Of a stretch of 64,000 bases of DNA, positions 1 to 64,000 are shown piece after piece. Position numbers and translations under genes: made by a program. Numbering within the stretch: position 1 is the stretch's first letter; the number at the start of each line of letters is the position of its first letter. The notes below the pieces were generated by a model. It was not told the DNA's origin, ran no database searches, and was given only the letters and a program-made list of their open reading frames with translations. The DNA is from Chloroflexota bacterium (GTDB taxonomy: Bacteria; Chloroflexota; UBA6077; JACCZL01), in contig JADZEM010000166.1 in the NCBI GenBank assembly GCA_020850535.1, forward strand, positions 1 to 64,000, written 5' to 3'.

Positions 1-49
1 GCGGGCGAGGGGGAGCAACGACAGTCTCGTGTGTCTCCCCCTCGCCCGC
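1..49. repeat. 15-bp perfect inverted repeat
   Basis: Bases 1-15 are the exact reverse complement of bases 35-49, with a 19-nt loop. The arms are G-rich and C-rich (core GGCGAGGGGGAG). The repeat lies just past the 3' end of the minus-strand glycosyltransferase at 131-1441, so it could act as a transcription terminator. No T-run follows. It may extend past the left edge of the window. Confidence 0.6.
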
Positions 50-130
50 GCACAGGGCGAGGGGGTTGGGGGGTGAGGGCCTTCCCCTGTCCTGGGGGTC
101 ACGGCCCTTCAGGACGCCTCGAACGCGTCG

Positions 131-1441
131 TCAGGCGCTCAGGTCGCGGCGCGCGCGGGCGTCACGCGTGGTCAGCTCTTGCAGGATCAGCAGCAGGATG
201 AACCACGTTGCCAGCCCGAGCCCCGTCAGCACGAGCGTCCCGCCAGCCGCAAAGTACGACCAGTGCGCCGTGATCTGCCGGGTGGCAAGCCACTGGAGCG
301 CAGCCGGCGTCATCAGCCCCATCCCGAGGATGACCATGATCACGCCGATGCCGGCGAGGCGGCCACGCCAGGGGCGCGGCACCGCTGGCGGCGGCCGGCG
401 GCGGGCCGGCAGCAACCCGAGGATCGCCTGACAGGTCACCCCGAAGGCGAGCAGGTTGACACCCGCCACGCTCAGGATCAGCACCGCGAACAGGCGGTAG
501 ATCATGTCTTCTTGCAGGTGCCGGTTCTGCGCGTAGTAGATGGTCGGTCCAAGCCCGAGCAAGAATGCCACGATCAACAGCCCCAGCCCGAACGTGCTGA
601 AGAAGCGCTGCGGATCGTAGAGCAGGGCCGTCCAGAGAATCGAGCGCAGGAAGCGGATACCGTCCTTGAGCGGGTTCAGCTTCGAGCGGCCGACGCGCTC
701 CTTGTAGGGGATCGGCACCTCGACCATCTTGAGCCCCTCGTAGACGGCGCGGGTGCTCATGGCCGGGGTGAAGTCGAGGCCGTCCGGCAGCGGGTACAGG
801 ATCGGGAGCATGTCGCGGTGGAAGACCCGCATGCCGCTGGCGCTGTCCGAGATCCGCCGCGAGCCGACGATGCTCAGCAGCGCGGCGAAGATCGTGTTGC
901 CAACCCGCCGCACCAGCGGCATCTCGCTTTCGCCGCTCAACATGCGCGAGCCGATGATCAGGTCGGCCCCGTGCTCCTCGACCGCCTGGCAGAGCGCCGG
1001 GAACGACTCGGGCGGGTAGGTGCCGTCAGCATCGAGGAAGGCCAGCAGGTCGCCCGTCGCGGCATTGAAGCCCGTCTTGAGCGCCGCGCCGTACCCCTTG
1101 TTGACCTCGTGCTGAATCAGGCGAACATCGCTGTAGGTGCGGATGCGGTCCGCCGTCTTGTCCTTCGAGCCATCGTCCACGACGATGACTTCCAGCTCCC
1201 GGATGCCCACCTGGGCCAGCCCCTCGCGCTGCGCCAGCACCCGCTGGAGGATGGCGTCGATGCCATTCTCCTCGTTGAGGGCCGGGATCACCACCGAGAG
1301 TGAGGCCGGGCGGCCCCGCGCCGTCCCATCCAGGGCGCTCTCGGGTTCGGCCAGCAGAAGATCGCGAGTACGGTTCACCATTGGCAAGCTCGACAAGACC
1401 GAGTCATCCAGACCATCCGCAGGGCCAGTGTGCCCGCGCAT
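131..1441 (-). CDS. Membrane-anchored family 2 glycosyltransferase (DPM1/GtrB-like)
   Basis: 436 residues. The GT-A domain starts near residue 47 (LSVVIPALNEENG), followed by the nucleotide-sugar motif VIVVDDGSKDKTAD and the DxD-type motif FLDADGTYPPE. The signature GRSKLNPLKDGIRF is typical of enzymes that load a sugar onto polyprenyl phosphate. About four hydrophobic helices follow in the C-terminal third and anchor it to the inner face of the membrane. It probably makes polyprenyl-phosphate-mannose or -glucose, which could feed GT-C enzymes such as the one at 13087-14793; that link is inferred. The start is uncertain: ATG at 1441 and ATG at 1381 are both in frame and neither has a clear ribosome site. 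Confidence 0.88.
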   Translation of the reverse strand: MRGHTGPADGLDDSVLSSLPMVNRTRDLLLAEPESALDGTARGRPASLSVVIPALNEENGIDAILQRVLAQREGLAQVGIRELEVIVVDDGSKDKTADRIRTYSDVRLIQHEVNKGYGAALKTGFNAATGDLLAFLDADGTYPPESFPALCQAVEEHGADLIIGSRMLSGESEMPLVRRVGNTIFAALLSIVGSRRISDSASGMRVFHRDMLPILYPLPDGLDFTPAMSTRAVYEGLKMVEVPIPYKERVGRSKLNPLKDGIRFLRSILWTALLYDPQRFFSTFGLGLLIVAFLLGLGPTIYYAQNRHLQEDMIYRLFAVLILSVAGVNLLAFGVTCQAILGLLPARRRPPPAVPRPWRGRLAGIGVIMVILGMGLMTPAALQWLATRQITAHWSYFAAGGTLVLTGLGLATWFILLLILQELTTRDARARRDLSA

Positions 1442-1558
1442 GGATGCGCCGCGCGGTACCCGGCGAGCACGGACTATACCCGATCCCGCTGGCCCTGTCC
1501 GACCCTCATCCAGGCCAATTGTTGAGAACGGGTTCCCGGACGGGCGCGAGACCGCCCG

Positions 1559-2257
1559 TCAGGCGCGCGAAGTCGGCGTTTCGGACGGGGCGGGCGGAGC
1601 GGACGCCGGGGCCGCCGGGGCCGGGGTCTGGACCTCCGGAGATGACGCCGGGGCCGCTGGAATCGAAGCCGCGCCGGCTGGCGCTGCCGTCGCGGCGGCC
1701 TCGGCGGGCCGGTCGGCCGGCTCGGGCTTCCGCTCGTTGGTCCGGTTCGCCACCATCTCGGCGAACATCACCGAGTTCGGGATGATGATCTGGACGTTGT
1801 CGGCGTTCCGCAACTGCGTGGTCCGGATGCCGATGTGCTCGACGATGCCCCGCTGATCCTTCACCGAGATCTCGTCGCCGATGCGGAACGGCCGCTCGAA
1901 CAGCAGGTACGTCCCCGCCACAAAGCTCTTGAGGATGTCCTGCATCGCCAGCGAGATGCCGAGTCCGGCGACGCCCAGCACCGTGACGAAGGTGGTCAGC
2001 GGCACGCCGATGGTGTCGAGAATCGTGGCGACGCCGATGCCCACGATGACCGTCGTGATGATCCGCCCGATCAACAGGCGAGCCGTCACGTCCGCACGAC
2101 GGGCCGTGTAGTTGAACGACGAGCGCGCCACGCGAACGGCGATGTACGTCGCAACGGCGACGAAGAGCGCACGCAAGGCCGGCGGACCGAACTCGTACGC
2201 GGCGAGGAGCCATCCGTCCATCGTCAACAGCCGCGCAAAGCTTCCAGGTTCAGGCAC
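1559..2257 (-). CDS. Small-conductance mechanosensitive channel (MscS family)
   Basis: 232 residues. Hydrophobic segments in the first half are followed by the MscS pore and beta-domain signature: GVAGLGISLAMQDILKSF (TM3, Gly/Ala-rich pore helix), then FERPFRIGDEISV, then GIRTTQLRNADNVQIIIPN. This is a minimal channel that opens on membrane tension and releases solutes during hypo-osmotic shock. The C-terminus after VANRTNE is a Pro/Ala-rich tail in place of the usual alpha/beta cytoplasmic vestibule, so the cage is shortened. The start is GTG at 2257; ATG at 2221 is an alternative. It follows the downstream glycosyltransferase on the same strand after a gap of about 115 bp. Confidence 0.9.
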   Translation of the reverse strand: MPEPGSFARLLTMDGWLLAAYEFGPPALRALFVAVATYIAVRVARSSFNYTARRADVTARLLIGRIITTVIVGIGVATILDTIGVPLTTFVTVLGVAGLGISLAMQDILKSFVAGTYLLFERPFRIGDEISVKDQRGIVEHIGIRTTQLRNADNVQIIIPNSVMFAEMVANRTNERKPEPADRPAEAAATAAPAGAASIPAAPASSPEVQTPAPAAPASAPPAPSETPTSRA

Positions 2258-2323
2258 GAGAGGAATGGCGCCCCAGGGGTCAGACGCGCGGGTGGCGACG
2301 CTGCCACCCCGACTGACGCGGGA

Positions 2324-2605
2324 TTAGTTGGCCGGCGCCTGCTGGCCGAGCAGGAGCTTTGCCTCGCCGGACACGCCCGCCGTGAGGCAATCCTGGTACG
2401 TGGAATAGAGCGCTTTGTTCAGGAGACGCATTCGCCAATCCCCATTGTCGAGCACGTTCACGCACTCGCGGCGCTGCCGCTGGAGATACGATAGCCGCAT
2501 CAGGAAGAACAGTTGCGTCGGCGAATACGACTTCAGACTGTTCCCACTCATGCCGCCCTGGGCCAGGCCCAGCAGGGACTCTTTATTCTGGTCACTCGGA
2601 GGCAT
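2324..2605 (-). CDS. Small hypothetical protein, 93 aa
   Basis: 93 residues, soluble, with no signal peptide. The ATG at 2605 is preceded by GAGGGTGG at good spacing, which supports translation. The sequence is Leu/Gln/Arg-rich in the middle (LFFLMRLSYLQRQRREC) and predicts mostly helix. The family is not recognised. It lies upstream of mscS on the same strand, 66 bp away, and could be co-transcribed. It has two cysteines (RRECVN and YQDCLT), not spaced like a metal site. Confidence 0.6.
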   Translation of the reverse strand: MPPSDQNKESLLGLAQGGMSGNSLKSYSPTQLFFLMRLSYLQRQRRECVNVLDNGDWRMRLLNKALYSTYQDCLTAGVSGEAKLLLGQQAPAN

Positions 2606-2787
2606 TGCACCACCCTCGGTTCCGGATTACGTCCCCCGACGGGAGCCGAACCTGTGCTCCAGCGGTACTCTTAGTGTACCAGGGGCTCAAAGCCGGGTGC
2701 TAAGATCATCAACGATTCAACGATGCGGATAGTTCCACCCGTACACGGTCGGCTGGCAGGAAGCGTGTGTGCTGCGAGGCCACGCGC

Positions 2788-3162
2788 GTGACGGTCATCG
2801 CCCAGAAAGCGCTGGCGACGGTCCGCGGTGCGCTGGACCGAACCATGCGCGACGATGTCGAGCTGGCGCTGTTCACCTGCACGCGTGGACGGACCGCGCA
2901 CGGCCAGCCGGCTGGCCCGACCTGCGCCAGAACACGCGAGCTGATGCAACACCTCGTCAGTCTCTCCGATCGCCTGCAGCCGACGATGCACGCTGTGGGT
3001 GACGATCCTGCCATGGCTACAGGATACAACGTTCGTGCGGTTCCGACGGTGATTATTCGCAAGCGCGCACCAGAATACCCACCCTCCAGGAGGGCGACGA
3101 CGTGCGATCTCTGCACCGGCCGGGCGACGACGCGCGCTGCACGCTGCGTATGCCACCCTTGA
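2788..3162 (+). pseudogene. Degenerate protein disulfide oxidoreductase (thioredoxin/glutaredoxin-like) remnant
   Basis: The frame from GTG 2788 (or GTG 2767) reads like the N-terminal half of glutaredoxin-like protein disulfide oxidoreductases: DDVELALFTC, then CARTRELMQHLVSLSDR, then the cis-Pro segment YNVRAVPTVII. The active-site CxxC is damaged: where the family has Cys-x-x-Cys before RxTRxL, this reads Gly-Pro-Thr-Cys, and about ten extra residues precede it. After VPTVII the frame changes to Arg/Cys-rich sequence and stops, so the rest of the fold is missing. No good ribosome site was found. A decayed gene is more likely than a functional protein. Confidence 0.5.
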
Positions 3163-3210
3163 GCCACTCTTGAGCCACTGATGCACCATCCATGGAAGGA
3201 GTCTCTGTCG

Positions 3211-3951
3211 ATGTCTGTGCGCCTCCGCCGGCGCCGCCTGCTGGCGCTGCTCCCGGCGTCCGTCGCCGCTCTCGGACTCTCGGCGGCCTGCAGCCAGGCC
3301 GGCAGCTCGCCGTCCGCCCCGCGGACGGCCAACGAGCAGCAAACCGGAGCCAAGCCGTCGGAGGCGAAGCCAGCCGACGCCAAGCCCACCGCCGCGGCGG
3401 CTGCCGCCTCGCCAAAGCTGGCCCAGAAGCCGCTGGCCGGCCCGCCGGCGATGTCCATCGACCAGAACAAGCAGTACACCGCCCTCATCAAGACCAGCAT
3501 GGGCGATATGACGGCGGAGCTGTACGCGAAAGACGCCCCGAACACCGTCAACAACTTCGTCTTCCTCTCGCGCGAGGGGTTCTACAACGGGGTGATCTTT
3601 CACCGGATCATCAAAGAGTTCATGGTTCAGACCGGCGACCCCCAGGGCACCGGTATGGGCGGCCCCGGCTACAAGTTCAACGACGAGCTGACCGGGCCCC
3701 AGACCTATGTCAAGGGCACGCTGGCGATGGCGAACGCCGGCCCGAATACGCAGGGCAGCCAGTTCTTCATCTGCCACGGCTCGCGCGCCGAGACCCTCCC
3801 CAAGCGCTACTCGATCTTTGGGAAGGTCACCACCGGGTTGGATGTGCTCGACAAGATCGCGGGCGTCCAGGTGCGCCCCGGACCGAGCGGCGAGCCGTCC
3901 CAGCCGGTCGACCCGCCGAAGATCGACACCGTCCAGATCGCCGAGGCCTGA
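3211..3951 (+). CDS. Exported cyclophilin-type peptidyl-prolyl isomerase (lipoprotein)
   Basis: 246 residues. ATG 3211 is chosen because AAGGAG lies 9 nt upstream; an in-frame ATG at 3181 would place that site inside the gene. An Arg-rich N-terminus (RLRRRR), a hydrophobic segment and SAACSQ suggest Tat or Sec export and lipidation, followed by an Ala/Lys/Pro linker to about residue 80. The cyclophilin domain then has NNFVFLSREGFYNGVIFHR, FMVQTGDPQGTGMGGPG and GSQFFICHG, with the catalytic Arg in FHRI. It catalyses cis-trans isomerisation of prolyl bonds in exported proteins. A paralogue without the signal region follows at 4089. Confidence 0.92.
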   Translation: MSVRLRRRRLLALLPASVAALGLSAACSQAGSSPSAPRTANEQQTGAKPSEAKPADAKPTAAAAAASPKLAQKPLAGPPAMSIDQNKQYTALIKTSMGDMTAELYAKDAPNTVNNFVFLSREGFYNGVIFHRIIKEFMVQTGDPQGTGMGGPGYKFNDELTGPQTYVKGTLAMANAGPNTQGSQFFICHGSRAETLPKRYSIFGKVTTGLDVLDKIAGVQVRPGPSGEPSQPVDPPKIDTVQIAEA

Positions 3952-4088
3952 GCGCGCAGTCTCCGGGCGGGGCGTCGATCTTGCGAGTGCCCCGGTCAGG
4001 ACGACGCGCACCCATCGACGGCGCATCGCGCCAGCATCGGCAGCCGTGCGCGCAGGGCGTCGCTGCCACGGAGAAAGGAAGCATCCAG

Positions 4089-4625
4089 ATGGCAGAGCAG
4101 AAGCAGTGGTCATCCCCTCCCGCCTTCGCGCTCGACGGGGGCAAGAAGTACACCGCTACCATCAAGACCAGCCTCGGCGACATGACGGCTGACCTGTTCG
4201 TGGGCGACGCGCCGCAGACGGCCAACAACTTCGTGTTCCTGGCCCGTGAGGGCTTCTACGACGGCGTCATCTTCCACCGCATCATCCGCGACTTCATGGT
4301 TCAGACCGGCGATCCGACGGGCACCGGCATGGGCGGCCCCGGCTACCGCTTCAAGGACGAGCTGTCTGGCCCGCAGGGCTACACCAAGGGCACGCTGGCG
4401 ATGGCGAACGCCGGCCCGAACACCCAGGGCAGCCAGTTCTTCATCTGCCACGGCCGGAACGCCGAGGGCCTGCCGAAGAACTACACCATTTTCGGGCGGG
4501 TGACGTCCGGCCTGGACGTGCTGGACAAGATCGCGACGGTCCCGGTCCAGGTCGGACGGTCAGGCGAGCCGTCCTCGCCGGTCGAGCCGCCGGTGATCGA
4601 GGCAGTCGAGATCGCCGAGGCGTAG
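4089..4625 (+). CDS. Cytosolic cyclophilin-type peptidyl-prolyl isomerase
   Basis: 178 residues, with no signal peptide. ATG 4089 follows AAAGGAAG at 8 nt. The domain is nearly complete from residue 18: NNFVFLAREGFYDGVIFHR, the FMVQTGDPTGTGMGGPG loop, NAGPNTQGSQFFICHG, and GRVTSGLDVLDKIA at the C-terminal strand. It is very close to the preceding gene over the whole catalytic domain, so the two arose by tandem duplication and were sorted to different compartments. The 137-bp gap between them shows no terminator, so co-transcription is likely. Confidence 0.92.
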   Translation: MAEQKQWSSPPAFALDGGKKYTATIKTSLGDMTADLFVGDAPQTANNFVFLAREGFYDGVIFHRIIRDFMVQTGDPTGTGMGGPGYRFKDELSGPQGYTKGTLAMANAGPNTQGSQFFICHGRNAEGLPKNYTIFGRVTSGLDVLDKIATVPVQVGRSGEPSSPVEPPVIEAVEIAEA

Positions 4626-4639
4626 GCGCCCCGCAGCCC

Positions 4640-4716
4640 CAGAGCGATTGCACGATGGGCACGTCCCGCAGCTTCGTCGTGTCTGGGCACGCGCGAGCGA
4701 TCGTGCAATTGCCCTG
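4640..4716. repeat. Short member (R1) of the CAGGGCGATTG palindromic repeat family
   Basis: The left end GAGCGATTGCACGAT (4642-4656) pairs with ATCGTGCAATTGCCCTG (4700-4716), allowing one G-U pair. The ends match those of the longer elements at 20168, 45533 and 40141 but the interior is deleted. It sits between two convergent genes, where the hairpin could terminate both transcripts. Confidence 0.55.
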
Positions 4717-4756
4717 CCCGCGTCCCTTCACCAGGAGCGTGGGGACAAGCCCCGCG

Positions 4757-6073
4757 CTACTGGAGCCGGGGTCGGCCGCCGCTGCCGCCTGAGCCGCCAC
4801 CACCGCCGCCACTCGATCCGCCGCCGCTGCTGCCACCGCCCGGCGCTGGGGTCGGGTTCGCCGAGGGCGGCGGGCTGGTGCTCGGCGGGGTCACGGGCGC
4901 ACCGGCCGGTGGCGGCGTTGTGCCCACGGAGGCTGATGCCGTCGCGCCGGCCACCAGCGGGACGACCAGCGTCTGATCGTTGCCAGTCGCCGTGGGCTGC
5001 GCGATGCGGAGCCGCCAGTTCAGTTGGAGGGCCGGCTGCTCACGCGGGACCATGAACGAGAGCCAGCCTCGGGCCGGCGACGCCATCGAGACCATTCCCG
5101 TCCGCAGGCCCGGCGAGCGCCCTGAGACCGCCGTCCAGAAGCGGCCATCGTAGGTGTTGACCGAAAAGTCGGTCAGGGCGGTGGTCACGTCCGTCGCCCC
5201 TGCGACCTCGATCTGGACCTCGACGGTGAGGTACTCCATACCGGAGGGCGGCGTCGGGACGCTGCCGCCGGAGTTCCACGGTCGGTCGATGGCCGTCACG
5301 GTCAGCAGCACCACCGTGTCGCCGTTGACCGGCGAGCCGCTGGAGCTGCCAGTCACCTCGGCGCCTGGCGCGCCCGGCATCGTCTCGCCAGCGATGGCGA
5401 TCGGCACCTCGGGATCTTTGCCCGGCACCACGACCGGCGCTGTCGGCCAGCCGGCCTGCGCCGTGACGAGGTCCGCATCGTCCTTGATCCGCTTGAGCAT
5501 GAGGCTCGCAGCGTTGTCCAGCAGGCCCGGATCGTTGACGCCGCTCTGGGTGAAGACGGCAACTTCAGCGGTGATGGCGTTGACGCGGTACAGCGCGAGC
5601 GTGCCGTTGCCACCATCCGCGTTGACGCGCGTACCACGGAAGCCACTCTCGCCGTAGGCCGAGCTGGGGGTGAAACGCCAGCCCTGGAAGCGGGTCAGGT
5701 TGTTGACCTGGGTGTCCATCGCGGTCTGGGCAGTCGCCGTGGACGGGTGGATGGTGGCCCCCACCACCAGACGTCGGCTCTCGTCCAGGGCCACGTACGC
5801 CCGACGGATCGCCTGGGTCGGTTGCACGTCACCGCCCACGACATCTGACCAGTCCTCGCGGAAGCCCGCTGGCAGATTCGCGAGCGACGGCACGAAGTCG
5901 GCGGCATCCGTCAACAACGGCGCGGCCTGGGGGGCGTGCGCCGGGCTGGCCTGGGCCGGGCTGGCGGCCGACGGCAGCGTCAGGCCAAGCACGAGCAGCA
6001 CGGCCACAAGCATCCGCGGCCAGCCGGCTCGCGGCGATGGCCGCCGTGTGGCCATGTTCGTCGTTCGCGTCAT
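4757..6073 (-). CDS. Secreted protein with DUF4352-like beta domain and Gly/Ser-rich tail
   Basis: 438 residues. ATG 6073 is preferred over upstream in-frame codons because GGGGGGAT lies just before it and an Arg-rich signal sequence starts there (residues 1-45, ending PAQASPAH). Residues 60-210 form an unrecognised globular region. Residues 250-370 resemble the DUF4352/telokin-like immunoglobulin fold (MEYLTVEVQIEVAG, then FSVNTYDGRFWTA, then LSFMVPREQPALQLNW). The last 60 residues are Pro/Ser then Gly/Ser repeats, probably a flexible wall-spanning tail. It is probably extracellular, with unknown role. It converges with the cyclophilin pair. Confidence 0.72.
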   Translation of the reverse strand: MTRTTNMATRRPSPRAGWPRMLVAVLLVLGLTLPSAASPAQASPAHAPQAAPLLTDAADFVPSLANLPAGFREDWSDVVGGDVQPTQAIRRAYVALDESRRLVVGATIHPSTATAQTAMDTQVNNLTRFQGWRFTPSSAYGESGFRGTRVNADGGNGTLALYRVNAITAEVAVFTQSGVNDPGLLDNAASLMLKRIKDDADLVTAQAGWPTAPVVVPGKDPEVPIAIAGETMPGAPGAEVTGSSSGSPVNGDTVVLLTVTAIDRPWNSGGSVPTPPSGMEYLTVEVQIEVAGATDVTTALTDFSVNTYDGRFWTAVSGRSPGLRTGMVSMASPARGWLSFMVPREQPALQLNWRLRIAQPTATGNDQTLVVPLVAGATASASVGTTPPPAGAPVTPPSTSPPPSANPTPAPGGGSSGGGSSGGGGGGSGGSGGRPRLQ

Positions 6074-6479
6074 CAGACATCCCCCCCGGTTGCCGGTCCG
6101 CGCAAGATGCCGGCAGCCAGCAGCAATGGACACAGGTCGTACGCCTGTACGGGCGTACACCAGTAGGAACGAGTGTCGGCCAGCGGCGTGCCACCCCAGA
6201 TGGGCCGTCTTTGCCCTACCCAGAGGGATGATGCACAGCCGTAACGCGGGGAGCCGCGACGCAGGGAGTGCGCCCGCACGCGTTGGGCATCGCCAGGCGC
6301 GCTGCTCCACCGGTCGCCACGGCTCGCTCAGCGGATCATCTGAATTCTCTCACACAGAACTAACGCGGGAAGCCGAAAAGTTAACGCGCTGCTGATGCAC
6401 GCCGTGCGAGGATTGATGTTGTACAGAGAGATGCAAATCATCTCGATTGGGACACTCGCAACAGGACAGGGACGTGCAG

Positions 6480-6698
6480 ATGATCGCCCAGACACCGGCC
6501 CCCCAGCAGTATCGAGAGATCCCGAACTTCCCCGACGAGCTTGAGGTCATCATCGCCAACATCGAGTGCCGCCTGCTGGAGTCGCTGACGCCCCAGCAGT
6601 TCACGATGGTGCAGCACCTGATGGAGGCCACGCGACTGCTCACCGAGGCTGAGCTGACGCTGAACAAGATCCCGGCGGCGGAGCGGCTGAGCGCCTGA
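6480..6698 (+). CDS. Small hypothetical protein, 72 aa
   Basis: 72 residues from ATG 6480, with AGGGAC just upstream; ATG 6447 would add 11 residues. It is acidic and helical (FPDELEVIIANIECRLLE, then LMEATRLLTEAELTLNK), with third-position GC like its neighbours. No family is recognised, and it has no membrane segment. It is isolated: the neighbours on both sides are on the minus strand. Confidence 0.55.
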   Translation: MIAQTPAPQQYREIPNFPDELEVIIANIECRLLESLTPQQFTMVQHLMEATRLLTEAELTLNKIPAAERLSA

Positions 6699-6814
6699 GC
6701 GCCCGCGCTCCCCGTCCCCATCGTTCTGGCTGCGCAGCTGCGCGCGTCGAGCACCTGTCCCCCGTGCTCCGCCCGCAGCTTCGTCAGTTAATGGGCCTGC
6801 CGCCAGCGGCAGTC

Positions 6815-7840
6815 CTACCCTGAGACGGTCACCGGGTGCGCGACGCAGGCGCTGTACAGGTAGCCGAGCGAGTTCCACTGCACCGAGTCCGGCTGCGTGT
6901 TGCCCTGCTCGTCGGTGGCGCGCGTCGTGATCTCGTAGCTGCCGGGCGCGGCCTTCCAGTTGAACTCCCAACGCACCCAGGCCAGCGGCTCGTTCGGCGC
7001 CAGCAGGTTGGCCTGCTCCCAGTGTGCGCCGCCGTCGAAGCTGTACTCAACCCTTGCGACCCGGCCATACGGCGACCACGCGAAGCCACGCACCGTCTGC
7101 GGGCCAGCGCTGAGATCGGCCTCCCACGGCAGCGACAAGACGCTCTTGACCGGCTGAAACGTCAGCGCCGGATCGTCAGGGTAGTCCGGGCCATGCATCG
7201 CGTAGCTGGTCGTGTTCCACTTCACCTTGATCGGCTCGCTCGACACGACGACCCGCCCGACCCACTTGATGCTGTTGGTGCCGATCCAGCCCGGCACCAC
7301 CATCCGCACGGGAAATCCGTTGTCCGGCGGCAGCGGATCGCCGTTCATAGCGTAGGCCAGGATCGTCTCGGGGCGCCGCGCGATGTCGATGGGCATCGGA
7401 CGGGCGATCTTGCCGTCGTCCAGCCCCTCGGGCATCACATCCACGGCGCTCGGCTTGATGTCCGCCAGGTCGAGCACCGTCGAGAGCGAGACGCCGGTCC
7501 ACTCAGAATTGCTGACGGCGCCCTGCCCCCAGGGGAGCTGGGCCGGATCGACAGCCTTCCCGAGCACCCGCTCATACTGGACGCGGGAGTTCCCAGCACA
7601 TTCGAGCCAGTTAACCTGTGACCTGGACGGCAACGCCTTCAGATCCGCCAGCGAGAGCTGAATCGGGTTGCCAACCGCGTCGCCCTCGATGCTCAGACGA
7701 TAGGTCCGCGGATCGATGTTCGGGGCAACGTGCTGGCTGCGAACAAAGTGCAGATCGCGTGGGGTGATCCACCCGGCCACCAGATCGAGGCGGCTCTCGT
7801 AGTTCGGTGGATCGGCCGAGACGACACGACGACGTTCCAT
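6815..7840 (-). CDS. Molybdopterin-dependent sulfite-oxidase-family enzyme
   Basis: 341 residues from ATG 7840, which follows GGAGGGG at 8 nt; a GTG at 7861 would overlap that site. The Moco domain carries the single cysteine ligand in WLECAGNSR (Cys81), then GGC-free substrate-pocket segments such as WTGVSLSTVLDLA and FPVRMVVPGWIGTNSIKW. The C-terminal 100 residues are the Mo-co oxidoreductase dimerisation domain (RVARVEYSFDGGAHWEQA). There is no heme domain and no signal peptide, so it is a cytosolic, cofactor-only member of the family. The substrate is unknown; sulfite and other oxo-transfer substrates are possible. No partner subunit is adjacent. Confidence 0.85.
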   Translation of the reverse strand: MERRRVVSADPPNYESRLDLVAGWITPRDLHFVRSQHVAPNIDPRTYRLSIEGDAVGNPIQLSLADLKALPSRSQVNWLECAGNSRVQYERVLGKAVDPAQLPWGQGAVSNSEWTGVSLSTVLDLADIKPSAVDVMPEGLDDGKIARPMPIDIARRPETILAYAMNGDPLPPDNGFPVRMVVPGWIGTNSIKWVGRVVVSSEPIKVKWNTTSYAMHGPDYPDDPALTFQPVKSVLSLPWEADLSAGPQTVRGFAWSPYGRVARVEYSFDGGAHWEQANLLAPNEPLAWVRWEFNWKAAPGSYEITTRATDEQGNTQPDSVQWNSLGYLYSACVAHPVTVSG

Positions 7841-7883
7841 GCGGACATCCCCTCCACTCACGCAAATGACTCGCCGAAACAGA

Positions 7884-7921
7884 ATCGGGCCGGACTCGTG
7901 TGGGGCGAGGTCCGGCCCGAT
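7884..7921 (-). terminator. Hairpin downstream of argC
   Basis: ATCGGGCCGGAC (7884-7895) pairs perfectly with 7910-7921 around a 14-nt loop. It begins about 20 nt past the argC stop in the direction of argC transcription and before the next minus-strand gene. In that direction a short T-containing stretch (CTGTTTC) follows. It is likely an attenuating or terminating hairpin. Confidence 0.45.
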
Positions 7922-7939
7922 GTGCTCGCTGTGCTGGCT

Positions 7940-9001
7940 CTACGGGTAGATCGGCGACCGGTCGAGCGCGGTCTTCTCTGGGAACCCGAACATGATGTTG
8001 ATGTTCTGGAGGGCCACGCCAGCCTGACCCTTCATCAGGTTGTCGATGGAGCCGACCATCACCAGCCGCCCATTCTCCTCGTCCAGCACGACGCTGACGT
8101 CGCAGAGGTTGGAGCCGGAGACGGCCTTCGGACCGGGGGTCAGGCCCGGCGGCAACACCCGCACGAACGGCTCGTCCTTGAACGTCTCCTCGTAGACCGC
8201 CTGGATCTCCTTCGCGGAGACATCCTTCCGAAGCTGCGCGTACGACGTGGTGATGATCCCCCGCGTCAGCGGCACGAGGTGCGGCACGAAGGTGATGCCG
8301 ACCTTCTCACCAGCGACAGCTTCCAGCGACGCGACCGTCTCGTAAACATGCTGATGCGACGCCACCCGGTACGGGGTGACGCTCTCATTGCGTTCCGGGA
8401 AGTGGTTCGTCGCCGAGGGCTTCTTCCCCGCCCCCGAGATCCCAGTCTTTCCGTCGGCGATGATCGACTTCGGATCGATCAGCCCGGCCTTGATGGCCGG
8501 CAGCAGCGAGAGGATCATCGCGATGGCGAAGCAGCCGGGGTTCCCGACGACGCTGGCCTCGCGGATCCGCGCGCGGTTCAGCTCCGGCACGCCGTACACC
8601 GCCCGCTCGAACAGGTTCGGGGTCAGGTGCGGCTTGCCGGCCACGCTCGGATGGGCCTTCGCGTACCACTCGTACAGCGGCAGCGTCGCAAAGCGAAAGT
8701 CGCCGCTGTAGTCGAGGATGCGGATGCCGGCGTCCACCAGTTGCTGGGCATACCCCATGCCGACCCGATCCGGCGTCGAGAAGATCACCAGCTCGGCGTC
8801 CTGGCCGACCCGCTCCGGCTTCGCCTCCTCGACGACGGTGTCGCAGAAGCCGCGCAAATGCGGATAGAAGGCGCTCAGCGGCTTCCCGACATCGGAGACT
8901 GCCAGCAGCGAGGTCACCCTGATCTCGGGATGCCTGAGCAACAGCTCCACCATCCCGACACCGCCGTACCCCGTCGCTCCGACAATCTGCGCTCGGACCA
9001 C
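7940..9001 (-). CDS. argC: N-acetyl-gamma-glutamyl-phosphate reductase
   Basis: 353 residues, normal length. It has the NAD(P)-binding start VGATGYGGVGMVELLLRHP, the catalytic cysteine in VVGNPGCFA (Cys157), the tetrahedral-intermediate region GKTGISGAGKKPS, and the substrate loop VTPYRVASHQH. It reduces N-acetyl-glutamyl phosphate to the semialdehyde, step three of arginine synthesis. It stands alone; argJ, argB and argD are not in the window, so the arginine pathway is dispersed in this genome. A hairpin lies just downstream. Confidence 0.96.
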   Translation of the reverse strand: MVRAQIVGATGYGGVGMVELLLRHPEIRVTSLLAVSDVGKPLSAFYPHLRGFCDTVVEEAKPERVGQDAELVIFSTPDRVGMGYAQQLVDAGIRILDYSGDFRFATLPLYEWYAKAHPSVAGKPHLTPNLFERAVYGVPELNRARIREASVVGNPGCFAIAMILSLLPAIKAGLIDPKSIIADGKTGISGAGKKPSATNHFPERNESVTPYRVASHQHVYETVASLEAVAGEKVGITFVPHLVPLTRGIITTSYAQLRKDVSAKEIQAVYEETFKDEPFVRVLPPGLTPGPKAVSGSNLCDVSVVLDEENGRLVMVGSIDNLMKGQAGVALQNINIMFGFPEKTALDRSPIYP

Positions 9002-9194
9002 GTTACACCTCCCGAGTCTGCGGGAAGTGTACCGGAATCGCCGGGGGCCTCGGAGTCACGTGGTGAGCGGCCCGGGGATCGCTCACCGCCACCAACGGGC
9101 CGCCCAGGCCGTCAGCCGTCACGCTCCAATTGCCGGCAAGCGCCGTTGTCACCGCGACGGGCAGAGCTGGCCGCACAAGCGGTCAGCGACCATG

Positions 9195-9530
9195 CTCCAA
9201 TTGTCATCCTGAATGGAGCGAGCTTGCGAGTGGCTCTCGGCCTGGTCTGCAGCGATGGCGACCTCGGGCTCCAATTATCATCCTGAATGGAGCGAGCTTG
9301 CGAGCGGTTCTCGGCCTGGTCTGCAGCGATGGCGACCTCGGGCTCCAATTGTCATCCTGAATGGAGCGAGCTTGCGAGCGGCTCTCGGCCTGGTCTGCAG
9401 CGATGGCGACCTCGGGCTCCAATTGTCATCCTGAATGGAGCGAGCTTGCGAGTGGTTCTCGGCCTGGTCTGCAGCGATGGCGACCTCGGGCTCCAATTGT
9501 CATCCTGAATGGAGCGAGCTTGCGAGCGCA
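9195..9530. repeat. 74-bp tandem repeat array, four and a half copies
   Basis: Copies begin with CTCCAATT at 9195, 9269, 9343, 9417 and 9491, exactly 74 bp apart; the fifth breaks off after about 40 bp. Each unit contains TCATCCTGAATGGAGCGAG and CTGGTCTGCAGCGATGG. Units differ at only a few positions. A degraded copy begins near 9124. Short open frames across the array are by-products of the repeat and show no independent coding signal. Confidence 0.9.
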
Positions 9531-9532
9531 AT

Positions 9533-9596
9533 GAAGGATCTCACCCGCTGACCGTCGAGCATCCGAAGCCTCGCGCGCCTGCGGGTGAGGTCCTTC
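9533..9596. repeat. Palindrome of the AAGGACCTCACCCGC type
   Basis: GAAGGATCTCACCCGC (9533-9548) pairs with 9581-9596 with one G-U position. The same arm sequence forms the much larger palindromes at 36061-36250 and 38796-38980. This copy immediately follows the 74-bp array and precedes the 3' end of the minus-strand FAD oxidase. Confidence 0.6.
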
Positions 9597-9693
9597 GCAA
9601 GCTCAGGACGACATTTGCATCATGTCGGTGCACCGATTGCGCGTGGTGTCGTGCCAGAGGGACGGTGAGGCCGTTTTCCTGTACCCAGGGTCC

Positions 9694-10875
9694 TCACCCG
9701 ACGCCCAGGCCAGCAATGGAGGTGTCGTCGAGGAACGCCTGCAGCGCGGCGGGGTCGAAGGAGGCCGCGCGGCCGGGGTCCAGGCCCGCCAGCTCGGGCG
9801 TCGGACGGCCGGCCAGTTGATCGGCCACGCATCGCCCGACCGCCGGCGCGATGGCGAACCCGTGCCCCGAGAAGCCGACCGCCAGCGTCAGACCAGGGAG
9901 CCCCGAGACCGGCCCGATCAGCGGGATGTGGTCGAACGTCTCCGCTTCCAGCCCGCACCACTTCCGCACGATGCGCTGCTCGTCCACGGCCGGCACGATG
10001 CCGACGCCGGCCGCCCAGCCGCCGCTGATGCTCTCCTCGACCATCGTGAATGAGCGCCGATCTTCGGCGGCGATGCCCGGCCAGCCGCCGCCCAGCATGA
10101 ACTCGCCGGTCGGCAGCTGCTTGAGTGACAGCCGTCGCCCCGCCGAGCCGAGCACCTGCCGGAGCGTCCCCGGCGCGGCGGGACTCGAAATCAGGATCTG
10201 CGGCACGCGCGTCCGGATCGGCAGGCGCAGGCCGGCCGTCGCGGCGATCTCGTCGGTCCAGACGCCGGCCGCCAGCACGACGGCGTCGGCATGGACGTCC
10301 TCGCGGCGCGTGCGGACGCCCGTGACCCGATCGCCCGCCAGCAACAGGCCCGTGGTCGCCGTCTCGTGCCAGGACAGCGCGCCGTGGCGCTCGGCCGCCG
10401 CCGCGAAGGCGCGCGTCGTCAGGACCGGATCGGCCTGCCCGTCCTGTGGGCTGTAGCTGGCAGCCGTGACCGTCTCGCTGAGGGCCGGCGCCAGCTCGTG
10501 CACCTCGCGGGCGTCGAGCAGGCGCACGTCCGAGAAGCCGTTCGCCACCTGCCGCGCCGCGAACTGGGCAACGATCTCGGCCTCGGCGTCGCCCTCGCCA
10601 ACGTAGAGGTTGCCGCCCTGCTGGTAGCCCAGGTCCGCGCCAAGCTCGTCCGGCAGCGAGGGCCAGCGGCCAATCGACTCGCTCGCCAGCCGGGCCTCGG
10701 CCGGATCTCGGCCCTGCCGCCGCACGCCACCGGCGCTGGCCCAGGACGCGGCCGGCTCGACGGCCGGGCGGCTCCGGTCGACGACCAGCACGCGCCGGCC
10801 CTGGCGCGCCAGGTGGTAGGCAATCGAGCTTCCGATGACGCCGCTGCCGACCACAACCACCTCAACCTGTGCCAT
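9694..10875 (-). CDS. FAD-dependent D-amino-acid/glycine oxidase family protein
   Basis: 393 residues from ATG 10875, which has GGGAGAA at about 8 nt; earlier in-frame codons lack a site. The dinucleotide-binding motif VVVVGSGVIGSSIAYHLA lies at the N-terminus, followed by VDRSRP. The C-terminal FAD motif is LTLAVGFSGHGFAIAPAVG. This is the DAO fold (sarcosine, glycine or proline-type amine oxidation to imine plus peroxide or reduced acceptor). No thiamine, glycine-cleavage or electron-acceptor gene is adjacent, so the substrate cannot be set. Confidence 0.85.
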   Translation of the reverse strand: MAQVEVVVVGSGVIGSSIAYHLARQGRRVLVVDRSRPAVEPAASWASAGGVRRQGRDPAEARLASESIGRWPSLPDELGADLGYQQGGNLYVGEGDAEAEIVAQFAARQVANGFSDVRLLDAREVHELAPALSETVTAASYSPQDGQADPVLTTRAFAAAAERHGALSWHETATTGLLLAGDRVTGVRTRREDVHADAVVLAAGVWTDEIAATAGLRLPIRTRVPQILISSPAAPGTLRQVLGSAGRRLSLKQLPTGEFMLGGGWPGIAAEDRRSFTMVEESISGGWAAGVGIVPAVDEQRIVRKWCGLEAETFDHIPLIGPVSGLPGLTLAVGFSGHGFAIAPAVGRCVADQLAGRPTPELAGLDPGRAASFDPAALQAFLDDTSIAGLGVG

Positions 10876-11033
10876 GCGACGGTTCTCCCTCGGCTGCCAG
10901 TCCAGCCGCGATGCATCCATGTTCGTGAGATGGTAGCGCGGCTGCACTTCCCGAGTGCCGCACCAGGCAACGTGTCTCGGAACGCCCCCTGAGAGCGCGG
11001 CACCGGATCATCCTGGTGCTGCTCCAGGTCGGC

Positions 11034-11390
11034 TCAGCCGCCGGGCCGCACCAGGAACACGCCCCACGGCGCTGCCAGCAGCCCGATGCCGATGGCCGCC
11101 ACGATCGCGCTGCGCCGCCGCCGGAACCCCAGCAGCCGGTTGGCGATCACCCAGCCGGCAGCGCCCATCAGCAGCATCGCCAGCGGCAGCGGCGTGAGCG
11201 ACTGGCCGAACAGCCAGAGGTACCCGACGCTGACCGGCACCGACACGGCGGTCAGCACCAGCGACGCGAGCGCCGTGCGCCGCACCGAGAACGCCATGAT
11301 CAGGCGGACCGTCAGTTGGACGCTCGCCAGCACGGCGAAGCTCCAGACCAGGGCGAGCAGCAGGCCGGTCGGCGAGAGGAGGGCGCTCAT
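11034..11390 (-). CDS. Four-helix membrane protein, hypothetical
   Basis: 118 residues with four hydrophobic helices (roughly residues 5-28, 40-60, 66-85 and 92-112) joined by short Arg-rich loops (FRRRRS), which suggests a small integral membrane protein. No family is recognised. It lies 42 bp downstream of the receiver protein on the same strand, so it may belong to that signalling transcript. The start at ATG 11390 has a weak ribosome site. Confidence 0.6.
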   Translation of the reverse strand: MSALLSPTGLLLALVWSFAVLASVQLTVRLIMAFSVRRTALASLVLTAVSVPVSVGYLWLFGQSLTPLPLAMLLMGAAGWVIANRLLGFRRRRSAIVAAIGIGLLAAPWGVFLVRPGG

Positions 11391-11432
11391 GGGGACCGTT
11401 CGCAGGTCGGAGATCGGAGCAGCACGACCGAT

Positions 11433-11801
11433 TCAGCCAAGCAGCGCGTACACCTTGTCGAGCAGGGCGATGGGGCTGAACGGCTTGACGAAGTAGTCGT
11501 CGGCCGAGGCCTCGAAGGCGCGCGTCCGGTGGACCTCGCTGCCGCTCGCCGTCAGCATCACGATCTTGATGTGCGCGGTGCGCTGGTCAGCCTTGAGCAG
11601 CCGGCAGACCTCGAGTCCGCTGCGCCTGGGCATCTCGATATCAAGCAGGATCAGGGCCGGCAGATGCTCCCGGGCCATCACGAGCGTCTCATCGCCATCG
11701 GCGGCGGAGAGCAGGTTGAAGTGCTCGGACCCGAGCGTCGCCCCGACGAGCCGGCGCAAGCCGGGGTCGTCGTCAGCGAGCAGGACTGTGCGCTTGTTCA
11801 T
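11433..11801 (-). CDS. Stand-alone response-regulator receiver domain
   Basis: 122 residues from ATG 11801: a single CheY-like domain with the acidic pocket (LLADDDPG), phosphoacceptor Asp in LILLDIEMP, Thr in VMLTASG and Lys in YFVKPFSP. There is no output domain, so it acts by protein contact, as CheY or DivK do. Its start lies 29 bp inside the 3' end of the diguanylate cyclase gene, which suggests translational coupling and a shared pathway. A cognate histidine kinase is not visible. Confidence 0.9.
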   Translation of the reverse strand: MNKRTVLLADDDPGLRRLVGATLGSEHFNLLSAADGDETLVMAREHLPALILLDIEMPRRSGLEVCRLLKADQRTAHIKIVMLTASGSEVHRTRAFEASADDYFVKPFSPIALLDKVYALLG

Positions 11802-12927
11802 GACGATGCATCTCCGGCGGGGGCTGGTCGTCTGCCAGATCGTCTGGGTACAGGCAGACCGTGTTGCGTCCTCGATGCTTCGCCGCATAGAGGGCAAGGT
11901 CCGCTGTCCGAATCATTTCGGCCCCGTCCAGATCGGGCTGAGACGCCGAGACGCCACCGATACTGATCGAGAGGTACATAGGCGGAGCGCCGTGGATAGT
12001 CAGAGGATGGAGGCTCCGCACGGCGCGCCGCAGCTTCTCGCCCACCGCGCGGACACCACGCAGGCCCAGGCCAGGCAGGATGATGGCAAACTCTTCGCCG
12101 CCGTAGCGCGAGGCCAGGTCCGTCTGGCGGAGGTTGGTTCGCAGCGCTCCGGCGATGCTCTTCAGCACCTCATCCCCTACCGGGTGCCCGAATGTATCGT
12201 TGACGCGCTTGAAGTTGTCAACATCCACCATCAGCAGCCCAACGGCGTATCCCAGCCGGCTCGCACGAGCGACTTCCAGCCCCAGCGCCTCCCGGAAATT
12301 CCGGTGGTTTGAGAGGCCGGTCAGCGGATCGGTGATAGCCAGCCGCTGCGTCTGCTCGTAAAGGCGAGCATTGTAAATGGCGGCTGCCGCCTCCGTCGCC
12401 ACCATCTCGGCCAGCTTCCGGTCGTCCTCGACCAGCGGTGCGCCGAACGCACGCACGATGTACAGAACGCCGATGATCTTGCCACTGGCCCGCATGACCA
12501 CCATCAACGAGCGGGCATCGGCAGGGATCGCCGCGGCGTCGGCGCCGCTCAGCAATGACCCGAACGGCGACACCTGCACCGTCAGGCGCTCGGGCGGCAG
12601 CAGCGCCAGATCGCCGACCGTCGCAGCCCGCACCATCTCCTCGCCTTCCACGAGGTAGATGCAGGCGGCCTGATTCTCGACGAGCCGTCCGACCCCCTCA
12701 AGCGTCCGGGCCATTACCTCGGCGGGCTCCAGTACCTCGCCAATGGAGGTACTGATGCGGTGGAGGTCGCTCATGTGCGTCAACTGTCGCCGCAGCTCGC
12801 CAAACGTCCGCCGAAGATCCTCGGCATAGATCTCCAGCTGCCGCTGGGACGTTTCCAGCTCACGGACCCGCTCACGCAGACGCAGCAGTTCCTGCTGCTC
12901 GCCGGTCAACCCGTCGTCAGCGGGCAT
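11773..12927 (-). CDS. Diguanylate cyclase with coiled coil and GAF domain
   Basis: 384 residues. An N-terminal coiled coil (residues 8-50) leads to a GAF-like domain (55-200) and a GGDEF domain (210-370). The catalytic motif is YGGEEF, and the inhibitory site RxxD is present (RQTD) at the usual spacing, so it should make cyclic di-GMP with product inhibition. The metal site DVDNFKRVNDTFGH is intact. It has no membrane segment, so it is cytosolic. ATG 12927 follows AGGTGAG. The overlapping receiver gene suggests that the receiver may control it. A long opposite-strand frame over this region is a codon-bias shadow. Confidence 0.93.
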   Translation of the reverse strand: MPADDGLTGEQQELLRLRERVRELETSQRQLEIYAEDLRRTFGELRRQLTHMSDLHRISTSIGEVLEPAEVMARTLEGVGRLVENQAACIYLVEGEEMVRAATVGDLALLPPERLTVQVSPFGSLLSGADAAAIPADARSLMVVMRASGKIIGVLYIVRAFGAPLVEDDRKLAEMVATEAAAAIYNARLYEQTQRLAITDPLTGLSNHRNFREALGLEVARASRLGYAVGLLMVDVDNFKRVNDTFGHPVGDEVLKSIAGALRTNLRQTDLASRYGGEEFAIILPGLGLRGVRAVGEKLRRAVRSLHPLTIHGAPPMYLSISIGGVSASQPDLDGAEMIRTADLALYAAKHRGRNTVCLYPDDLADDQPPPEMHRHEQAHSPAR

Positions 12928-12982
12928 CAGCGCTCACCTGCCGGGCCGTCCGGCGCGCGCCCACGCCTGGTGACGGGCAAGG

Positions 12983-13018
12983 ACACAGGCCTGCCGCCGG
13001 CCAGCGGCAGGCCTGTGT
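12983..13018 (-). terminator. Perfect 15-bp hairpin between mannosyltransferase and cyclase genes
   Basis: ACACAGGCCTGCCGC at 12983-12997 is the exact reverse complement of 13004-13018, with a 6-nt loop. It lies about 70 nt past the stop of the minus-strand gene 13087-14793 and upstream of the cyclase. It is probably a terminator, although no U-tract follows. Confidence 0.55.
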
Positions 13019-13086
13019 ATCCCAGCCACCTCGGGCGCATCTGCTACCTCGCGTCACCTGACCGTCTGACCGACACCGAGCGAATG

Positions 13087-14793
13087 TTACCGGCGAACGT
13101 CTGCCGTGACGAGCGAATCGGGATGCTTCGGCGTCGCCGGCACTGGAGGTCGCCGCCAGGCCCGCAGCCGCCCACCGACAAACGATCCGATCCATGCCGC
13201 CGGCGCCAGCGCCAGCGGCAGCAGGTACAGAATGTACGTAGCGTCCTTCATATAGGGATGCCAGAAGTGATGATAGTACATCACGGTCGGCGCGGAGAGG
13301 CTGAAGCCGATCAGCACTTTGGCCGTCGTGGACTGCCACCCGAGCAGGATCGCCAGCGCCAGCGGCCAGCTGAAGTACCACGGCAAGACCCAGGTGTTGA
13401 CGGCCAGCAAGAAGACCATCATCACCCGCGCGCCGGCGCCGGCGATCCCGAGGCCGCCGCGCACGCGCCACAGCTCGACGGCGCACCAGAGGACGAACAC
13501 GACCCGCGCGACAGACTTGATCTGGTCGCGGCTCTGCTCCACGGCGATCTGTGGGTCGAGCGCGCCGCCCGCCTCCAGAATGCGCCGCCCCGCCAGGTGG
13601 AACGCGAGGATGTCCGGCACGTAGTTGTTGAACATCGGCCCCTGCGACCAGAGCAGGATCGGGCCGATGGTGGCGGGGCCGTCCCACCAGGGCAGGTAGA
13701 ACGCGACGACGACGACCGGAATGGTGAGCGTCGCCAGGATACCCACGGCGAAGAAGCGGACCCAGGTGGCCTGCTCCCTGGCCCAGGCCATCGCGTAGTA
13801 CGGCAGCAGGAACAGCGCCGTCATCTTCAGCAGCACGGCCACCACGGCGGTCACCATGCCGACCCACCGTGCAGACGAGGTGTACAGCGCCAGGGCCAGC
13901 AGCATCGCGCTGACCATCATCGCGTCGTTGTGGCCGTTGCCGCCGAACTCGAAGACCAGCAACGGGTTCCAGGCGTACATCGTGACCGCTTCGAGCGCGC
14001 TGCCCGGCCGCAGCCGATGCGAGACGTACCCGATCAGCCCGATGGCCACCAGATGCCCGAGGTTGACCAGGGCCTTGTAGGCCATCACCTTGTCAACCTC
14101 GGAGGCGTTCGCGACGCTCCGTGCGAGTGGCAGCGTCATGTCGATCCAGGCCGGGCCGTAGATCGAGGGCGCGTTCTGCCAGATCGGGTGGATCCAGTGG
14201 AAGATCCGCACGTCGGGGAACCAGGACGGCTGGCTGGTGTACGGGTTCACCTGGAGCACGCCAGCGATGTGGCTGTACATCACGTAGGAGAACATGTCCG
14301 TGGTGTACAGCCCGGGCATCAGGAACAGCGTCAACTGGAACGCCAGCGCCGACCCAACGACGACGGCCGGCCCGACGACTTTCGGGATGCCGCCGCGCAC
14401 CAGCCCGATGGCCACCAGATACAGGATGAACGTCCCGATGAACACCTGCATCAGGGCGTCCACCAGGAAGTCGATCGAGCGCGATCCGCCCGGCCACTGG
14501 GTCTCGAAGTGGGCGAGCAACGACTGGAGCCGCTCCCAGACCCACGGATACTGCACCAGATACTCGTAGGTGAAGTCCGGGGCCTGCGTCATGAAGTACG
14601 ACAGCGGCCACACAAACACGTAGATGATCTGGCTGAGGACGGCCACGACGGCAAGCGCCGCGAGGCGCACCCAGGGGAGGGCGGCCTGCATCAGCGAGCG
14701 ACCGCGCGGCGCCGGCGGAGGCGCCGTGCCGCGCGGGGCATCGTCGATTGCGATGGCAGTCGGGCTGGCGATGCGCTCAGAAACGACCGTCAT
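13087..14793 (-). CDS. Polytopic GT-C glycosyltransferase (MptA/MptB-like mannosyltransferase)
   Basis: 568 residues with about 12 transmembrane helices from residue 36. Features of polyprenyl-phosphate-mannose-dependent transferases are visible: a large first extracytoplasmic loop, LYTTDMFSYVMYSHIAGV, SIYGPAWIDM, and FEFGGNGHNDAMM, which matches the GGHNDA-type motif of alpha-1,6-mannosyltransferases of actinobacteria. It likely adds mannose to a lipid-linked or surface glycan on the outer face of the membrane. The donor could come from the DPM-like enzyme at 131-1441. The assignment to the superfamily is good; the exact linkage is not known. Confidence 0.78.
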   Translation of the reverse strand: MTVVSERIASPTAIAIDDAPRGTAPPPAPRGRSLMQAALPWVRLAALAVVAVLSQIIYVFVWPLSYFMTQAPDFTYEYLVQYPWVWERLQSLLAHFETQWPGGSRSIDFLVDALMQVFIGTFILYLVAIGLVRGGIPKVVGPAVVVGSALAFQLTLFLMPGLYTTDMFSYVMYSHIAGVLQVNPYTSQPSWFPDVRIFHWIHPIWQNAPSIYGPAWIDMTLPLARSVANASEVDKVMAYKALVNLGHLVAIGLIGYVSHRLRPGSALEAVTMYAWNPLLVFEFGGNGHNDAMMVSAMLLALALYTSSARWVGMVTAVVAVLLKMTALFLLPYYAMAWAREQATWVRFFAVGILATLTIPVVVVAFYLPWWDGPATIGPILLWSQGPMFNNYVPDILAFHLAGRRILEAGGALDPQIAVEQSRDQIKSVARVVFVLWCAVELWRVRGGLGIAGAGARVMMVFLLAVNTWVLPWYFSWPLALAILLGWQSTTAKVLIGFSLSAPTVMYYHHFWHPYMKDATYILYLLPLALAPAAWIGSFVGGRLRAWRRPPVPATPKHPDSLVTADVRR

Positions 14794-14826
14794 GCACCTG
14801 GAAAGACGCGTTCGCCTGCGATTGGG

Positions 14827-15762
14827 TCAGACCTTGCGGGCGAACGTCATGAAGATGTCACCAAGGTCAACCGCCACGAGACGGTCGCCCTGACCCGACT
14901 TACGAACCAGAAAGTCCAGCACCTGATACAACGGCCGGCAGTACGGCTCGATGCGAGAGATCAGGTACGAAAGCCTCACAACCCGCCGGTGGGTGGACAT
15001 CTCGACCACCTGATACCCGGCCTTGGTCAGCATGTTGTGCAGGGTCCGCTTGGAGAAGTAGACCAGGTGCATCTGCATGTACCATGGCCAGCGCCGGCCG
15101 GCGAGGCGCGGGAACAGCGCATCGACGTTCATCGTCGAGACGGCCAGCAGCCCGCCCGGCTTCAGGATGCGGTGCATTCGCTTCAGCTCGGCCAGCGGGT
15201 CCGTCAGGTGCTCGATGACGTCCCACATCGTGACCGTGTCAAACGACTCGTCGTCGAAGTAGACGCTCTCAAGCGTGCCATGCCGCACGTCCAGGCCGCG
15301 CGCCCGCGCCTGCTCCACCGACCACCGCGACGGCTCGACGCCGTGCACGTCCCAGCCACGCTCCTTCGCCACGTCCAGAAACAGCCCCAGATGGCAGCCC
15401 ACGTCCAGGATCTTGCCGCCGCGCTCGTGGCGCTCCACGGCGTCCAGGTCGTGCGCGAACGTCTCCATTCGGCCGCTGGACTCTTCGACGTACCGCGTGT
15501 CCACCACGCCATCGTAGGCGTCCAGGATCTCCTCGGAGGAGGGCACCGGACTCTGGTAGACCAGGCCGCAGCGCTTGCACTTCACAATCGGCCCGCACAT
15601 GCCGTAGGCCGTATTGGTGCAGGCGTACGCCTCGCTGGCCGACCCGTGACCGTTCCGACGCTCGGCGGCGGGATAGAGCTCCTGCGCATCCCAGCTGGCA
15701 CACAGGCCGCAGGGAACACTTTCGAGCGTCTCAGGAAGAAGGATCTCTAGCTCTGCCGACAT
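14827..15762 (-). CDS. Class I SAM methyltransferase with N-terminal zinc-ribbon-like region
   Basis: 311 residues from ATG 15762, with AAGGTG upstream. Residues 15-60 hold paired cysteines (CGLC, then CGPIVKCKRCGLVYQSP), the zinc-binding head common in sugar and surface-glycan methyltransferases. The SAM site is ILDVGCHLGLF, then WDVIEHLTDP and LKPGGLLAVSTMN. The C-terminal residues YFSKRTLHNMLTKAGY are typical of the Methyltransf_23 group. It lies 33 bp upstream of the mannosyltransferase-like gene on the same strand, so O-methylation of the same glycan is a reasonable inference. Confidence 0.88.
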   Translation of the reverse strand: MSAELEILLPETLESVPCGLCASWDAQELYPAAERRNGHGSASEAYACTNTAYGMCGPIVKCKRCGLVYQSPVPSSEEILDAYDGVVDTRYVEESSGRMETFAHDLDAVERHERGGKILDVGCHLGLFLDVAKERGWDVHGVEPSRWSVEQARARGLDVRHGTLESVYFDDESFDTVTMWDVIEHLTDPLAELKRMHRILKPGGLLAVSTMNVDALFPRLAGRRWPWYMQMHLVYFSKRTLHNMLTKAGYQVVEMSTHRRVVRLSYLISRIEPYCRPLYQVLDFLVRKSGQGDRLVAVDLGDIFMTFARKV

Positions 15763-16199
15763 CGCACCTTCAGCGGCCGCGGCCCGGTATTCTCGACGCA
15801 TGGGCCGTCGGTCCAGGGGTGAGACCCGCGATCACCACGCCCGGAAGCTCGCTCGCAAGAACTGTACCCCCGAGATGATGACCATCCTGGTATGTGACCT
15901 GCACGGCGTCGACGGGCAGACCACGGGACGCGTACCGGCGGCACGGTGCCGTGCCACACCGGACGGACCGTCGGGAGAGAGGGACGCATCGCCGCGTACA
16001 AGGGTACGGACTTTTGGCGCGCGCGTCAACACGCTGGCGCCCGTTTTCACGGTCTCGGGAACACCCGAACTCACACGAAACCGCGGGTCATGAAATGTCT
16101 GACCGTACCCTGGATCTCTGCACGTCCGGCACGCGGAAGCGGAGCGTGGCTCAGGAGTCGGGGGCTCCCTGAGGAGCACCCCAGGACTCCTGACGTCGC
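15763..16199. other. Intergenic region without a supported gene
   Basis: Short open frames on both strands show no protein-like composition. Near its right end an imperfect hairpin (CAGGAGTC 16151-16158 with 16184-16191, plus inner GCTCC/GGAGC) follows the stop of the minus-strand methyltransferase at 16200 and probably ends its transcript. The left part should hold the promoter of the methyltransferase at 14827-15762; no clear -35/-10 pair was seen. Confidence 0.5.
16151..16191 (-). terminator. Imperfect hairpin after methyltransferase gene
   Basis: CAGGAGTC (16151-16158) pairs with GACTCCTG (16184-16191), and inside it GCTCC (16163-16167) pairs with GGAGC (16172-16176). It lies 9-49 nt past the stop of the gene at 16200-16841 in its direction of transcription. 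No T-run follows. Confidence 0.4.
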
Positions 16200-16841
16200 T
16201 CAGCTGCTCACACCGCTCGGGGGCTTTCGGGCAACCACCCACAGGAACGTCACCGGCTGACCGTCCTCATCAGCCGTCACATCCTGCGCCTCCACGATCT
16301 CCAGTCCAGCCGCCCGGATCAGGGCCAGGCTCACGGCGCTGGCGAAGAAGCTCCAGTACATCGGGGCACCTAGCCAGTCCTGCTCGACCGTCCCCGGGTC
16401 CGAGTACGACCCCGTGGACGCGACCAGCAGCCCGCCCGGCCGCAGCCAGGTCGCGATGCTGGCGAACATCGCCGCGTGCTCGTCTCGCGGGAGATGGATG
16501 AGCGAGAAGAACGCCACGACGGCATCAAAGCTCGCAGCCGGGAATGTCAGCGCGGTCATGTCGCCATGGCTGAACGTCGCATTGGGCACGCTGGCACGCG
16601 CAAGCTCGATCTGACGACGGGAGATATCGACGCCCGTCACGTCGAACCGCTCGGCGAGACGGCGTGCGACGGGCACTCCGGCGCCACAGCCGAGATCGAG
16701 CACGCGAGCACCCACGGGTAGCTCGGCTTCGAGAACGGCAAGATGACGGAAGCGATGCTCGTTGACACCACCCGCAACCCGGGCGGCGTACGTCTCAGCA
16801 ATCCTGTCGTAGCCATCGGCCACGAGCTGCTTCGGATTCAT
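16200..16841 (-). CDS. Class I SAM-dependent methyltransferase (UbiE/Methyltransf_25 type)
   Basis: 213 residues from ATG 16841, with AAAAAGG at 8 nt upstream; longer readings add 30 residues without a site. It has SAM motif I VLDLGCGAGVPVARRLAE, the acidic residue VTGVDISRRQIELA, motif SFDAVVAFFSLIHLPRDEH and WLRPGGLLVAS. This is a small cytosolic methyltransferase of unknown substrate. The N-terminal YDRIAETYA is common in UbiE-like enzymes. It has no clear operon partner; the MFS exporter gene ends about 200 bp upstream. Confidence 0.88.
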   Translation of the reverse strand: MNPKQLVADGYDRIAETYAARVAGGVNEHRFRHLAVLEAELPVGARVLDLGCGAGVPVARRLAERFDVTGVDISRRQIELARASVPNATFSHGDMTALTFPAASFDAVVAFFSLIHLPRDEHAAMFASIATWLRPGGLLVASTGSYSDPGTVEQDWLGAPMYWSFFASAVSLALIRAAGLEIVEAQDVTADEDGQPVTFLWVVARKPPSGVSS

Positions 16842-17052
16842 ACCCGAACCTTTTTCTGTCCCGCTGGGACCACTAAGCGTCGTCACGGGCAGCCGGTGAC
16901 ATCCTGAATCTGCAGTTGCCATCGGTGCCATAGGTGAACAGTGCTTAGTCGGGCCAGGACAGATCGGCCGGGCACCTCCTGGGGTACGCGACTGCTGGAA
17001 AAGCTTCCACAGCTACTATCGCTGGTGGCGCCCAGGCTGTCAACTGCGTCTT

Positions 17053-18267
17053 TCACGCGTCGAACCGCTCGACACGCCGCAAGTCCGGGAACAGCCGCAT
17101 CCAGGTCAACGCCACCAGCACCGTGCCGATCCCGCCGATCAGCACGGCCGGCACCACGCCGAACCAGGCCGCCGTCAGCCCCGATTCGAAGTCCCCGAGC
17201 TGGTTCGACGTGCCGGTGAACAGCGAGTTGACGGCGCTGACCCGCCCGCGCATCTCGTTGGGCGTGCGTAGCTGCACCACAGAGATGCGGATCACCACGC
17301 TGACCATGTTGGCCGCTCCCAGCACGGCCAGGGCCACCAGTGAGAGCGGCAGGCTGGTCGAGACGCCGAAGATGACCGTCGCCAGCCCGAAAACGATCAC
17401 GGCGGCGAACAGCAGCGTCCCGACGTTCCGCCCGATCGGGTACTTTGCCAGCACGGCAGACATCGCGATGGCCCCGACGGCCGGCGCAGACCGCAGCAGC
17501 CCCAGCCCGACCGGCCCGGTCTCCAGAATGTCGCGCGCGTAGATCGGCAGCAGGGCTGTCGCGCCGCCGAGCAGCACCACGAACAGGTCGAGCGAGATCG
17601 AGCCGAGGATGATCGGGGTGCGCCAGGTGAAGACCAGCCCGGCAAAGACCGACTCCAGCGAGACGGGGGCGCTGGCCCGCGTGCTGGCGTCCCGGGGGAT
17701 CAACAGCGTCAGGATGGCGGCGACGGCGAACACGGCGGCGGCCACGCTGAAGGCCGCCGTCGGCCCGAGCAGGTAGAGAAAGCCGCCGAAGGCCGGCCCG
17801 GTGATCCGGGCAAGCTGGCTGGACATCGTGTACCAGACCGTGGCCCGAGCGAAGATCTCACGCGGGACCAGCCCGGTCATCAGCGCGACGACGGTCGGGT
17901 CTTCAAACGCCCGTGCCGCCCCGATCAGCGCGACGAGCGCGAAGATCGACGTGGTGTCCAGCCAGCCGGCCGCGCTCCCAAGCGCCAGCAGCCCGCCGGC
18001 CACGCCCTGCGTGGCCCGGCAAACGGCGACGATCAGGCGGCGGTCGTAGCGGTCCGCCACCTGCCCGACGGCCAGCGTCAGCAGCAGGATCGGCAGGAAC
18101 TGCACCAGGCCGACGAGGCCAAGGTCGAGCGGGTCGTTCGTCAGGTCGTAGACGGCCCAGCCAACCGCCACCACCAGCATGTTGAAGGCGATGACCGAGC
18201 TGAACCGCCCGAGCCAGAGCAGCACGAACCCCGGATACCGCCCAACGGTCAGCGTCACCTCACGCAC
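17053..18267 (-). CDS. Major facilitator superfamily exporter (EntS-like)
   Basis: 404 residues with 12 predicted helices. The loop 2-3 motif is QVADRYDRRLIV, typical of drug and siderophore exporters of the MFS_3 group. A second partial motif is FEDPTVVALMTGLVPRE, also common to EntS-like proteins. It starts at GTG 18267. It probably exports a small molecule by proton antiport; the substrate is unknown. No biosynthetic or regulator gene is adjacent. A terminator-like hairpin separates it from the upstream FmdB gene. Confidence 0.88.
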   Translation of the reverse strand: MREVTLTVGRYPGFVLLWLGRFSSVIAFNMLVVAVGWAVYDLTNDPLDLGLVGLVQFLPILLLTLAVGQVADRYDRRLIVAVCRATQGVAGGLLALGSAAGWLDTTSIFALVALIGAARAFEDPTVVALMTGLVPREIFARATVWYTMSSQLARITGPAFGGFLYLLGPTAAFSVAAAVFAVAAILTLLIPRDASTRASAPVSLESVFAGLVFTWRTPIILGSISLDLFVVLLGGATALLPIYARDILETGPVGLGLLRSAPAVGAIAMSAVLAKYPIGRNVGTLLFAAVIVFGLATVIFGVSTSLPLSLVALAVLGAANMVSVVIRISVVQLRTPNEMRGRVSAVNSLFTGTSNQLGDFESGLTAAWFGVVPAVLIGGIGTVLVALTWMRLFPDLRRVERFDA

Positions 18268-18364
18268 GCGCGTTGAACATCACCCCCTCTTCTGTCACCC
18301 TGGGATCGCTACCCCGGTCTGCCGGCGCACATCGTAGCGCGGCACGGCCACCGCCCACGAACGA

Positions 18365-18397
18365 AGCGGAGGAGTCCACCACGTGGACTCCTCCGCT
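18365..18397 (-). terminator. Perfect 15-bp hairpin downstream of FmdB gene
   Basis: AGCGGAGGAGTCCAC (18365-18379) pairs exactly with 18383-18397 around a CAC loop. It begins 28 nt past the stop of the minus-strand gene 18425-18775 and ahead of the MFS gene start. A strong GC stem with no T-run. Confidence 0.6.
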
Positions 18398-18424
18398 GAT
18401 TCCCATGTGGGCGCGCGATGTGCG

Positions 18425-18775
18425 TCAGGGCGTGCTGGGAGCTGCTGCCGCTGCCGGCGCGCTGCTCGGCGTGGAGGCGGCGGCGCTCGACGAGGAGTCG
18501 CCGCTGCTGCTGGCTGCCGGCGCGCTGCTGGACGCGTCCGAGGACGTGCTCTCGGTCTTGGTCGCCGCCGCGTCGCTGCTGCCATTTGAGCCGGTGCTGC
18601 TCTTGTAGTCAGTGTTGTAGAAGCCGCTGCCCTTGAAGACGATGCCGGCCGGGTGAATCACCCGCCGCAGGCTGCCACCGCAGCTCTCGTGAACCGTCAA
18701 AGGGTCATCGCTGAAACTCTGGCGCTTCTCCAGCGTCGAGTCGCAGGACTGGCATTCGTAGGTGTAGATCGGCAA
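18425..18775 (-). CDS. FmdB-family zinc-ribbon protein with Ser/Ala tail
   Basis: 116 residues. The start is TTG 18775: the conserved N-terminus PIYTYECQSC follows it directly, and AAAGGAGGGAG lies just upstream. The ribbon has CxxC (CQSC), but the second pair reads His-Glu-Ser-Cys (VHESCGGSLRRVI) where the family has Cys-x-x-Cys, so a CCHC site is likely. IVFKGSGFYNTDY is the family's C-terminal motif. The last 55 residues are low-complexity Ser/Ala. The family is called putative regulatory protein; its molecular role is poorly defined. Confidence 0.88.
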   Translation of the reverse strand: MPIYTYECQSCDSTLEKRQSFSDDPLTVHESCGGSLRRVIHPAGIVFKGSGFYNTDYKSSTGSNGSSDAAATKTESTSSDASSSAPAASSSGDSSSSAAASTPSSAPAAAAAPSTP

Positions 18776-18920
18776 GGGTTCGCTCCCTCCTTTCCAACTG
18801 GTTCGCCCTGAATCCGTGTCACAGAAAGGCGACCAGCCACGGGGCTGATCGCCAGAAGGCGCCTGCCGAAGTATAAGCATCGCGCTCGAAGCAGGCCAGC
18901 GAACGAACGAGACCCGCCCG

Positions 18921-19571
18921 TCAGTCCGGCAGGCGGGTCAGCGTGAAGACCTCCCGCGACATCGCATCGGCGAACCAGAACACGCCGTTGTGGATGGTGA
19001 AGCCGTGCGGCTCCGGCCCGTCGATGCCGATGGCGTCGAGGATGCGGCCATCCTTTGAGTCAAGCTGGAACAGCACCTGGCGGTTGGTGTCGGCCATCCA
19101 GATCGTCTCGCCCTCGAACGCGAGGCCGTGGGCGCGGTCGCCGGGAATCGGGATCTCCCCGACGATCTTACCGGTGGTCGGGTTCATCCGGAAGATGCGG
19201 CGGGTGATCGGCACGTTGAACCAGAGCTCGTCGTTGTGCCACTCGATGCCGTGAGCGCCGCCGGACTTGTCGCCGGGCGGGGTCGGGTAGGCCGCGACTT
19301 CCTTGCCGGTCTCGACGTCGTAGGCGACCAGCTCGTAGCCGAACGTCGAGGAGACCCAGATGCGCCCGTGCGGGTCGCGGGTGATGCCGCTGCCGTGCTT
19401 GCAGCGGGTCGGGATCTCCTTCAGGATCTCCCCCTTCTCGGGGTCCATCAGGTACATGAGGTTCGGGTCGATCTGGTCGCAGACCCAGATCCCCTCTGGC
19501 GTGGACTGCAATCCGTTGGGCATCCCGCTGGGCGCCTTGTAGAGGACCGTGGTGACGTAGCGCTTGGGCAT
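18921..19571 (-). CDS. Beta-propeller protein (SMP-30/Vgb-like)
   Basis: 216 residues from ATG 19571, with GAGGAGGGAG at 6 nt. Repeated blades are visible, each about 40 residues with a WxxD-type turn: TPEGIWVCDQIDPN, DPHGRIWVSSTFGYEL, HNDELWFNVPITRRIFRM, EGETIWMADTNRQVLF, HNGVFWFADAMSRE. The fold is that of streptogramin lyase and SMP-30/gluconolactonase relatives. There is no signal peptide, so it is probably cytosolic. The enzymatic role is unassigned. RidA follows upstream on the same strand after about 110 bp. Confidence 0.82.
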   Translation of the reverse strand: MPKRYVTTVLYKAPSGMPNGLQSTPEGIWVCDQIDPNLMYLMDPEKGEILKEIPTRCKHGSGITRDPHGRIWVSSTFGYELVAYDVETGKEVAAYPTPPGDKSGGAHGIEWHNDELWFNVPITRRIFRMNPTTGKIVGEIPIPGDRAHGLAFEGETIWMADTNRQVLFQLDSKDGRILDAIGIDGPEPHGFTIHNGVFWFADAMSREVFTLTRLPD

Positions 19572-19683
19572 GTGATCTCCCTCCTCGTCGAGTGACTGCC
19601 GAGTCTGGAAAGCCCTCAACCCCGTACGAGCCCCTCACCCCCCGTGAGAGCCCCTCACGGGCGTGAAGGACTGAAGTGAAGCT

Positions 19684-20064
19684 CTACGAGCCGGCCACCG
19701 CCACGCACTCGATCTCGATCAGCACGCCTGGGCCGAACGTCGCGCCGCCGATGCAGGTGCGGCCGGGCGGGTTCTCGGGAAAGTACTCCTGGTAGACCTC
19801 GTTGACGGCCGGGCGGTCCGCGATGTCTGCCAGGTAGATGTTGACCTTGACGACGTTGCCGAGGGAGCTGCCGCCTGCCTCGAGGACTCGCTTCAGGCTG
19901 TCCAGCGTCTCCCGCGTCTGCCCCTTGATGTCCTCCGGCATGGTGCCGGTCTCGGGGTTGCGCCCGACGTGGCCGGCGGTCCAGATCAGATCGCCGACGC
20001 GAATCCCAGAGCTGAGAATGGCGTTGGGTGGAAACCCGGCTGGGCGGATCACTTCCCGGTTCAT
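19684..20064 (-). CDS. RidA family imine/enamine deaminase
   Basis: 126 residues, full family length. It has the motifs LSSGIRVGDLIWTAGHVG, RETLDSLKRVLEAGGSSL, VVKVNIYLADI, and the C-terminal PPGRTCIGGATFGPGVLIEIE carrying the conserved Arg (PGRT) and Glu of the active site. RidA proteins hydrolyse reactive enamines and imines formed by PLP enzymes. It starts at ATG 20064 with GAGGAGG about 12 nt upstream. The composite palindromic element lies just upstream. Confidence 0.92.
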   Translation of the reverse strand: MNREVIRPAGFPPNAILSSGIRVGDLIWTAGHVGRNPETGTMPEDIKGQTRETLDSLKRVLEAGGSSLGNVVKVNIYLADIADRPAVNEVYQEYFPENPPGRTCIGGATFGPGVLIEIECVAVAGS

Positions 20065-20154
20065 GTCCGTCGCTGCCTCCTCGCCCTGTCCACTGTCGAC
20101 AGTGGCGGACGTGCCGGCGATTGAAGCAGGGCGGGGGGCATCAGGTCAAGCGAG

Positions 20155-20168
20155 CGGAGCCACCCCTC
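20155..20168. repeat. 14-bp direct repeat, left copy, flanking composite element
   Basis: CGGAGCCACCCCTC at 20155-20168 is repeated exactly at 20612-20625, immediately outside the two palindromic arms (overlapping the first base on the left). A direct repeat of this kind around an inverted-repeat unit looks like a target-site duplication, although 14 bp is long for most transposases. Confidence 0.6.
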
Positions 20169-20384
20169 AGGGCGATTGCATGTTCATTGGGGTGCCCGAA
20201 GCATCATGGAACGGGCGGTCGGGGACTGAAGTCCCCGCCTACCATCCTGCAGTCGCTGCGCGACGCGCCAGTCGCACCAGTGCCTGCCGTTCCCGGCGGC
20301 CGTCGCGCAGCGACTGAATGACTGTAGGCGGGGCTTTCAAGCCCCGACGCCGCCGCACGACGCGCTCAACATACGATTGCACTG
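20168..20384. repeat. Palindromic repeat R2 (217 bp), left half of composite element
   Basis: Begins CAGGGCGATTGCATGTT and ends near CATACGATTGCACTG. Inside it are nested inverted segments: GTCGGGGACTGAAGTCCCC against the GGCGGGGCTTTCAAGCCCC side, and CAGTCGCTGCGCGACG against CGTCGCGCAGCGACTG. The whole unit could fold as one long RNA hairpin if G-U pairs are allowed at the ends. Its two-fold symmetry, and a near-identical unit at 45533-45750, mark it as a repeat family rather than a gene. Confidence 0.85.
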
Positions 20385-20394
20385 GTAGCAGCAT

Positions 20395-20611
20395 CAGGGC
20401 GATTGCATGTTCATTGGTATACCCAAAGCATCATGGAACGGGCGGTCGGGGACTGAAGTCCCCGCCTACAGTCATTCAGTCGCTGCGCGACGCGCCAGTC
20501 GCACCAGTGCCTGCCGTTCCCGGCGGCCGTCGCGCAGCGACTGAATGACTGTAGGCGGGGCTTTCAAGCCCCGACGAGGCGGCACGACGACATCAACATG
20601 CGATTGCCCTG
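20395..20611. repeat. Palindromic repeat R3 (217 bp), right half of composite element
   Basis: Begins CAGGGCGATTGCATGTT and ends AACATGCGATTGCCCTG; these ends pair fully as RNA with two G-U pairs. It is separated from R2 by the 10-nt junction GTAGCAGCAT, the same junction found between R4 and R5 at 45751-45760. The right end is followed at once by the second copy of the 14-bp direct repeat (20612-20625). Confidence 0.85.
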
Positions 20612-20625
20612 CGGAGCCACCCCTC
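20612..20625. repeat. 14-bp direct repeat, right copy
   Basis: CGGAGCCACCCCTC, identical to 20155-20168. The two copies bracket the R2-junction-R3 unit. Confidence 0.6.
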
Positions 20626-20653
20626 CTGACGGAGACAGCATGATCTCTGCTGC

Positions 20654-20659
20654 TACAAT
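20654..20659 (+). promoter_or_regulatory. Candidate -10 element for the MCO-ZIP operon
   Basis: TACAAT lies 82 nt before the preferred start GTG 20741 and 10 nt before an alternative GTG at 20669. No good -35 hexamer is found 16-18 nt upstream. If transcription starts about 6 nt downstream, use of GTG 20669 would be leaderless. Confidence 0.35.
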
Positions 20660-20740
20660 CGGGACGTCGTGGCGGCGACGGGCGCTCTGCGGAACGAGCG
20701 GCGCGATCTCCTCCCCGACGAGGCCGAGCTGAGGGGCACC

Positions 20741-21832
20741 GTGCGCGCCGACAAACTGGTCAGATCGCTGCTGAGGCTCAACGTCGGGCGGCGGTCCCTG
20801 CTGCGGACTGGCGTCAAACTCGGGACGGTTGCCCCGCTCGCGGCGGTGGCCGGCTGCGCGCCAGCCTTCCCGAAGCTCGCCCAGCCAGCCGTCCTGCCGA
20901 CGGCCCCAGGTGCAGCCGTCGGCGTCCACAGCATGGCCCACGTCACCGAGCTTGCGCCGGGCGTCGTGCCCGGGTTGCCTCGGCAGGCGCCGGCGCCAGG
21001 CTGGGCCGCCCGCGCCCCGGCCGAGATCCTGACCGCCTTCGACTACGGCCGGGTCTCGCAGCTGCCGGGCGGCCAGACGCTGCGCGAGTACACCTTCATC
21101 GCCCAGGAAACCGAGATCGAGGTCGCGAAGGGCGTCATGTTCCCGGCCTGGACCTACAACGGCAGCGTGCCCGGCCCGACGATCCGCTGCACCGAGGGCG
21201 ACCGGGTCCGGATCTACTTCCAGAACGGCACCCGCCACCCGCACACCATCCACCTGCACGGCGTCCACCCGGCCAGCATGGATGGCGTCTTCGAGCAGGT
21301 GCCGCCGGGCCACAGCTACACCTACGAGTTCGACGCCGATCCGTGGGGGCTGTTCCCCTACCACTGCCACACCATGCCGATCCGCAAGCACATCGAGAAG
21401 GGGCTGTACGGGACGATGATCGTCGATCCGCCGACGCCCCGCGAGCCGGCCCACGAGCTGGTGATGGTGATGAACGGCTTCGACACCGACGTGGACGGCG
21501 AGAACGAGGTCTACACCGTCAACGGCGTCGCCAACTACTTCAACGAGCATCCCATCGAGTTGAAGGTGGGCGCGCTGGTACGGGTCTACCTCTCCAACAT
21601 GACCGAGTTCGACCCGATCAACTCGTTCCACCTGCACGGCAACATGTTCAAGCTGTACCGCAGCGGCACCAGCACCACGAACCCTGAGCTGACGGACACC
21701 GTGATGCTCTGCCAGGGCGAACGGGCCGTGCTGGAGTTCCGCTACAAATACCCGGGCAAGTTCATGTTCCACGCCCACCAGAGTGAGTTCGCGGAGCTGG
21801 GCTGGATGGGCTTCTTCGACGTGAAAGCGTAG
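20741..21832 (+). CDS. Two-domain multicopper oxidase (Tat lipoprotein)
   Basis: 363 residues from GTG 20741 (GAGGGG just upstream; normal-length Tat n-region). GTG 20669 is an alternative. The signal has GRRSLLRTG and lipobox VAGC. Copper ligands: HTIHLHG and YHCHTMPIRKH in domain 1, FHLHGN and FMFHAH in domain 2. The type 1 Cys is in domain 1, followed by His at +8, with Leu (HIEKGL) at the axial position where nitrite reductase has Met. Domain 2 has Ala in place of Cys (HAH). Four HxH pairs imply a trinuclear site between subunits, i.e. a type C two-domain oxidase. The ZIP permease follows after 7 bp, which suggests metal oxidation coupled to uptake. Confidence 0.9.
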   Translation: MRADKLVRSLLRLNVGRRSLLRTGVKLGTVAPLAAVAGCAPAFPKLAQPAVLPTAPGAAVGVHSMAHVTELAPGVVPGLPRQAPAPGWAARAPAEILTAFDYGRVSQLPGGQTLREYTFIAQETEIEVAKGVMFPAWTYNGSVPGPTIRCTEGDRVRIYFQNGTRHPHTIHLHGVHPASMDGVFEQVPPGHSYTYEFDADPWGLFPYHCHTMPIRKHIEKGLYGTMIVDPPTPREPAHELVMVMNGFDTDVDGENEVYTVNGVANYFNEHPIELKVGALVRVYLSNMTEFDPINSFHLHGNMFKLYRSGTSTTNPELTDTVMLCQGERAVLEFRYKYPGKFMFHAHQSEFAELGWMGFFDVKA

Positions 21833-21839
21833 CCGGGAG

Positions 21840-23144
21840 ATGGCCGCGCGCAGCCACGACGGCCGGGGCGACGACGGGCAGGGCCACGCCAGCGACGCGC
21901 CGTTTCCGGCCCGGCCACCCGACGCTGCCCCAACCTCCGACACCGCGCCGGCCGCCCCCGCGAGCGGCAAGAGTGGCGGGGCGCTGGCGCTCCTGGCCCT
22001 GCTGCCGGTGGCGCTGCTGGTGGCCCTCATCTCCCTGTTCGTCGTCTACGGCGATGAGCTGCTCGGGCCGGCCCCGGTCCCGCCCGACGCGCTCGGCAAG
22101 CTCGACATCGAGCGACTCTGGTTCCGGCCGGAGGGCGTCGCCGTCCAGGTGGTGAACACCGGCCCGGCCCCGTTGACCGTCGCCCAGGTGATCGTCAACG
22201 ATGCCCTCTGGGAGTTCGCCATCGAGCCGGGTCCAGCCATCCCCCGGCTCGGCCGGGCGACCATCGGCATCGCCTACCCCTGGCTGGAGGGCGAGCCGGT
22301 CACCGTCAAGGTGCTCACCGCAAACGGGCTGGCGTTCCTGAAGACGGTCCCCATCGCCGCCACCACCCCGGAGCCGTCGTCGTCCCTGCTGCTGCTGTTC
22401 GCGCTGCTCGGGGTGCTGGTCGGCGTGTTGCCGGTCTATCTCGGACTGCTCTGGTTCCCGCTGGTGCGGCGGCTGGATCGCGCGGTGCTCGACTTCCTGC
22501 TGGCTCTGACGGCCGGGCTGCTGATCTTCCTCGGCGTGGATGCCGTGGTCGAAGCGCTGGAGCTGGCCGGCAGGGTGCCGTCCCCGTTCCGGGGCATCGG
22601 GTTGGTAGCGATCGGCGTGGCCGGGTCGATCCTGGTGCTGCTCGGCGTGAGCCGGCGGACTATCGACGCGGCGGCAGGGCGCTCGGAGGCCGAGCGGGCG
22701 CTGGCGCTCTCCTTTCTGATCTCGACGGGCATCGGGCTGCACAATTTTGGCGAAGGGCTGGCCATCGGTGCGGCCTACGCGGTGGGCGAGCTGGCGCTCG
22801 GGGCGTTCCTGGTGGTCGGCTTCACCCTGCACAACATCACCGAGGGCTTCGGCATCCTGACGCCCATCGCCCGCCACGGCACGACGCTCAAGAACCTGCT
22901 CTTGCTGGGGCTGGCGGCCGGCGGCCCGACCATCCTCGGCACCTGGCTTGGCGGGTTCGCCTACTCCGACCTCTGGGCAACACTGTTCCTGGCGATTGGC
23001 GCGGGGGCGGTCTTCCAGGTAGTCTACGAGCTGGCGCGCCTCACGACCAGCAAGGGCGGCAGCCGCATCGCGACGCCCCTCGGCGCGGCCGGCGTCCTGA
23101 CGGGGATGCTGCTGATGTACCTGACGGGCCTGTTCGTCGCCTGA
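21840..23144 (+). CDS. ZIP family metal permease with extracytoplasmic N-terminal domain
   Basis: 434 residues. The first helix (residues 47-70) is followed by about 100 residues of beta-rich sequence (LDIERLWFRPEGVAVQVVN through VTVKVLTANGLAFLK) unlike ordinary ZIP proteins. The ZIP core starts near residue 180 with metal motifs STGIGLHNFGEGLAIGAA and GFTLHNITEGFGI in the expected helices 4 and 5. It imports divalent metal (Zn, Fe or Mn). The start is 7 bp past the multicopper oxidase stop, so the two form an operon. The extra domain faces outside and could receive metal or dock the oxidase; this is inference. Confidence 0.9.
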   Translation: MAARSHDGRGDDGQGHASDAPFPARPPDAAPTSDTAPAAPASGKSGGALALLALLPVALLVALISLFVVYGDELLGPAPVPPDALGKLDIERLWFRPEGVAVQVVNTGPAPLTVAQVIVNDALWEFAIEPGPAIPRLGRATIGIAYPWLEGEPVTVKVLTANGLAFLKTVPIAATTPEPSSSLLLLFALLGVLVGVLPVYLGLLWFPLVRRLDRAVLDFLLALTAGLLIFLGVDAVVEALELAGRVPSPFRGIGLVAIGVAGSILVLLGVSRRTIDAAAGRSEAERALALSFLISTGIGLHNFGEGLAIGAAYAVGELALGAFLVVGFTLHNITEGFGILTPIARHGTTLKNLLLLGLAAGGPTILGTWLGGFAYSDLWATLFLAIGAGAVFQVVYELARLTTSKGGSRIATPLGAAGVLTGMLLMYLTGLFVA

Positions 23145-23239
23145 CCCGCGCTCCCAGGCAGCCCCCTGCGCCTGGGGTATCATGGCTTCCTGTCGCCTCC
23201 GTGACAGGGGACGAGCCTACCGAGGCCAGAGGAGGAACG

Positions 23240-24214
23240 ATGAGGTACGGAACTCTGCCGGACGTTGCTGGGCCTGTCTCGCGGCTGGTCATGGGCAGCA
23301 TGGTCTTCTCCATCGAGAACCAGCAGCGCACCAACGACATCCTGGATCGCTTTGTCGAGGCCGGCGGCACCGCCGTGGACACCGCCCGCGTCTACTCGAA
23401 GGGCACCAGCGAAGCGGCGTTCGGCAACTGGCTCAAAGAGCGCGGCCTGCGCGACAAGATCGTCGTCATCGGCAAGGGCGCGCACCACGACAGCCAGACG
23501 CTGGAGCGGCGCGTCAACGCAGCGGCGATCCATGAGGATATCGAGATCAGCCTGGGGATCATGCAGCTTGACCGGATGGACGTCTACATCCTCCACAAGG
23601 ACGACGAGGATGCGCCGGTCGGACCGGTCATCGACGCGCTGAACGAGGAGCACCGGGCGGGGCGGATCGGCGCGTTCGGCGGCTCGAGCTGGCGGCACCA
23701 GCGGATCGCCGAGGCGAACGCCTACGCCGAGGCGCACGGCCTGAAGCCGTTCAGCGTCAGCAGCCCGAACCTGGCGCTGGCCGTGCCCGTCGAGCCGATG
23801 TGGGCCGGCTGCGTCACCCTGGCCGGCGACCGCGACGCCCTGGACTGGTACGAGAAGACCCGCATGCCGATCTTCGCATGGTCGTCGCAGGCGCGCGGGT
23901 TCTTCAGCGGCCGGTATCAGCCCGGCATGACCGGCGAGACGATGGATCAGCAGAACGTGATCCGCACCTACTTCTCAGATGAGAACTGGGAGCGGTACCG
24001 CCGGGCCGAGTCGCTGGCCGGCGAGAAGGGCTGCAACCTGCGCCAGATCGCGCTGGCCTGGGTGCTGCACCAGCCGCTGGAGCTGTACGCGCTGATCGGG
24101 CCGGCCTCAGTGGAGGAGCTGGACGACTGCCTCGGGGCGCTCGACGTGAAGCTGTCCGAGGAGGAGCTGCTCTGGCTGAACCTCCAGAAGGAGCCGATCC
24201 GCGCCCTGGCCTGA
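23240..24214 (+). CDS. Aldo/keto reductase
   Basis: 324 residues from ATG 23240, with GGAGGA at 23231-23236. It is a TIM-barrel with the family's N-terminal AVDTARVYSKGTSEAAFGNWL (catalytic Asp and Tyr), KIVVIGKGA (catalytic Lys), MDVYILHKDDED (His), and NADPH-binding C-terminal segments LRQIALAWVLHQP and IGPASVEELDDCLGALD. It reduces carbonyls with NADPH; the substrate is unknown. It lies 95 bp after the ZIP gene on the same strand and may or may not share its transcript. Confidence 0.93.
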   Translation: MRYGTLPDVAGPVSRLVMGSMVFSIENQQRTNDILDRFVEAGGTAVDTARVYSKGTSEAAFGNWLKERGLRDKIVVIGKGAHHDSQTLERRVNAAAIHEDIEISLGIMQLDRMDVYILHKDDEDAPVGPVIDALNEEHRAGRIGAFGGSSWRHQRIAEANAYAEAHGLKPFSVSSPNLALAVPVEPMWAGCVTLAGDRDALDWYEKTRMPIFAWSSQARGFFSGRYQPGMTGETMDQQNVIRTYFSDENWERYRRAESLAGEKGCNLRQIALAWVLHQPLELYALIGPASVEELDDCLGALDVKLSEEELLWLNLQKEPIRALA

Positions 24215-24333
24215 ACCCGCGACACGCCCCCCGGGAGCGCGGAGATCCCTTCGCTCCGCTCAGGGCAGGCTTTCGCCGCCTGGTTCCACTGGCGCTACCA
24301 GAGCGGACAAGCCGTCTGCGGTCCCAGGGGCCG

Positions 24334-24837
24334 CTACCGCGTCAGCCGGCCGCAGCCGATCAGGAAGGCGGCCGGCTCGGCGCGGTGTAGCTCGGCCGGC
24401 ACGAAGCCGTCGTCCGCGAACGGGTTGGCGGTCGGCCGCAGGGTCAGCGACTGGCCGCTCCAGCTCCCGTCCAGCACCGTACCGAGCGCGCGCCGGGCCG
24501 GATCGGCGAACGTCAGCCGCAGCTCGACGCGGTCGCCGGAGCGGCTCGCCTCGCCGTCGACGCTGTACTCGAACAGCTCGCCCGCCCGATTGCAGATGCG
24601 AGCCCGCCCGGTCAGCGTGGACGCGCCAGACAGCCGGACGCCGCCGTCCCGGTAGCTCAGCTCCACGTACAGACGGTACTCGGCCCCCTGCTCGGCGCGC
24701 AGCGGCCCCTCCCAGACGCCGGTCAGAGTCGGGCCGAGCGCCGGCATCGACCAGGGCGCCCAGACCCATCGTCCGCCATACGTGCCTGCCAGATAGAGCA
24801 CGCCGACGAAGGCCAGCAGGTTGATCGTTCGGAGCAC
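24334..24837 (-). CDS. Membrane-anchored hypothetical protein, 167 aa
   Basis: An N-terminal hydrophobic helix (residues 5-25) and a beta-rich remainder (YRLYVELSYRDGGVRLSGAS, then FEYSVDGEASRSGDRVELRLTF) with alternating strands like a small lipocalin or beta-sandwich. No family is recognised. ATG 24837 starts directly at the hydrophobic segment. It is convergent with the aldo/keto reductase gene. Confidence 0.6.
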   Translation of the reverse strand: MLRTINLLAFVGVLYLAGTYGGRWVWAPWSMPALGPTLTGVWEGPLRAEQGAEYRLYVELSYRDGGVRLSGASTLTGRARICNRAGELFEYSVDGEASRSGDRVELRLTFADPARRALGTVLDGSWSGQSLTLRPTANPFADDGFVPAELHRAEPAAFLIGCGRLTR

Positions 24838-25349
24838 CGGCCGACCTCAGCCCAGCCGAGCCGGCCGCAGCGTCACCATAAAGTCTCTCCCCCGCGATCT
24901 GCGAGGCCGCCCGCCCGCAAACGGCCCGCCCTGAACTCTACCGGACCACACGGCGTGCCCCCGGGAAGCAGTTTCTGCTGAACCACACGGTTGGCCAGGC
25001 CGGGAGCCAGCTCCAGGTCGCTTCAGGCCCACCGTTCTGACAAGCCGATCGGGCGCCGGGGTGCGCCAGCACGAGGCCGCCCAGGTACGCGCGCGAATGC
25101 CTGTTTCGGATCTTGACAGTCATGATGCGCCGGAGTACCGTACCGATATCGCACGCCATGTGCAGCATGTGAGCATCGGAGGCTCACCCGACTCCGGATT
25201 GCCGGCCCACTTGGGCGGCTGGCACGCTCGATGGTCGATTCACGAGAACAGTCTGCCGCCGATGCTGGCGGCTGGGGTCTGCGGGCGGCGCTCCCAGAGC
25301 AGGAGGCTGCGCGCGGCTGGCGCCAATCAGTACGGGAGCGAGGAAGGCA
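24838..25349. other. Intergenic region upstream of first ABC cluster
   Basis: No supported gene. Short frames that overlap the start of the permease on the plus strand are shadows. The only feature found is a -35/-10 candidate at 25113-25141. The sequence is somewhat less GC-rich than the flanking genes around 25080-25200. Confidence 0.4.
25113..25141 (+). promoter_or_regulatory. Candidate sigma-70-type promoter of ABC cluster 1
   Basis: TTGACA (25113-25118), a 17-nt spacer, then TACCGT (25136-25141). The -35 box is perfect; the -10 box keeps only the T, A and last T of the consensus. It lies about 210 nt before the permease start at 25350. Confidence 0.4.
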
Positions 25350-26357
25350 GTGACGCCTGGGTACATCGTTCGACGAGTTCTGCTGTTCGTGCTGGTAGTC
25401 TGGATGGCGACGAGCGTCATCTTCTTCCTGCCCCGGCTGGCCCCCGGCCGCGACCCGATCCGCGAGCGGCTGGCGTTGATGGCCGTCAGCGGCAGCGTCA
25501 TGCAGACCGCGATTGAGGAGATGGCGCGCGCCTACGAGGAGAAGTTCGGGCTGGATCAGCCGCTGTACGTCCAGTACTTCCGCTTCATGGGCGACGTCCT
25601 GCGGCTGGACTTCAACGTCTCGCTGCTGATGTACCCATCGCGCGTCATCGACCTGATCGGGCAGGCGTTGCCGTGGACCGTCGGGCTGCTGCTGACGGCC
25701 ACGCTGATCGCGTTCGGGCTGGGGACGCTGCTTGGCGGGCTGACGGCCTGGCCGCGCGCCCCGAAGATCTTCAGCTACCTGCTGCCGCCGCTGTTCGCCT
25801 TCTCCGCCGTGCCCTACTATCTGCTCGGCGTGTTGTTGGTGTACTGCTTCGCCTTCAAGCTGCCGATCTTCCCGATCAGCGGCGGCGCGCCCACTGGCAC
25901 CCTCCCGAGCCTGACCGTCGGCTACATGCTGACCGTCATGTACCACTCGATGCTGCCGGCCCTGTCCATCGTGCTGGCGGCAACCGGGTTCTGGGCGCTT
26001 GGGATGCGCGGCATGATGGTCACGACGCAGGGCGAAGACTTCATGGTCATGGCCGAGGCGAAGGGACTGCGCGGCTGGCGCGTCTTCCTCAACTACGGCA
26101 TGCGGACGGCCATTCTGCCGCAGATCACCTCGCTGGCCCTCACGCTCGGGCACATCGTGTCGGGCGCGCTGCTGGTGGAGATCATCTTCCAGTACCCGGG
26201 CGTCGGCACGCTGCTCTACAAGGCGATCTCCGGCTTCGACTTCTTCACGATCAACGGGATCGTCTTCTTCGTGATCGTCGGAGTCGGGCTGGCGACGCTG
26301 TTGCTCGACCTGAGCTACCACCTGCTCGATCCGCGCATCAAGCGGCAGCACGCCTGA
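25350..26357 (+). CDS. ABC transporter permease, DppB/OppB type
   Basis: 335 residues from GTG 25350, with GAGGAAGG at 25339-25346. Six helices; the long periplasmic loop after helix 1 holds EEKFGLDQPLYVQYFRFMG, typical of DppB. The EAA loop that contacts the ATPase is MAEAKGLRGWRVFLNYG, and the C-terminus ends LLDPRIKR, a DppB/OppB hallmark. It is part of a peptide or oligosaccharide importer with the next two genes. No ATPase gene is in the cluster. Confidence 0.93.
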   Translation: MTPGYIVRRVLLFVLVVWMATSVIFFLPRLAPGRDPIRERLALMAVSGSVMQTAIEEMARAYEEKFGLDQPLYVQYFRFMGDVLRLDFNVSLLMYPSRVIDLIGQALPWTVGLLLTATLIAFGLGTLLGGLTAWPRAPKIFSYLLPPLFAFSAVPYYLLGVLLVYCFAFKLPIFPISGGAPTGTLPSLTVGYMLTVMYHSMLPALSIVLAATGFWALGMRGMMVTTQGEDFMVMAEAKGLRGWRVFLNYGMRTAILPQITSLALTLGHIVSGALLVEIIFQYPGVGTLLYKAISGFDFFTINGIVFFVIVGVGLATLLLDLSYHLLDPRIKRQHA

Positions 26358-26466
26358 GCCTGCCAGGCCTGCCCGCCGCCGACAGGAGATCTGCTCCACC
26401 GCCGCGCAGTCATGCACCGGCTGCGCCCCGCGGCCCGACCATACCTTCGCCAATCAGACACGCACC

Positions 26467-27471
26467 GTGAGGATGCTTCGCATGGGGATGCACGCTTCGG
26501 GAGTCGCCGCTTCCACCGCCGTCGTCACGGACGGGGATGGAGCGCTTCGGGGTCGCCCAGGGCTGGACGACAACGCGCTGAACGGGCCGCCGCCAGCCCA
26601 GGCGCCGCCCGCCGAATCTCGCGTCAGCATGGCGTGGCACTATCTGCGCCGCAATCCTCGCCTCGTGGCCGGCCTGCTGATCCTGCTGGGACTGTTGTTG
26701 TTCTGGCTGATCGGGTCGCGGGTGGTGGACGTGCGCGGCGCCCGCCCGCTCTCCGCGCCCCCAGACATGGAACCGTCCGCCGAGTACCTGCTGGGCACGG
26801 ACACGGCCGGCCGCCAGCTCCTGCCGGTGCTGATCGAGGCGACGCCCCGCGCCTTCGAGGTCGGCCTGCTGGCCGGCTTCGTCGGGCTGATGATCGGCAC
26901 GGTGCTCGGCTTCATGGCCGGCTTCTTCGGTGGCACAGTGGACACCGTCATCGGCGGCCTCGCCGACACGCTCTTACCGATCCCGGCCCTCGCGGTGCTG
27001 GTGGTGATCGCCTCGACGATCAAGACCAACCTGACCGTCGAGATCATGGCGCTGATCGTCGCCTCGCTGGCCTGGATGACGCCGACGCGCACGATCCGCG
27101 CGCAGGTGCTCACCATGCGCGAGCGCGGGTACGTCGAGATCGCGCGGCTCTCGGGGATGGGCGGCCTGGAGATCATCTTCCGCGAGCTGCTCCCCAACCT
27201 GCTGCCGTACCTCGCGGCCAGCTTCGTGAGCGCCGTCGGCGCGGCAGTGCTGGCCTCGCTCGGCCTGGAGGCGCTCGGCCTGGGGCCGCAGAACGAGCCG
27301 ACCCTCGGCATGACGATCTTCTGGTCGATCTACTACGGCGCGCTGCTGCGGGGCATGTGGTGGTGGTGGGGAGGACCGCTGGTGGTGATCGTGCTGCTGT
27401 TCACCGGCCTGTTCCTGGTGGCCTCTGGCCTCGACGAGATCGCGAACCCGCGCGTGCGGCGGGCGGTGTAG
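26467..27471 (+). CDS. ABC transporter permease, DppC/OppC type
   Basis: 334 residues from GTG 26467 (ATG 26473 is also possible). After a cytoplasmic tail of about 60 residues come helix 1, then YLLGTDTAGRQLLPVLIEA, the DppC signature for the loop before the core helices. The EAA loop reads VEIARLSGMGGLEIIFREL, followed by LLPNLLPYLAASF. It pairs with the permease at 25350. The gap of 109 bp contains no terminator. The last helix is followed by a short tail (DEIANPRVRR). Confidence 0.93.
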   Translation: MRMLRMGMHASGVAASTAVVTDGDGALRGRPGLDDNALNGPPPAQAPPAESRVSMAWHYLRRNPRLVAGLLILLGLLLFWLIGSRVVDVRGARPLSAPPDMEPSAEYLLGTDTAGRQLLPVLIEATPRAFEVGLLAGFVGLMIGTVLGFMAGFFGGTVDTVIGGLADTLLPIPALAVLVVIASTIKTNLTVEIMALIVASLAWMTPTRTIRAQVLTMRERGYVEIARLSGMGGLEIIFRELLPNLLPYLAASFVSAVGAAVLASLGLEALGLGPQNEPTLGMTIFWSIYYGALLRGMWWWWGGPLVVIVLLFTGLFLVASGLDEIANPRVRRAV

Positions 27472-27580
27472 CCGAACAGACGGCCCTCACCCCCCGACAC
27501 CTGGCCGTCACCCACGGCACGAGTCTGTCTCCCTGAACCTCGGTCGTTCGAGCACGATGCTCGGGAAGGAGTGGACCACG

Positions 27581-29620
27581 ATGGACCACGAGACGGAGCG
27601 GTCTGCGACGCCTCTTTCTGATCCCGCCCCGGTGGGCGAGCAGCCGCCGCGCGCCGGCCTGACGCGCTGGACGAGCCGGCGGCGCTTCATCGCCACGAGC
27701 GTGGCTGGCGTCGGCGCGACGCTGCTGGCGGCCTGTTCGCAGCCGCCAGCGCCAGCCGCCCCAGCAGCGCCGGCCAAGCCCGCCGAACCGGCCAAGCCGG
27801 CGGAAGCCGCCAAGCCTGCCGCGCCTGCTGAGGCGGCCAAGCCCGCCGCGCCGGCCGGCGCGGCAGCCCAGCCCCCGGCTGCCGCCCAGCAGGCCCCGGC
27901 CCAGAAGCCGGCCGAGGCCGCCAAGCCCGCGGCTGCCGCTGGCGGCGAGGTCAAGAACATCCCGCGCAACCGCACGATGGTCGCGGCGGGCCTCGGCGGC
28001 GAGCACCCGGGCGGCTTCACCGACGTCGACAACTTCAACCAGTACCTGCCGGGCCTCTCGCGGAGCGGCTACACCCAGGCCGGCACCGAGGGCCTGTTCT
28101 ACTACGCCCCGCTCAACAACGAGTTCCAGCCCTGGCTGGCTGAGAGCTTCCAGTTCGCCAACGACTTCACCGAGGTCACGCTGAAGCTCCGCAAGGGCAC
28201 AGAGTGGAGCGACGGCAAGCCGTTCACCTCGCGGGACGTGGTCTTCACCTTCGAGATGCTGGCGAACGAGCCGACGCTCCTCAACGGCTCGGAGGTCAAG
28301 CGGCTGGTCAAGTCGATCCAGGCCGTGGACGAGCAGACCGTCAAGTTCGTGCTCAACTTCCGCAACCCGCGCTTCGTCTTCGACATCCTGACCTTCCGCG
28401 CGGACATCGCCCTGCCGATCGCTCCCGAGCACGTCTGGAAGGGCCAGGATCCGAAGTCGTTCAAGAACTACGACCCTGCCAAGGGCTGGCCGCTCGTGAC
28501 CGGCCCCTACAAGCTCGTCGCCACAACCGTCGAGCAGAAGCTGTGGGATCGGCGCGACGACTGGTGGGCCAAGAAGATCGGCTTCAAGGAGCTGCCGAAG
28601 ATCGAGCGGCTGATCTTCCTGCCAGGCATGAACGAGATCACGATGGCGCAGAAGATGATCGCCAACGAGATCGACATGGCGTTCTCGTTCACGCCGGGCA
28701 ACATGCGGGCCGTCCAGGGGCAGAACAAGAAGGTCATCACCCACAGCGATCAGCCGCCGTACGGCTTCATGGACTGGTGGCCGATCGCCCTCGGCTTCAA
28801 CAACTCTGAGAAGCCGTTCGACGATCCGGAGATCCGCTGGGCCATCAGCTACGCGCTGAACCGCGACCAGATCATCAAGTTCGCGTTCCAGGGGTTCAAC
28901 CAGATCGCGCCGCTCCCCTACCCCGACTTTGCCGGGCTGCGACCGTACATGGAGGCCGCCAAGCCGCTGCTCGAAAAGTACAACACCACCCTCTACGACT
29001 TGAAGAAGTCCGACGAGATCATGATGAAGAAGGGGTACAAGAAGGACGGTCAGGGCATGTGGGTCGGCGCGGACGGCAACAAGGTGGCCGTGCCGATCAT
29101 CACCTTCCCGCAGCACCCTTCCACGACGCCGCAGGCCCCGATTGTCACCGAGCAGCTCCGGCAGGCCGGCTTCGACGCCACCTTCCAGCTGCCGGCCGAC
29201 TACGCGGCGCGCGTCCGCACCGGCGAGGCGAAGGCGTACCTCTGGGGCCACGGCGGCAGCATGCGCGAGCCGTTCAGCACCTGGGACCGGCTCTACCACA
29301 TGCGGCACGTCAAGCCGACCGGCACGGACAACAACGGCCTGAACCTGTACCGCTGGTCGAACAAGCCGTTCAGCGATGTCGTGGATCAGATGGGGCAGCT
29401 CGCGGAGGACGACCCGAAGCTGATGGACCTCTGGCTCAAGTCGCTGGAGATCTGGCTGCCTGAGCTGCCGGACGTGCCGCTGGTGCACACGGTCATCCCG
29501 GTGCCGATGAACACGACGTTCTGGACGAACTGGCCCAGCGCGAAGGATCCGTACGTCCACGAGGGCTTCTGGCACCGCAACGCGCTGCAGATGGTCCTCA
29601 AGCTGGAGCCGACCCAGTAG
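27581..29620 (+). CDS. ABC transporter substrate-binding lipoprotein, family 5
   Basis: 679 residues from ATG 27581, with AAGGAG about 9 nt upstream; ATG 27557 would place that site inside the gene. The Tat signal is TSRRRFIATSVAG with lipobox LLAAC. Residues 45-125 are an Ala/Pro/Lys repeat linker. The SBP_bac_5 domain follows, with LKLRKGTEWSDGKPFTSRDV and a lobe 2 hinge region typical of oligopeptide-binding proteins (AISYALNRDQIIKFAFQG). It captures a peptide or oligosaccharide outside the cell for the two upstream permeases. Its gene order, last in the operon, is the reverse of that in cluster 2. Confidence 0.93.
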   Translation: MDHETERSATPLSDPAPVGEQPPRAGLTRWTSRRRFIATSVAGVGATLLAACSQPPAPAAPAAPAKPAEPAKPAEAAKPAAPAEAAKPAAPAGAAAQPPAAAQQAPAQKPAEAAKPAAAAGGEVKNIPRNRTMVAAGLGGEHPGGFTDVDNFNQYLPGLSRSGYTQAGTEGLFYYAPLNNEFQPWLAESFQFANDFTEVTLKLRKGTEWSDGKPFTSRDVVFTFEMLANEPTLLNGSEVKRLVKSIQAVDEQTVKFVLNFRNPRFVFDILTFRADIALPIAPEHVWKGQDPKSFKNYDPAKGWPLVTGPYKLVATTVEQKLWDRRDDWWAKKIGFKELPKIERLIFLPGMNEITMAQKMIANEIDMAFSFTPGNMRAVQGQNKKVITHSDQPPYGFMDWWPIALGFNNSEKPFDDPEIRWAISYALNRDQIIKFAFQGFNQIAPLPYPDFAGLRPYMEAAKPLLEKYNTTLYDLKKSDEIMMKKGYKKDGQGMWVGADGNKVAVPIITFPQHPSTTPQAPIVTEQLRQAGFDATFQLPADYAARVRTGEAKAYLWGHGGSMREPFSTWDRLYHMRHVKPTGTDNNGLNLYRWSNKPFSDVVDQMGQLAEDDPKLMDLWLKSLEIWLPELPDVPLVHTVIPVPMNTTFWTNWPSAKDPYVHEGFWHRNALQMVLKLEPTQ

Positions 29621-29690
29621 CCGCCGTCAGAAGCCGTCGCGCGGGGGCGTGTCCCCGCGCGGCCACGAGCGATACCTGAATCGCAGCAAT

Positions 29691-29743
29691 GGGGGCGTGT
29701 CCCCCGCCCGTTCCATCGAGAAACGGGCGGGGGACACGCCCCC
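29691..29743. terminator. 22-bp perfect hairpin between convergent genes
   Basis: Bases 29691-29712 pair perfectly with 29722-29743 around a 9-nt loop; the arms contain GGGGGCGTGTCCCCCGCCC. A related half-copy, GGGGGCGTGTCCCCGCG, lies at 29644-29660. It sits between the stop of the binding protein (plus) and the stop of the oxidase subunit I (minus), so it can serve both directions. Confidence 0.7.
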
Positions 29744-29807
29744 GCGCTACAGGTAACCGGTTCGCGGGACTCCCAGAAGAAAGGCCTCGCGGTGCAGCTT
29801 GCGGGGG

Positions 29808-31544
29808 TCAGCGGAACAGCATCGGGATGCCGCTCAGCTCGATCCACGAGTAGCCGTACAGCGCGATGAACAGCATCAGGAAGAGCAGCGCCAGCACCAG
29901 CGTGCCCGGCACCTCGAACGCGCCGGCGTGGGCAGCCGCCGGGTGATCCTCTGACCCGCCTGCCACCAGGGCCGGCATCGGTGCAAACGCCTCTGGCGAG
30001 ACGTAGCCCAGGTCCGGCGTCGCGGTGCGCGTCCCCAGAAAGACCGTGCCCACAATCGAGAGCACGAACATCGCGCCGCCGGTGACGGCGATGATCGCGC
30101 CAATGCCCATGATCGCCAGGAAGATCGTCGGCTCGGCGCTGCCCGCCAGCAGGTTGATCCCGAGCGGGCCAGTCGAGCTGAACGTGACGTCCCAGTGCCG
30201 GCGTGGCAGGCCCCAGTGGCCGGCCAGCCCCATGCCGATGCAGAGGACCGTCATCCCGAAGCCGTAGACCCACGGCTGCGCCTTGACCATGGCCGGCAGC
30301 ATCATCTGGCGCTGGAAAACCAGCGGCACCAGGTAGTACGAGATGCCCATGAAGGCGGCGGTGGTCCCGGCCACCACCGTCATGTGGAAGTGGGCGGGGA
30401 CGATCAGCGTGTTGTGGGCCAGCAGGTTCGCCTGTGGGCCGCCCATGATGACGCCGCTGATGCCGCCGAAGACGCCGAACAGCACGAGGCTCACGGCCAG
30501 CGACGCGAAGCCCGGCTCGCCCCACGGCACGTTCCGCAGCCAGCCGAACAGCCCGTTGCTGAGACCGCGCTCGCGCATCGCAAGCTCGACGGCCGCCGGG
30601 ATGCTGAACGCGTGGATCAGGCTCGCCATCACCGCCGCGTACATGAAGTAGCTCGTGTTCAGGTTGCGGACCCACGGCGCGATGCCCGGATCGGCCAGCA
30701 GGTGGTGCATCGACCCCATCTGGATGAACAGCACGTACAGGACGATGGCGACGCGGCTCAGCCCCTCGTTGACGGGCTTCGCGCCGACCGTGAGGCTGGC
30801 CAGGGCGTACCAGATGCCGATCATCGCCGCGAGGTTCACCTGCTGCGCGCCGTGGCCCAGGCCCCAGTAGAGCAGCCGGTAGACGCCCGGGTCCGGCGGA
30901 CCGATCAGCCCGAGACTCCAGAGGAACGCCGGGATGAGCGCCGCCGCGCCTGCCGCGAGGCTCCAGAGGGCCAGGATCGCCGCCGCCAGCAGTGCGAACG
31001 TGAACAGCGGCAGCGTCCCGACATCCCCGCGCCGCCGCGCAGCGATGACGTTGACGAAGAAGTGGACGACGGCGACGATCGCGCCGACGGCGAAGACCAG
31101 CACCGCGCCGTAGTAGGTCGGCGGGGCCAGCAGCGGCGGATACGACGTGAACATCACCGTGGCGCGACCGGTGAGCATCAGCAGCATCGCCACAAGTGAG
31201 CCGCCGAGCATCATCGCATAGGCGATCCAGCCGACAATCGGTGCGACCATCCGCGCGCTCAGGAGGACGGTGCTGGCGAAAATGAGTCCTGCGACCTCGA
31301 AGAACAAGATCCAGAAGATCAGCATCACCATGCCGTGGGTCGAGAGCAGCTCATAGAACGTGTTGACCGGCAGCAGATGGACCCACTGCCAGCGCGTCAG
31401 GGCGATGAGCAGCGCCAGGATGCCGCCGATGGCCAGGTAGACCACCGCCGTCACCGCGTGCGCCATGATCTGATGTTCGGCTGAACGGTCCACCACCAGA
31501 TCGGTGACCTGGCAGCGCCGCCCAAACGTGAGACTTGCCTGCAT
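29808..31544 (-). CDS. B-family heme-copper oxidase subunit I lacking the active-site Tyr (NOR-like)
   Basis: 578 residues from ATG 31544; AAAGGG lies 6 nt before it, while the earlier ATG 31550 abuts the site. About 13 helices. B-family (ba3) signatures: MHHLLADPG (CuB ligands His280, His281) and NTLIVPAHFHMTV (heme ligands His385, His387). Helix VI reads WGLGHGAQQVN: His231 is kept, but the residue four places on, Tyr in all oxygen reductases, is Gln235. Loss of that Tyr is a mark of NO reductases in this superfamily. A CuA subunit II lies upstream. Function as NO reductase is inferred; oxygen reduction of the usual kind seems unlikely. Confidence 0.85.
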   Translation of the reverse strand: MQASLTFGRRCQVTDLVVDRSAEHQIMAHAVTAVVYLAIGGILALLIALTRWQWVHLLPVNTFYELLSTHGMVMLIFWILFFEVAGLIFASTVLLSARMVAPIVGWIAYAMMLGGSLVAMLLMLTGRATVMFTSYPPLLAPPTYYGAVLVFAVGAIVAVVHFFVNVIAARRRGDVGTLPLFTFALLAAAILALWSLAAGAAALIPAFLWSLGLIGPPDPGVYRLLYWGLGHGAQQVNLAAMIGIWYALASLTVGAKPVNEGLSRVAIVLYVLFIQMGSMHHLLADPGIAPWVRNLNTSYFMYAAVMASLIHAFSIPAAVELAMRERGLSNGLFGWLRNVPWGEPGFASLAVSLVLFGVFGGISGVIMGGPQANLLAHNTLIVPAHFHMTVVAGTTAAFMGISYYLVPLVFQRQMMLPAMVKAQPWVYGFGMTVLCIGMGLAGHWGLPRRHWDVTFSSTGPLGINLLAGSAEPTIFLAIMGIGAIIAVTGGAMFVLSIVGTVFLGTRTATPDLGYVSPEAFAPMPALVAGGSEDHPAAAHAGAFEVPGTLVLALLFLMLFIALYGYSWIELSGIPMLFR

Positions 31545-31568
31545 GGACATCCCTTTCTGTGTGGTGCG

Positions 31569-32123
31569 TCAGTCCTTGACGATGACCCGGCCGAGCATCA
31601 GGTGGTGGCCCAGGCCGCAATACTCATTGCAGACCACCGGAAACTCGCCACTGCGCTCAGGCGTGATCTGAACGACGGTGATGTAGCCCGGCAGCACCTG
31701 GTAGTTCAGGCTGCGCGGCCCGAAGACCAGCGAGAAGCCGTGCTGGAGATCGCGGCTCGACAGCAGCAAGCGGTACTGCTTGCCGCGCTGCAGCTGCAGG
31801 AACGGCCGCCAGGAGAAGGCGGCGGCTTCCAGGTAGGCGTCGCCGCCGGCCGGCGCGGCTACGACGGGCACGCCCGCGATCTCCCCGACCTTGTTGGCGG
31901 CCGTAAACGCTTCGACCTTGTCGTGGAAGGTGGCGGGATCGACGCGGTAGGCCTGGATGTCGTTGTCGCGAGCGCCGATGGCCGGCCAGATGAAGACGAT
32001 CATGGCGAACATCGCCAGACCCCAGATCACCACCAGCCCGACCCAGAGCCGCTCATCTCTTCCCAGGGACTGCCACCACGCCCCGCGCGGCTTGACCAGA
32101 CTACTGACCCGAACGGCCATCAT
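31569..32123 (-). CDS. Heme-copper oxidase subunit II with CuA site
   Basis: 184 residues from ATG 32123, with AGGGAG about 6 nt upstream. One N-terminal helix (residues 25-48) anchors a cupredoxin domain. CuA ligands are all present: His in SRDLQHGFSLVFG, and Cys-x-Glu-x-Cys-Gly-x-x-His-x-x-Met in VVCNEYCGLGHHLM. It accepts electrons from a periplasmic cytochrome c or copper protein and passes them to subunit I. It is short, as in ba3-type enzymes. The subunit I gene begins 25 bp further on. An intact CuA means the partner is electrically wired from outside, unlike cNOR. Confidence 0.93.
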   Translation of the reverse strand: MMAVRVSSLVKPRGAWWQSLGRDERLWVGLVVIWGLAMFAMIVFIWPAIGARDNDIQAYRVDPATFHDKVEAFTAANKVGEIAGVPVVAAPAGGDAYLEAAAFSWRPFLQLQRGKQYRLLLSSRDLQHGFSLVFGPRSLNYQVLPGYITVVQITPERSGEFPVVCNEYCGLGHHLMLGRVIVKD

Positions 32124-32178
32124 CGTGCTCCCTGGCGAGCGCCGTCAGGGCGGCGCGTGTGGTGTGGTCGGCGCGCGC

Positions 32179-32346
32179 TCACGGCGTGAACACCGGAACG
32201 CTGGTCAGGCTGAGCAGCCCCAGCACGATGTAGAAAACTGTCGGAATGATCAGGCCAGCGACGGTGATGAGAAAGATGTCGTCCAGAAACCGCTGCTGCC
32301 AGGGTGTGCGCGCTGCGCTCCGAGTGGCAGGCGTGTCGTCCGGCAT
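32179..32346 (-). CDS. 55-residue single-helix membrane peptide of the oxidase cluster
   Basis: Found by reading the minus strand between subunit II and ctaG. ATG 32346 follows AAGGGGGGAATCT; the frame ends TGA at 32179. It has a soluble N-terminal part (PDDTPATRSAARTPWQQRF), then a hydrophobic helix from about residue 23 to 48 (IFLITVAGLIIPTVFYIVLG). Size, topology and place match the small IIa-type subunit of ba3 oxidases, though no sequence family could be confirmed. It lies 55 bp upstream of subunit II, probably in one transcript. Confidence 0.7.
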   Translation of the reverse strand: MPDDTPATRSAARTPWQQRFLDDIFLITVAGLIIPTVFYIVLGLLSLTSVPVFTP

Positions 32347-32584
32347 AGATTCCCCCCTTCGGGCCGGCCGTCCTGCACGTCATCGGCAGGCGGCGTCTCC
32401 TCGTCTAGGCGAGGCGGCCACCAGATAGAAACAGGGTGCCAGCGGTGGCGACTGGACACCCCACTCAAACGGGTGGTCTTGTTCACGAAGCATGGGTAGG
32501 ATTGTCCCGGCGCGGCGCTCGTATGACGCGTCAGTGCGTCGCGAGGCGGGTCGGGACTGGCCGACTCGCTCGGAGGATTCGCAG

Positions 32585-33373
32585 TCAGCGGGCTGCGAAG
32601 GACCTCGAGCGGGTGCGGCTGACGAGGGCGCCAAGCATCACGGCAGCATAGAACAGTCCCCCAGCGATCCACATCACCAGGCCGCCGCGCCGCTGATCTT
32701 CTGCGGCGGTGATGCCCCATTCCGTCGCGGAGACGGCGTAGCCAGGGTACCACACTGCGCCAGACAGCGCGAGGGTCGCACCGAGCATATCGCAGACCAT
32801 CCAGGTGGCAAACAGCACCAGCAGCGTGCCTTCGAGCGAGAGGCGCGCGTGCCGTGGCGTGGCCGGATCCAGCAGGATCAGCCAGAACAGTGCCGATGGC
32901 AGCAGGAACGTCAGGTGCTCCAGATCGTGCAGCACCTGGTTGGCGAGCGCAGCCTCGTAGAGCGTCGGCAGGTGCCACACGACGAGCGGCACGTTGAGCG
33001 CGACGGCCAGGATCAACGGGTGCGCGGCGATCGCCAGCGCGATGCGCACCCCCCGCGACTCGACCCCGAGACGAGCTAGTGCTTGCCGCTGCGCGGGGGA
33101 GAACAGGGCCATCCCGACATACAGCGGCTGACCACAGGCCACCAGCGGCGGCACGACGATGGTGAGCAGCATGTGCTGGACCATGTGCGCCCAGAAGAGC
33201 GCATGGGCCAGGCTGTCGAGCGGGCCGGACAGGGCCGCGCCGAGCACGCCAAGCCCGCCGAGGAACGCCCCGATCCGCCAGCCGGCCGGGCGGCGGCGTC
33301 GGCCCGCCGAGCGCAGCGCGTAGGCGTACCCAAGCGCCACCAGCACGACGATCCAGGCCGGTCCGACGTTCAC
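32585..33373 (-). CDS. ctaG: Cytochrome oxidase assembly factor CtaG (caa3 type)
   Basis: 262 residues, seven helices. The family signature is WAHMVQHMLLTIVVPPLVA, with paired His residues (HMVQHML) and later HDLEHLTFLLP. Bacterial caa3_CtaG proteins are thought to insert copper (CuA or CuB) into oxidase subunits. Its place at the head of the cluster, some 240 bp before the small peptide, supports a role in assembling this copper enzyme. It starts at GTG 33373 with a weak ribosome site. The 240-bp gap shows no gene and could hold a second promoter. Confidence 0.9.
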   Translation of the reverse strand: MNVGPAWIVVLVALGYAYALRSAGRRRRPAGWRIGAFLGGLGVLGAALSGPLDSLAHALFWAHMVQHMLLTIVVPPLVACGQPLYVGMALFSPAQRQALARLGVESRGVRIALAIAAHPLILAVALNVPLVVWHLPTLYEAALANQVLHDLEHLTFLLPSALFWLILLDPATPRHARLSLEGTLLVLFATWMVCDMLGATLALSGAVWYPGYAVSATEWGITAAEDQRRGGLVMWIAGGLFYAAVMLGALVSRTRSRSFAAR

Positions 33374-33394
33374 GCCTCAACCACTGCGCGCCGC

Positions 33395-33628
33395 TCACAG
33401 CATACGATCAACTGAATGAGCGACCTCAGAAGCCAGATACGCATGCCATCGATGCCGCGGGATCACCTGGTCAACGTGAAACTGCGAGCGTGACGGCATC
33501 AGACAGTACTCACAGGCGCTATGCGCCCGCCACTGTACAACCAACCGCACGTCCGCATGCGCTGGATCGTGAGACGACAGGCGTGCGAGCCGTTCCTGTG
33601 CTTGCCGGATGGCGGGTGAATCGGTCAT
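33395..33628 (-). pseudogene. HNH endonuclease remnant
   Basis: 77 residues. VVQWRAHSACEYCLMPSRS and FHVDQVIPRHRW match the first half of bacterial HNH nucleases (R..CEYC.....FHVDHIIPR), but the metal-binding His of DHI is Gln (DQV). The rest of the beta-beta-alpha unit, including the CxxC half, is missing before the stop. It overlaps the upstream frame at 33519-33851 in another phase. Probably decayed. Confidence 0.5.
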
Positions 33629-33851
33629 GTTGCTCGGCGCGCCCGTTGGCGTTCAATGTACGACCTGCGCGCACGCGGATCAACGGGGGCCTGTTGAAGC
33701 CATGCATCTGCCTCTGCCAATCGATCTCGACGAGTGCTGCCAGTTCTTGCTGCTCAGACGCGCTGAGACCATGTTCGCTCTGGAGGTCGAGCAGCGAGAG
33801 GCCGCGCGCGCTCAGCAGCGCATCAAGCTGGGGGTAGACGGAGACGGCCAC
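33519..33851 (-). CDS. Small hypothetical protein upstream of HNH remnant
   Basis: 110 residues from GTG 33851, with GAGG 8 nt before it. The first 60 residues look like a real protein (VYPQLDALLSARGLSLLDL, then LSASEQQELAALVEIDW) and resemble the short helical proteins often found directly before HNH genes. The last 35 residues are Arg/Thr/Ala-rich and overlap the HNH remnant, which suggests a frameshift after about residue 75. Function unknown; the pair is probably degenerate. Confidence 0.4.
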   Translation of the reverse strand: MAVSVYPQLDALLSARGLSLLDLQSEHGLSASEQQELAALVEIDWQRQMHGFNRPPLIRVRAGRTLNANGRAEQHDRFTRHPASTGTARTPVVSRSSACGRAVGCTVAGA

Positions 33852-33938
33852 CAGAGATACCTCACTCCGGAACGATCATCAGCACGTACACATCATACGC
33901 GGCGAGCCCGTTGATCCAGAAGCCGACGCGCCTGCGTC

Positions 33939-35312
33939 TCAGGGCATCCGCGCGCGAGCCAGCACGGCGTCACGGGCGCTGACGGCATCGGCGCGCACGG
34001 CCTCGGCGTCAAGCGTCAGCAGCCGGCCAGCGTCCACCACCACCCGACCATCCACCAGCACAGCCCGCACGTCCGTCCCCCGGCACGAGTAGACCAGCGT
34101 CGTGTACGGGTCGCCGTTGGGCAGGTGGGCGTGAGGGTCCACCACCAGCAGGTCGGCCCGCTTCCCGACCTCGACGCTGCCGATCTGGTCCGCCAGCCCG
34201 AGCGCCCGCGCCCCGCCGAGCGTCGCCACCTCGAACGCCTCACGGGCAGGCAGCGCGCCCGCACCATCGTGGACGGACCCGATGAGCGCCGCCAGCCAGA
34301 GCTGCTGCCAGCCATCGAGCGTGTTGCTGCACGCCGCCCCATCCGAACCGAGCGCCACGTTGATCCCCAGGTCGAGCATCCGGCGCACCGGGGCCAACCC
34401 CGACGCCAGCTTCATGTTCGAGGCTGGGCAGTGGGTCACGTGTGAGCCGCTCCGAGCCACCTCGGCAAGGCCCGCGTCGTCGAACCAGACCCCGTGTGCC
34501 AGCACCAGCCAGGGTCCCGTCAGCCCGATCCGCGCGAAGTACTCCAGGTCGCTGCACCCCAGCTCGGCGCGGACGACCGCCAGCTCTTCCTGCTGCTCGG
34601 AGGCATGCGTGTGGACCCACGCACCGGACCTGGCCCGCTCCGCGACGCCCTGCAGCAACTCCGGCGAGCACGAGAGGATGAAGCGCGGGTTGTAGGCATA
34701 CCGCAGCCTGCCACCAGCCGCGCCGTCCCAGCGGGCACGGAGGGCGTCGCTCTCGGCCAGGGCCGCAGCCGTCGGCTGGCAGAGTCCCGGCGGGACGCCC
34801 TCGCCCCGGTCCATCAGCGCCTGCCCGCCGGTGTAGCGGATGCCAGACGCCTCGGCCGCCTCAAACAGGGCGTCCGTGTGGTGAACGGTGCCCATGTCGA
34901 GGATCGCCGTCGTGCCGGTCCGCAGCAGCTCGGCGATGCCCAGGCGGGCCGACGCCAACAGGCTGGCATGGTCGTGGGCGGCCTCCAGCGGCCAGATGCG
35001 CTCCTTGAGCCACGCCAGCAGCGGGCGCTCCTCGGCCAACCCCCGAAAGAGCGTCTGGCACAGGTGCAGGTGGGCCTGCACCAGCCCGGGCGTCACGAAG
35101 CAGCCCGCCGCGTCGACGATCTGCGCGCCCACGGGGGTGGGCGAGCCGGGCGGCAGCAGCGCGGCTATCGCGCCATCCGCGCCGACCAGCACGTCAGCCT
35201 GCACGACCTCGCGCGCGGGGTTCATGGTCACCACCGTGCCGCCGGCGATCACACGCGGCTCGGCGCGGTGCGGTGTCGGCGCGGCGCCCGCACGGGCGGA
35301 ACGGTCAGTCAT
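33939..35312 (-). CDS. Amidohydrolase, SAH/MTA deaminase-like (8-oxoguanine/triazine type)
   Basis: 457 residues from ATG 35312, with AGGGAAGTG upstream. The metal-dependent TIM-barrel has all ligands: HLHLCQT (metal HxH), VHTHASEQQEEL (His, Glu), VLAHGVWFDD (His), and ALGSDGAACSN (Asp). VTPGLVQAHLHLCQTLFRGL is typical of the ATZ/TRZ and S-adenosylhomocysteine deaminase group. It deaminates or dechlorinates an N-heterocycle such as a purine or s-triazine; the substrate is not determined. It lies upstream of the remnant pair and divergent from the TPR gene. Confidence 0.9.
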   Translation of the reverse strand: MTDRSARAGAAPTPHRAEPRVIAGGTVVTMNPAREVVQADVLVGADGAIAALLPPGSPTPVGAQIVDAAGCFVTPGLVQAHLHLCQTLFRGLAEERPLLAWLKERIWPLEAAHDHASLLASARLGIAELLRTGTTAILDMGTVHHTDALFEAAEASGIRYTGGQALMDRGEGVPPGLCQPTAAALAESDALRARWDGAAGGRLRYAYNPRFILSCSPELLQGVAERARSGAWVHTHASEQQEELAVVRAELGCSDLEYFARIGLTGPWLVLAHGVWFDDAGLAEVARSGSHVTHCPASNMKLASGLAPVRRMLDLGINVALGSDGAACSNTLDGWQQLWLAALIGSVHDGAGALPAREAFEVATLGGARALGLADQIGSVEVGKRADLLVVDPHAHLPNGDPYTTLVYSCRGTDVRAVLVDGRVVVDAGRLLTLDAEAVRADAVSARDAVLARARMP

Positions 35313-35482
35313 CGGCTCACTTCCCTGCCACAACGCCCCTGGACCGTCCCACGGTTGCGGGGCGCATGCTACCCTTCGCACAATCGCGCAGCAGCGCTCG
35401 TTGCGCGATCACTCTAGCTGATCACGATCGGGAGCCGTTCGATGACGCCCGTCACACAGGTGCGCTACCCGGGAGACACACC

Positions 35483-36001
35483 GTGACCGACGAGGCGCGC
35501 CGCGCTGAGGCGTTGCGGCTCTGGACCGAAGGCGGGCGGCTGATTGAGGCGCGACGCTACAACGACGCCATCATCACGCTGACCCGCTCCATCGAGTTGT
35601 TCCCAACGGCTGAGGCGTACACCTTCCGAGGCTGGGCCTTCAGCCACCAGGGGCGCATCGACGAGGCCATTGCCGAGTGCAAGCAGGCCATCGAGGTCGA
35701 TCCGGCGTTCGGCAACCCGTACAACGACATCGGCGCGTACCTGATCCAGCAGCACAAGTACGACGAGGCGATCCCCTGGCTGGAGCGGGCCATCGCGGCG
35801 GAGCGCTACGAGGCCCGCGTCTACCCCTGGGCGAACCTCGGGCGGATCCATGCCACGCGCGGCAACCGCACCGAGGCCATCCGCTGCTTCCGGAAGGCGC
35901 TGGAGGAGCAGCCGGGCTACCACCCGGCCCAGCACATGCTGGAACGGCTGATCGCCGGCACGAACGGCTTCGCGAAGCTGCCCAGCATCCGGGGCCGGTG
36001 A
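35483..36001 (+). CDS. Tetratricopeptide-repeat protein
   Basis: 172 residues from GTG 35483 (GGGAGA upstream). Four TPR units are visible: residues 9-35 (ALRLWTEGGRLIEARRYNDA), 43-75 (AYTFRGWAFSHQGRIDEAIA), 77-110 (NPYNDIGAYLIQQHKYDEAI) and 115-150 (WANLGRIHATRGNRTEAIRC). It is soluble, with no signal peptide, and is a scaffold protein for protein-protein contact; partners are unknown. It is monocistronic, with palindromic repeats after it. Confidence 0.88.
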   Translation: MTDEARRAEALRLWTEGGRLIEARRYNDAIITLTRSIELFPTAEAYTFRGWAFSHQGRIDEAIAECKQAIEVDPAFGNPYNDIGAYLIQQHKYDEAIPWLERAIAAERYEARVYPWANLGRIHATRGNRTEAIRCFRKALEEQPGYHPAQHMLERLIAGTNGFAKLPSIRGR

Positions 36002-36060
36002 TCGTGGAAGCACGCCGGCTGACGTGCGCCGCCGCGCTGTAGTAAAGACGCACCCCCCCA

Positions 36061-36250
36061 TGTCATCCTGAGCGCAGCGAAGGACCTCACCCGCTGACGC
36101 GAACGTTGACGGTAGGCGGGTGGGGTAGCGCTGATGGTGAGCAGACGACGGCAAGTTGACGGTCAGCGGGTAACGGGAGCGTTGACGGTCAGCAGACGAC
36201 GGCAAGTTGACGGTCAGCGGGTGAGGTCCTTCGCTGCGCTCAGGATGACA
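36061..36250. repeat. 38-bp perfect inverted repeat enclosing internal direct repeats
   Basis: Arms 36061-36098 and 36213-36250 are exact reverse complements (outer end TGTCATCCTGAGCGCAGCG). The 114-nt interior carries repeats of GACGGCAAGTTGACGGTCAG at about 36155 and 36200, and GTTGACGGT four times. It lies between two convergent genes (TPR and PNPOx). The same arm is at 38796-38980 and, degraded, at 9533-9596. Confidence 0.85.
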
Positions 36251-36297
36251 ATTGTGATTTGCACGCTTTCACCAACACCCACAGCCCACAATCGTGC

Positions 36298-36771
36298 CTA
36301 CCGGGTGTACTTCGCTGCCCATGCGCCGCGCCACGTCGTGGTGCGCTCAGGCGTCACGCGGATGGTGACGCGCGGGAAGTCCAGCGTCTTCGTCATGTAC
36401 TTCAGGCCGTCGTCGCCGCCCATGTAGCGCCGCGCCATCCGCTCGGCAATCGGCAGCCACGGGCCGCGCACGCTCGGCCCCTCCACGATCTCCGCCGTCC
36501 CCTGCACAACCACCCGCGCATGCGCGCCGTCCGGATCGTCGATGCACAGGCCGACGCGCGGGTCACGCCGAATGTGCGCGATCCACTCCGCCCGCTCCCG
36601 CCCGATGAAGACGTAGCCGTCGCCGTCGTACTCGAACCAGAGCGGCGTCACATACGGGTGCCCGTCGTCGGAGAGGGTCGCCAGCCGGCAAATCCAGGCG
36701 CCAGACAGGAACTCGGCCAGCTCGTCACCAGTGAGGCGCGAGCCTTCCGCATTGCCACCACGCTCGGCCAT
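36298..36771 (-). CDS. Pyridoxamine-phosphate-oxidase-fold (FMN/F420-binding) protein
   Basis: 157 residues from ATG 36771, with GGAGG 7 nt upstream. The split-barrel fold begins LAEFLSGAWICRLATLSDDGHPYVTPLWFEYDGDGYVFIG, followed by RRDPRVGLCIDDPDG and VVVQGTAEIVEG. These match the PNPOx-like family that binds FMN or F420, including F420H2-dependent reductases. It probably handles a flavin or deazaflavin cofactor; the substrate is unknown. The frame stays open upstream into a PAS-like stretch (see 36772-36960). Confidence 0.85.
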   Translation of the reverse strand: MAERGGNAEGSRLTGDELAEFLSGAWICRLATLSDDGHPYVTPLWFEYDGDGYVFIGRERAEWIAHIRRDPRVGLCIDDPDGAHARVVVQGTAEIVEGPSVRGPWLPIAERMARRYMGGDDGLKYMTKTLDFPRVTIRVTPERTTTWRGAWAAKYTR

Positions 36772-36960
36772 GCGCTGACCTCCGTTTGTGCCCGATTGTA
36801 GGCCATCCGCGGCACGAATGACGCCCACGACCGCGCCGTACTCGTCCCTGAGGGGCATGGCCCGAAGGATCGGCAGCGTGTCGTCGGCGATGGACGGCGA
36901 GGCCGCCCTCGCCTGATGCGCCCCGTTTTTGACCGCGCTGTCGTTCTCGTATGAAGGAGG
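36772..36960 (-). pseudogene. Possible PAS-domain remnant upstream of PNPOx gene
   Basis: In the same frame as the PNPOx gene, without a stop, the minus strand reads IADDTLPILRAMPLRDEYG then AVVGVIRAADGL. PLRDxxGxVVGVI is the last beta-hairpin of PAS sensor domains. Third-position GC is coding-like. No good start codon lies upstream, and the region stops near the start of fhs, so it is probably the end of a lost sensor gene. It could instead be an N-terminal extension of the PNPOx protein. Confidence 0.3.
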
Positions 36961-36966
36961 CGCGCC

Positions 36967-38751
36967 ATGTCATCCTTCACCTACGTTCAGCCACGGAGCC
37001 ACACGGTGACACAGGCCCAGACGCCTCGCACGGACAGCCTCGCCGCCGCCCACCGTTCCAGCCTGGAGATCGCCCAGGCAACGCCGCTCCAGCCGATTGC
37101 CGAGATCGCCGCCCGCCTGGGTGTCCAGGACGATGAGCTGATCCCGTACGGTCGGCATGTCGCCAAGCTCGACGCTGCCGCCATCCTCCGGCGGCTGGCG
37201 GACCGGCCGAACGGGCGGTACGTGGCCGTGACGGCAGTCACCCCGACGCCCCTTGGCGAGGGCAAGACGCTGACGACCGTCGGCTTGTCGATGGCGCTCT
37301 CGGCACTCGGCAAGCGGACGGTCGGGACGATCCGGCAGCCGTCGCTGGGGCCGGTCTTCGGCGTGAAGGGCGGCGCGGCGGGTGGTGGCCACAGCCAGGT
37401 GCTGCCGATGGAGTCGCTCAACCTCCATCTGACGGGCGACAATCACGCCGTGGCGCTGGCGCACAACCTGCTGGCAGCGGCCATCGACGCCCACATCCTG
37501 CACGGCAACGCGCTCGGCCTCGATCCGCTCAGCATCTCGTGGCCGCGCGTGGTCGACGTGAACGACCGCGCCCTGCGCCAGATCGTGGTGGGGCTGGGCG
37601 GGCGCGAGAACGGGGTGCCGCGCGAGACTCGTTTCGACATCGCCGTGGCCTCCGAGGTGATGGCGATCCTCGGCCTCTCGCGTGACCTGCGTGAGCTGCG
37701 CCTGCGGCTCGGCGCGATCCAGGTCGGCGTCTCGCGGGACGGGCAGCCGGTCACCGCCGAGCAGTTGCAGGTGGCCGGCGCGATGGCCGTCCTCCTGAAG
37801 GACGCCCTCCAGCCGAACGTGCTCCAGACCACCGAGCACACGCCGATGCTGGTGCACACCGGGCCGTTCGCCAACATCGCGCACGGGAATTCAAGCGTGC
37901 TGGCCGACCTGCTGGCCCTCAAGCTGGCCGACTACGTGGTGACGGAGAGCGGCTTCGGCGCGGACATGGGCTTTGAGAAGCTGATGCACCTGAAGGGGCG
38001 CGCCTCCGGCGTGCTGCCGGATGTGGCGGTGGTGGTCTGCACGGTCCGCGCGCTGAAGGTGCATTCGGGCCGGTTCAAGGTCGCGACCGGCAAGCCGCTC
38101 GATCCAGGCCTCGAACGGGAAGACCCCCAGGCCGTCGCTGAGGGCATGGCGAACCTCGACAAGCACATCGAGAACGTGCGGCGCTTCGGGGTGCCGGCGG
38201 TGGTGGCCGTCAACCGGTTCACCAGCGACTTCCCCTCCGAGATCGAGGCCATCCGCGCGGGGGCTCTGCGTGCGGGGGCGCTCGACGCCCAGGTCAGCGA
38301 CGTCTGGGCCCAGGGCAGCGCGGGCGGCCTGGACCTGGCCCGGGCCGTGGCGAAGGTGGCCGACAGCGGACAGTCTGCGCCGCACTTCTTGTACGACCTG
38401 GACGCCTCGCCGGAAGAGAAGATTCGGGTGGTGGCGCGGGAGGTCTACGGCGCCGCGGATGTCGTGTTTCAACCGCGCGCCCGCCGTCAACTGGCCCAGT
38501 ACGTCGAGCAGGGGCTGGGTGGCCTGCCCGTCTGCATGGCGAAGACGCCGCTCTCGCTCTCGGACGACGCCGCGAAGAAGGGCCGGCCCACGGGCTTCAC
38601 CGTGACCATTCGCGAGGTGCGCGCCTACACCGGAGCCGGCTTCCTGACCCCGGTCGCCGGCGAGATCATGACGATGCCCGGCTTGCCGACAACGGCAGCG
38701 TACCAGCAGATCGACCTGGACGAGAACGGGGACGTCGTCGGCCTGTTCTAA
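36967..38751 (+). CDS. fhs: Formate-tetrahydrofolate ligase
   Basis: 594 residues, slightly longer than usual because of a Ser/Thr/Gln-rich N-terminus of about 30 residues. It has the P-loop TPTPLGEGKTLTTVG, the Fhs signatures RQPSLGPVFGVKGGAAGGG and VLVHTGPFANIAHGNSS, ESGFGADMGFEKLM, and the folate-site residues near the C-terminus (YTGAGFLTPVAGEIMTMPGLP). It makes 10-formyl-THF from formate, ATP and THF for one-carbon metabolism. ATG 36967 follows GGAGG at 36956. It is monocistronic; folD is not adjacent. Confidence 0.97.
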   Translation: MSSFTYVQPRSHTVTQAQTPRTDSLAAAHRSSLEIAQATPLQPIAEIAARLGVQDDELIPYGRHVAKLDAAAILRRLADRPNGRYVAVTAVTPTPLGEGKTLTTVGLSMALSALGKRTVGTIRQPSLGPVFGVKGGAAGGGHSQVLPMESLNLHLTGDNHAVALAHNLLAAAIDAHILHGNALGLDPLSISWPRVVDVNDRALRQIVVGLGGRENGVPRETRFDIAVASEVMAILGLSRDLRELRLRLGAIQVGVSRDGQPVTAEQLQVAGAMAVLLKDALQPNVLQTTEHTPMLVHTGPFANIAHGNSSVLADLLALKLADYVVTESGFGADMGFEKLMHLKGRASGVLPDVAVVVCTVRALKVHSGRFKVATGKPLDPGLEREDPQAVAEGMANLDKHIENVRRFGVPAVVAVNRFTSDFPSEIEAIRAGALRAGALDAQVSDVWAQGSAGGLDLARAVAKVADSGQSAPHFLYDLDASPEEKIRVVAREVYGAADVVFQPRARRQLAQYVEQGLGGLPVCMAKTPLSLSDDAAKKGRPTGFTVTIREVRAYTGAGFLTPVAGEIMTMPGLPTTAAYQQIDLDENGDVVGLF

Positions 38752-38795
38752 TCCAGGGTCGCGCCTCGCACTTCAGCGACTGCAAGAAGCATATG

Positions 38796-38980
38796 ATCCT
38801 GAGCGCAGCGAAGGACCTCACCCGCTGACCGTCAACACTCGCACCACCCGCTGACCGTCATCGTGCGCCCCACCGGCTGACCGTCATCGCGCGCCTCACC
38901 CGCTGGCCGTCTGCGTACGTGTCACCCGCCGACCGTCCACCATCGCGTCAGCGGGTGAGGTCCTTCGCTGCGCTCAGGAT
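38796..38980. repeat. 34-bp inverted repeat enclosing a 26-nt tandem array
   Basis: Arms 38796-38829 and 38947-38980 are exact reverse complements. Between and partly within the left arm is an array of five units starting 38819, 38845, 38871, 38897 and 38923, period 26 nt. Each has a conserved 15-nt core CACCCGCTGACCGTC (one or two changes) and a variable 11-nt spacer. It follows the fhs stop and faces the 3' end of gnd. Confidence 0.85.
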
Positions 38981-39037
38981 GACAATTGCTTCTTGCACTG
39001 ATTCCACGAGGTGACGGCCTGTCCTGACTCCTGGCTC

Positions 39038-40048
39038 CTACTGTTTCGCCTCGCGGTGCCCGCCGAACTCGTAGCGCATCGCCGAGAGCAGCCGGTCCGC
39101 CATCTCTGACTCCCCGCGCGAGCTGAACCGGGCGAAGAGCGCCGCGCTCAGCACCGGCGCCGGCACCGACTCGTCAATCGCGGCGTCCAGCGTCCAGCGC
39201 CCCTCGCCGGAGTCCGAGACGTGCCCGGTGAAGTTGGAGAGCGACGGGTTGTCGTGGAGGGCGCGCGCCGTCAGATCGAGCAGCCACGACGCGACCACGC
39301 TGCCGCGCCGCCAGACCTCGGCAATCGCGGCCAGGTCGAAGTCGTACTGGTAGACCTCAGGGTTCCGGAGCGGCGTCGTTTCGGCATCCGTCTTGTGCTC
39401 GCGCTTGCCGACGTTGGCGTTGTACAGGATGTTGAACCCTTCCGCGAACGCCTCCATCAGCCCGTACTCGATGCCGTTGTGCACCATCTTCACGAAGTGC
39501 CCTGCGCCGTGCTGGCCGCAGTGCAGGTAGCCATGCTCGGCGGTGCTGGTTCCGTCCTTGTCGGGCGTGATGCCGGCCGCCTCAACGCCCGGCGAGAGCG
39601 CCTCCCAGATCGGCGTGAGGCGCTGGACGGTCTCGGCCTCCCCGCCGATCATCAGGCAGTACCCACGGTCCAGCCCCCAGATGCCGCCGCTGGTCCCGAC
39701 ATCCAGGTAGTGGATGCCCATCGGCGCGAGCGACGTGGCGCGACGGATATCGTCGTGGAAGAACGAGTTGCCGCCGTCGATCAGGATATCGCCACGGTCG
39801 AGCAAGGGCGTCAGCGCGGCGATAGTCTGATCCACGATGGCGGCCGGCAGCATCAGCCAGATGGCGCGTGGCCGGCCGAGCGTGCCGATGAACTCCTCCA
39901 TCGAACCAGCGCCCGTCGCACCTTCGCCGCGCAGTTGCTCGACGGCAGCGTAGTTCACGTCGAAGACCACCGGGCTGTGGCCCGCGCGCATCAGGCGGCG
40001 CGCGATGTTGGCGCCCATCCGACCGAGTCCGAGCACGCCGAGCTGCAT
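39038..40048 (-). CDS. gnd: 6-phosphogluconate dehydrogenase, decarboxylating (short form)
   Basis: 336 residues from ATG 40048, with GGGGGAG just upstream; the longer frame has no site. It has the NAD(P)-binding motif [18 protein letters not shown], substrate motif [12 protein letters not shown], then [19 protein letters not shown], and [18 protein letters not shown] with the catalytic Lys and the Glu of IEYG. The length of about 330 puts it in the short, often NAD-dependent class (YqeC/GntZ-like). It oxidises 6-phosphogluconate to ribulose-5-phosphate. zwf and pgl are not in the window. Confidence 0.93.
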
Positions 40049-40140
40049 GGCACTCCCCCTCGCCGTTCCAGGTACGCTCCCGCTCTGTTCCCAGTATCGC
40101 AGGGCGGCGGCCATCCCGCACTCGATTCGGCCAGCCTCGG

Positions 40141-40248
40141 CAGGGCGATTGCACGTTGGGCGGGTCGTGCCGCGTCGTCAGGGCTTGATACCCCCGACTG
40201 CGCGTCTCACAACGTTGTGGGAACCTCAACGAGCATGCAGTTGCCCTG
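40141..40248. repeat. Short member (R6) of the CAGGGCGATTG repeat family
   Basis: Begins CAGGGCGATTGCACGTT and ends CATGCAGTTGCCCTG, 108 bp. Its right third (CCCCCGACTGCGCGTCTC) matches the right end of R5 at 45936-45953. The central stem of the long copies is deleted. No flanking direct repeat is seen. Confidence 0.6.
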
Positions 40249-40299
40249 CCCCGTACTCAATACACCACGGCTGATGCTCTCCCTGTACTGGGCGAGAAG

Positions 40300-40330
40300 A
40301 GCGGCCCGAGGGAGTCTCCCTCGGGCCGCT
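40300..40330 (-). terminator. 14-bp hairpin downstream of groEL
   Basis: AGCGGCCCGAGGGA (40300-40313) pairs perfectly with 40317-40330 around a 3-nt loop. It lies 44 nt past the groEL stop in the direction of transcription, followed there by CTTCTCG. A good terminator for the stress cluster. Confidence 0.7.
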
Positions 40331-40373
40331 CGTGGTTATCTGACTGATTCAGCCTGACCGAGGTCAGACGGGA

Positions 40374-42005
<1,632 letters not shown>

Positions 42006-42025
42006 GTTGCTCCCTTCCTCCGTAG

Positions 42026-42092
42026 CTGTCAGGTATCAGCGGTCAGCATTCAGCGACGGAACACTTTGCTGACGGCTGAAAGCTGACGCCTG
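42026..42092. repeat. Imperfect inverted repeat between groES and groEL
   Basis: TCAGCGGTCAGCATTCAGC on the left and GCTGACGGCTGAAAGCTGACG on the right pair imperfectly. Such CAGCxGTCAGC segments are low-complexity intergenic repeats. It could affect the GroES to GroEL ratio by stabilising the mRNA end, but that is speculation. Confidence 0.4.
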
Positions 42093-42104
42093 TTCGCTCG
42101 TTCC

Positions 42105-42401
42105 TTAGCCTTCGATCACCGCGAGCACGTCGCGCTCGTTCAGGATCAGCAGGTCGTCGTCGTCGTGCTTGAACTCGGTGCCGCTGTACTTGGCGAAGAG
42201 GACGGTGTCGCCAACCTTCAGGTCGAGCGCCACCAGCGACCCGTTGTCCAGGCGGCGGCCCGGGCCAACGGACAGCACCTCGCCCTGCTGCGGCTTCTCG
42301 CTCGCCGTGTCGGGGAGGATGATGCCGCCCTTGGTCTGCTCGTCGCGGCTCTTCGGCTTGACGACCACCCGGTCGCCCAACGGCTTCAGTGACAAGGCCA
42401 T
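42105..42401 (-). CDS. groES: 10-kDa co-chaperonin GroES
   Basis: 98 residues, normal length. LKPLGDRVVVKPKSRDEQT, the mobile loop TKGGIILPDTASEKPQQG that contacts GroEL, and KVGDTVLFAKYSGTEFK are all standard. ATG 42401 follows GAGGAGGG. It caps the GroEL ring. It follows dnaK on the same strand after 95 bp that contain a strong hairpin. Confidence 0.98.
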   Translation of the reverse strand: MALSLKPLGDRVVVKPKSRDEQTKGGIILPDTASEKPQQGEVLSVGPGRRLDNGSLVALDLKVGDTVLFAKYSGTEFKHDDDDLLILNERDVLAVIEG

Positions 42402-42429
42402 TCCCTGACCCTCCTCTTGACGTAGGTGT

Positions 42430-42479
42430 TGGGTACTGGGTTCTGGGTTTCAGGGGAGCCCCCCAGAACCCAGTACCCA
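42430..42479 (-). repeat. 18-bp perfect hairpin between dnaK and groES
   Basis: TGGGTACTGGGTTCTGGG (42430-42447) pairs exactly with 42462-42479 around a 14-nt loop, and part of the sequence is repeated again to 42489. It could terminate the grpE-dnaK transcript or separate it from groESL by processing. Confidence 0.7.
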
Positions 42480-42496
42480 GTACCCAGAACCAGCAA

Positions 42497-44422
<1,926 letters not shown>

Positions 44423-44511
44423 AGTGGATTGTGCCTCCTTGATGTCGTGGGGCCGATGCCTCAGCGCCACGACGAGACGTGCGAACAGTCAGAAAGGGGC
44501 GCGGTCCGCGC

Positions 44512-45132
44512 TCACGCGTGCGACGTGCCCTCGCCGACCGACCGGGAATCGCCCCCGGCCGATGCCGGCGACGTGCTCGACCCCCGCGCGACGACCACCT
44601 GGGCCGGGCGCAGGACGCGCTCGTTGAGGCGGTAGCCGACGCGGTAGACGCTGGCGACCTGCCCCTCGTCGTAGACGGGGTGGGACTCGTAGGCGACGGC
44701 CTCGTGAACGTGCGGATCGAAGAGGTCGCCCTCCGCGCCGATCCGTTCGAGGCCCTGGAGCTGCAGCAAATGCTCGAGCTTCTGGCCGATCAGGGCGACG
44801 CCCTTGGGCCAGGACTGCTCCGCCAGCTCTGCCGGGATGCTTGTGAGCGCCCGCTGGAGATCGTCGATCACGGGCAGAAGCTGCGTGAGCAGGCTGGCGT
44901 TGGCGTCCTTGACCTTCTGCTCCAGCTCCTGGGTCGTGCGGCGCTTGTAGTTGACAAAATCGGCCTGTGAGCGCTGTGCGAGATCCAGGTACGACTCGGC
45001 CTTGCGGCGCTGCTCGTCGGCCTCGGCGCGCGCCTGTTCCAGCTGCGCCTCGACGGTCAACGGCTCGCCGGACGCGCCAGCACCAGCCGCTCCCTGAGGA
45101 TCTGGACTTCGCTCGTGCTGTGGACCGCTCAT
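44512..45132 (-). CDS. grpE: Nucleotide exchange factor GrpE
   Basis: 206 residues from ATG 45132, with GGAGG 6 nt before. The N-terminal 30 residues are disordered, followed by a long coiled coil (VEAQLEQARAEADEQRRKAE) and the family motif DFVNYKRRT. The beta domain ends with EAVAYESHPVYDEGQVASVYRVGYRLNERVLRPAQVVVA. It promotes ADP release from DnaK. It is first in the stress operon, 115 bp downstream of the CIRCE element. Confidence 0.97.
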   Translation of the reverse strand: MSGPQHERSPDPQGAAGAGASGEPLTVEAQLEQARAEADEQRRKAESYLDLAQRSQADFVNYKRRTTQELEQKVKDANASLLTQLLPVIDDLQRALTSIPAELAEQSWPKGVALIGQKLEHLLQLQGLERIGAEGDLFDPHVHEAVAYESHPVYDEGQVASVYRVGYRLNERVLRPAQVVVARGSSTSPASAGGDSRSVGEGTSHA

Positions 45133-45246
45133 CGGCACCTCCTGGTCCCGAACAGAGGCGCGCGGTGGCCGACAGAGCCCACCACACACCAGAAATGTCT
45201 AGTGGAGTTGTATCGGCCGGCTCGTAAGAGGCCCGTATGACGAGTG

Positions 45247-45273
45247 TTAGCAATCTATTAGATCGAGTGCTAA
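45247..45273 (-). promoter_or_regulatory. CIRCE operator (HrcA-binding site)
   Basis: TTAGCAATC-N9-GAGTGCTAA, one base off the consensus TTAGCACTC-N9-GAGTGCTAA. It lies 115 nt before the grpE start. In other bacteria the HrcA repressor binds it and releases after heat shock. hrcA itself is not in the window. No clear -35/-10 pair was found around it. Confidence 0.92.
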
Positions 45274-45339
45274 CGCCGAGGACCGTCGAGCGCCCCTGTT
45301 TGACCTTGAGGTGTCAGGCGCGGGGCCGATGATGGTGCG

Positions 45340-45533
45340 CTACAGCAGCCGGATCGGTCCTGGATACTGAGCCGGGCGTGCGTCGGCGGTCAGTTGTAGC
45401 GTGACGCCCTCAGCGTGACGCCCTCGCTGATGGCCTGCGCCAGCAGCAAGCGGTCAAATGGGTCTTTGTGAAGAGGCGGCAGGAGGGCGATGGTGGCAGC
45501 ATGCTTCCCGGTGATGGCGAACTCGGTGTAGCC
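45340..45533 (-). pseudogene. vapC (PIN-domain toxin) remnant, 5'-truncated and frameshifted
   Basis: The minus strand from 45533 reads GYTEFAITGKHAATIALLPP then LHKDPFDRLLLAQAISEGV, the C-terminal half of PIN-domain VapC toxins (H..DPFDR.L..QA). A 14-bp tandem duplication (AGCGTGACGCCCTC at 45398-45411 and 45412-45425) then shifts the frame. Removing one copy restores TLQLTADARPAQYPG and a stop at 45340-45342. The 5' part, including the first catalytic Asp, is missing: homology ends exactly where repeat R4 begins. Confidence 0.8.
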
Positions 45534-45750
45534 AGGGCGATTGCATGTTCATTGGTGTCCCCGAAGCATCATGGAACGGGCGGTCGGGGACTGAAGTCCC
45601 CGCCTACAGTCACACCGTCGCTGCGCGACGGACGCCGGGCACGGACAGGGACTGGTGAGACTACAGCGTCGCGCAGCGACTGCAGGATGGTAGGCGGGGC
45701 TTTCAAGCCCCGACGCGGCGGCACGACGACATCAACATACGATTGCACTG
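45533..45750. repeat. Palindromic repeat R4 (218 bp), left half of composite element
   Basis: Begins CAGGGCGATTGCATGTT and ends CATACGATTGCACTG, like R2. It has the same nested stems (GTCGGGGACTGAAGTCCCC; GCGGGGCTTTCAAGCCCCGAC) with a different central loop. Its left edge abuts the broken vapC frame. Confidence 0.85.
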
Positions 45751-45760
45751 GTAGCAGCAT

Positions 45761-45992
45761 CAGGGCGATTGCATGTTCATTGGGGTACCCGAAGCATCAT
45801 GGAACGGGCGGTCGGGGACTGAAGTCCCCGCCTACGATCCTGCAGTCGCTTCGCGACGCCCCGGGTCTCACCGGACGACGCTGTTCCCGGCGTCCGTCGC
45901 GCAGCGACTGAATGAGTGTAGGCGGGGGTTTCAACCCCCGACTGCGCGTCTCGTCGCGCTTCGGGAACACCAGCGAACATGCAATCGCCCTG
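45761..45992. repeat. Palindromic repeat R5 (232 bp), right half of composite element
   Basis: Begins CAGGGCGATTGCATGTT after the 10-nt junction GTAGCAGCAT (45751-45760) and ends GAACATGCAATCGCCCTG. Its right third differs from R3 and resembles R6. It lies just past the stop of the minus-strand surface protein gene at 46038. Confidence 0.85.
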
Positions 45993-46037
45993 CTCTACCA
46001 CCATGTCGGGAGTGAGAATGTGCATGTCGCCCCTGGT

Positions 46038-47234
46038 CTACGCCACGCAGAACACTGTCACCGAGACGGTCGCGGTGGAGCCGCCCGGTGTCAGGGTGTA
46101 GGTGAACGTGACCGGGCCGGTCAGCAGGGTACAGTCAGGAGCGTTGAACTCGTACGTGAGCCCAGTCCCGCCGCCGGTGATGACGACCGTACCATGGGCT
46201 GGCTGCGTGACCGAGGTTATGGAGATCGGTCCACCGTCGACATCGGTGTCGTTTCCCAGGACGTCGATCGCGGTCGGCCCGGCGTCCTCCGTGACCGTGG
46301 GGCTGTCAGCGTTGGCCACCGGGTTGTCATCCACGCAGGTCACTGTGACAGACACTGTGGCGGTGGAGCCGCCCGGCACCAGGGTATAGGTGAACGTGTC
46401 CAGCATGGCGCTGGGCGGGGCGTTGCAGTAGTTGGTGTTCGGCGCGTAGCTCACGCCGGTCCCACCTCCGGTGATGGTGACTGTGCCGCTGGCGGGCTGG
46501 GTTACCGAGGCGATGGACTTCGGTCCGCTGCCGGTGTCATTGGTCAGGACGGCGACGGCGTTCGCACCGCTGTCTTCGAAGACGGTGGTGCTGTCATCGA
46601 CGGCGACGGGTGGGACCGGGGTGAGCGTTACGGTGGGCGTGCTGGTGGCGGCGGGTGTGCTGGTCACGGTCGGCGTGGCGGTCGCTGATGGCGTGGCCGC
46701 TGCGGTATCGGTGGGCGTGCTGCTCACGGTGCTGCTAGGTGTGCTGCTGACCGTTGTGGTGGTGACGGCGGTCGGCGTTGGCGTGCTGTCCGGCGTGGTT
46801 GTCGCGGTCGGTGGGCCGTCATTGGACGCATCCGAGCCTGCTGGCTGCCGAGGCTGCTCTCGCACCCGCCGAGAGCCGGTCGAGAGTCCGTCGTTCACCG
46901 TGCCCTCGCGGTCGCTCAGGTTCGAGATCGACGTGGCGACGAGGGTGCCGTCTGGCAGCACCTCGACCTCGATGCTCAGCAGGTCGTCCTGCGCGATGTC
47001 GGGCAGGCGATCCTTGATCCAGGCCAGGCTGATGACGTAGCGCATCGGCGCGCCACTGTCATCCGAGACAATCGTGAGGGCGCCGTCCGGCGAGAGCGTG
47101 GCGCCGCTGGGCTTGCCGCCATCCACGATCCCGACGAGCGTGAACCCGGCCCGCACGGTCTGGGCTTCCGGCTCGAAGATCGCCAGGGATGCCAGGAGGA
47201 GCAGCAGGAAAAGAGCGTTGAGCCGAGCGAGCAT
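46038..47234 (-). CDS. Secreted protein with two cadherin-like/VCBS repeats and Thr/Pro stalk
   Basis: 398 residues from ATG 47234, with AAAGGTG about 11 nt upstream. It has a signal peptide (LNALFLLLLLASLAIFEPEAQ), an unassigned 100-residue N-terminal domain, a Thr/Ser/Pro-rich stalk (residues 145-210, TPTPTAVTTTTV), then two about 90-residue repeats, each starting VAVDDSTTVFEDSG or VANADSPTVTEDAG and containing SVTQPASGTVTITGGGTG or its match. These look like the bacterial cadherin-like/Big repeats of cell-surface proteins. Two Cys residues per repeat are conserved. Probably a surface or adhesion protein. Confidence 0.8.
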   Translation of the reverse strand: MLARLNALFLLLLLASLAIFEPEAQTVRAGFTLVGIVDGGKPSGATLSPDGALTIVSDDSGAPMRYVISLAWIKDRLPDIAQDDLLSIEVEVLPDGTLVATSISNLSDREGTVNDGLSTGSRRVREQPRQPAGSDASNDGPPTATTTPDSTPTPTAVTTTTVSSTPSSTVSSTPTDTAAATPSATATPTVTSTPAATSTPTVTLTPVPPVAVDDSTTVFEDSGANAVAVLTNDTGSGPKSIASVTQPASGTVTITGGGTGVSYAPNTNYCNAPPSAMLDTFTYTLVPGGSTATVSVTVTCVDDNPVANADSPTVTEDAGPTAIDVLGNDTDVDGGPISITSVTQPAHGTVVITGGGTGLTYEFNAPDCTLLTGPVTFTYTLTPGGSTATVSVTVFCVA

Positions 47235-47892
47235 CGCGTGAGCAGCACCTTTGTGACAGCAATCCAGGAAGCCAGTGTTCCTCGTGTGCGCCCGCGATGC
47301 GCCGTCTCCGCGGTCGCCGGGATCGTAGCGGGCGTCTTGAGATGCTGTCAAATCCGATGCTGGGGCCGCATCCGGCGATGGGCCATCGGCGAGCGATCTT
47401 CGGAACAGGCCATGCACGTTGGTGAAGGTTCCGCCCTGCGGCTCGCATCATCGCGATGGTCGAGTTGTCGCCGGTGCGCGTGTGGCCGGGTGCGCCGGTG
47501 AGTCGATCGAGCGGCCCCGTGCCGGCCTGACCCAGCATCGATATCGTGCACAACCCCCCACCCGAGCGTCTTGTGCTGCACGCTGCAGCACCAGCGTGAC
47601 CATCCGTGTAGAATGCCGGCACCTTGCCACCCCTGGCGTGGCGGCGCGGGGTCACGGTACGCGGCGAAGGAGGCGCGCCGGGCGCTCCGCGCGGCCCTTC
47701 GTCCTGCCGACCGACCGTTCGCCCTGCCCGCGGCCAGGCCGAATGACAATCGTATCCAACCCGGCTACCCTAGCCAGACTCCGGCCGTAAGGCCCGCGCC
47801 GCTCCCTTCCCCCGTCTCGCGTGGCGCCGCTGTTCAGCCGAGCACGTCAGGCTTCGCCTGACCCCAGCCACCCCAGAGGAGCACGAGGAACG
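47235..47892. other. Intergenic region upstream of ABC cluster 2
   Basis: 658 bp between divergent genes. Open frames on both strands are Arg/Pro-rich shadows without protein-like sequence. The promoters of the surface protein (minus) and of the binding protein (plus) must lie here; one -10 candidate is at 47609. Confidence 0.45.
47609..47614 (+). promoter_or_regulatory. Candidate -10 element for ABC cluster 2
   Basis: TAGAAT, 279 nt before the binding-protein start. No convincing -35 lies upstream. Stands out in an otherwise GC-rich region. Confidence 0.25.
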
Positions 47893-49728
47893 ATGAGCAA
47901 GCACCAGCACCTCGACCGACCGGACGATGGCGTCCTCTCGCGCGGCATGAGTCGCCGCACCCTGCTGCGGGCGCTGGTTACGGGCGCGGGCGCGACGGCC
48001 CTCAGCGGCGTGCTGGCCGCGTGCGGCCAGCAGGCTGCGCCAGCCCCGGCCAAGCCCGCCGAGACGAAGCCGGCCGAGTCCAAGCCTGCCGAGGCGGCGA
48101 AGCCAGCCGCACCGGCCGCGCCAGCCGCGCCAGCGCCGACCACGGCCCCCGCGCCGGCGGCGGCTGCCAAGCCGGCCGAAGCGGCGAAGCCAGCGGCAGC
48201 CGGCGGCGCGAGCGGCGGCCAGATCAGCGTCCACTGGACCAAGCCAGTCACCTTCAACACGCTCTACTCGACGGCCGGCTCGGAGCAGGGCGTCGAGCGG
48301 CTGATGTTCGGGGCGCTGGTCCGCATCAACGATAAGCTCGAAGCGGTCCCGGACCTCGCCGAGAAGATCGACGTCTCACCAGATGCGAAGACCTACACCT
48401 TCACGCTGAAGAAGGGCATCACCTTCTCGGATGGGAAGCCGCTCACCGCCCAGGACGTGAAGTTCACGCTGGAGCGGGCCATCGACAAGCGGGCGGCGAC
48501 CTACTGGCGCGGCCGGCTGGTGGACATCGAGGGGGCGACGGAGTACGGCGACACCAAGATGGACGGCGTCTCCGGCGTCCAGGCGCCCGACGACTCGACC
48601 ATCAAGATCACGCTCCGGAAGGCCGACTCGACGTTCCTGCTCACCCTCGGCGACTTCTCCGGCCTGAGCATCCTGCCGGCCCACGTCCTCAAGGACGTTG
48701 CGCCCGATCAGCTTCAGAAGCACCCGTTCTCGCTCAACCCGAACGTCTCGGCCGGCGCATTCCAGTTCGTCAAGTATGAGACGGATCAGTACCTCGAGAT
48801 CAAGCGGAACGACAACTACACCGGCGGCCCGAAGGCGAAGCTCGACCGGATCTTCTTCAAGCTGCTGGCGGCGGACGCGGCCATCGCGCAGATGGAGCGC
48901 GGCGAGCTTGACCTGATGATCGTGCCGACCTCCGAGATGGAGCGGCTGAAGAAGGTGTCGAACGTCACCGTCGTCAGCGTGCCCAGCCCCAGCATCGACT
49001 TCCTGGCGATCAACGTCCGCAAGGACTACCTCAAGGACAAGCGGGTCCGCCAGGCCATGCTGTACGCGCTGGACCGCGAGGCCGTCGTCAAGGCGATCTA
49101 CCAGGGCGAGGCGCAGGTCGTCAACCAGACGATCATCGGCCCGGACTGGATGGGCAACCTGGAGCTGAACCCGTACAAGTTCGATCCAGGCAAGGCGAAG
49201 GAGCTGCTGAAGGCCGCCAGTTGGGACAGCGGCCGCTCGCTCCAGGCCGTCTACGTGCCCGGGACCAAGGAGCGCGACGCCTACATGCCGATCATCCAGC
49301 AGCAGTTCAAGGAGGTCGGCATCACGATGGAGATCATCCCGGCCGAGGCGACGGAGTACACCCGCCGCCGCAACGCCGGCGAGTTCGACATCGGCCAGAT
49401 CGGCGGCGGCATCTTCCGGCAGGACCCGAACGTCTCCGGCAAGTATATGGAGACCTCCAACTTCGTGCCGGTCGGCGGGAACTACGGCCACTACACCAAC
49501 ACCCGCCTGGACGAGCTGTTCCCGGCTGGCCGCGCCACGACGGATCAGGCGCAGCGGAAGAAGATCTACACCGAGGCCGCCCAGATTCTGAACGACGACG
49601 TGCCCTGGATCTACCTCTGGTCCCCGAACTCGATCTTCGCGCACAGCAAGAAGCTCGTCGGGTTCAAGCCGCCGAGCTACGCCACGCACAACATGTGGAA
49701 CGCCGACGAGTGGACGGTGGCCGGGTGA
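47893..49728 (+). CDS. ABC transporter substrate-binding lipoprotein, family 5
   Basis: 611 residues from ATG 47893 (GAGGAA upstream). The Tat signal SRRTLLRALVTGAG and lipobox LAAC are followed by an Ala/Pro/Lys linker of about 65 residues. The SBP_bac_5 domain holds FTLKKGITFSDGKPLTAQDV and VRQAMLYALDREAVVKAIYQG. It belongs to the same superfamily as the binding protein at 27581 but is shorter and clearly divergent. It leads an operon with two permeases, a PLP enzyme and two hydrolases, so its ligand may be a modified sugar or amino-sugar conjugate. Confidence 0.93.
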   Translation: MSKHQHLDRPDDGVLSRGMSRRTLLRALVTGAGATALSGVLAACGQQAAPAPAKPAETKPAESKPAEAAKPAAPAAPAAPAPTTAPAPAAAAKPAEAAKPAAAGGASGGQISVHWTKPVTFNTLYSTAGSEQGVERLMFGALVRINDKLEAVPDLAEKIDVSPDAKTYTFTLKKGITFSDGKPLTAQDVKFTLERAIDKRAATYWRGRLVDIEGATEYGDTKMDGVSGVQAPDDSTIKITLRKADSTFLLTLGDFSGLSILPAHVLKDVAPDQLQKHPFSLNPNVSAGAFQFVKYETDQYLEIKRNDNYTGGPKAKLDRIFFKLLAADAAIAQMERGELDLMIVPTSEMERLKKVSNVTVVSVPSPSIDFLAINVRKDYLKDKRVRQAMLYALDREAVVKAIYQGEAQVVNQTIIGPDWMGNLELNPYKFDPGKAKELLKAASWDSGRSLQAVYVPGTKERDAYMPIIQQQFKEVGITMEIIPAEATEYTRRRNAGEFDIGQIGGGIFRQDPNVSGKYMETSNFVPVGGNYGHYTNTRLDELFPAGRATTDQAQRKKIYTEAAQILNDDVPWIYLWSPNSIFAHSKKLVGFKPPSYATHNMWNADEWTVAG

Positions 49729-49789
49729 TCGGAGTCGGCCAGGGGGCGGGGCGTACCCGTCCCCGCGCGGGCTCGGAGCGGCCTGACTG

Positions 49790-50752
49790 ATGGGACAGTA
49801 TCTGCTGCAACGGCTCATGGTCAGTGTGCCGGTCCTGCTGGGCATCACGCTGGTGGTCTACGTGGTCATCAGCCTGGCGCCCGGCGATCCGGTGGACGCG
49901 CTCGTCAATCCAGAGCAGGTGGCCGCCCTCGGGCCGGAGTTCCTGGCGCAGCAGCGCGAGGCATTGGGGCTGAACCAGCCGATCCTGGTGCGGTACGGCA
50001 TCTGGCTCAAGGAGGCCGTCCAGGGCAACCTGGGCTTCTCGTTCCAGGACCGCCAGCCGATCTCCACCAAGATCGGCGAGCGCCTCTGGCCGACCCTCCG
50101 GCTGATGCTGACCGCCCAGCTCATCGCCATCATCATCGCGATCCCCGTCGGGGTGATGTCGGCGCTGCGGCAGTACTCGCTGCTGGACTACGGCGCGACG
50201 GTCCTCGGGTTCGCGGCGATCTCGGTGCCGTCGTTCTTCCTGTCGCTCGGAGGCATCTACCTGTTCGCGTTGAAGCTGCCAATCCTGCCGGCCGGCGGCA
50301 TGGTGACCGTCGGGCAGGATCCCACCCTTGCCGATGCGCTCTGGCACCTGATCCTGCCGGCCTTCGTGCTGGGGCTGGCCGAGGCCGCGCCGCTGATCCG
50401 CTACACCCGCTCGAGCATGCTGGAGGTGATCCGGCAGGACTACGTCCGTACCGCCCACGCCAAGGGCCTCCGCGAGCGGACCGTCATCTACCAGCACGCG
50501 TTGCGGAATGCCCTGATCCCGCTGGTGACGGTCATCGCCCTGAACCTGCCGCGCCTGCTGGGTGGGACGGTCATCGTCGAGGCGATCTTCGCGTGGCCGG
50601 GCATGGGGACGCTGGCGATCACGGCGGTCCGCGCCCGCGACTACCCGGTCATCATGGCGATCAACCTGATCAGCGCCGTGACCATCCTGATGAGCAATCT
50701 GCTTGCGGACCTGATCTACGCGCTGATCGATCCGCGCATCAAGTACTCATGA
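49790..50752 (+). CDS. ABC transporter permease, DppB/OppB type
   Basis: 320 residues, six helices. The N-terminal signature is QYLLQRLMVSVPVLLGITLV and the periplasmic loop reads QREALGLNQPILVRYGIWL. The EAA loop is RTAHAKGLRERTVIYQHAL. It ends ALIDPRIKYS, as in the DppB family. It follows the binding protein gene after 61 bp and is followed by its partner permease after 52 bp. Confidence 0.94.
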   Translation: MGQYLLQRLMVSVPVLLGITLVVYVVISLAPGDPVDALVNPEQVAALGPEFLAQQREALGLNQPILVRYGIWLKEAVQGNLGFSFQDRQPISTKIGERLWPTLRLMLTAQLIAIIIAIPVGVMSALRQYSLLDYGATVLGFAAISVPSFFLSLGGIYLFALKLPILPAGGMVTVGQDPTLADALWHLILPAFVLGLAEAAPLIRYTRSSMLEVIRQDYVRTAHAKGLRERTVIYQHALRNALIPLVTVIALNLPRLLGGTVIVEAIFAWPGMGTLAITAVRARDYPVIMAINLISAVTILMSNLLADLIYALIDPRIKYS

Positions 50753-50804
50753 CCACTTCAAGCCGGCTCATGGTTCAACTCACCAGCGTGAGGCGAGTGA
50801 GAAC

Positions 50805-51734
50805 ATGACGGATTCGAGCATCTCGGTGCGGCAGCAGCCCGGTGCGGGTGCTGCTGCACCCGTCAACGGCGTGCCGACGCCCGGTGTCCGACGCCGGCCC
50901 GGTGTCTGGCAGCGGTTCCGCCGGCACCGTGTGGCGCTGGCCGGCGCGATGATCCTGCTGCTGCTGACGATCCTGGCCGTTGCCGCGCCCGTGTTCTCGC
51001 TCGGCAACGATCCGTATAAGGTAGACATCAGCTCGTATCGCCAGGGGCCGAGCGCGGCGCACGTCCTCGGGACGGACTCCTCCGGGCGCGACGTGCTCAG
51101 CCGGCTGCTGCACGCCGGGCAGGTCTCACTGTCCGTCGGGGTGGTGGCGGTCGCCATCTACACCGTCATCGGCGTGCTGCTCGGATCGATCTCCGGCTTC
51201 TACGGCGGGCTGACCGACTCGATCGTCATGCGCCTCGCGGACGTGGTGCTCTCGTTCCCCTCGCTGATCCTGATCATCACCGTCGTCTCGGTGCTCGGCC
51301 CGAGCATCTACAACATCATGCTGGTGATCGGCTTACTGGGGTGGCCGCCCATCGCCCGGATCGTGCGGGCGCTGTTCCTCTCCCTGCGCGAGCGCGAGTT
51401 CGTGCTGGCGAGCCGGACCATCGGCGTCCCGAACAGCCGGATCATCTTCCGGCACATCCTGCCGAACGCGGTGGCCCCGGTGATCGTCGCGGCGACGTTC
51501 GGCATGGCGAACGCAATCCTGTTGGAGGCCGGTCTCAGCTTCCTGGGGCTGGGCGTGCAGCCGCCGACGCCCAGTTGGGGCAACATGCTGACGGACGCAC
51601 AGTCCTTGACGGTGCTGGAGTCGATGCCGTGGCTGTGGATCCCGCCGGGCACGATGATCGCGCTGGCCGTGCTCTCGATCAACTTCATCGGGGACGGGCT
51701 GCGCGACGCGCTGGACCCGCAGCACGTCCGGTGA
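50805..51734 (+). CDS. ABC transporter permease, DppC/OppC type
   Basis: 309 residues from ATG 50805. A cytoplasmic tail precedes helix 1. HVLGTDSSGRDVLSRLLHAG is the DppC marker. The EAA loop is VLASRTIGVPNSRIIFRHI, then LPNAVAPVIVAATF. The C-terminus INFIGDGLRDALDPQHVR is typical. With the preceding permease it forms the membrane pore; again no ATPase gene is nearby, so a shared ATPase encoded elsewhere is needed. Confidence 0.94.
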   Translation: MTDSSISVRQQPGAGAAAPVNGVPTPGVRRRPGVWQRFRRHRVALAGAMILLLLTILAVAAPVFSLGNDPYKVDISSYRQGPSAAHVLGTDSSGRDVLSRLLHAGQVSLSVGVVAVAIYTVIGVLLGSISGFYGGLTDSIVMRLADVVLSFPSLILIITVVSVLGPSIYNIMLVIGLLGWPPIARIVRALFLSLREREFVLASRTIGVPNSRIIFRHILPNAVAPVIVAATFGMANAILLEAGLSFLGLGVQPPTPSWGNMLTDAQSLTVLESMPWLWIPPGTMIALAVLSINFIGDGLRDALDPQHVR

Positions 51735-51790
51735 GGTCTTCTTCAGTCTCGCAACCTGATACTGACACAGCAATCGGAAGGGGGAGCAAC

Positions 51791-52948
51791 GTGGCTGACA
51801 TCTATCGGCGTCTCGGGTTGCGCCCGATCATCAACGCCCGAGGCACGCACACCCGGCTGGGCGGCACGCTGATGCGCACCGACGTCGTCGAAGCGATGCA
51901 GGCGGCGGCCGGCGCCTACGTGGTGCTGGATGAGCTGCAGGACAAGGCCAGCGAGGTCATCGCGCGGGCGACAGGCGCCGAGGCCGGGCTGGTGGTCGGC
52001 GGCGCGGAGGCCGGCCTGCTGATCGGGACGGCGGCGATCCTGGCCGGCACGGACCCGGCGAAGATCGCGCGGTTGCCGGATACCACGGGCATGAAGCACG
52101 AGGCGATCATGCACCGGGCGCACCGCAACGGCTACGACCACGGTGTGCGGGCGGCCGGCGCCACCATTGTGGACATCGGGTACGGCGGCTCGGCGCTGCC
52201 GTATCAACTGGAGTCCGCCATCAACGAGCGGACGGCGCTGGTCGTGTACCTGATGTCGCCGTGGGCCGGGCAGGGCGCGCTGCCGCTCAAGAGGACGTGC
52301 GAGATCGCGCATGCCCACGATGTCCCGGTCCTGGTGGACGCCGCCGCGATGCTGCCGCCCGCCGAGAACCTGAACACGTACATCGGCGAGGGCGCGGACC
52401 TCGTGACGTACAGCGGCGGCAAGGGCCTGATGGGGCCGCAGTCGTCCGGCATCCTGGCGGGCCGGGCCGACCTGATCCGCGCGGCCCGGTTGAACGGCAG
52501 CCCGTATCACAGCGTCGGGCGGGCGGCGAAGGCGGCCAAGGAGGACATCGTCGGGCTGATCGTCGCCATCGAGAACTACCTGGCGCGCGATCACGCCGCC
52601 GACATGGCCGGCTGGCAGGCGCAAGCCGAGTACATGCTGGAGCGGCTGAACGATTTCCCCGGCGTCACCTCGTCGTACATCTACGACGGCCGCGAGCACC
52701 CGGTCCCGCGCGTCGAGCTGATCTTCACGCCGGAGAGCGGCATCGACGCGCACCGGCTGGTGCTCGACATGGAGGAGCACGACCCGCGCATCTTCCTGTT
52801 CGAGCCGACGGGGCCGACGGCGAAGCCGAACAGCATCTGCATCAACACCCAGACGATGCAGCCCGGCGAAGAGCGGATCGTGGCAGACTCGCTGCGGGGG
52901 GCGATCCTGGCGCGGCTGCCGCAGGCGATCGCCGTGGCGAGCACGTAG
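51791..52948 (+). CDS. SelA-like PLP-dependent enzyme
   Basis: 385 residues from GTG 51791, with GGGGGAGC upstream. It has LRPIINARGTHTRLGGTLM, the N-terminal signature of the selenocysteine synthase-like (COG1921) family, and the PLP lysine in TYSGGKGLMGPQSSG (Lys211), with VLVDAAAMLPP contributing the cofactor Asp. True SelA is longer and has a tRNA-binding N-terminal domain, which is missing. Relatives act on D-glucosaminate-6-phosphate and other amino acids (lyase or aldolase steps). It is encoded 56 bp after the transporter, so it probably works on the imported substrate. Confidence 0.86.
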   Translation: MADIYRRLGLRPIINARGTHTRLGGTLMRTDVVEAMQAAAGAYVVLDELQDKASEVIARATGAEAGLVVGGAEAGLLIGTAAILAGTDPAKIARLPDTTGMKHEAIMHRAHRNGYDHGVRAAGATIVDIGYGGSALPYQLESAINERTALVVYLMSPWAGQGALPLKRTCEIAHAHDVPVLVDAAAMLPPAENLNTYIGEGADLVTYSGGKGLMGPQSSGILAGRADLIRAARLNGSPYHSVGRAAKAAKEDIVGLIVAIENYLARDHAADMAGWQAQAEYMLERLNDFPGVTSSYIYDGREHPVPRVELIFTPESGIDAHRLVLDMEEHDPRIFLFEPTGPTAKPNSICINTQTMQPGEERIVADSLRGAILARLPQAIAVAST

Positions 52949-53041
52949 CAAAGATCGCGCTCCCCCTGAATCGGGCGGTCACCTGCGAAGGGACAACACC
53001 ACACCTCCGCCATCTCAACCGCGGGGACCACCGACCCTCCA

Positions 53042-53161
53042 CCGTCATCCCGAGCAGAGTGAGCTTGCGAACGAAGTCGAGGGATCTTCTTCTTCTTCGT
53101 GCGAGCAGACTGAGGAAGATCCCTCCGCTTCGCTCGTTCCTCGCCGCGGTCGGGATGACGG
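53042..53161. repeat. Palindromic element with 12-bp outer and 11-bp inner stems
   Basis: CCGTCATCCCGA (53042-53053) pairs with 53150-53161, and GAGGGATCTTC (53079-53089) pairs with 53115-53125. It belongs to the TCATCC-type intergenic palindromes seen at 36061 and 55213, with different interior. It lies between the PLP enzyme and the first hydrolase. Confidence 0.7.
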
Positions 53162-53202
53162 GCACTTCGTTGCGTCATCGCTACAGCAGAAGGGATCAAC
53201 CT

Positions 53203-54177
53203 ATGGCAGCTGCGCGGAAACCGGCGGACCAGTTCGGCACGTCCGTGGTGCGCCCACCCGACTTTGACGACTTCTGGGCGGCCATCATGGCCGAGGCCAA
53301 CGCACTCCCGCTCAACCCGTCGATGGAGCACATCCCGATGCGCTCCACCGACGAGGTTGACGTCTACGAGATCGGGTACGACAGCCTGGATGGGCTGCGG
53401 ATCGCCGGGTGGTACTGCCGCCCGAAGGAAGGCTACATCGCGCCGCCGTATCCGGCGCTGCTGATCGTCCCGGGCTACGTCTCCGAGCCGACGCTGCCGA
53501 AGTCCTGGGCCAAGATGGGGTACGCGGCGGTCGGCGTCGCGCCGCGCGGCAAGCTGCGCTCGAATCGACACTTCAACCCCGGCTACCCGGGGCTGCTGGT
53601 CAACAACATCGTGGACCGTCACACCTACAGCTACCGGGGATTCTACGTGGACGCCTGCCGGGCGGTGGACTTCGTGCTGACGCGGCCCGAGGTCGACCCC
53701 GCGCGGATCGGCGTGCACGGCAGCAGCCAGGGCGGCGCGCTGACGATCACCACGGCAGCGCTGCGGCGGGACGTCATCACCTGCGGCGCGGCCGGCGCGC
53801 CGTACCTGTGCGGGTTCATGGACGCCGCCAGTCTGACCAACTCCTGGCCGTACCAGGAGATGAACGACTACCTGCGTCTGTATCCCGACCGCGAGCAGCA
53901 GATGCGCGACACGGTCGCCTACTTTGACGGGATCAACTTCGCGCCGTGGATCACCGCCCCGATGATGGTCTACATCGGCCTCAACGACGATGTCTGCCCG
54001 CCGGAGACCGGCTACGCGCTCAAGAACGCCCTGACCTGCCCGCTGGAGTTCCACGCCCAGCCGCGCTCGGCCCACGACGCCGGCCGCCACTGGGTCATGC
54101 CGAAGGTCGAGGCGTTCCTGGCGAAGCACCTGAAGCCCGCGCCAACCTCGCGCCACGCGCAGCCGACGGTCGGATAG
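53203..54177 (+). CDS. Alpha/beta hydrolase, acetyl xylan esterase (AXE1)-like
   Basis: 324 residues from ATG 53203, with AGAAGGG upstream. Family features: DFDDFWAAIMAEANALPLN at the N-terminus, the oxyanion region YPALLIVPGYV, nucleophile elbow GVHGSSQGG (Ser175), acid VYIGLNDDVCPP and base SAHDAGRHW. There is no signal peptide, so it is cytosolic, like the cephalosporin-C deacetylase group. It probably removes acetyl groups from imported acetylated oligosaccharides. A homologue follows after 8 bp. Confidence 0.9.
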   Translation: MAAARKPADQFGTSVVRPPDFDDFWAAIMAEANALPLNPSMEHIPMRSTDEVDVYEIGYDSLDGLRIAGWYCRPKEGYIAPPYPALLIVPGYVSEPTLPKSWAKMGYAAVGVAPRGKLRSNRHFNPGYPGLLVNNIVDRHTYSYRGFYVDACRAVDFVLTRPEVDPARIGVHGSSQGGALTITTAALRRDVITCGAAGAPYLCGFMDAASLTNSWPYQEMNDYLRLYPDREQQMRDTVAYFDGINFAPWITAPMMVYIGLNDDVCPPETGYALKNALTCPLEFHAQPRSAHDAGRHWVMPKVEAFLAKHLKPAPTSRHAQPTVG

Positions 54178-54185
54178 GAGAGGCG

Positions 54186-55088
54186 ATGATGACGCAGACG
54201 ACGATGCCACGCCCGTCCGACTTCGATGCGTACTGGGCAGCGGTTGACGCCAAACTGGCCCAGTACCCCGCCGCGCCGACGCTCGAACGGCTGGCCCTGC
54301 CCTCCGACGAGCACTCGACCGTCTACGGCGTGAAGCTCACCAGCATCGGCCCGTACCGCATCTTTGGCTACCTGAGCATCCCGAACGGCCAGGGGCCATG
54401 GCCGGGCCTGCTTGTCGCGCCGGGGTACGGCAGCGTCAACCACCTGCCGCACCTGGACGACCGCCAGCGCTACGTGACGCTGGTGCTGATGCACCGGGGG
54501 CAGCGGCTGGCCGACCAGCCGTTCGCGGCGGCCTTTCCCGGGCTGCTGACGCTCGGCATCGACGATCCAAACCGCTACATCTTCCGGGGCATCGTGGCGG
54601 ACTGTCTGCGCGGCGCGGAGTTCCTGCTCTCGCGGCCGGAGGTGGACAAGCACAAGGTCGGGATCGTCGGGGGCGGCCTCGCGTTGATGACGGCAGCCCG
54701 CCGGCCCGGCTTCACCGCTGTGCAGGCGTCTGGCATGCTGTTCCACCGGCTGATGGAGGTGCGGCGGCGCAGCGACGAGTATCCCATCGAGGAGATCAAC
54801 GACTACCTGCGCGCCTATCCCGAGCAGGAGGAGGCCGTCGCCCGCACGCTCTCGTACTTCGAGGCGAGCAGCCACGCGCCAGCCATCACGGGCCGGACGG
54901 TCTTCAGCATCGGCGGGGCTGGCCTCTCAGGGTACGAGTGGCTGAAGCCGCTGACGAGCGCTCCAACTGGGCCCGTCGACTTCTACGAGCTGTCGCACGA
55001 GGGCGGCACCGACCACGACTGGCTGGACGCCTGGACGGCCGAGCAGCTTGGCTCGGTGCCGAAGCCGCGCCTGTGGACGGTTGCCTGA
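54186..55088 (+). CDS. Catalytically degenerate AXE1-like paralogue
   Basis: 300 residues from ATG 54186 (GGAGAGG upstream; ATG 54189 also possible). It shares the AXE1 architecture of the previous gene (DFDAYWAAVDAKLAQYP, then GPWPGLLVAPGYG, then IFRGIVADCLRGAEFLLSRPEV). The nucleophile elbow GxSxG is Gly162-Gly163-Gly164-Leu-Ala, so the Ser is Gly164. The acid region reads SIGGAGLSGYEW without the Asp, while His-rich SHEGGTDHDW remains. It is likely a non-catalytic partner of the upstream enzyme. The frame is intact, so it is not simply a pseudogene. Confidence 0.82.
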   Translation: MMTQTTMPRPSDFDAYWAAVDAKLAQYPAAPTLERLALPSDEHSTVYGVKLTSIGPYRIFGYLSIPNGQGPWPGLLVAPGYGSVNHLPHLDDRQRYVTLVLMHRGQRLADQPFAAAFPGLLTLGIDDPNRYIFRGIVADCLRGAEFLLSRPEVDKHKVGIVGGGLALMTAARRPGFTAVQASGMLFHRLMEVRRRSDEYPIEEINDYLRAYPEQEEAVARTLSYFEASSHAPAITGRTVFSIGGAGLSGYEWLKPLTSAPTGPVDFYELSHEGGTDHDWLDAWTAEQLGSVPKPRLWTVA

Positions 55089-55212
55089 CGCCAGCCGCCG
55101 CGGCTTACGATGCGGCCCTTACCCTCCGACGCAGTCGGGCCACCGGGCCTGTGCGCGGGAGCGGGGGAGGAGCGTCTCGGAAGCGTGACTGACGGCAGAT
55201 TCACAGAGAAGT

Positions 55213-55267
55213 ATGCGAGTTCCCCTGTCATCCTGAGCTGTGCTCAGGATGACAGGGGAACTCGCAT
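55213..55267. terminator. 26-bp perfect hairpin after the esterase operon
   Basis: Bases 55213-55238 are the exact reverse complement of 55242-55267 with a 3-nt loop; core TTCCCCTGTCATCCTGAGC. It lies 125 nt after the last esterase stop and 115 nt before the PBP gene. It probably ends the cluster 2 transcript. It also resembles the outer arms of the element at 36061. Confidence 0.75.
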
Positions 55268-55337
55268 GCATTGCTCTGGCATGACCGTTGGTCGATTCAG
55301 ATGAATCCGTTTTCCGGGGCTGGCCAGGGCATCCTGG

Positions 55338-55343
55338 TACAAT
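55338..55343 (+). promoter_or_regulatory. Candidate -10 element for the PBP gene
   Basis: TACAAT, 39 nt before the ATG at 55382. No good -35 hexamer is present at 16-18 nt. Confidence 0.3.
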
Positions 55344-55381
55344 CCGGGCGCGCCACGCTCGCATGAGGCGACCGATCACCT

Positions 55382-58129
55382 ATGCGCTTCATCCTCTGGA
55401 CTGCGCTGCTGCTCGTGCTGGTAGCGTCGCTCGGGTTCCTCGGCGTGGTGGCCGTCTACGCCTACTACGCCAAAGAGCTGCCGGACTACACCCAGCTCGA
55501 CAGGCGTCGCGTCTTCCAGACCGCCCGCATCCTCGACCGCAACAACGAGCTGCTGGGCGAGTTCACCGATCCCGAGGGCGGCCGGCGCACCGTCGTGCCG
55601 ATTGACCGCATCCCGAAGGCCCTTCGCGACGCCACCATCGCCGCCGAGGACGCCAACTTCTACCAGCACCCCGGCTTCGACCCGATCGCCATCCTGCGGG
55701 CGCTCTACCTCAACGTGCGCGGGCGGGAGATCGTCTCCGGGGCCAGCACCATCACCCAGCAGCTGGTCAAGAACACGCTGCTGACGCCCGAGCAGACGCC
55801 GGACCGCAAGATCAAAGAGGCGATCCTGGCCTGGGAGGTCAGCCGCCGCTTCTCGAAGGACCGGATCCTGGAGCTGTACCTCAACGAGGTCTACTACGGG
55901 AACCTTGCGTACGGCGTCGAGGCTGCCGCGCAGACCTACTTCGGGCGCTCCGTCTCCGAGCTGGACCTGGCCGAGCTGACCTTCATCGCCGGGCTGCCGC
56001 AGGCCCCCTCCGGCTACGATCCGTACGTCAACCCCCAGGCGGCCCGTGGCCGCCAGGACTACGTGCTGGAGCAGATGGTTCGGCACGGGATGGTCACCCG
56101 CGAGCAGGCCGATGCCGCTCGCGCCAAGCCGATTGCGTTGCAGCCGCGCCGTGAGAGCGGGCCGATCCAGGCGCCGCACTTCGTCAACTTCATCCGGCAG
56201 CTGCTGGAGCGCAGCTACTCCTCGGACACCCTCTTCCGCGAGGGGCTCCAGATCCGGACGTCGCTCGATCTCGGATTGCAGCGCAAGGCCGAGCAGGCGG
56301 CCCGCGAGCAGATCGCCGAGCTGAAGCAGCGCAACGCCAACAACGCCGCCCTCGTCGCCATCAAGCCGGACTCGGGCGAGATCCTGGCGATGGTCGGCAG
56401 CGTCAACTATGACGATGTCTCGATCTCCGGGCAGGTCAACGTGGCGCTGGCGGATCGCCAACCGGGATCGACCCTCAAGCCGTTCACCTACCTGACGGCG
56501 TTTCAGCGCGGCTGGGCGCCCTCGACGATGGTGATGGACGTGCCGACCACGTTCGGCGGCGCCTATACCCCGCTGAACTACGATCAGAAGTTCCGCGGGC
56601 CGGTCAGCGTGCGTCGCGCCCTGGCGGCGTCTCTCAACATCCCGGCCGTCAAAGCGCTCGAATTCGTCGGGATGGACGCGATGCTGACGACGGTCCACCG
56701 GATGGGCGTCAACGGCCTGCGCGATCCGGCCCGCTACGGTCTCTCGGTGACGCTCGGCGGCGGCGAGGTCAACCTGCTCGACCTGACCTACGCGTATGCG
56801 CCGTTCGCCTACAACGGCCGGCAGATCGGGCAGCCGCTCGGGACGGGAGATCGGACGCCGGCCTCGCGCCAGTTCGAGCCAATCGCCATTCTGGAGATCC
56901 GCAACGGCGCGGGGACCGTCCTCTATCAGCAGCAGAAGGCCACGCCCCAGCCGGTCGTGGATGCTGGCCTCGCCTACCTGATCACCGACATCCTGGGCGA
57001 CGACGAGGCCCGTGCCGAGACGTTCGGGCTGAACAGCCCGCTGAAGCTCTCGCGGCCGTCCGCTGCCAAGACCGGCACGACCGACGACTACCGTGATTCG
57101 TGGGTGGTCGGCTACACGCCAGACCTGGTGGCCGGCGTCTGGGTCGGCAACAGCGACGGCGCCCCGATGCGCGACATCCAGAGCGCTGCCAGCGCCGGCC
57201 GCATCTGGCACGCCTTCATGGAGGGGGCGCTCGAAGGCGTCCCGGCCCGCCCGTTCGACCGTCCGGCCGACGTGGTGCAGCAGGAGGTCTGCAAGCTGTC
57301 CGGCCTGCTGCCTACGCCGGAGTGCCCCGAGCGCGTTCAGGGCCTCTTCACCCCGGCCAACCTGCCGAACCGGCCGGACAACCTGTATCGACGGGTGGAA
57401 GTCTGCCGGGTGAATGGCAAGCTCGCGTTTGACCTCGTGCCGGCGAACGCCCGCGAGTCAAAGGTCTTCGTGGTGTTTCCCGCGCCGGATTCTGAATGGG
57501 GTCCGAAGAACGGCTTCCCGGCGCCGCCGAGCCAGCGCTGCGACGACGTGTACAGGGGCGTGCAGGTCGCGAAGATCGACGGCCCCGTGACCGAGACGCC
57601 AGTCTCCGGCACGGTCCAGGTGGTCGGCTCGGCGATGCTGGACGACTTCCACCACCTCGACCTTGAGGTTGGGGCTGGCCCCAACCCGTCCGTCTGGTCG
57701 AAGATCACCGATGGTCGCACCGAGGGCGTGGACCGGGCGCTGCTCGGCGTCTGGAACACGGCCAGTTTCCCGTCCGGGCGGTACACCCTGCGCCTGACCG
57801 TCTACGACAGCGTCGGCAACAGCATCCAGGCGGCCAGCCCGGTCACGGTGGGCGCAGCGCCATCCTCGCCGGTCCCGGCCGGCTCGCCGGGGCCGCTGCC
57901 GCCCTCGCTGATGCCGCCGCTGTTCGGCCCGACGCCCGCCCCGCCGGCCGGCCAGCCGCCGTCGCTGGTGCCGCCCGTAGGTGGACCCCGGCCGCCTGCG
58001 CCCTCGCCCGCTCCCGAAGGCCCGAGCGGCCCGAGTGGCGTGAGCGGCCCGAGCGCTCAGCCGACCCCGTCCAACCGCTTCGCGCCGGGGCCGCAAGCGA
58101 CCCCCACGCCGACGCCGCGTCGCCGCTGA
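55382..58129 (+). CDS. Class A penicillin-binding protein (glycosyltransferase/transpeptidase)
   Basis: 915 residues. One N-terminal helix (residues 3-25). The GT51 domain has EDANFYQHPGFDP, ASTITQQLVKN and RRFSKDRILELYLNEVYYGN. The transpeptidase has SxxK in QPGSTLKPF (Ser363), SLN (Ser417) and KTGTTDDYRDSW (Lys563). Residues 740-835 form an immunoglobulin-like domain, and the last 80 residues are Pro-rich. It polymerises and crosslinks peptidoglycan outside the membrane. The C-terminal extension is longer than in standard PBP1a and could bind the wall. psd follows after 90 bp. Confidence 0.95.
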   Translation: MRFILWTALLLVLVASLGFLGVVAVYAYYAKELPDYTQLDRRRVFQTARILDRNNELLGEFTDPEGGRRTVVPIDRIPKALRDATIAAEDANFYQHPGFDPIAILRALYLNVRGREIVSGASTITQQLVKNTLLTPEQTPDRKIKEAILAWEVSRRFSKDRILELYLNEVYYGNLAYGVEAAAQTYFGRSVSELDLAELTFIAGLPQAPSGYDPYVNPQAARGRQDYVLEQMVRHGMVTREQADAARAKPIALQPRRESGPIQAPHFVNFIRQLLERSYSSDTLFREGLQIRTSLDLGLQRKAEQAAREQIAELKQRNANNAALVAIKPDSGEILAMVGSVNYDDVSISGQVNVALADRQPGSTLKPFTYLTAFQRGWAPSTMVMDVPTTFGGAYTPLNYDQKFRGPVSVRRALAASLNIPAVKALEFVGMDAMLTTVHRMGVNGLRDPARYGLSVTLGGGEVNLLDLTYAYAPFAYNGRQIGQPLGTGDRTPASRQFEPIAILEIRNGAGTVLYQQQKATPQPVVDAGLAYLITDILGDDEARAETFGLNSPLKLSRPSAAKTGTTDDYRDSWVVGYTPDLVAGVWVGNSDGAPMRDIQSAASAGRIWHAFMEGALEGVPARPFDRPADVVQQEVCKLSGLLPTPECPERVQGLFTPANLPNRPDNLYRRVEVCRVNGKLAFDLVPANARESKVFVVFPAPDSEWGPKNGFPAPPSQRCDDVYRGVQVAKIDGPVTETPVSGTVQVVGSAMLDDFHHLDLEVGAGPNPSVWSKITDGRTEGVDRALLGVWNTASFPSGRYTLRLTVYDSVGNSIQAASPVTVGAAPSSPVPAGSPGPLPPSLMPPLFGPTPAPPAGQPPSLVPPVGGPRPPAPSPAPEGPSGPSGVSGPSAQPTPSNRFAPGPQATPTPTPRRR

Positions 58130-58219
58130 CCGCTGGCGAAGGTGGGCCGCTGGATCGACCCGGCCGGTATCCTTCGATGCGTCCCTGGCCCCGCGCCGAT
58201 TGTGTGCACTGAGGTGGGT

Positions 58220-58888
58220 ATGTCGTTGTTTTCGTTCGACCGGCCGGCTGACCCGCCGGTCGGCGCGACCCTCAAGGAAGGCTGGCCGTACATCCTGGGG
58301 CTGGCGCTGCTGGCCCTGCCGCTCTGGCGCTGGAAGCCGCTGGCGGGCCTTGCGGCGCTGATGGCTGCCGGCGCGGTCGCCTCCTTCTTCCGCGATCCGA
58401 CACGCCCGCTCGATCCTGAGGCGGACACGTTCTACTCGCCGGCGGACGGCACCGTCATCGGGACGGATATCGTCGAAGACCCCTGGTTCGTGGGGCGGCC
58501 CTGCCACCGGATCAGCATCTTCCTGTCGGTGTTCAACGTCCACGTCAATCGCAGCCCGGTGGCCGGCCACATCGTGGAGGTGCGCGAGCTGGGCACCGGT
58601 TTCGCGCCCGCCATGAGCTTCGAGCGGTCGCACGAGAACCGCCGCCGGGAGATCGGCCTTGAGACGGCGCGTGGCCGGATCGTGGTCGTCCAGGTGGCGG
58701 GGCTGATCGCCCGGCGCGTCGTCGGGTGGGTTCACCCCGGTGAGTCGGTGCTGGCCGGCCAGAAGCTCGGCATGATCACGTTCGGCTCGCGCACCGATCT
58801 GTACGTCCCCGTGGGGGAGGCTGTGCCGTTCGTCACCGCGGGCCAGAAGGTCGTCGGAGGGAAGACGCCCGTCGCACGCTGGCTGTAG
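58220..58888 (+). CDS. psd: Phosphatidylserine decarboxylase proenzyme
   Basis: 222 residues from ATG 58220 (GAGGTG upstream). This is the short, archaeal/Gram-positive type: two N-terminal helices, FYSPADGTVIG, FLSVFNVHVNRSPVAG, and the self-cleavage site MITFGSRTDLY where Gly189-Ser190 is cut and the Ser becomes the pyruvoyl group. It turns phosphatidylserine into phosphatidylethanolamine. The pssA gene begins 75 bp later; together they make PE from CDP-diacylglycerol. Confidence 0.95.
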   Translation: MSLFSFDRPADPPVGATLKEGWPYILGLALLALPLWRWKPLAGLAALMAAGAVASFFRDPTRPLDPEADTFYSPADGTVIGTDIVEDPWFVGRPCHRISIFLSVFNVHVNRSPVAGHIVEVRELGTGFAPAMSFERSHENRRREIGLETARGRIVVVQVAGLIARRVVGWVHPGESVLAGQKLGMITFGSRTDLYVPVGEAVPFVTAGQKVVGGKTPVARWL

Positions 58889-58963
58889 CTGCGCGCGGAG
58901 TTGCAGCTTCCGGGGACGGTGCGCGCGGTGTCCGGCACTGTAAGATACGGAGAGGGGCCACCG

Positions 58964-59812
58964 ATGAATCGACGATCTCTCGGAAAGCGCAAGCTTGGGT
59001 GGACCGTTCCGACGCGGCTTCGGCGCTGGACGCCGAACGCGCGAGGCTTTGTGATGGAGCGACGGGGCTGGAAGCGGCGGGTGGCGAAGCGTGGCGGGCT
59101 CGCCGCCCACGTCGTCACCTTCACGAACCTGGGCTGTGGGTTCGCCGTACTGCTGCTCCTGCATGAAGGGCAGGTCAACCTGGCCGTCAGCTTGATGTTC
59201 CTGGCGATGGTGCTGGACTTCTTCGACGGTGCGCTGGCCCGTATGGCCGGCCACGGCAGCGCATTCGGCAAGGAGCTGGATTCGCTGGCCGATCTCGTCT
59301 CGTTCGGGGTGGCCCCGGCTTTCCTGGTCTACCAGGCGTTGAACGCGCCGTCAGCGCTCGCGGCCGGGCTGGTCTCGCTGTCGTTCGTGGTGGCGGGCGC
59401 GTGGCGGCTGGCGCTGTTCAACGTGGCCGAGTCCGGACGCGACTTCCGGGGCATGCCGATCACGGTGGCTGGCGGTTTGATGGCGGCCATCGCCCATCAG
59501 GCGCACCTGGCGGGCAACTGGCCGTGGCCGGTCCTGGCGTTCTTCACCGTGGGGCTGGCCGGACTGATGGTCTGCCGGGTCAAGTTCGTCAAGCTCTCGC
59601 GCGTGCTGGTCCCGGCCATCCGCAAGCTGCCGGATGAGATCCGCTGGACGGTTGTGCTGCTGACCATCCCGACGGTGGCCATCATCATGGAGCCAAGCTC
59701 GGCGGCGGTGATGACCCTCGGCGCGATCTACGTGCTCTACAGCCTGCTGGACAACCGCCGCCCCAGCCCGACGCCGACCGCTGCCAAGATCGGCGAGGAG
59801 GCCGCGCACTGA
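58964..59812 (+). CDS. pssA: CDP-diacylglycerol-serine O-phosphatidyltransferase
   Basis: 282 residues from ATG 58964 (GAGAGGGG upstream). An unusual Arg/Lys-rich N-terminus of about 45 residues precedes the first helix; ATG 59053 (MERRGW) is an alternative start. The CDP-alcohol phosphotransferase motif is complete: DFFDGALARMAGHGSAFGKE then LDSLAD. About seven helices follow. It makes phosphatidylserine for the adjacent decarboxylase. The C-terminus is a short hydrophilic tail. Confidence 0.94.
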   Translation: MNRRSLGKRKLGWTVPTRLRRWTPNARGFVMERRGWKRRVAKRGGLAAHVVTFTNLGCGFAVLLLLHEGQVNLAVSLMFLAMVLDFFDGALARMAGHGSAFGKELDSLADLVSFGVAPAFLVYQALNAPSALAAGLVSLSFVVAGAWRLALFNVAESGRDFRGMPITVAGGLMAAIAHQAHLAGNWPWPVLAFFTVGLAGLMVCRVKFVKLSRVLVPAIRKLPDEIRWTVVLLTIPTVAIIMEPSSAAVMTLGAIYVLYSLLDNRRPSPTPTAAKIGEEAAH

Positions 59813-59900
59813 CCTGCCCGCTGACGGTGGTCGTTTCAGTACTTCTCCTGGTATCGTCCGCGCGTCGCGCCATGCCGTCGGCGCAGTGGAGGTAACGGGC

Positions 59901-60803
59901 ATGCCGGCAGGCTGGCGTTGGGACGGGGTCGTACGGCCAACATCGCGGCTCCTGGTCGTGACGCTCATCGTCGTCGGGCTGCTGTGGCAGGCGAGCTTCG
60001 CGCTCGGGCAGGTCGCTGCCGGCGCGACGGTCACCGTGCTGCGTGGCACGGTCAGTGTCTCGCGGGCAGATGGCACGGCGGTGATGCCGGCGTCGAGCGG
60101 CCTCGTGCTGGGGGTCGGGGATACCGTCGCCACGGTGGGGCGCTCCTCGGCGCTGGTCACCTTCTTCGACGGCAGCGAGATCGAGCTGGGCGCTGACACG
60201 GCCATCGTGATTCAGAACATGCAGGCCGGCAGCGCCGGCGAGAAGACGATCCTGATCAAGAATGTGGTTGGGAGCACGGTCCATCGGATCGTCGCGCTGG
60301 CCACGCCGGGCTCGTCCTATCGCATCGAGGCGAACGGGACCGTCACCGACGTGCGCGGCACGACGCTCGGGCACCGGGTGGACGAGGATGGCAACGTCAC
60401 GGTGTACCTGATCGATTCCAACGGGAACGTGATGTTCCCGACGAGCAGCTACTTCATGCGGGACGGCGAGGTCTGTACGTGGTCAGTCTCTGGCGACCTC
60501 GTCTGCGCGTCGGCCAACGGCGAGAATGTCTGGAATGTGCTGGCGAACGGCGTTTTCGGGAACCAGGCCGGCGGCACAGGCAATCAAGGGGCGCTGACCG
60601 GCTCGCAGCCGAACAACAAGCCGCGCGACGACCACGACAGCCGCGATGGCGGCCCGACGCCAACGGCGACAGCGACAGCGACAGCTACGCCGGAGGGACG
60701 CCTGACGCCCACCGACACGGCCACCCCGACGCCGACCACTACCCCGACCGTGACCTCTACTACGAACCAGCCGCCCTGTGCGCTCCTGGTGGCCGGCTGC
60801 TAG
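59901..60803 (+). CDS. FecR-like surface protein with Thr/Pro tail
   Basis: 300 residues from ATG 59901, with GGAGG about 8 nt upstream. A signal segment (residues 17-38, LLVVTLIVVGLLWQASFALG) leads to a FecR-type beta domain: VLRGTVSVSRADGTAVMPAS, VGDTVATVGRSSALVTFFDGS, IELGADTAIVIQNM, and TPGSSYRIEANGTVTDVRGT. The tail is low-complexity Thr/Pro/Ala ending CALLVAGC. Unlike true FecR it has no anti-sigma N-terminal part, so it is probably a secreted or surface-attached protein. No sigma factor lies nearby. Confidence 0.82.
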   Translation: MPAGWRWDGVVRPTSRLLVVTLIVVGLLWQASFALGQVAAGATVTVLRGTVSVSRADGTAVMPASSGLVLGVGDTVATVGRSSALVTFFDGSEIELGADTAIVIQNMQAGSAGEKTILIKNVVGSTVHRIVALATPGSSYRIEANGTVTDVRGTTLGHRVDEDGNVTVYLIDSNGNVMFPTSSYFMRDGEVCTWSVSGDLVCASANGENVWNVLANGVFGNQAGGTGNQGALTGSQPNNKPRDDHDSRDGGPTPTATATATATPEGRLTPTDTATPTPTTTPTVTSTTNQPPCALLVAGC

Positions 60804-60977
60804 TGCTGCCAACCAACGTCCCCTCTCACGAAGCCTCCCGTCGACGGGTGTGAGCAGGATTACACCTTGCCCTGGATGCCTCGTGGTAGCCTGTAGCACG
60901 ACACGCGTGGCGCCGATACTCTCGTCCAGAACGGCGGCGCCCTCCCTCCTCCCGCGCCAGGTCAAAGGAGGCGTCTC

Positions 60978-61298
60978 ATGGCTGTAGTTGAAGCTCCGTT
61001 CAACTCGCTGATTCACGACCGTTCTCCCGCAACCCGAGCGTTTCTCCGGTTCTTTGGCACGCTGTGCTCTATCCCCACGGTCGAGCGGATCGCCTGCGAC
61101 ATGGATCGCGGCACGCTGCACTACTGGGTCAAGCTCAACAGCGACAGCGAAGCCGGCCAGAACGCCATGTACGACGCCTGGCGCCGACTCCTGGCATCCG
61201 ATGACGTTCAGCTTGGGGCCGAACTGCACGTCATCTTTACCGACGAGGGCGACGAGGTGATTCCATCTGACGCCGACGTGATCTTCGTCCGCGAGTGA
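60978..61298 (+). CDS. Hypothetical protein, first of an overlapping pair
   Basis: 106 residues, soluble. ATG 60978 is preceded by AAAGGAGG. It predicts as a small alpha/beta protein (PTVERIACDMDRGTLHYWVKL, then AMYDAWRRLLASDD, then ELHVIFTDEGDEVIPSDADV). No family is recognised; it has no GSxARG motif, so it is not a standard MNT antitoxin. Its stop TGA overlaps the GTG of the next gene (GTGA), implying coupled translation and a joint function. Confidence 0.7.
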   Translation: MAVVEAPFNSLIHDRSPATRAFLRFFGTLCSIPTVERIACDMDRGTLHYWVKLNSDSEAGQNAMYDAWRRLLASDDVQLGAELHVIFTDEGDEVIPSDADVIFVRE

Positions 61299-61669
61299 GC
61301 ACCGCCGCCGACGCCCACCGCGCCCAGGCGCGGGCCAACCAGGACTTCGCTGACGAACTGCTCCGCGATCACGCGGGCAGCTCGTCTCACGTGCAGTGGG
61401 CCGTCACCGCGACGTTCTACGCCGCGGTTCATGCGATGCAAGCCCATCTGATTGCTTGCGGGCATGATCCCCAGTCGCACCAGCGGCGCGAGCAGCTCAT
61501 GGCCGATCCACTGAACAAGGTGCCGGCCGACGTCTTCCGGGCCTACATGACGCTGAGCAGCTACAGCAAGAAGTCCCGGTACCGCTGCGGCATCTTCGCG
61601 CCGAGTTGGGTGCGCCAGACGCTGCTGGATCGCCACTTGAAAGCCATCTTTGACTTCGTCAGCCTGTGA
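61295..61669 (+). CDS. HEPN-domain-like protein, second of an overlapping pair
   Basis: 124 residues from GTG 61295. The helical core resembles HEPN proteins: HVQWAVTATFYAAVHAMQAH, then ACGHDPQSHQRREQLM, then LSSYSKKSRYRCGIF. YAAVHA followed by pxSHxxR is the usual first half. A possible RxxxxxxH (RQTLLDRH) near the C-terminus could be the RNase motif, though spacing makes this uncertain. HEPN proteins are often toxins or RNA-binding factors. With the upstream gene it could form a toxin-antitoxin couple of a kind not recognised here. Confidence 0.6.
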   Translation: MSTAADAHRAQARANQDFADELLRDHAGSSSHVQWAVTATFYAAVHAMQAHLIACGHDPQSHQRREQLMADPLNKVPADVFRAYMTLSSYSKKSRYRCGIFAPSWVRQTLLDRHLKAIFDFVSL

Positions 61670-61693
61670 GCCTCGTGCTACCATGCGCGCGGT

Positions 61694-61981
61694 ATGAGAA
61701 CGGTGCTCACGCTCCTGGCCGGCATGCTGATCGGTGTGTGCCTCGCCATAGTTCCTGATCTGGTATATGAGCGGCGTACCGTGTCCCTCACCGGGGAAGG
61801 ACGCGTGGTCTGAGCTGACCTCCAGCGTGCTATCACCCAAGATGGATGGCGCATCGTACGCGTTGACAACGAGGTCCTCTATCAGATCGAGCGGCCTCGC
61901 ATGCGTCTGCCTGTGGCTGACATCGTTCGTGCGCCGGCCCGCCCAACCGAGGCCCCGAAGCCAGCATCCCCCTCTCCCTAA
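61694..61981 (+). pseudogene. Small exported/membrane protein gene with in-frame TGA
   Basis: From ATG 61694 the frame reads MRTVLTLLAGMLIGVCLAIV as an N-terminal hydrophobic helix, then RRTVSLTGEGRVV, then TGA at 61811-61813, then continues open as ADLQRAITQDGWRIVRVDNE with similar composition to TAA at 61979-61981. In total 95 codons with one internal stop. Most likely a nonsense change (from CGA or TGG) in a small surface or membrane protein. A shorter 39-residue product could still be made. Confidence 0.45.
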
Positions 61982-62233
61982 AGCAAGAACGCTGTTGATT
62001 CCAACCTGTCCCTGGTTGAGGGGGTGGTGCACGTGCCTGCACACACGCATGTGAGTGTTGCGATGTGATGCCCGGCGCAGCACCTCGGCGCTCACGATGG
62101 TGATGTTCGCGCAACCGTCGTCAACCTGCGCGTCCGACGCCCGACCATCGGCGGGGGCGTGTTCAACGTCGGGAAGCCGGCGACATCCGACGTGCGGTCT
62201 CGAACGTAGTCGTTCGGCGGCTCTGACCGGACG
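61982..62233. other. Intergenic region without a supported gene
   Basis: 252 bp between the small broken gene and the ABC-F stop. No repeat of the families above and no coding signal was seen. Confidence 0.4.
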
Positions 62234-64000
62234 CTACGCCGACAGCTCGATCTCGGCGGCCAGGGCTTCCCAGCGCGCTTCCAACTCCGCGACGCGTACG
62301 TCCAGGTCGGCGTGCTCGGCGGCCAACGCCTCCAGCGCGCCCGGCTCGCCGTAATGGGCCGGGTCGGCCAGCATCTCCTCGACGGCTGACTTGCGCGCCG
62401 CCACCTTGCCCAGCTCCGTCTCGATGCGGTTCAGCTCACGCTCCTGGGCGGCCGGGCCACGCTTTCGCCGCCGCTCAGCCTCCTGGCGAGCCGACCGCTC
62501 GGCGCGCTCGCGCTCGGCCTCGTCGCGGGCGGCGGCGTCCAGGGCTTTTTGCTCGGGTGGCGGCGTCGTCGGCGTCGAGGAGCTGCCGGCGGCGATGCGC
62601 CGGTCGCGGTACGACGAGTACGCGCCCAGATAGACCTGGAGCCGCCCGCCGCCCACCTCGCCGACCTTCGTCGCCACGCGGTCCATGAAGTAGCGGTCGT
62701 GGCTCGCCATGACCACCGTCCCCTGGAACTGACGCAGGGCCCGCTCCAGCTCCTCGCGTGAGTCCAGGTCCAGGTGGTTCGTCGGCTCGTCGAGCAGGAG
62801 CAGGTTGGCCGGCTGCAAGAGCAGCCGGGCAATCGCCAGCCGCGCCTTCTCGCCGCCGGAGAGCACGCCGATCGGCTTGTGCGCGTCGTCGCCGGTGAAG
62901 CAGAACCGGCCCAGCAGCGTGCGGATCGCCGACTCGCCCCAGCCGGCCGGCGCGGCCGCCCAGGCCTCTTCGAGGACCGTCCGCCGCGCGTCCAGTACCT
63001 CGGTCTGATCCTGGGCGTAGTACCCGACCGTCACGCCAGCCCCGAGCAGCAGCGTGCCACGGTCGGCCTGCTCCACGTCCGCCAGCATCCGGAGGAGCGT
63101 GCTCTTGCCGGCCCCGTTCGGGCCGACGAGCGCCAGCCGCTCGCCTCGCTCCAGCGTCAGCGCCAGCCCGTCGAAGACGGTGTTCGGGCCGTACCGTTTG
63201 ACGACGTTCTGGATCGTCACGACTTCGCGGTGACTCGGCTTGGCCGGCGGGAACTTGAGCGCCATGCCACGGGCCTCGGCGCGCGGAGCCTCGATGCGCT
63301 CGACGCGGGCCAGCGCCTTCTCGCGGCTCTTGACCTGGGTCGCCTTGGTCGCCTTGGCGCGGAATCGGTCGATGAACCCCTGCTGCCGCTTCAGCTCGCG
63401 CTGCTGGCGCTCGTAGGCCGTCTGGGCCGCCTGGAATCGCCGCTCCTTCTCCCCCAGGTAGTAGGAGTAGTTGCCGGCGTACTCCACCAGCTTGCCGCGC
63501 TCCAGTTCGACGGTCCGCGAGATCATCCGGTCCAGAAAGTAGCGGTCGTGCGAGACCACGATGGCCGACGCACCCGAGGCTTTCAGATACCCTTCGAGCC
63601 ACTCCGTCGCGTCGAGATCCAGGTGGTTCGTCGGCTCGTCCAGCAGGAGCAGGTCGGCCCCGCGCACCAGCAGCTTCGCCAGTGCGATGCGGGTGCGCCA
63701 GCCGCCCGAGAACTCGTCGGTCCGCTTGTGGAGGTCGTTCTTGCCGAACCCCAGTCCGGCCAGGATCTTGTGGATCTCCGCCTCGACGCGGTACCCCCCG
63801 CGTGCTTCGAAGCGCGCCAGCACCTCGGCGTGGCGGTCTACCAGCCGGCCCAGGTCCTCCTCGGGCAGGTCGACGTGGAGCGACCGCTCGATCTCCGTGG
63901 CCTCGTGCTGGAGGGCCAGCAAGTCGGCGTGGGCGGCCAGCATCTCGTCCCAGAGGGTGCGCTCGTCCACCACGCCGGCATCCTGCGGCAGATACCCGAT
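62234..64000 (-). CDS. ABC-F subfamily ATPase (5' end beyond window)
   Basis: Partial: at the right edge the minus strand is already in frame (IGYLPQDAGVVDERTLWDE), so the Walker A of the first cassette lies outside. The first signature is EFSGGWRTRIALA, Walker B LLLLDEPTNHLDLD. Then the linker (YERQQRELKRQQGFIDRFR) and the second cassette with Walker A VGPNGAGKSTLLR, LSGGEKARLAIARLLL and Walker B LLLLDEPTNHLDLD. The C-terminal 90 residues are a charged coiled coil, as in Uup/YdiF types. These proteins bind ribosomes, not membranes, and ease stalled or structured translation. Antibiotic protection is possible but not shown. Confidence 0.93.
   Translation of the reverse strand: MGYLPQDAGVVDERTLWDEMLAAHADLLALQHEATEIERSLHVDLPEEDLGRLVDRHAEVLARFEARGGYRVEAEIHKILAGLGFGKNDLHKRTDEFSGGWRTRIALAKLLVRGADLLLLDEPTNHLDLDATEWLEGYLKASGASAIVVSHDRYFLDRMISRTVELERGKLVEYAGNYSYYLGEKERRFQAAQTAYERQQRELKRQQGFIDRFRAKATKATQVKSREKALARVERIEAPRAEARGMALKFPPAKPSHREVVTIQNVVKRYGPNTVFDGLALTLERGERLALVGPNGAGKSTLLRMLADVEQADRGTLLLGAGVTVGYYAQDQTEVLDARRTVLEEAWAAAPAGWGESAIRTLLGRFCFTGDDAHKPIGVLSGGEKARLAIARLLLQPANLLLLDEPTNHLDLDSREELERALRQFQGTVVMASHDRYFMDRVATKVGEVGGGRLQVYLGAYSSYRDRRIAAGSSSTPTTPPPEQKALDAAARDEAERERAERSARQEAERRRKRGPAAQERELNRIETELGKVAARKSAVEEMLADPAHYGEPGALEALAAEHADLDVRVAELEARWEALAAEIELSA

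Follow-up and report, generated by a model that had tools for sequence, protein, structure and literature searches.

The cluster lies in the window, i.e. the 64,000-nucleotide stretch of Chloroflexota DNA that was analysed, and its features are listed in Table 1. The first-pass annotation had placed three ORFs on the minus strand at these positions, for subunit I (SUI), subunit II (SUII) and CtaG; all three are present and agree with the Pfam matches (COX1 with 197 bits on SUI and Caa3_CtaG with 177 bits on CtaG, while COX2 on SUII scores 20.4 bits, just under the cut-off of 22), but a small transmembrane ORF was missing from its gene list. SUII is a cupredoxin-type protein located directly upstream of SUI, the same two-subunit arrangement as in eNOR, and its CuA site, earlier described as complete, indeed has all the ligands (H in LQHGFS, followed by CNEYCGLGHHLM). 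Equivalents of the 55-aa protein sit ahead of SUII in the Thermomicrobia relatives and in the other eNOR loci examined, and it is probably a third subunit comparable to the IIa subunit of ba3. The Thermomicrobia relatives also have CtaG upstream of the cluster, and both CtaG and the small membrane protein are part of the cluster in the window.

Table 1. Genes and active-site residues of the eNOR-type cluster (positions in the window)
Feature	Position	Strand	Remarks
SUI (eNOR subunit I, predicted), 580 aa	29808-31550	minus	COX1-fold catalytic subunit; ORF, Pfam, tree, alignment, model
SUII (subunit II), 184 aa	31569-32123	minus	one transmembrane anchor and cupredoxin domain with CuA site H...CxExCxxxHxxM
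Single-span membrane protein, 55 aa, probable third subunit	32179-32346	minus	between CtaG and SUII
CtaG-type copper-insertion factor, 262 aa	32585-33373	minus	Pfam Caa3_CtaG
SUI Gln236 and Gln237 codons (CAG CAG), helix VI	30840-30845	minus	Gln237 at the place of ba3 Tyr237
SUI His233, CuB ligand, helix VI	30852-30854	minus	alignment
SUI His282-His283, CuB ligands	30702-30707	minus	alignment
SUI His387-Phe-His389, high-spin heme proximal ligand and low-spin heme ligand	30384-30392	minus	alignment
SUI His72, second low-spin heme ligand, helix II	31335-31337	minus	alignment

Helix VI of SUI reads GLGHGAQQVNLAAM, with the core GLGHGAQQVN (His233-Gly-Ala-Gln-Gln237). The His233-Gln237 spacing is free of gaps in the alignment, and the match to His233-Tyr237 of the ba3 oxidase from Thermus thermophilus is unambiguous. 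The earlier claim that Gln in GHGAQQVN occupies the position of the cross-linked Tyr therefore stands, but its residue numbers were 2 too low: numbering from the ATG at 31550 gives H233, Q236, Q237, H282, H283, H387 and H389, whereas H231, Q235, H280, H281, H385 and H387 of the first-pass annotation denote identical residues counted from the next ATG. The numbering of SUI and of T. thermophilus ba3 coincides in helix VI by chance. The CuB and heme histidines had likewise been reported as kept, and the alignment against ba3 contains all ligands of the hemes and CuB. Gln236-Gln237 is found in 57/57 relatives from the same clade and Val-Tyr in 15/15 ba3-type sequences, which argues that Gln at the Tyr site is neither a matter of chance nor a local loss. 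The residues that are fixed in the Gln clade but missing from the Tyr clade include Q236, Q237, N239, H313, N298, Y301 and E85. Of the residues that form the K-path in ba3, the Gln clade invariably has Y248 and S310 and commonly S/T316, while Y244 is replaced by Val/Ile and T312 by His.

The ba3 oxidase of T. thermophilus (PDB 1EHK, 1XME) thus shares with the window the fold, the heme and CuB ligands, and CuA, but its SUI is only ~24-30% identical and differs by Tyr237Gln, Val236Gln, Trp239Asn, Tyr244Ile and Thr312His (ba3 to window). The AlphaFold model of SUI (mean pLDDT 88.6, pTM 0.90) has its best PDB matches among terminal oxidases of the ba3 type and their relatives (7deg, 1xme). The missing Tyr, taken alone, might also be expected of a decaying or non-functional oxidase gene; yet the reading frames are intact, every metal ligand is kept, the site is common to relatives at 71% identity and the Gln pair does not vary from phylum to phylum, so that the probability of decay is negligible.

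Comparison with other genomes separates the Gln type from ordinary ba3 oxidases. In 101 related genomes we found matches with ~46-51% identity that carry GH..QQ[VI]N, as opposed to matches with ~30% identity that mostly carry the ba3 motif GHP.VYFW, and across 400 genomes of the phylum the profile scores fall into two clearly separate groups, 549-964 bits for the Gln type and at most 301 bits for the rest. A scan of named records in the collection revealed Gln-type genes in Chloroflexota, Pseudomonadota, Nitrospirota, Spirochaetota, Bacteroidota, Actinomycetota, Deinococcota and others, to which plasmid records add members from Thermomicrobium roseum (70% identical), Thermus thermophilus and Defluviimonas. 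Plasmid matches from Variovorax, Janthinobacterium and Mesorhizobium, considered as candidates for bNOR, sNOR or gNOR, were ruled out, as they possess the Tyr. In a tree of 75 proteins, calculated quickly without bootstrap and with long branches between groups, two clades emerge, one of the 57 Gln sequences (SH-aLRT 100) and one of the 15 Tyr sequences (95); a constraint that groups the SUI of the window with the Tyr (ba3) sequences is rejected (p-AU 8.6e-9, to be read with equal caution). Placement inside the ba3 oxidases, which had been named beforehand as the result that would speak against a NO reductase, is thus rejected by both the tree and the AU test; together with the Gln at the Tyr place of helix VI, this argues against a B-family (ba3) oxygen reductase.

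eNOR was reportedly described in Archaea by Hemp and Gennis in 2008. At the Tyr site, O2 reductases have Tyr, cNOR and qNOR have Glu (for cNOR in agreement with the first-pass annotation), sNOR and CuANor (bNOR) have Asn, gNOR has Asp, and eNOR, with one predicted proton channel, has Gln (Table A4, PMC8756737). The family is defined by this Gln and has been reported in Chloroflexi, Proteobacteria, Thermus and Rhodothermus (PMC8756737); it is one of four NOR families that have been characterised biochemically, while bNOR is so far known only from Bacillota (PMC11388526). Like the window, eNOR combines a B-family-like SUI and a CuA-containing SUII, and, like the clade of the window, it is linked to NirK or NirS; a partial K-type path may be a further common trait. 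cNOR and qNOR are ruled out by Gln instead of Glu and by the CuA subunit II, in place of the heme c subunit NorC or a fused quinol domain. The earlier proposal of a CuA-dependent, Tyr-less NOR-like enzyme (bNOR, eNOR, sNOR, gNOR or an undescribed type) is borne out, and because Gln is the published marker of eNOR, while Asn (sNOR, bNOR) or Asp (gNOR) marks the others, it can be narrowed to eNOR. For instance, the bNOR (CuANOR) of Bacillus azotoformans is also a CuA-dependent NO reductase related to the B-family, but it has Asn in the active site (Table A4, PMC8756737). SUI is very unlikely to be a member of a different Tyr-less family (bNOR, sNOR, gNOR, nNOR) or of one still undescribed: the tree was calculated without references for these four families, without the characterised eNOR of Rhodothermus marinus and without an accession-verified eNOR reference, which leaves room for such an assignment, but Gln occurs only in eNOR among the types tabulated (PMC8756737), and the taxa in which the clade occurs (Chloroflexi, Proteobacteria, Thermus, Actinobacteria) agree with the published distribution of eNOR. 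eNOR is an already known kind of enzyme, of which the window very probably contains a further member with a Thermomicrobia-type signature.

Analysis of the genomic neighborhood revealed genes for nitrite reductases near the Gln type. Within ~8 kb of the Gln gene, NirS-like proteins are encoded in up to 17 of the 80 named loci (three of them weak or partial) and NirK in 3/80, and NirK was found at the same distance in 2/20 loci from the phylum, as compared to NirS or NirK in none of the 20 control loci of ba3. At the level of whole genomes from the phylum, NirK or NirS is present in 20/28 with the Gln gene vs 41/372 without it (Fisher p 3e-12, a value inflated by shared ancestry, which the test ignores, as most positives fall into the families f20 and f52); nir was not detected in 8/28 genomes with the Gln gene, and genomes with ba3 only show no nir association (p 0.30). 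In one genome of the phylum sample (G107), genes for NirK, the small protein, SUII and a Gln-type SUI (HMM E 1.3e-265) follow each other on one strand, an order that resembles the published eNOR-NirK operon of Ardenticatena maritima (PMC4653789). In a genome from the order of the window's host (G012), NirK is encoded on the same contig and strand, ~3.5 kb upstream of the small-SUII-SUI genes. The plasmid homolog from T. thermophilus is located near genes for nitrite reductase and cytochrome P460, genes for Rrf2 and DUF542 follow a short way downstream, and hemerythrin-like proteins are encoded near some related clusters.

The host genome (7.65 Mb) contains NirK (360 bits, above the curated cut-off), whose gene adjoins one for a cupredoxin but is located on another contig (C98), and no nir gene lies beside the cluster in the window. 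Its COX1-family genes comprise three A-family oxidases, one ordinary ba3 (GHPIVYFW, contig C109) and the SUI of the window; a sixth, weak match is an NnrS-like protein, and no cNOR or qNOR was found among them. Searches of the host for NirS and NosZ gave short weak matches only, and for NarG no match above the cut-off and no full-length match. Given NirK, the NnrS-like protein, the separate ba3 and the failure to detect cNOR, qNOR or NosZ in this genome, the likely route leads from nitrite to N2O, and the host seems to encode it via NO without a detected N2O reductase.

An oxygen reductase devoid of the Tyr, perhaps slow at low oxygen, in which another residue provides the fourth electron and Gln237 is tolerated, would be compatible with the ba3-like fold (the best PDB matches being B-type oxidases), with CuA and the retained part of the K-path, and with the conservation of Tyr 248, 272, 301 and 304 in the Gln clade. 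However, in the alignment these residues lie away from the cross-link position of helix VI, where a substitute Tyr was sought and none is conserved. In C-family oxidases the Tyr precedes the His by six residues, whereas Tyr272 precedes His282 by ten. Since, moreover, the host already has an intact ba3 (HPIVY) in addition to the three A-family oxidases, and nir genes accompany the Gln clade and not ba3, we consider oxygen reduction by this enzyme highly improbable.

O2 reductases need the His-Tyr cross-link as a source of an electron and a proton in O2 splitting, while NO reduction does not. Sequence, clade membership, gene order and genome content together indicate that the cluster very probably encodes an eNOR that reduces NO to N2O, the host thereby probably possessing the route from nitrite through NO to N2O. 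For catalysis, electron donor and proton path we propose the following. Electrons would enter at CuA of SUII and pass via the low-spin heme to the heme-CuB center of SUI, where two NO would be converted to N2O in a remodelled pocket, with Gln237 at the Tyr site accompanied by the invariant Gln236, Asn239 and His313. Protons are probably still taken up on the cytoplasmic side, in line with proposals for eNOR, because remnants of the K-path (Tyr248, Ser310, Ser316) are kept. Copper would be inserted by CtaG. NirK would make NO from nitrite and eNOR would convert it to N2O, for respiration or detoxification, while O2 would be handled by the separate Tyr-containing ba3 oxidase.

Respiration with NO is uncertain, because neither NosZ nor a full match to NarG was found in the host. 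The same observations agree with the possibility that the enzyme scavenges NO for defence, shielding the cell, including its copper-heme oxidases, against NO that NirK or neighbours produce, as do NnrS in the host genome and the hemerythrin-like proteins, the Rrf2 regulator and DUF542 near related clusters. On the other hand, enzymes that are CuA-linked and probably electrogenic are suited to conserving energy, and in several relatives the gene shares an operon with NirK; we regard scavenging as a tentative, though by no means far-fetched, suggestion. It differs from NO reduction by eNOR as proposed above in the role only, and our confidences in the two are not exclusive.

Cytochrome c oxidase is the routine annotation for genes of the Gln type (e.g. 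in the records from T. roseum, Defluviimonas and Thermus), and the potential to form N2O, the predicted product of eNOR and a greenhouse gas, is therefore missed in Chloroflexota and in many bacteria from soil and hot springs. If the active site is left unread, the host of the window counts as NOR-less; if it is read, a nitrite-to-N2O route emerges, with N2O reductase undetected. A plasmid-encoded case is TRD_RS10985 from T. roseum (WP_012643264.1), which resembles the window in its GHGAQQVN motif and small-SUII-SUI order. It is annotated as cbb3-type cytochrome c oxidase subunit I; this database name does not fit, as the active site is that of neither a cbb3 enzyme nor an O2 reductase.

The SUI of the window is closest to genes of the Thermomicrobiaceae type (~71% identity), while the Gln-type SUI of the same-order genome G012 is only 47% identical to it and belongs to a different sub-clade. 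Contamination as the source of the contig is countered by the housekeeping protein Fhs encoded on it, which is 67-69% identical to that from genomes of the host's order. The simplest reading is a probable horizontal transfer from a Thermomicrobia-like donor, which we only infer because the genome is a draft with an estimated contamination of 4.6%. The window and its Thermomicrobia relatives have Pro372 instead of the Glu present in 41/57 relatives, and Ala386 before the proximal His, where others mostly have Gly. It is conceivable, though rather doubtful, that this sub-lineage (the window, T. roseum, HR28 and relatives), with Pro372 near the heme propionates and Ala386, constitutes a functionally distinct variant of eNOR that differs, e.g., in proton coupling or in its affinity for NO and that has moved horizontally from one Chloroflexota order to another. 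The natural variants of the clade (Gln-Gln, His313, Glu/Pro372) are useful for understanding how NO reductases arose from oxygen reductases. The accessory genes also vary: CtaG adjoins the cluster in the window, many proteobacterial loci have instead CyoE, SCO and a cytochrome b-type gene, and TRD_RS10985 is followed by a heme O synthase gene, whereas no heme O synthase gene adjoins the cluster in the window.

A second heme-copper-like protein, marked by GH[IV]xQ[FY] in helix VI and an HYHG motif, lies close to eNOR clusters, being a neighbor in at least 10 of the 80 named eNOR loci and likewise in two relatives from the class of the window. The CuB His-His pair of helix VII is missing from the copies at L053 and L088, and the copy at L105 is fused to an SCO1-like domain.

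Frames similar to a large protein of locus L063, which combines cytochrome b, 4Fe-4S and FlpD domains, also occur close to many eNOR loci. A seed built from this protein matched 55 of the 80 named eNOR loci, as well as 3 of the 20 ba3 control loci; the protein may serve as a quinol-side electron donor.

Among the eNOR-type members themselves, all three examined from Thermus thermophilus plasmids carry HFK in place of HFH, so that the low-spin heme ligand changes from His to Lys. A COX1-like protein of genome G022 has Tyr at the cross-link site (FHVNHY); since its His-His is replaced by Tyr-His and PGHFH by PGYFH, one of its CuB ligands and the proximal ligand of its heme seem to have been lost.

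The eNOR subunits of L025 and L026 appear in public records as "cbb3-type cytochrome c oxidase subunit I", which is likely a misannotation. In the window, a two-domain multicopper oxidase bears a distant likeness to NirK (TIGR02376, 82 bits, under the cut-off).

Coordinates of the proteins discussed (L, locus of a relative)
Feature	Location	Strand	Remark
Multicopper oxidase, two-domain	window 20669-21832	+	8 kb from eNOR cluster
Second heme-copper-like protein	L053:2321-3694		
Second heme-copper-like protein	L088:3974-5371		
Second heme-copper-like protein	L105:9673-11697		
Second heme-copper-like protein	L185, L188		frames of ~500 aa
Cytochrome b/4Fe-4S/FlpD protein	L063:5921-8035		
T. thermophilus plasmid eNOR-type SUI	L027:11998-13680		
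T. thermophilus plasmid eNOR-type SUI	L028:11998-13683		
T. thermophilus plasmid eNOR-type SUI	L218:2998-4683		
COX1-like protein	L024:873-2711		genome G022, window's class
eNOR subunit	L025:8980-10710		
eNOR subunit	L026:8947-10677
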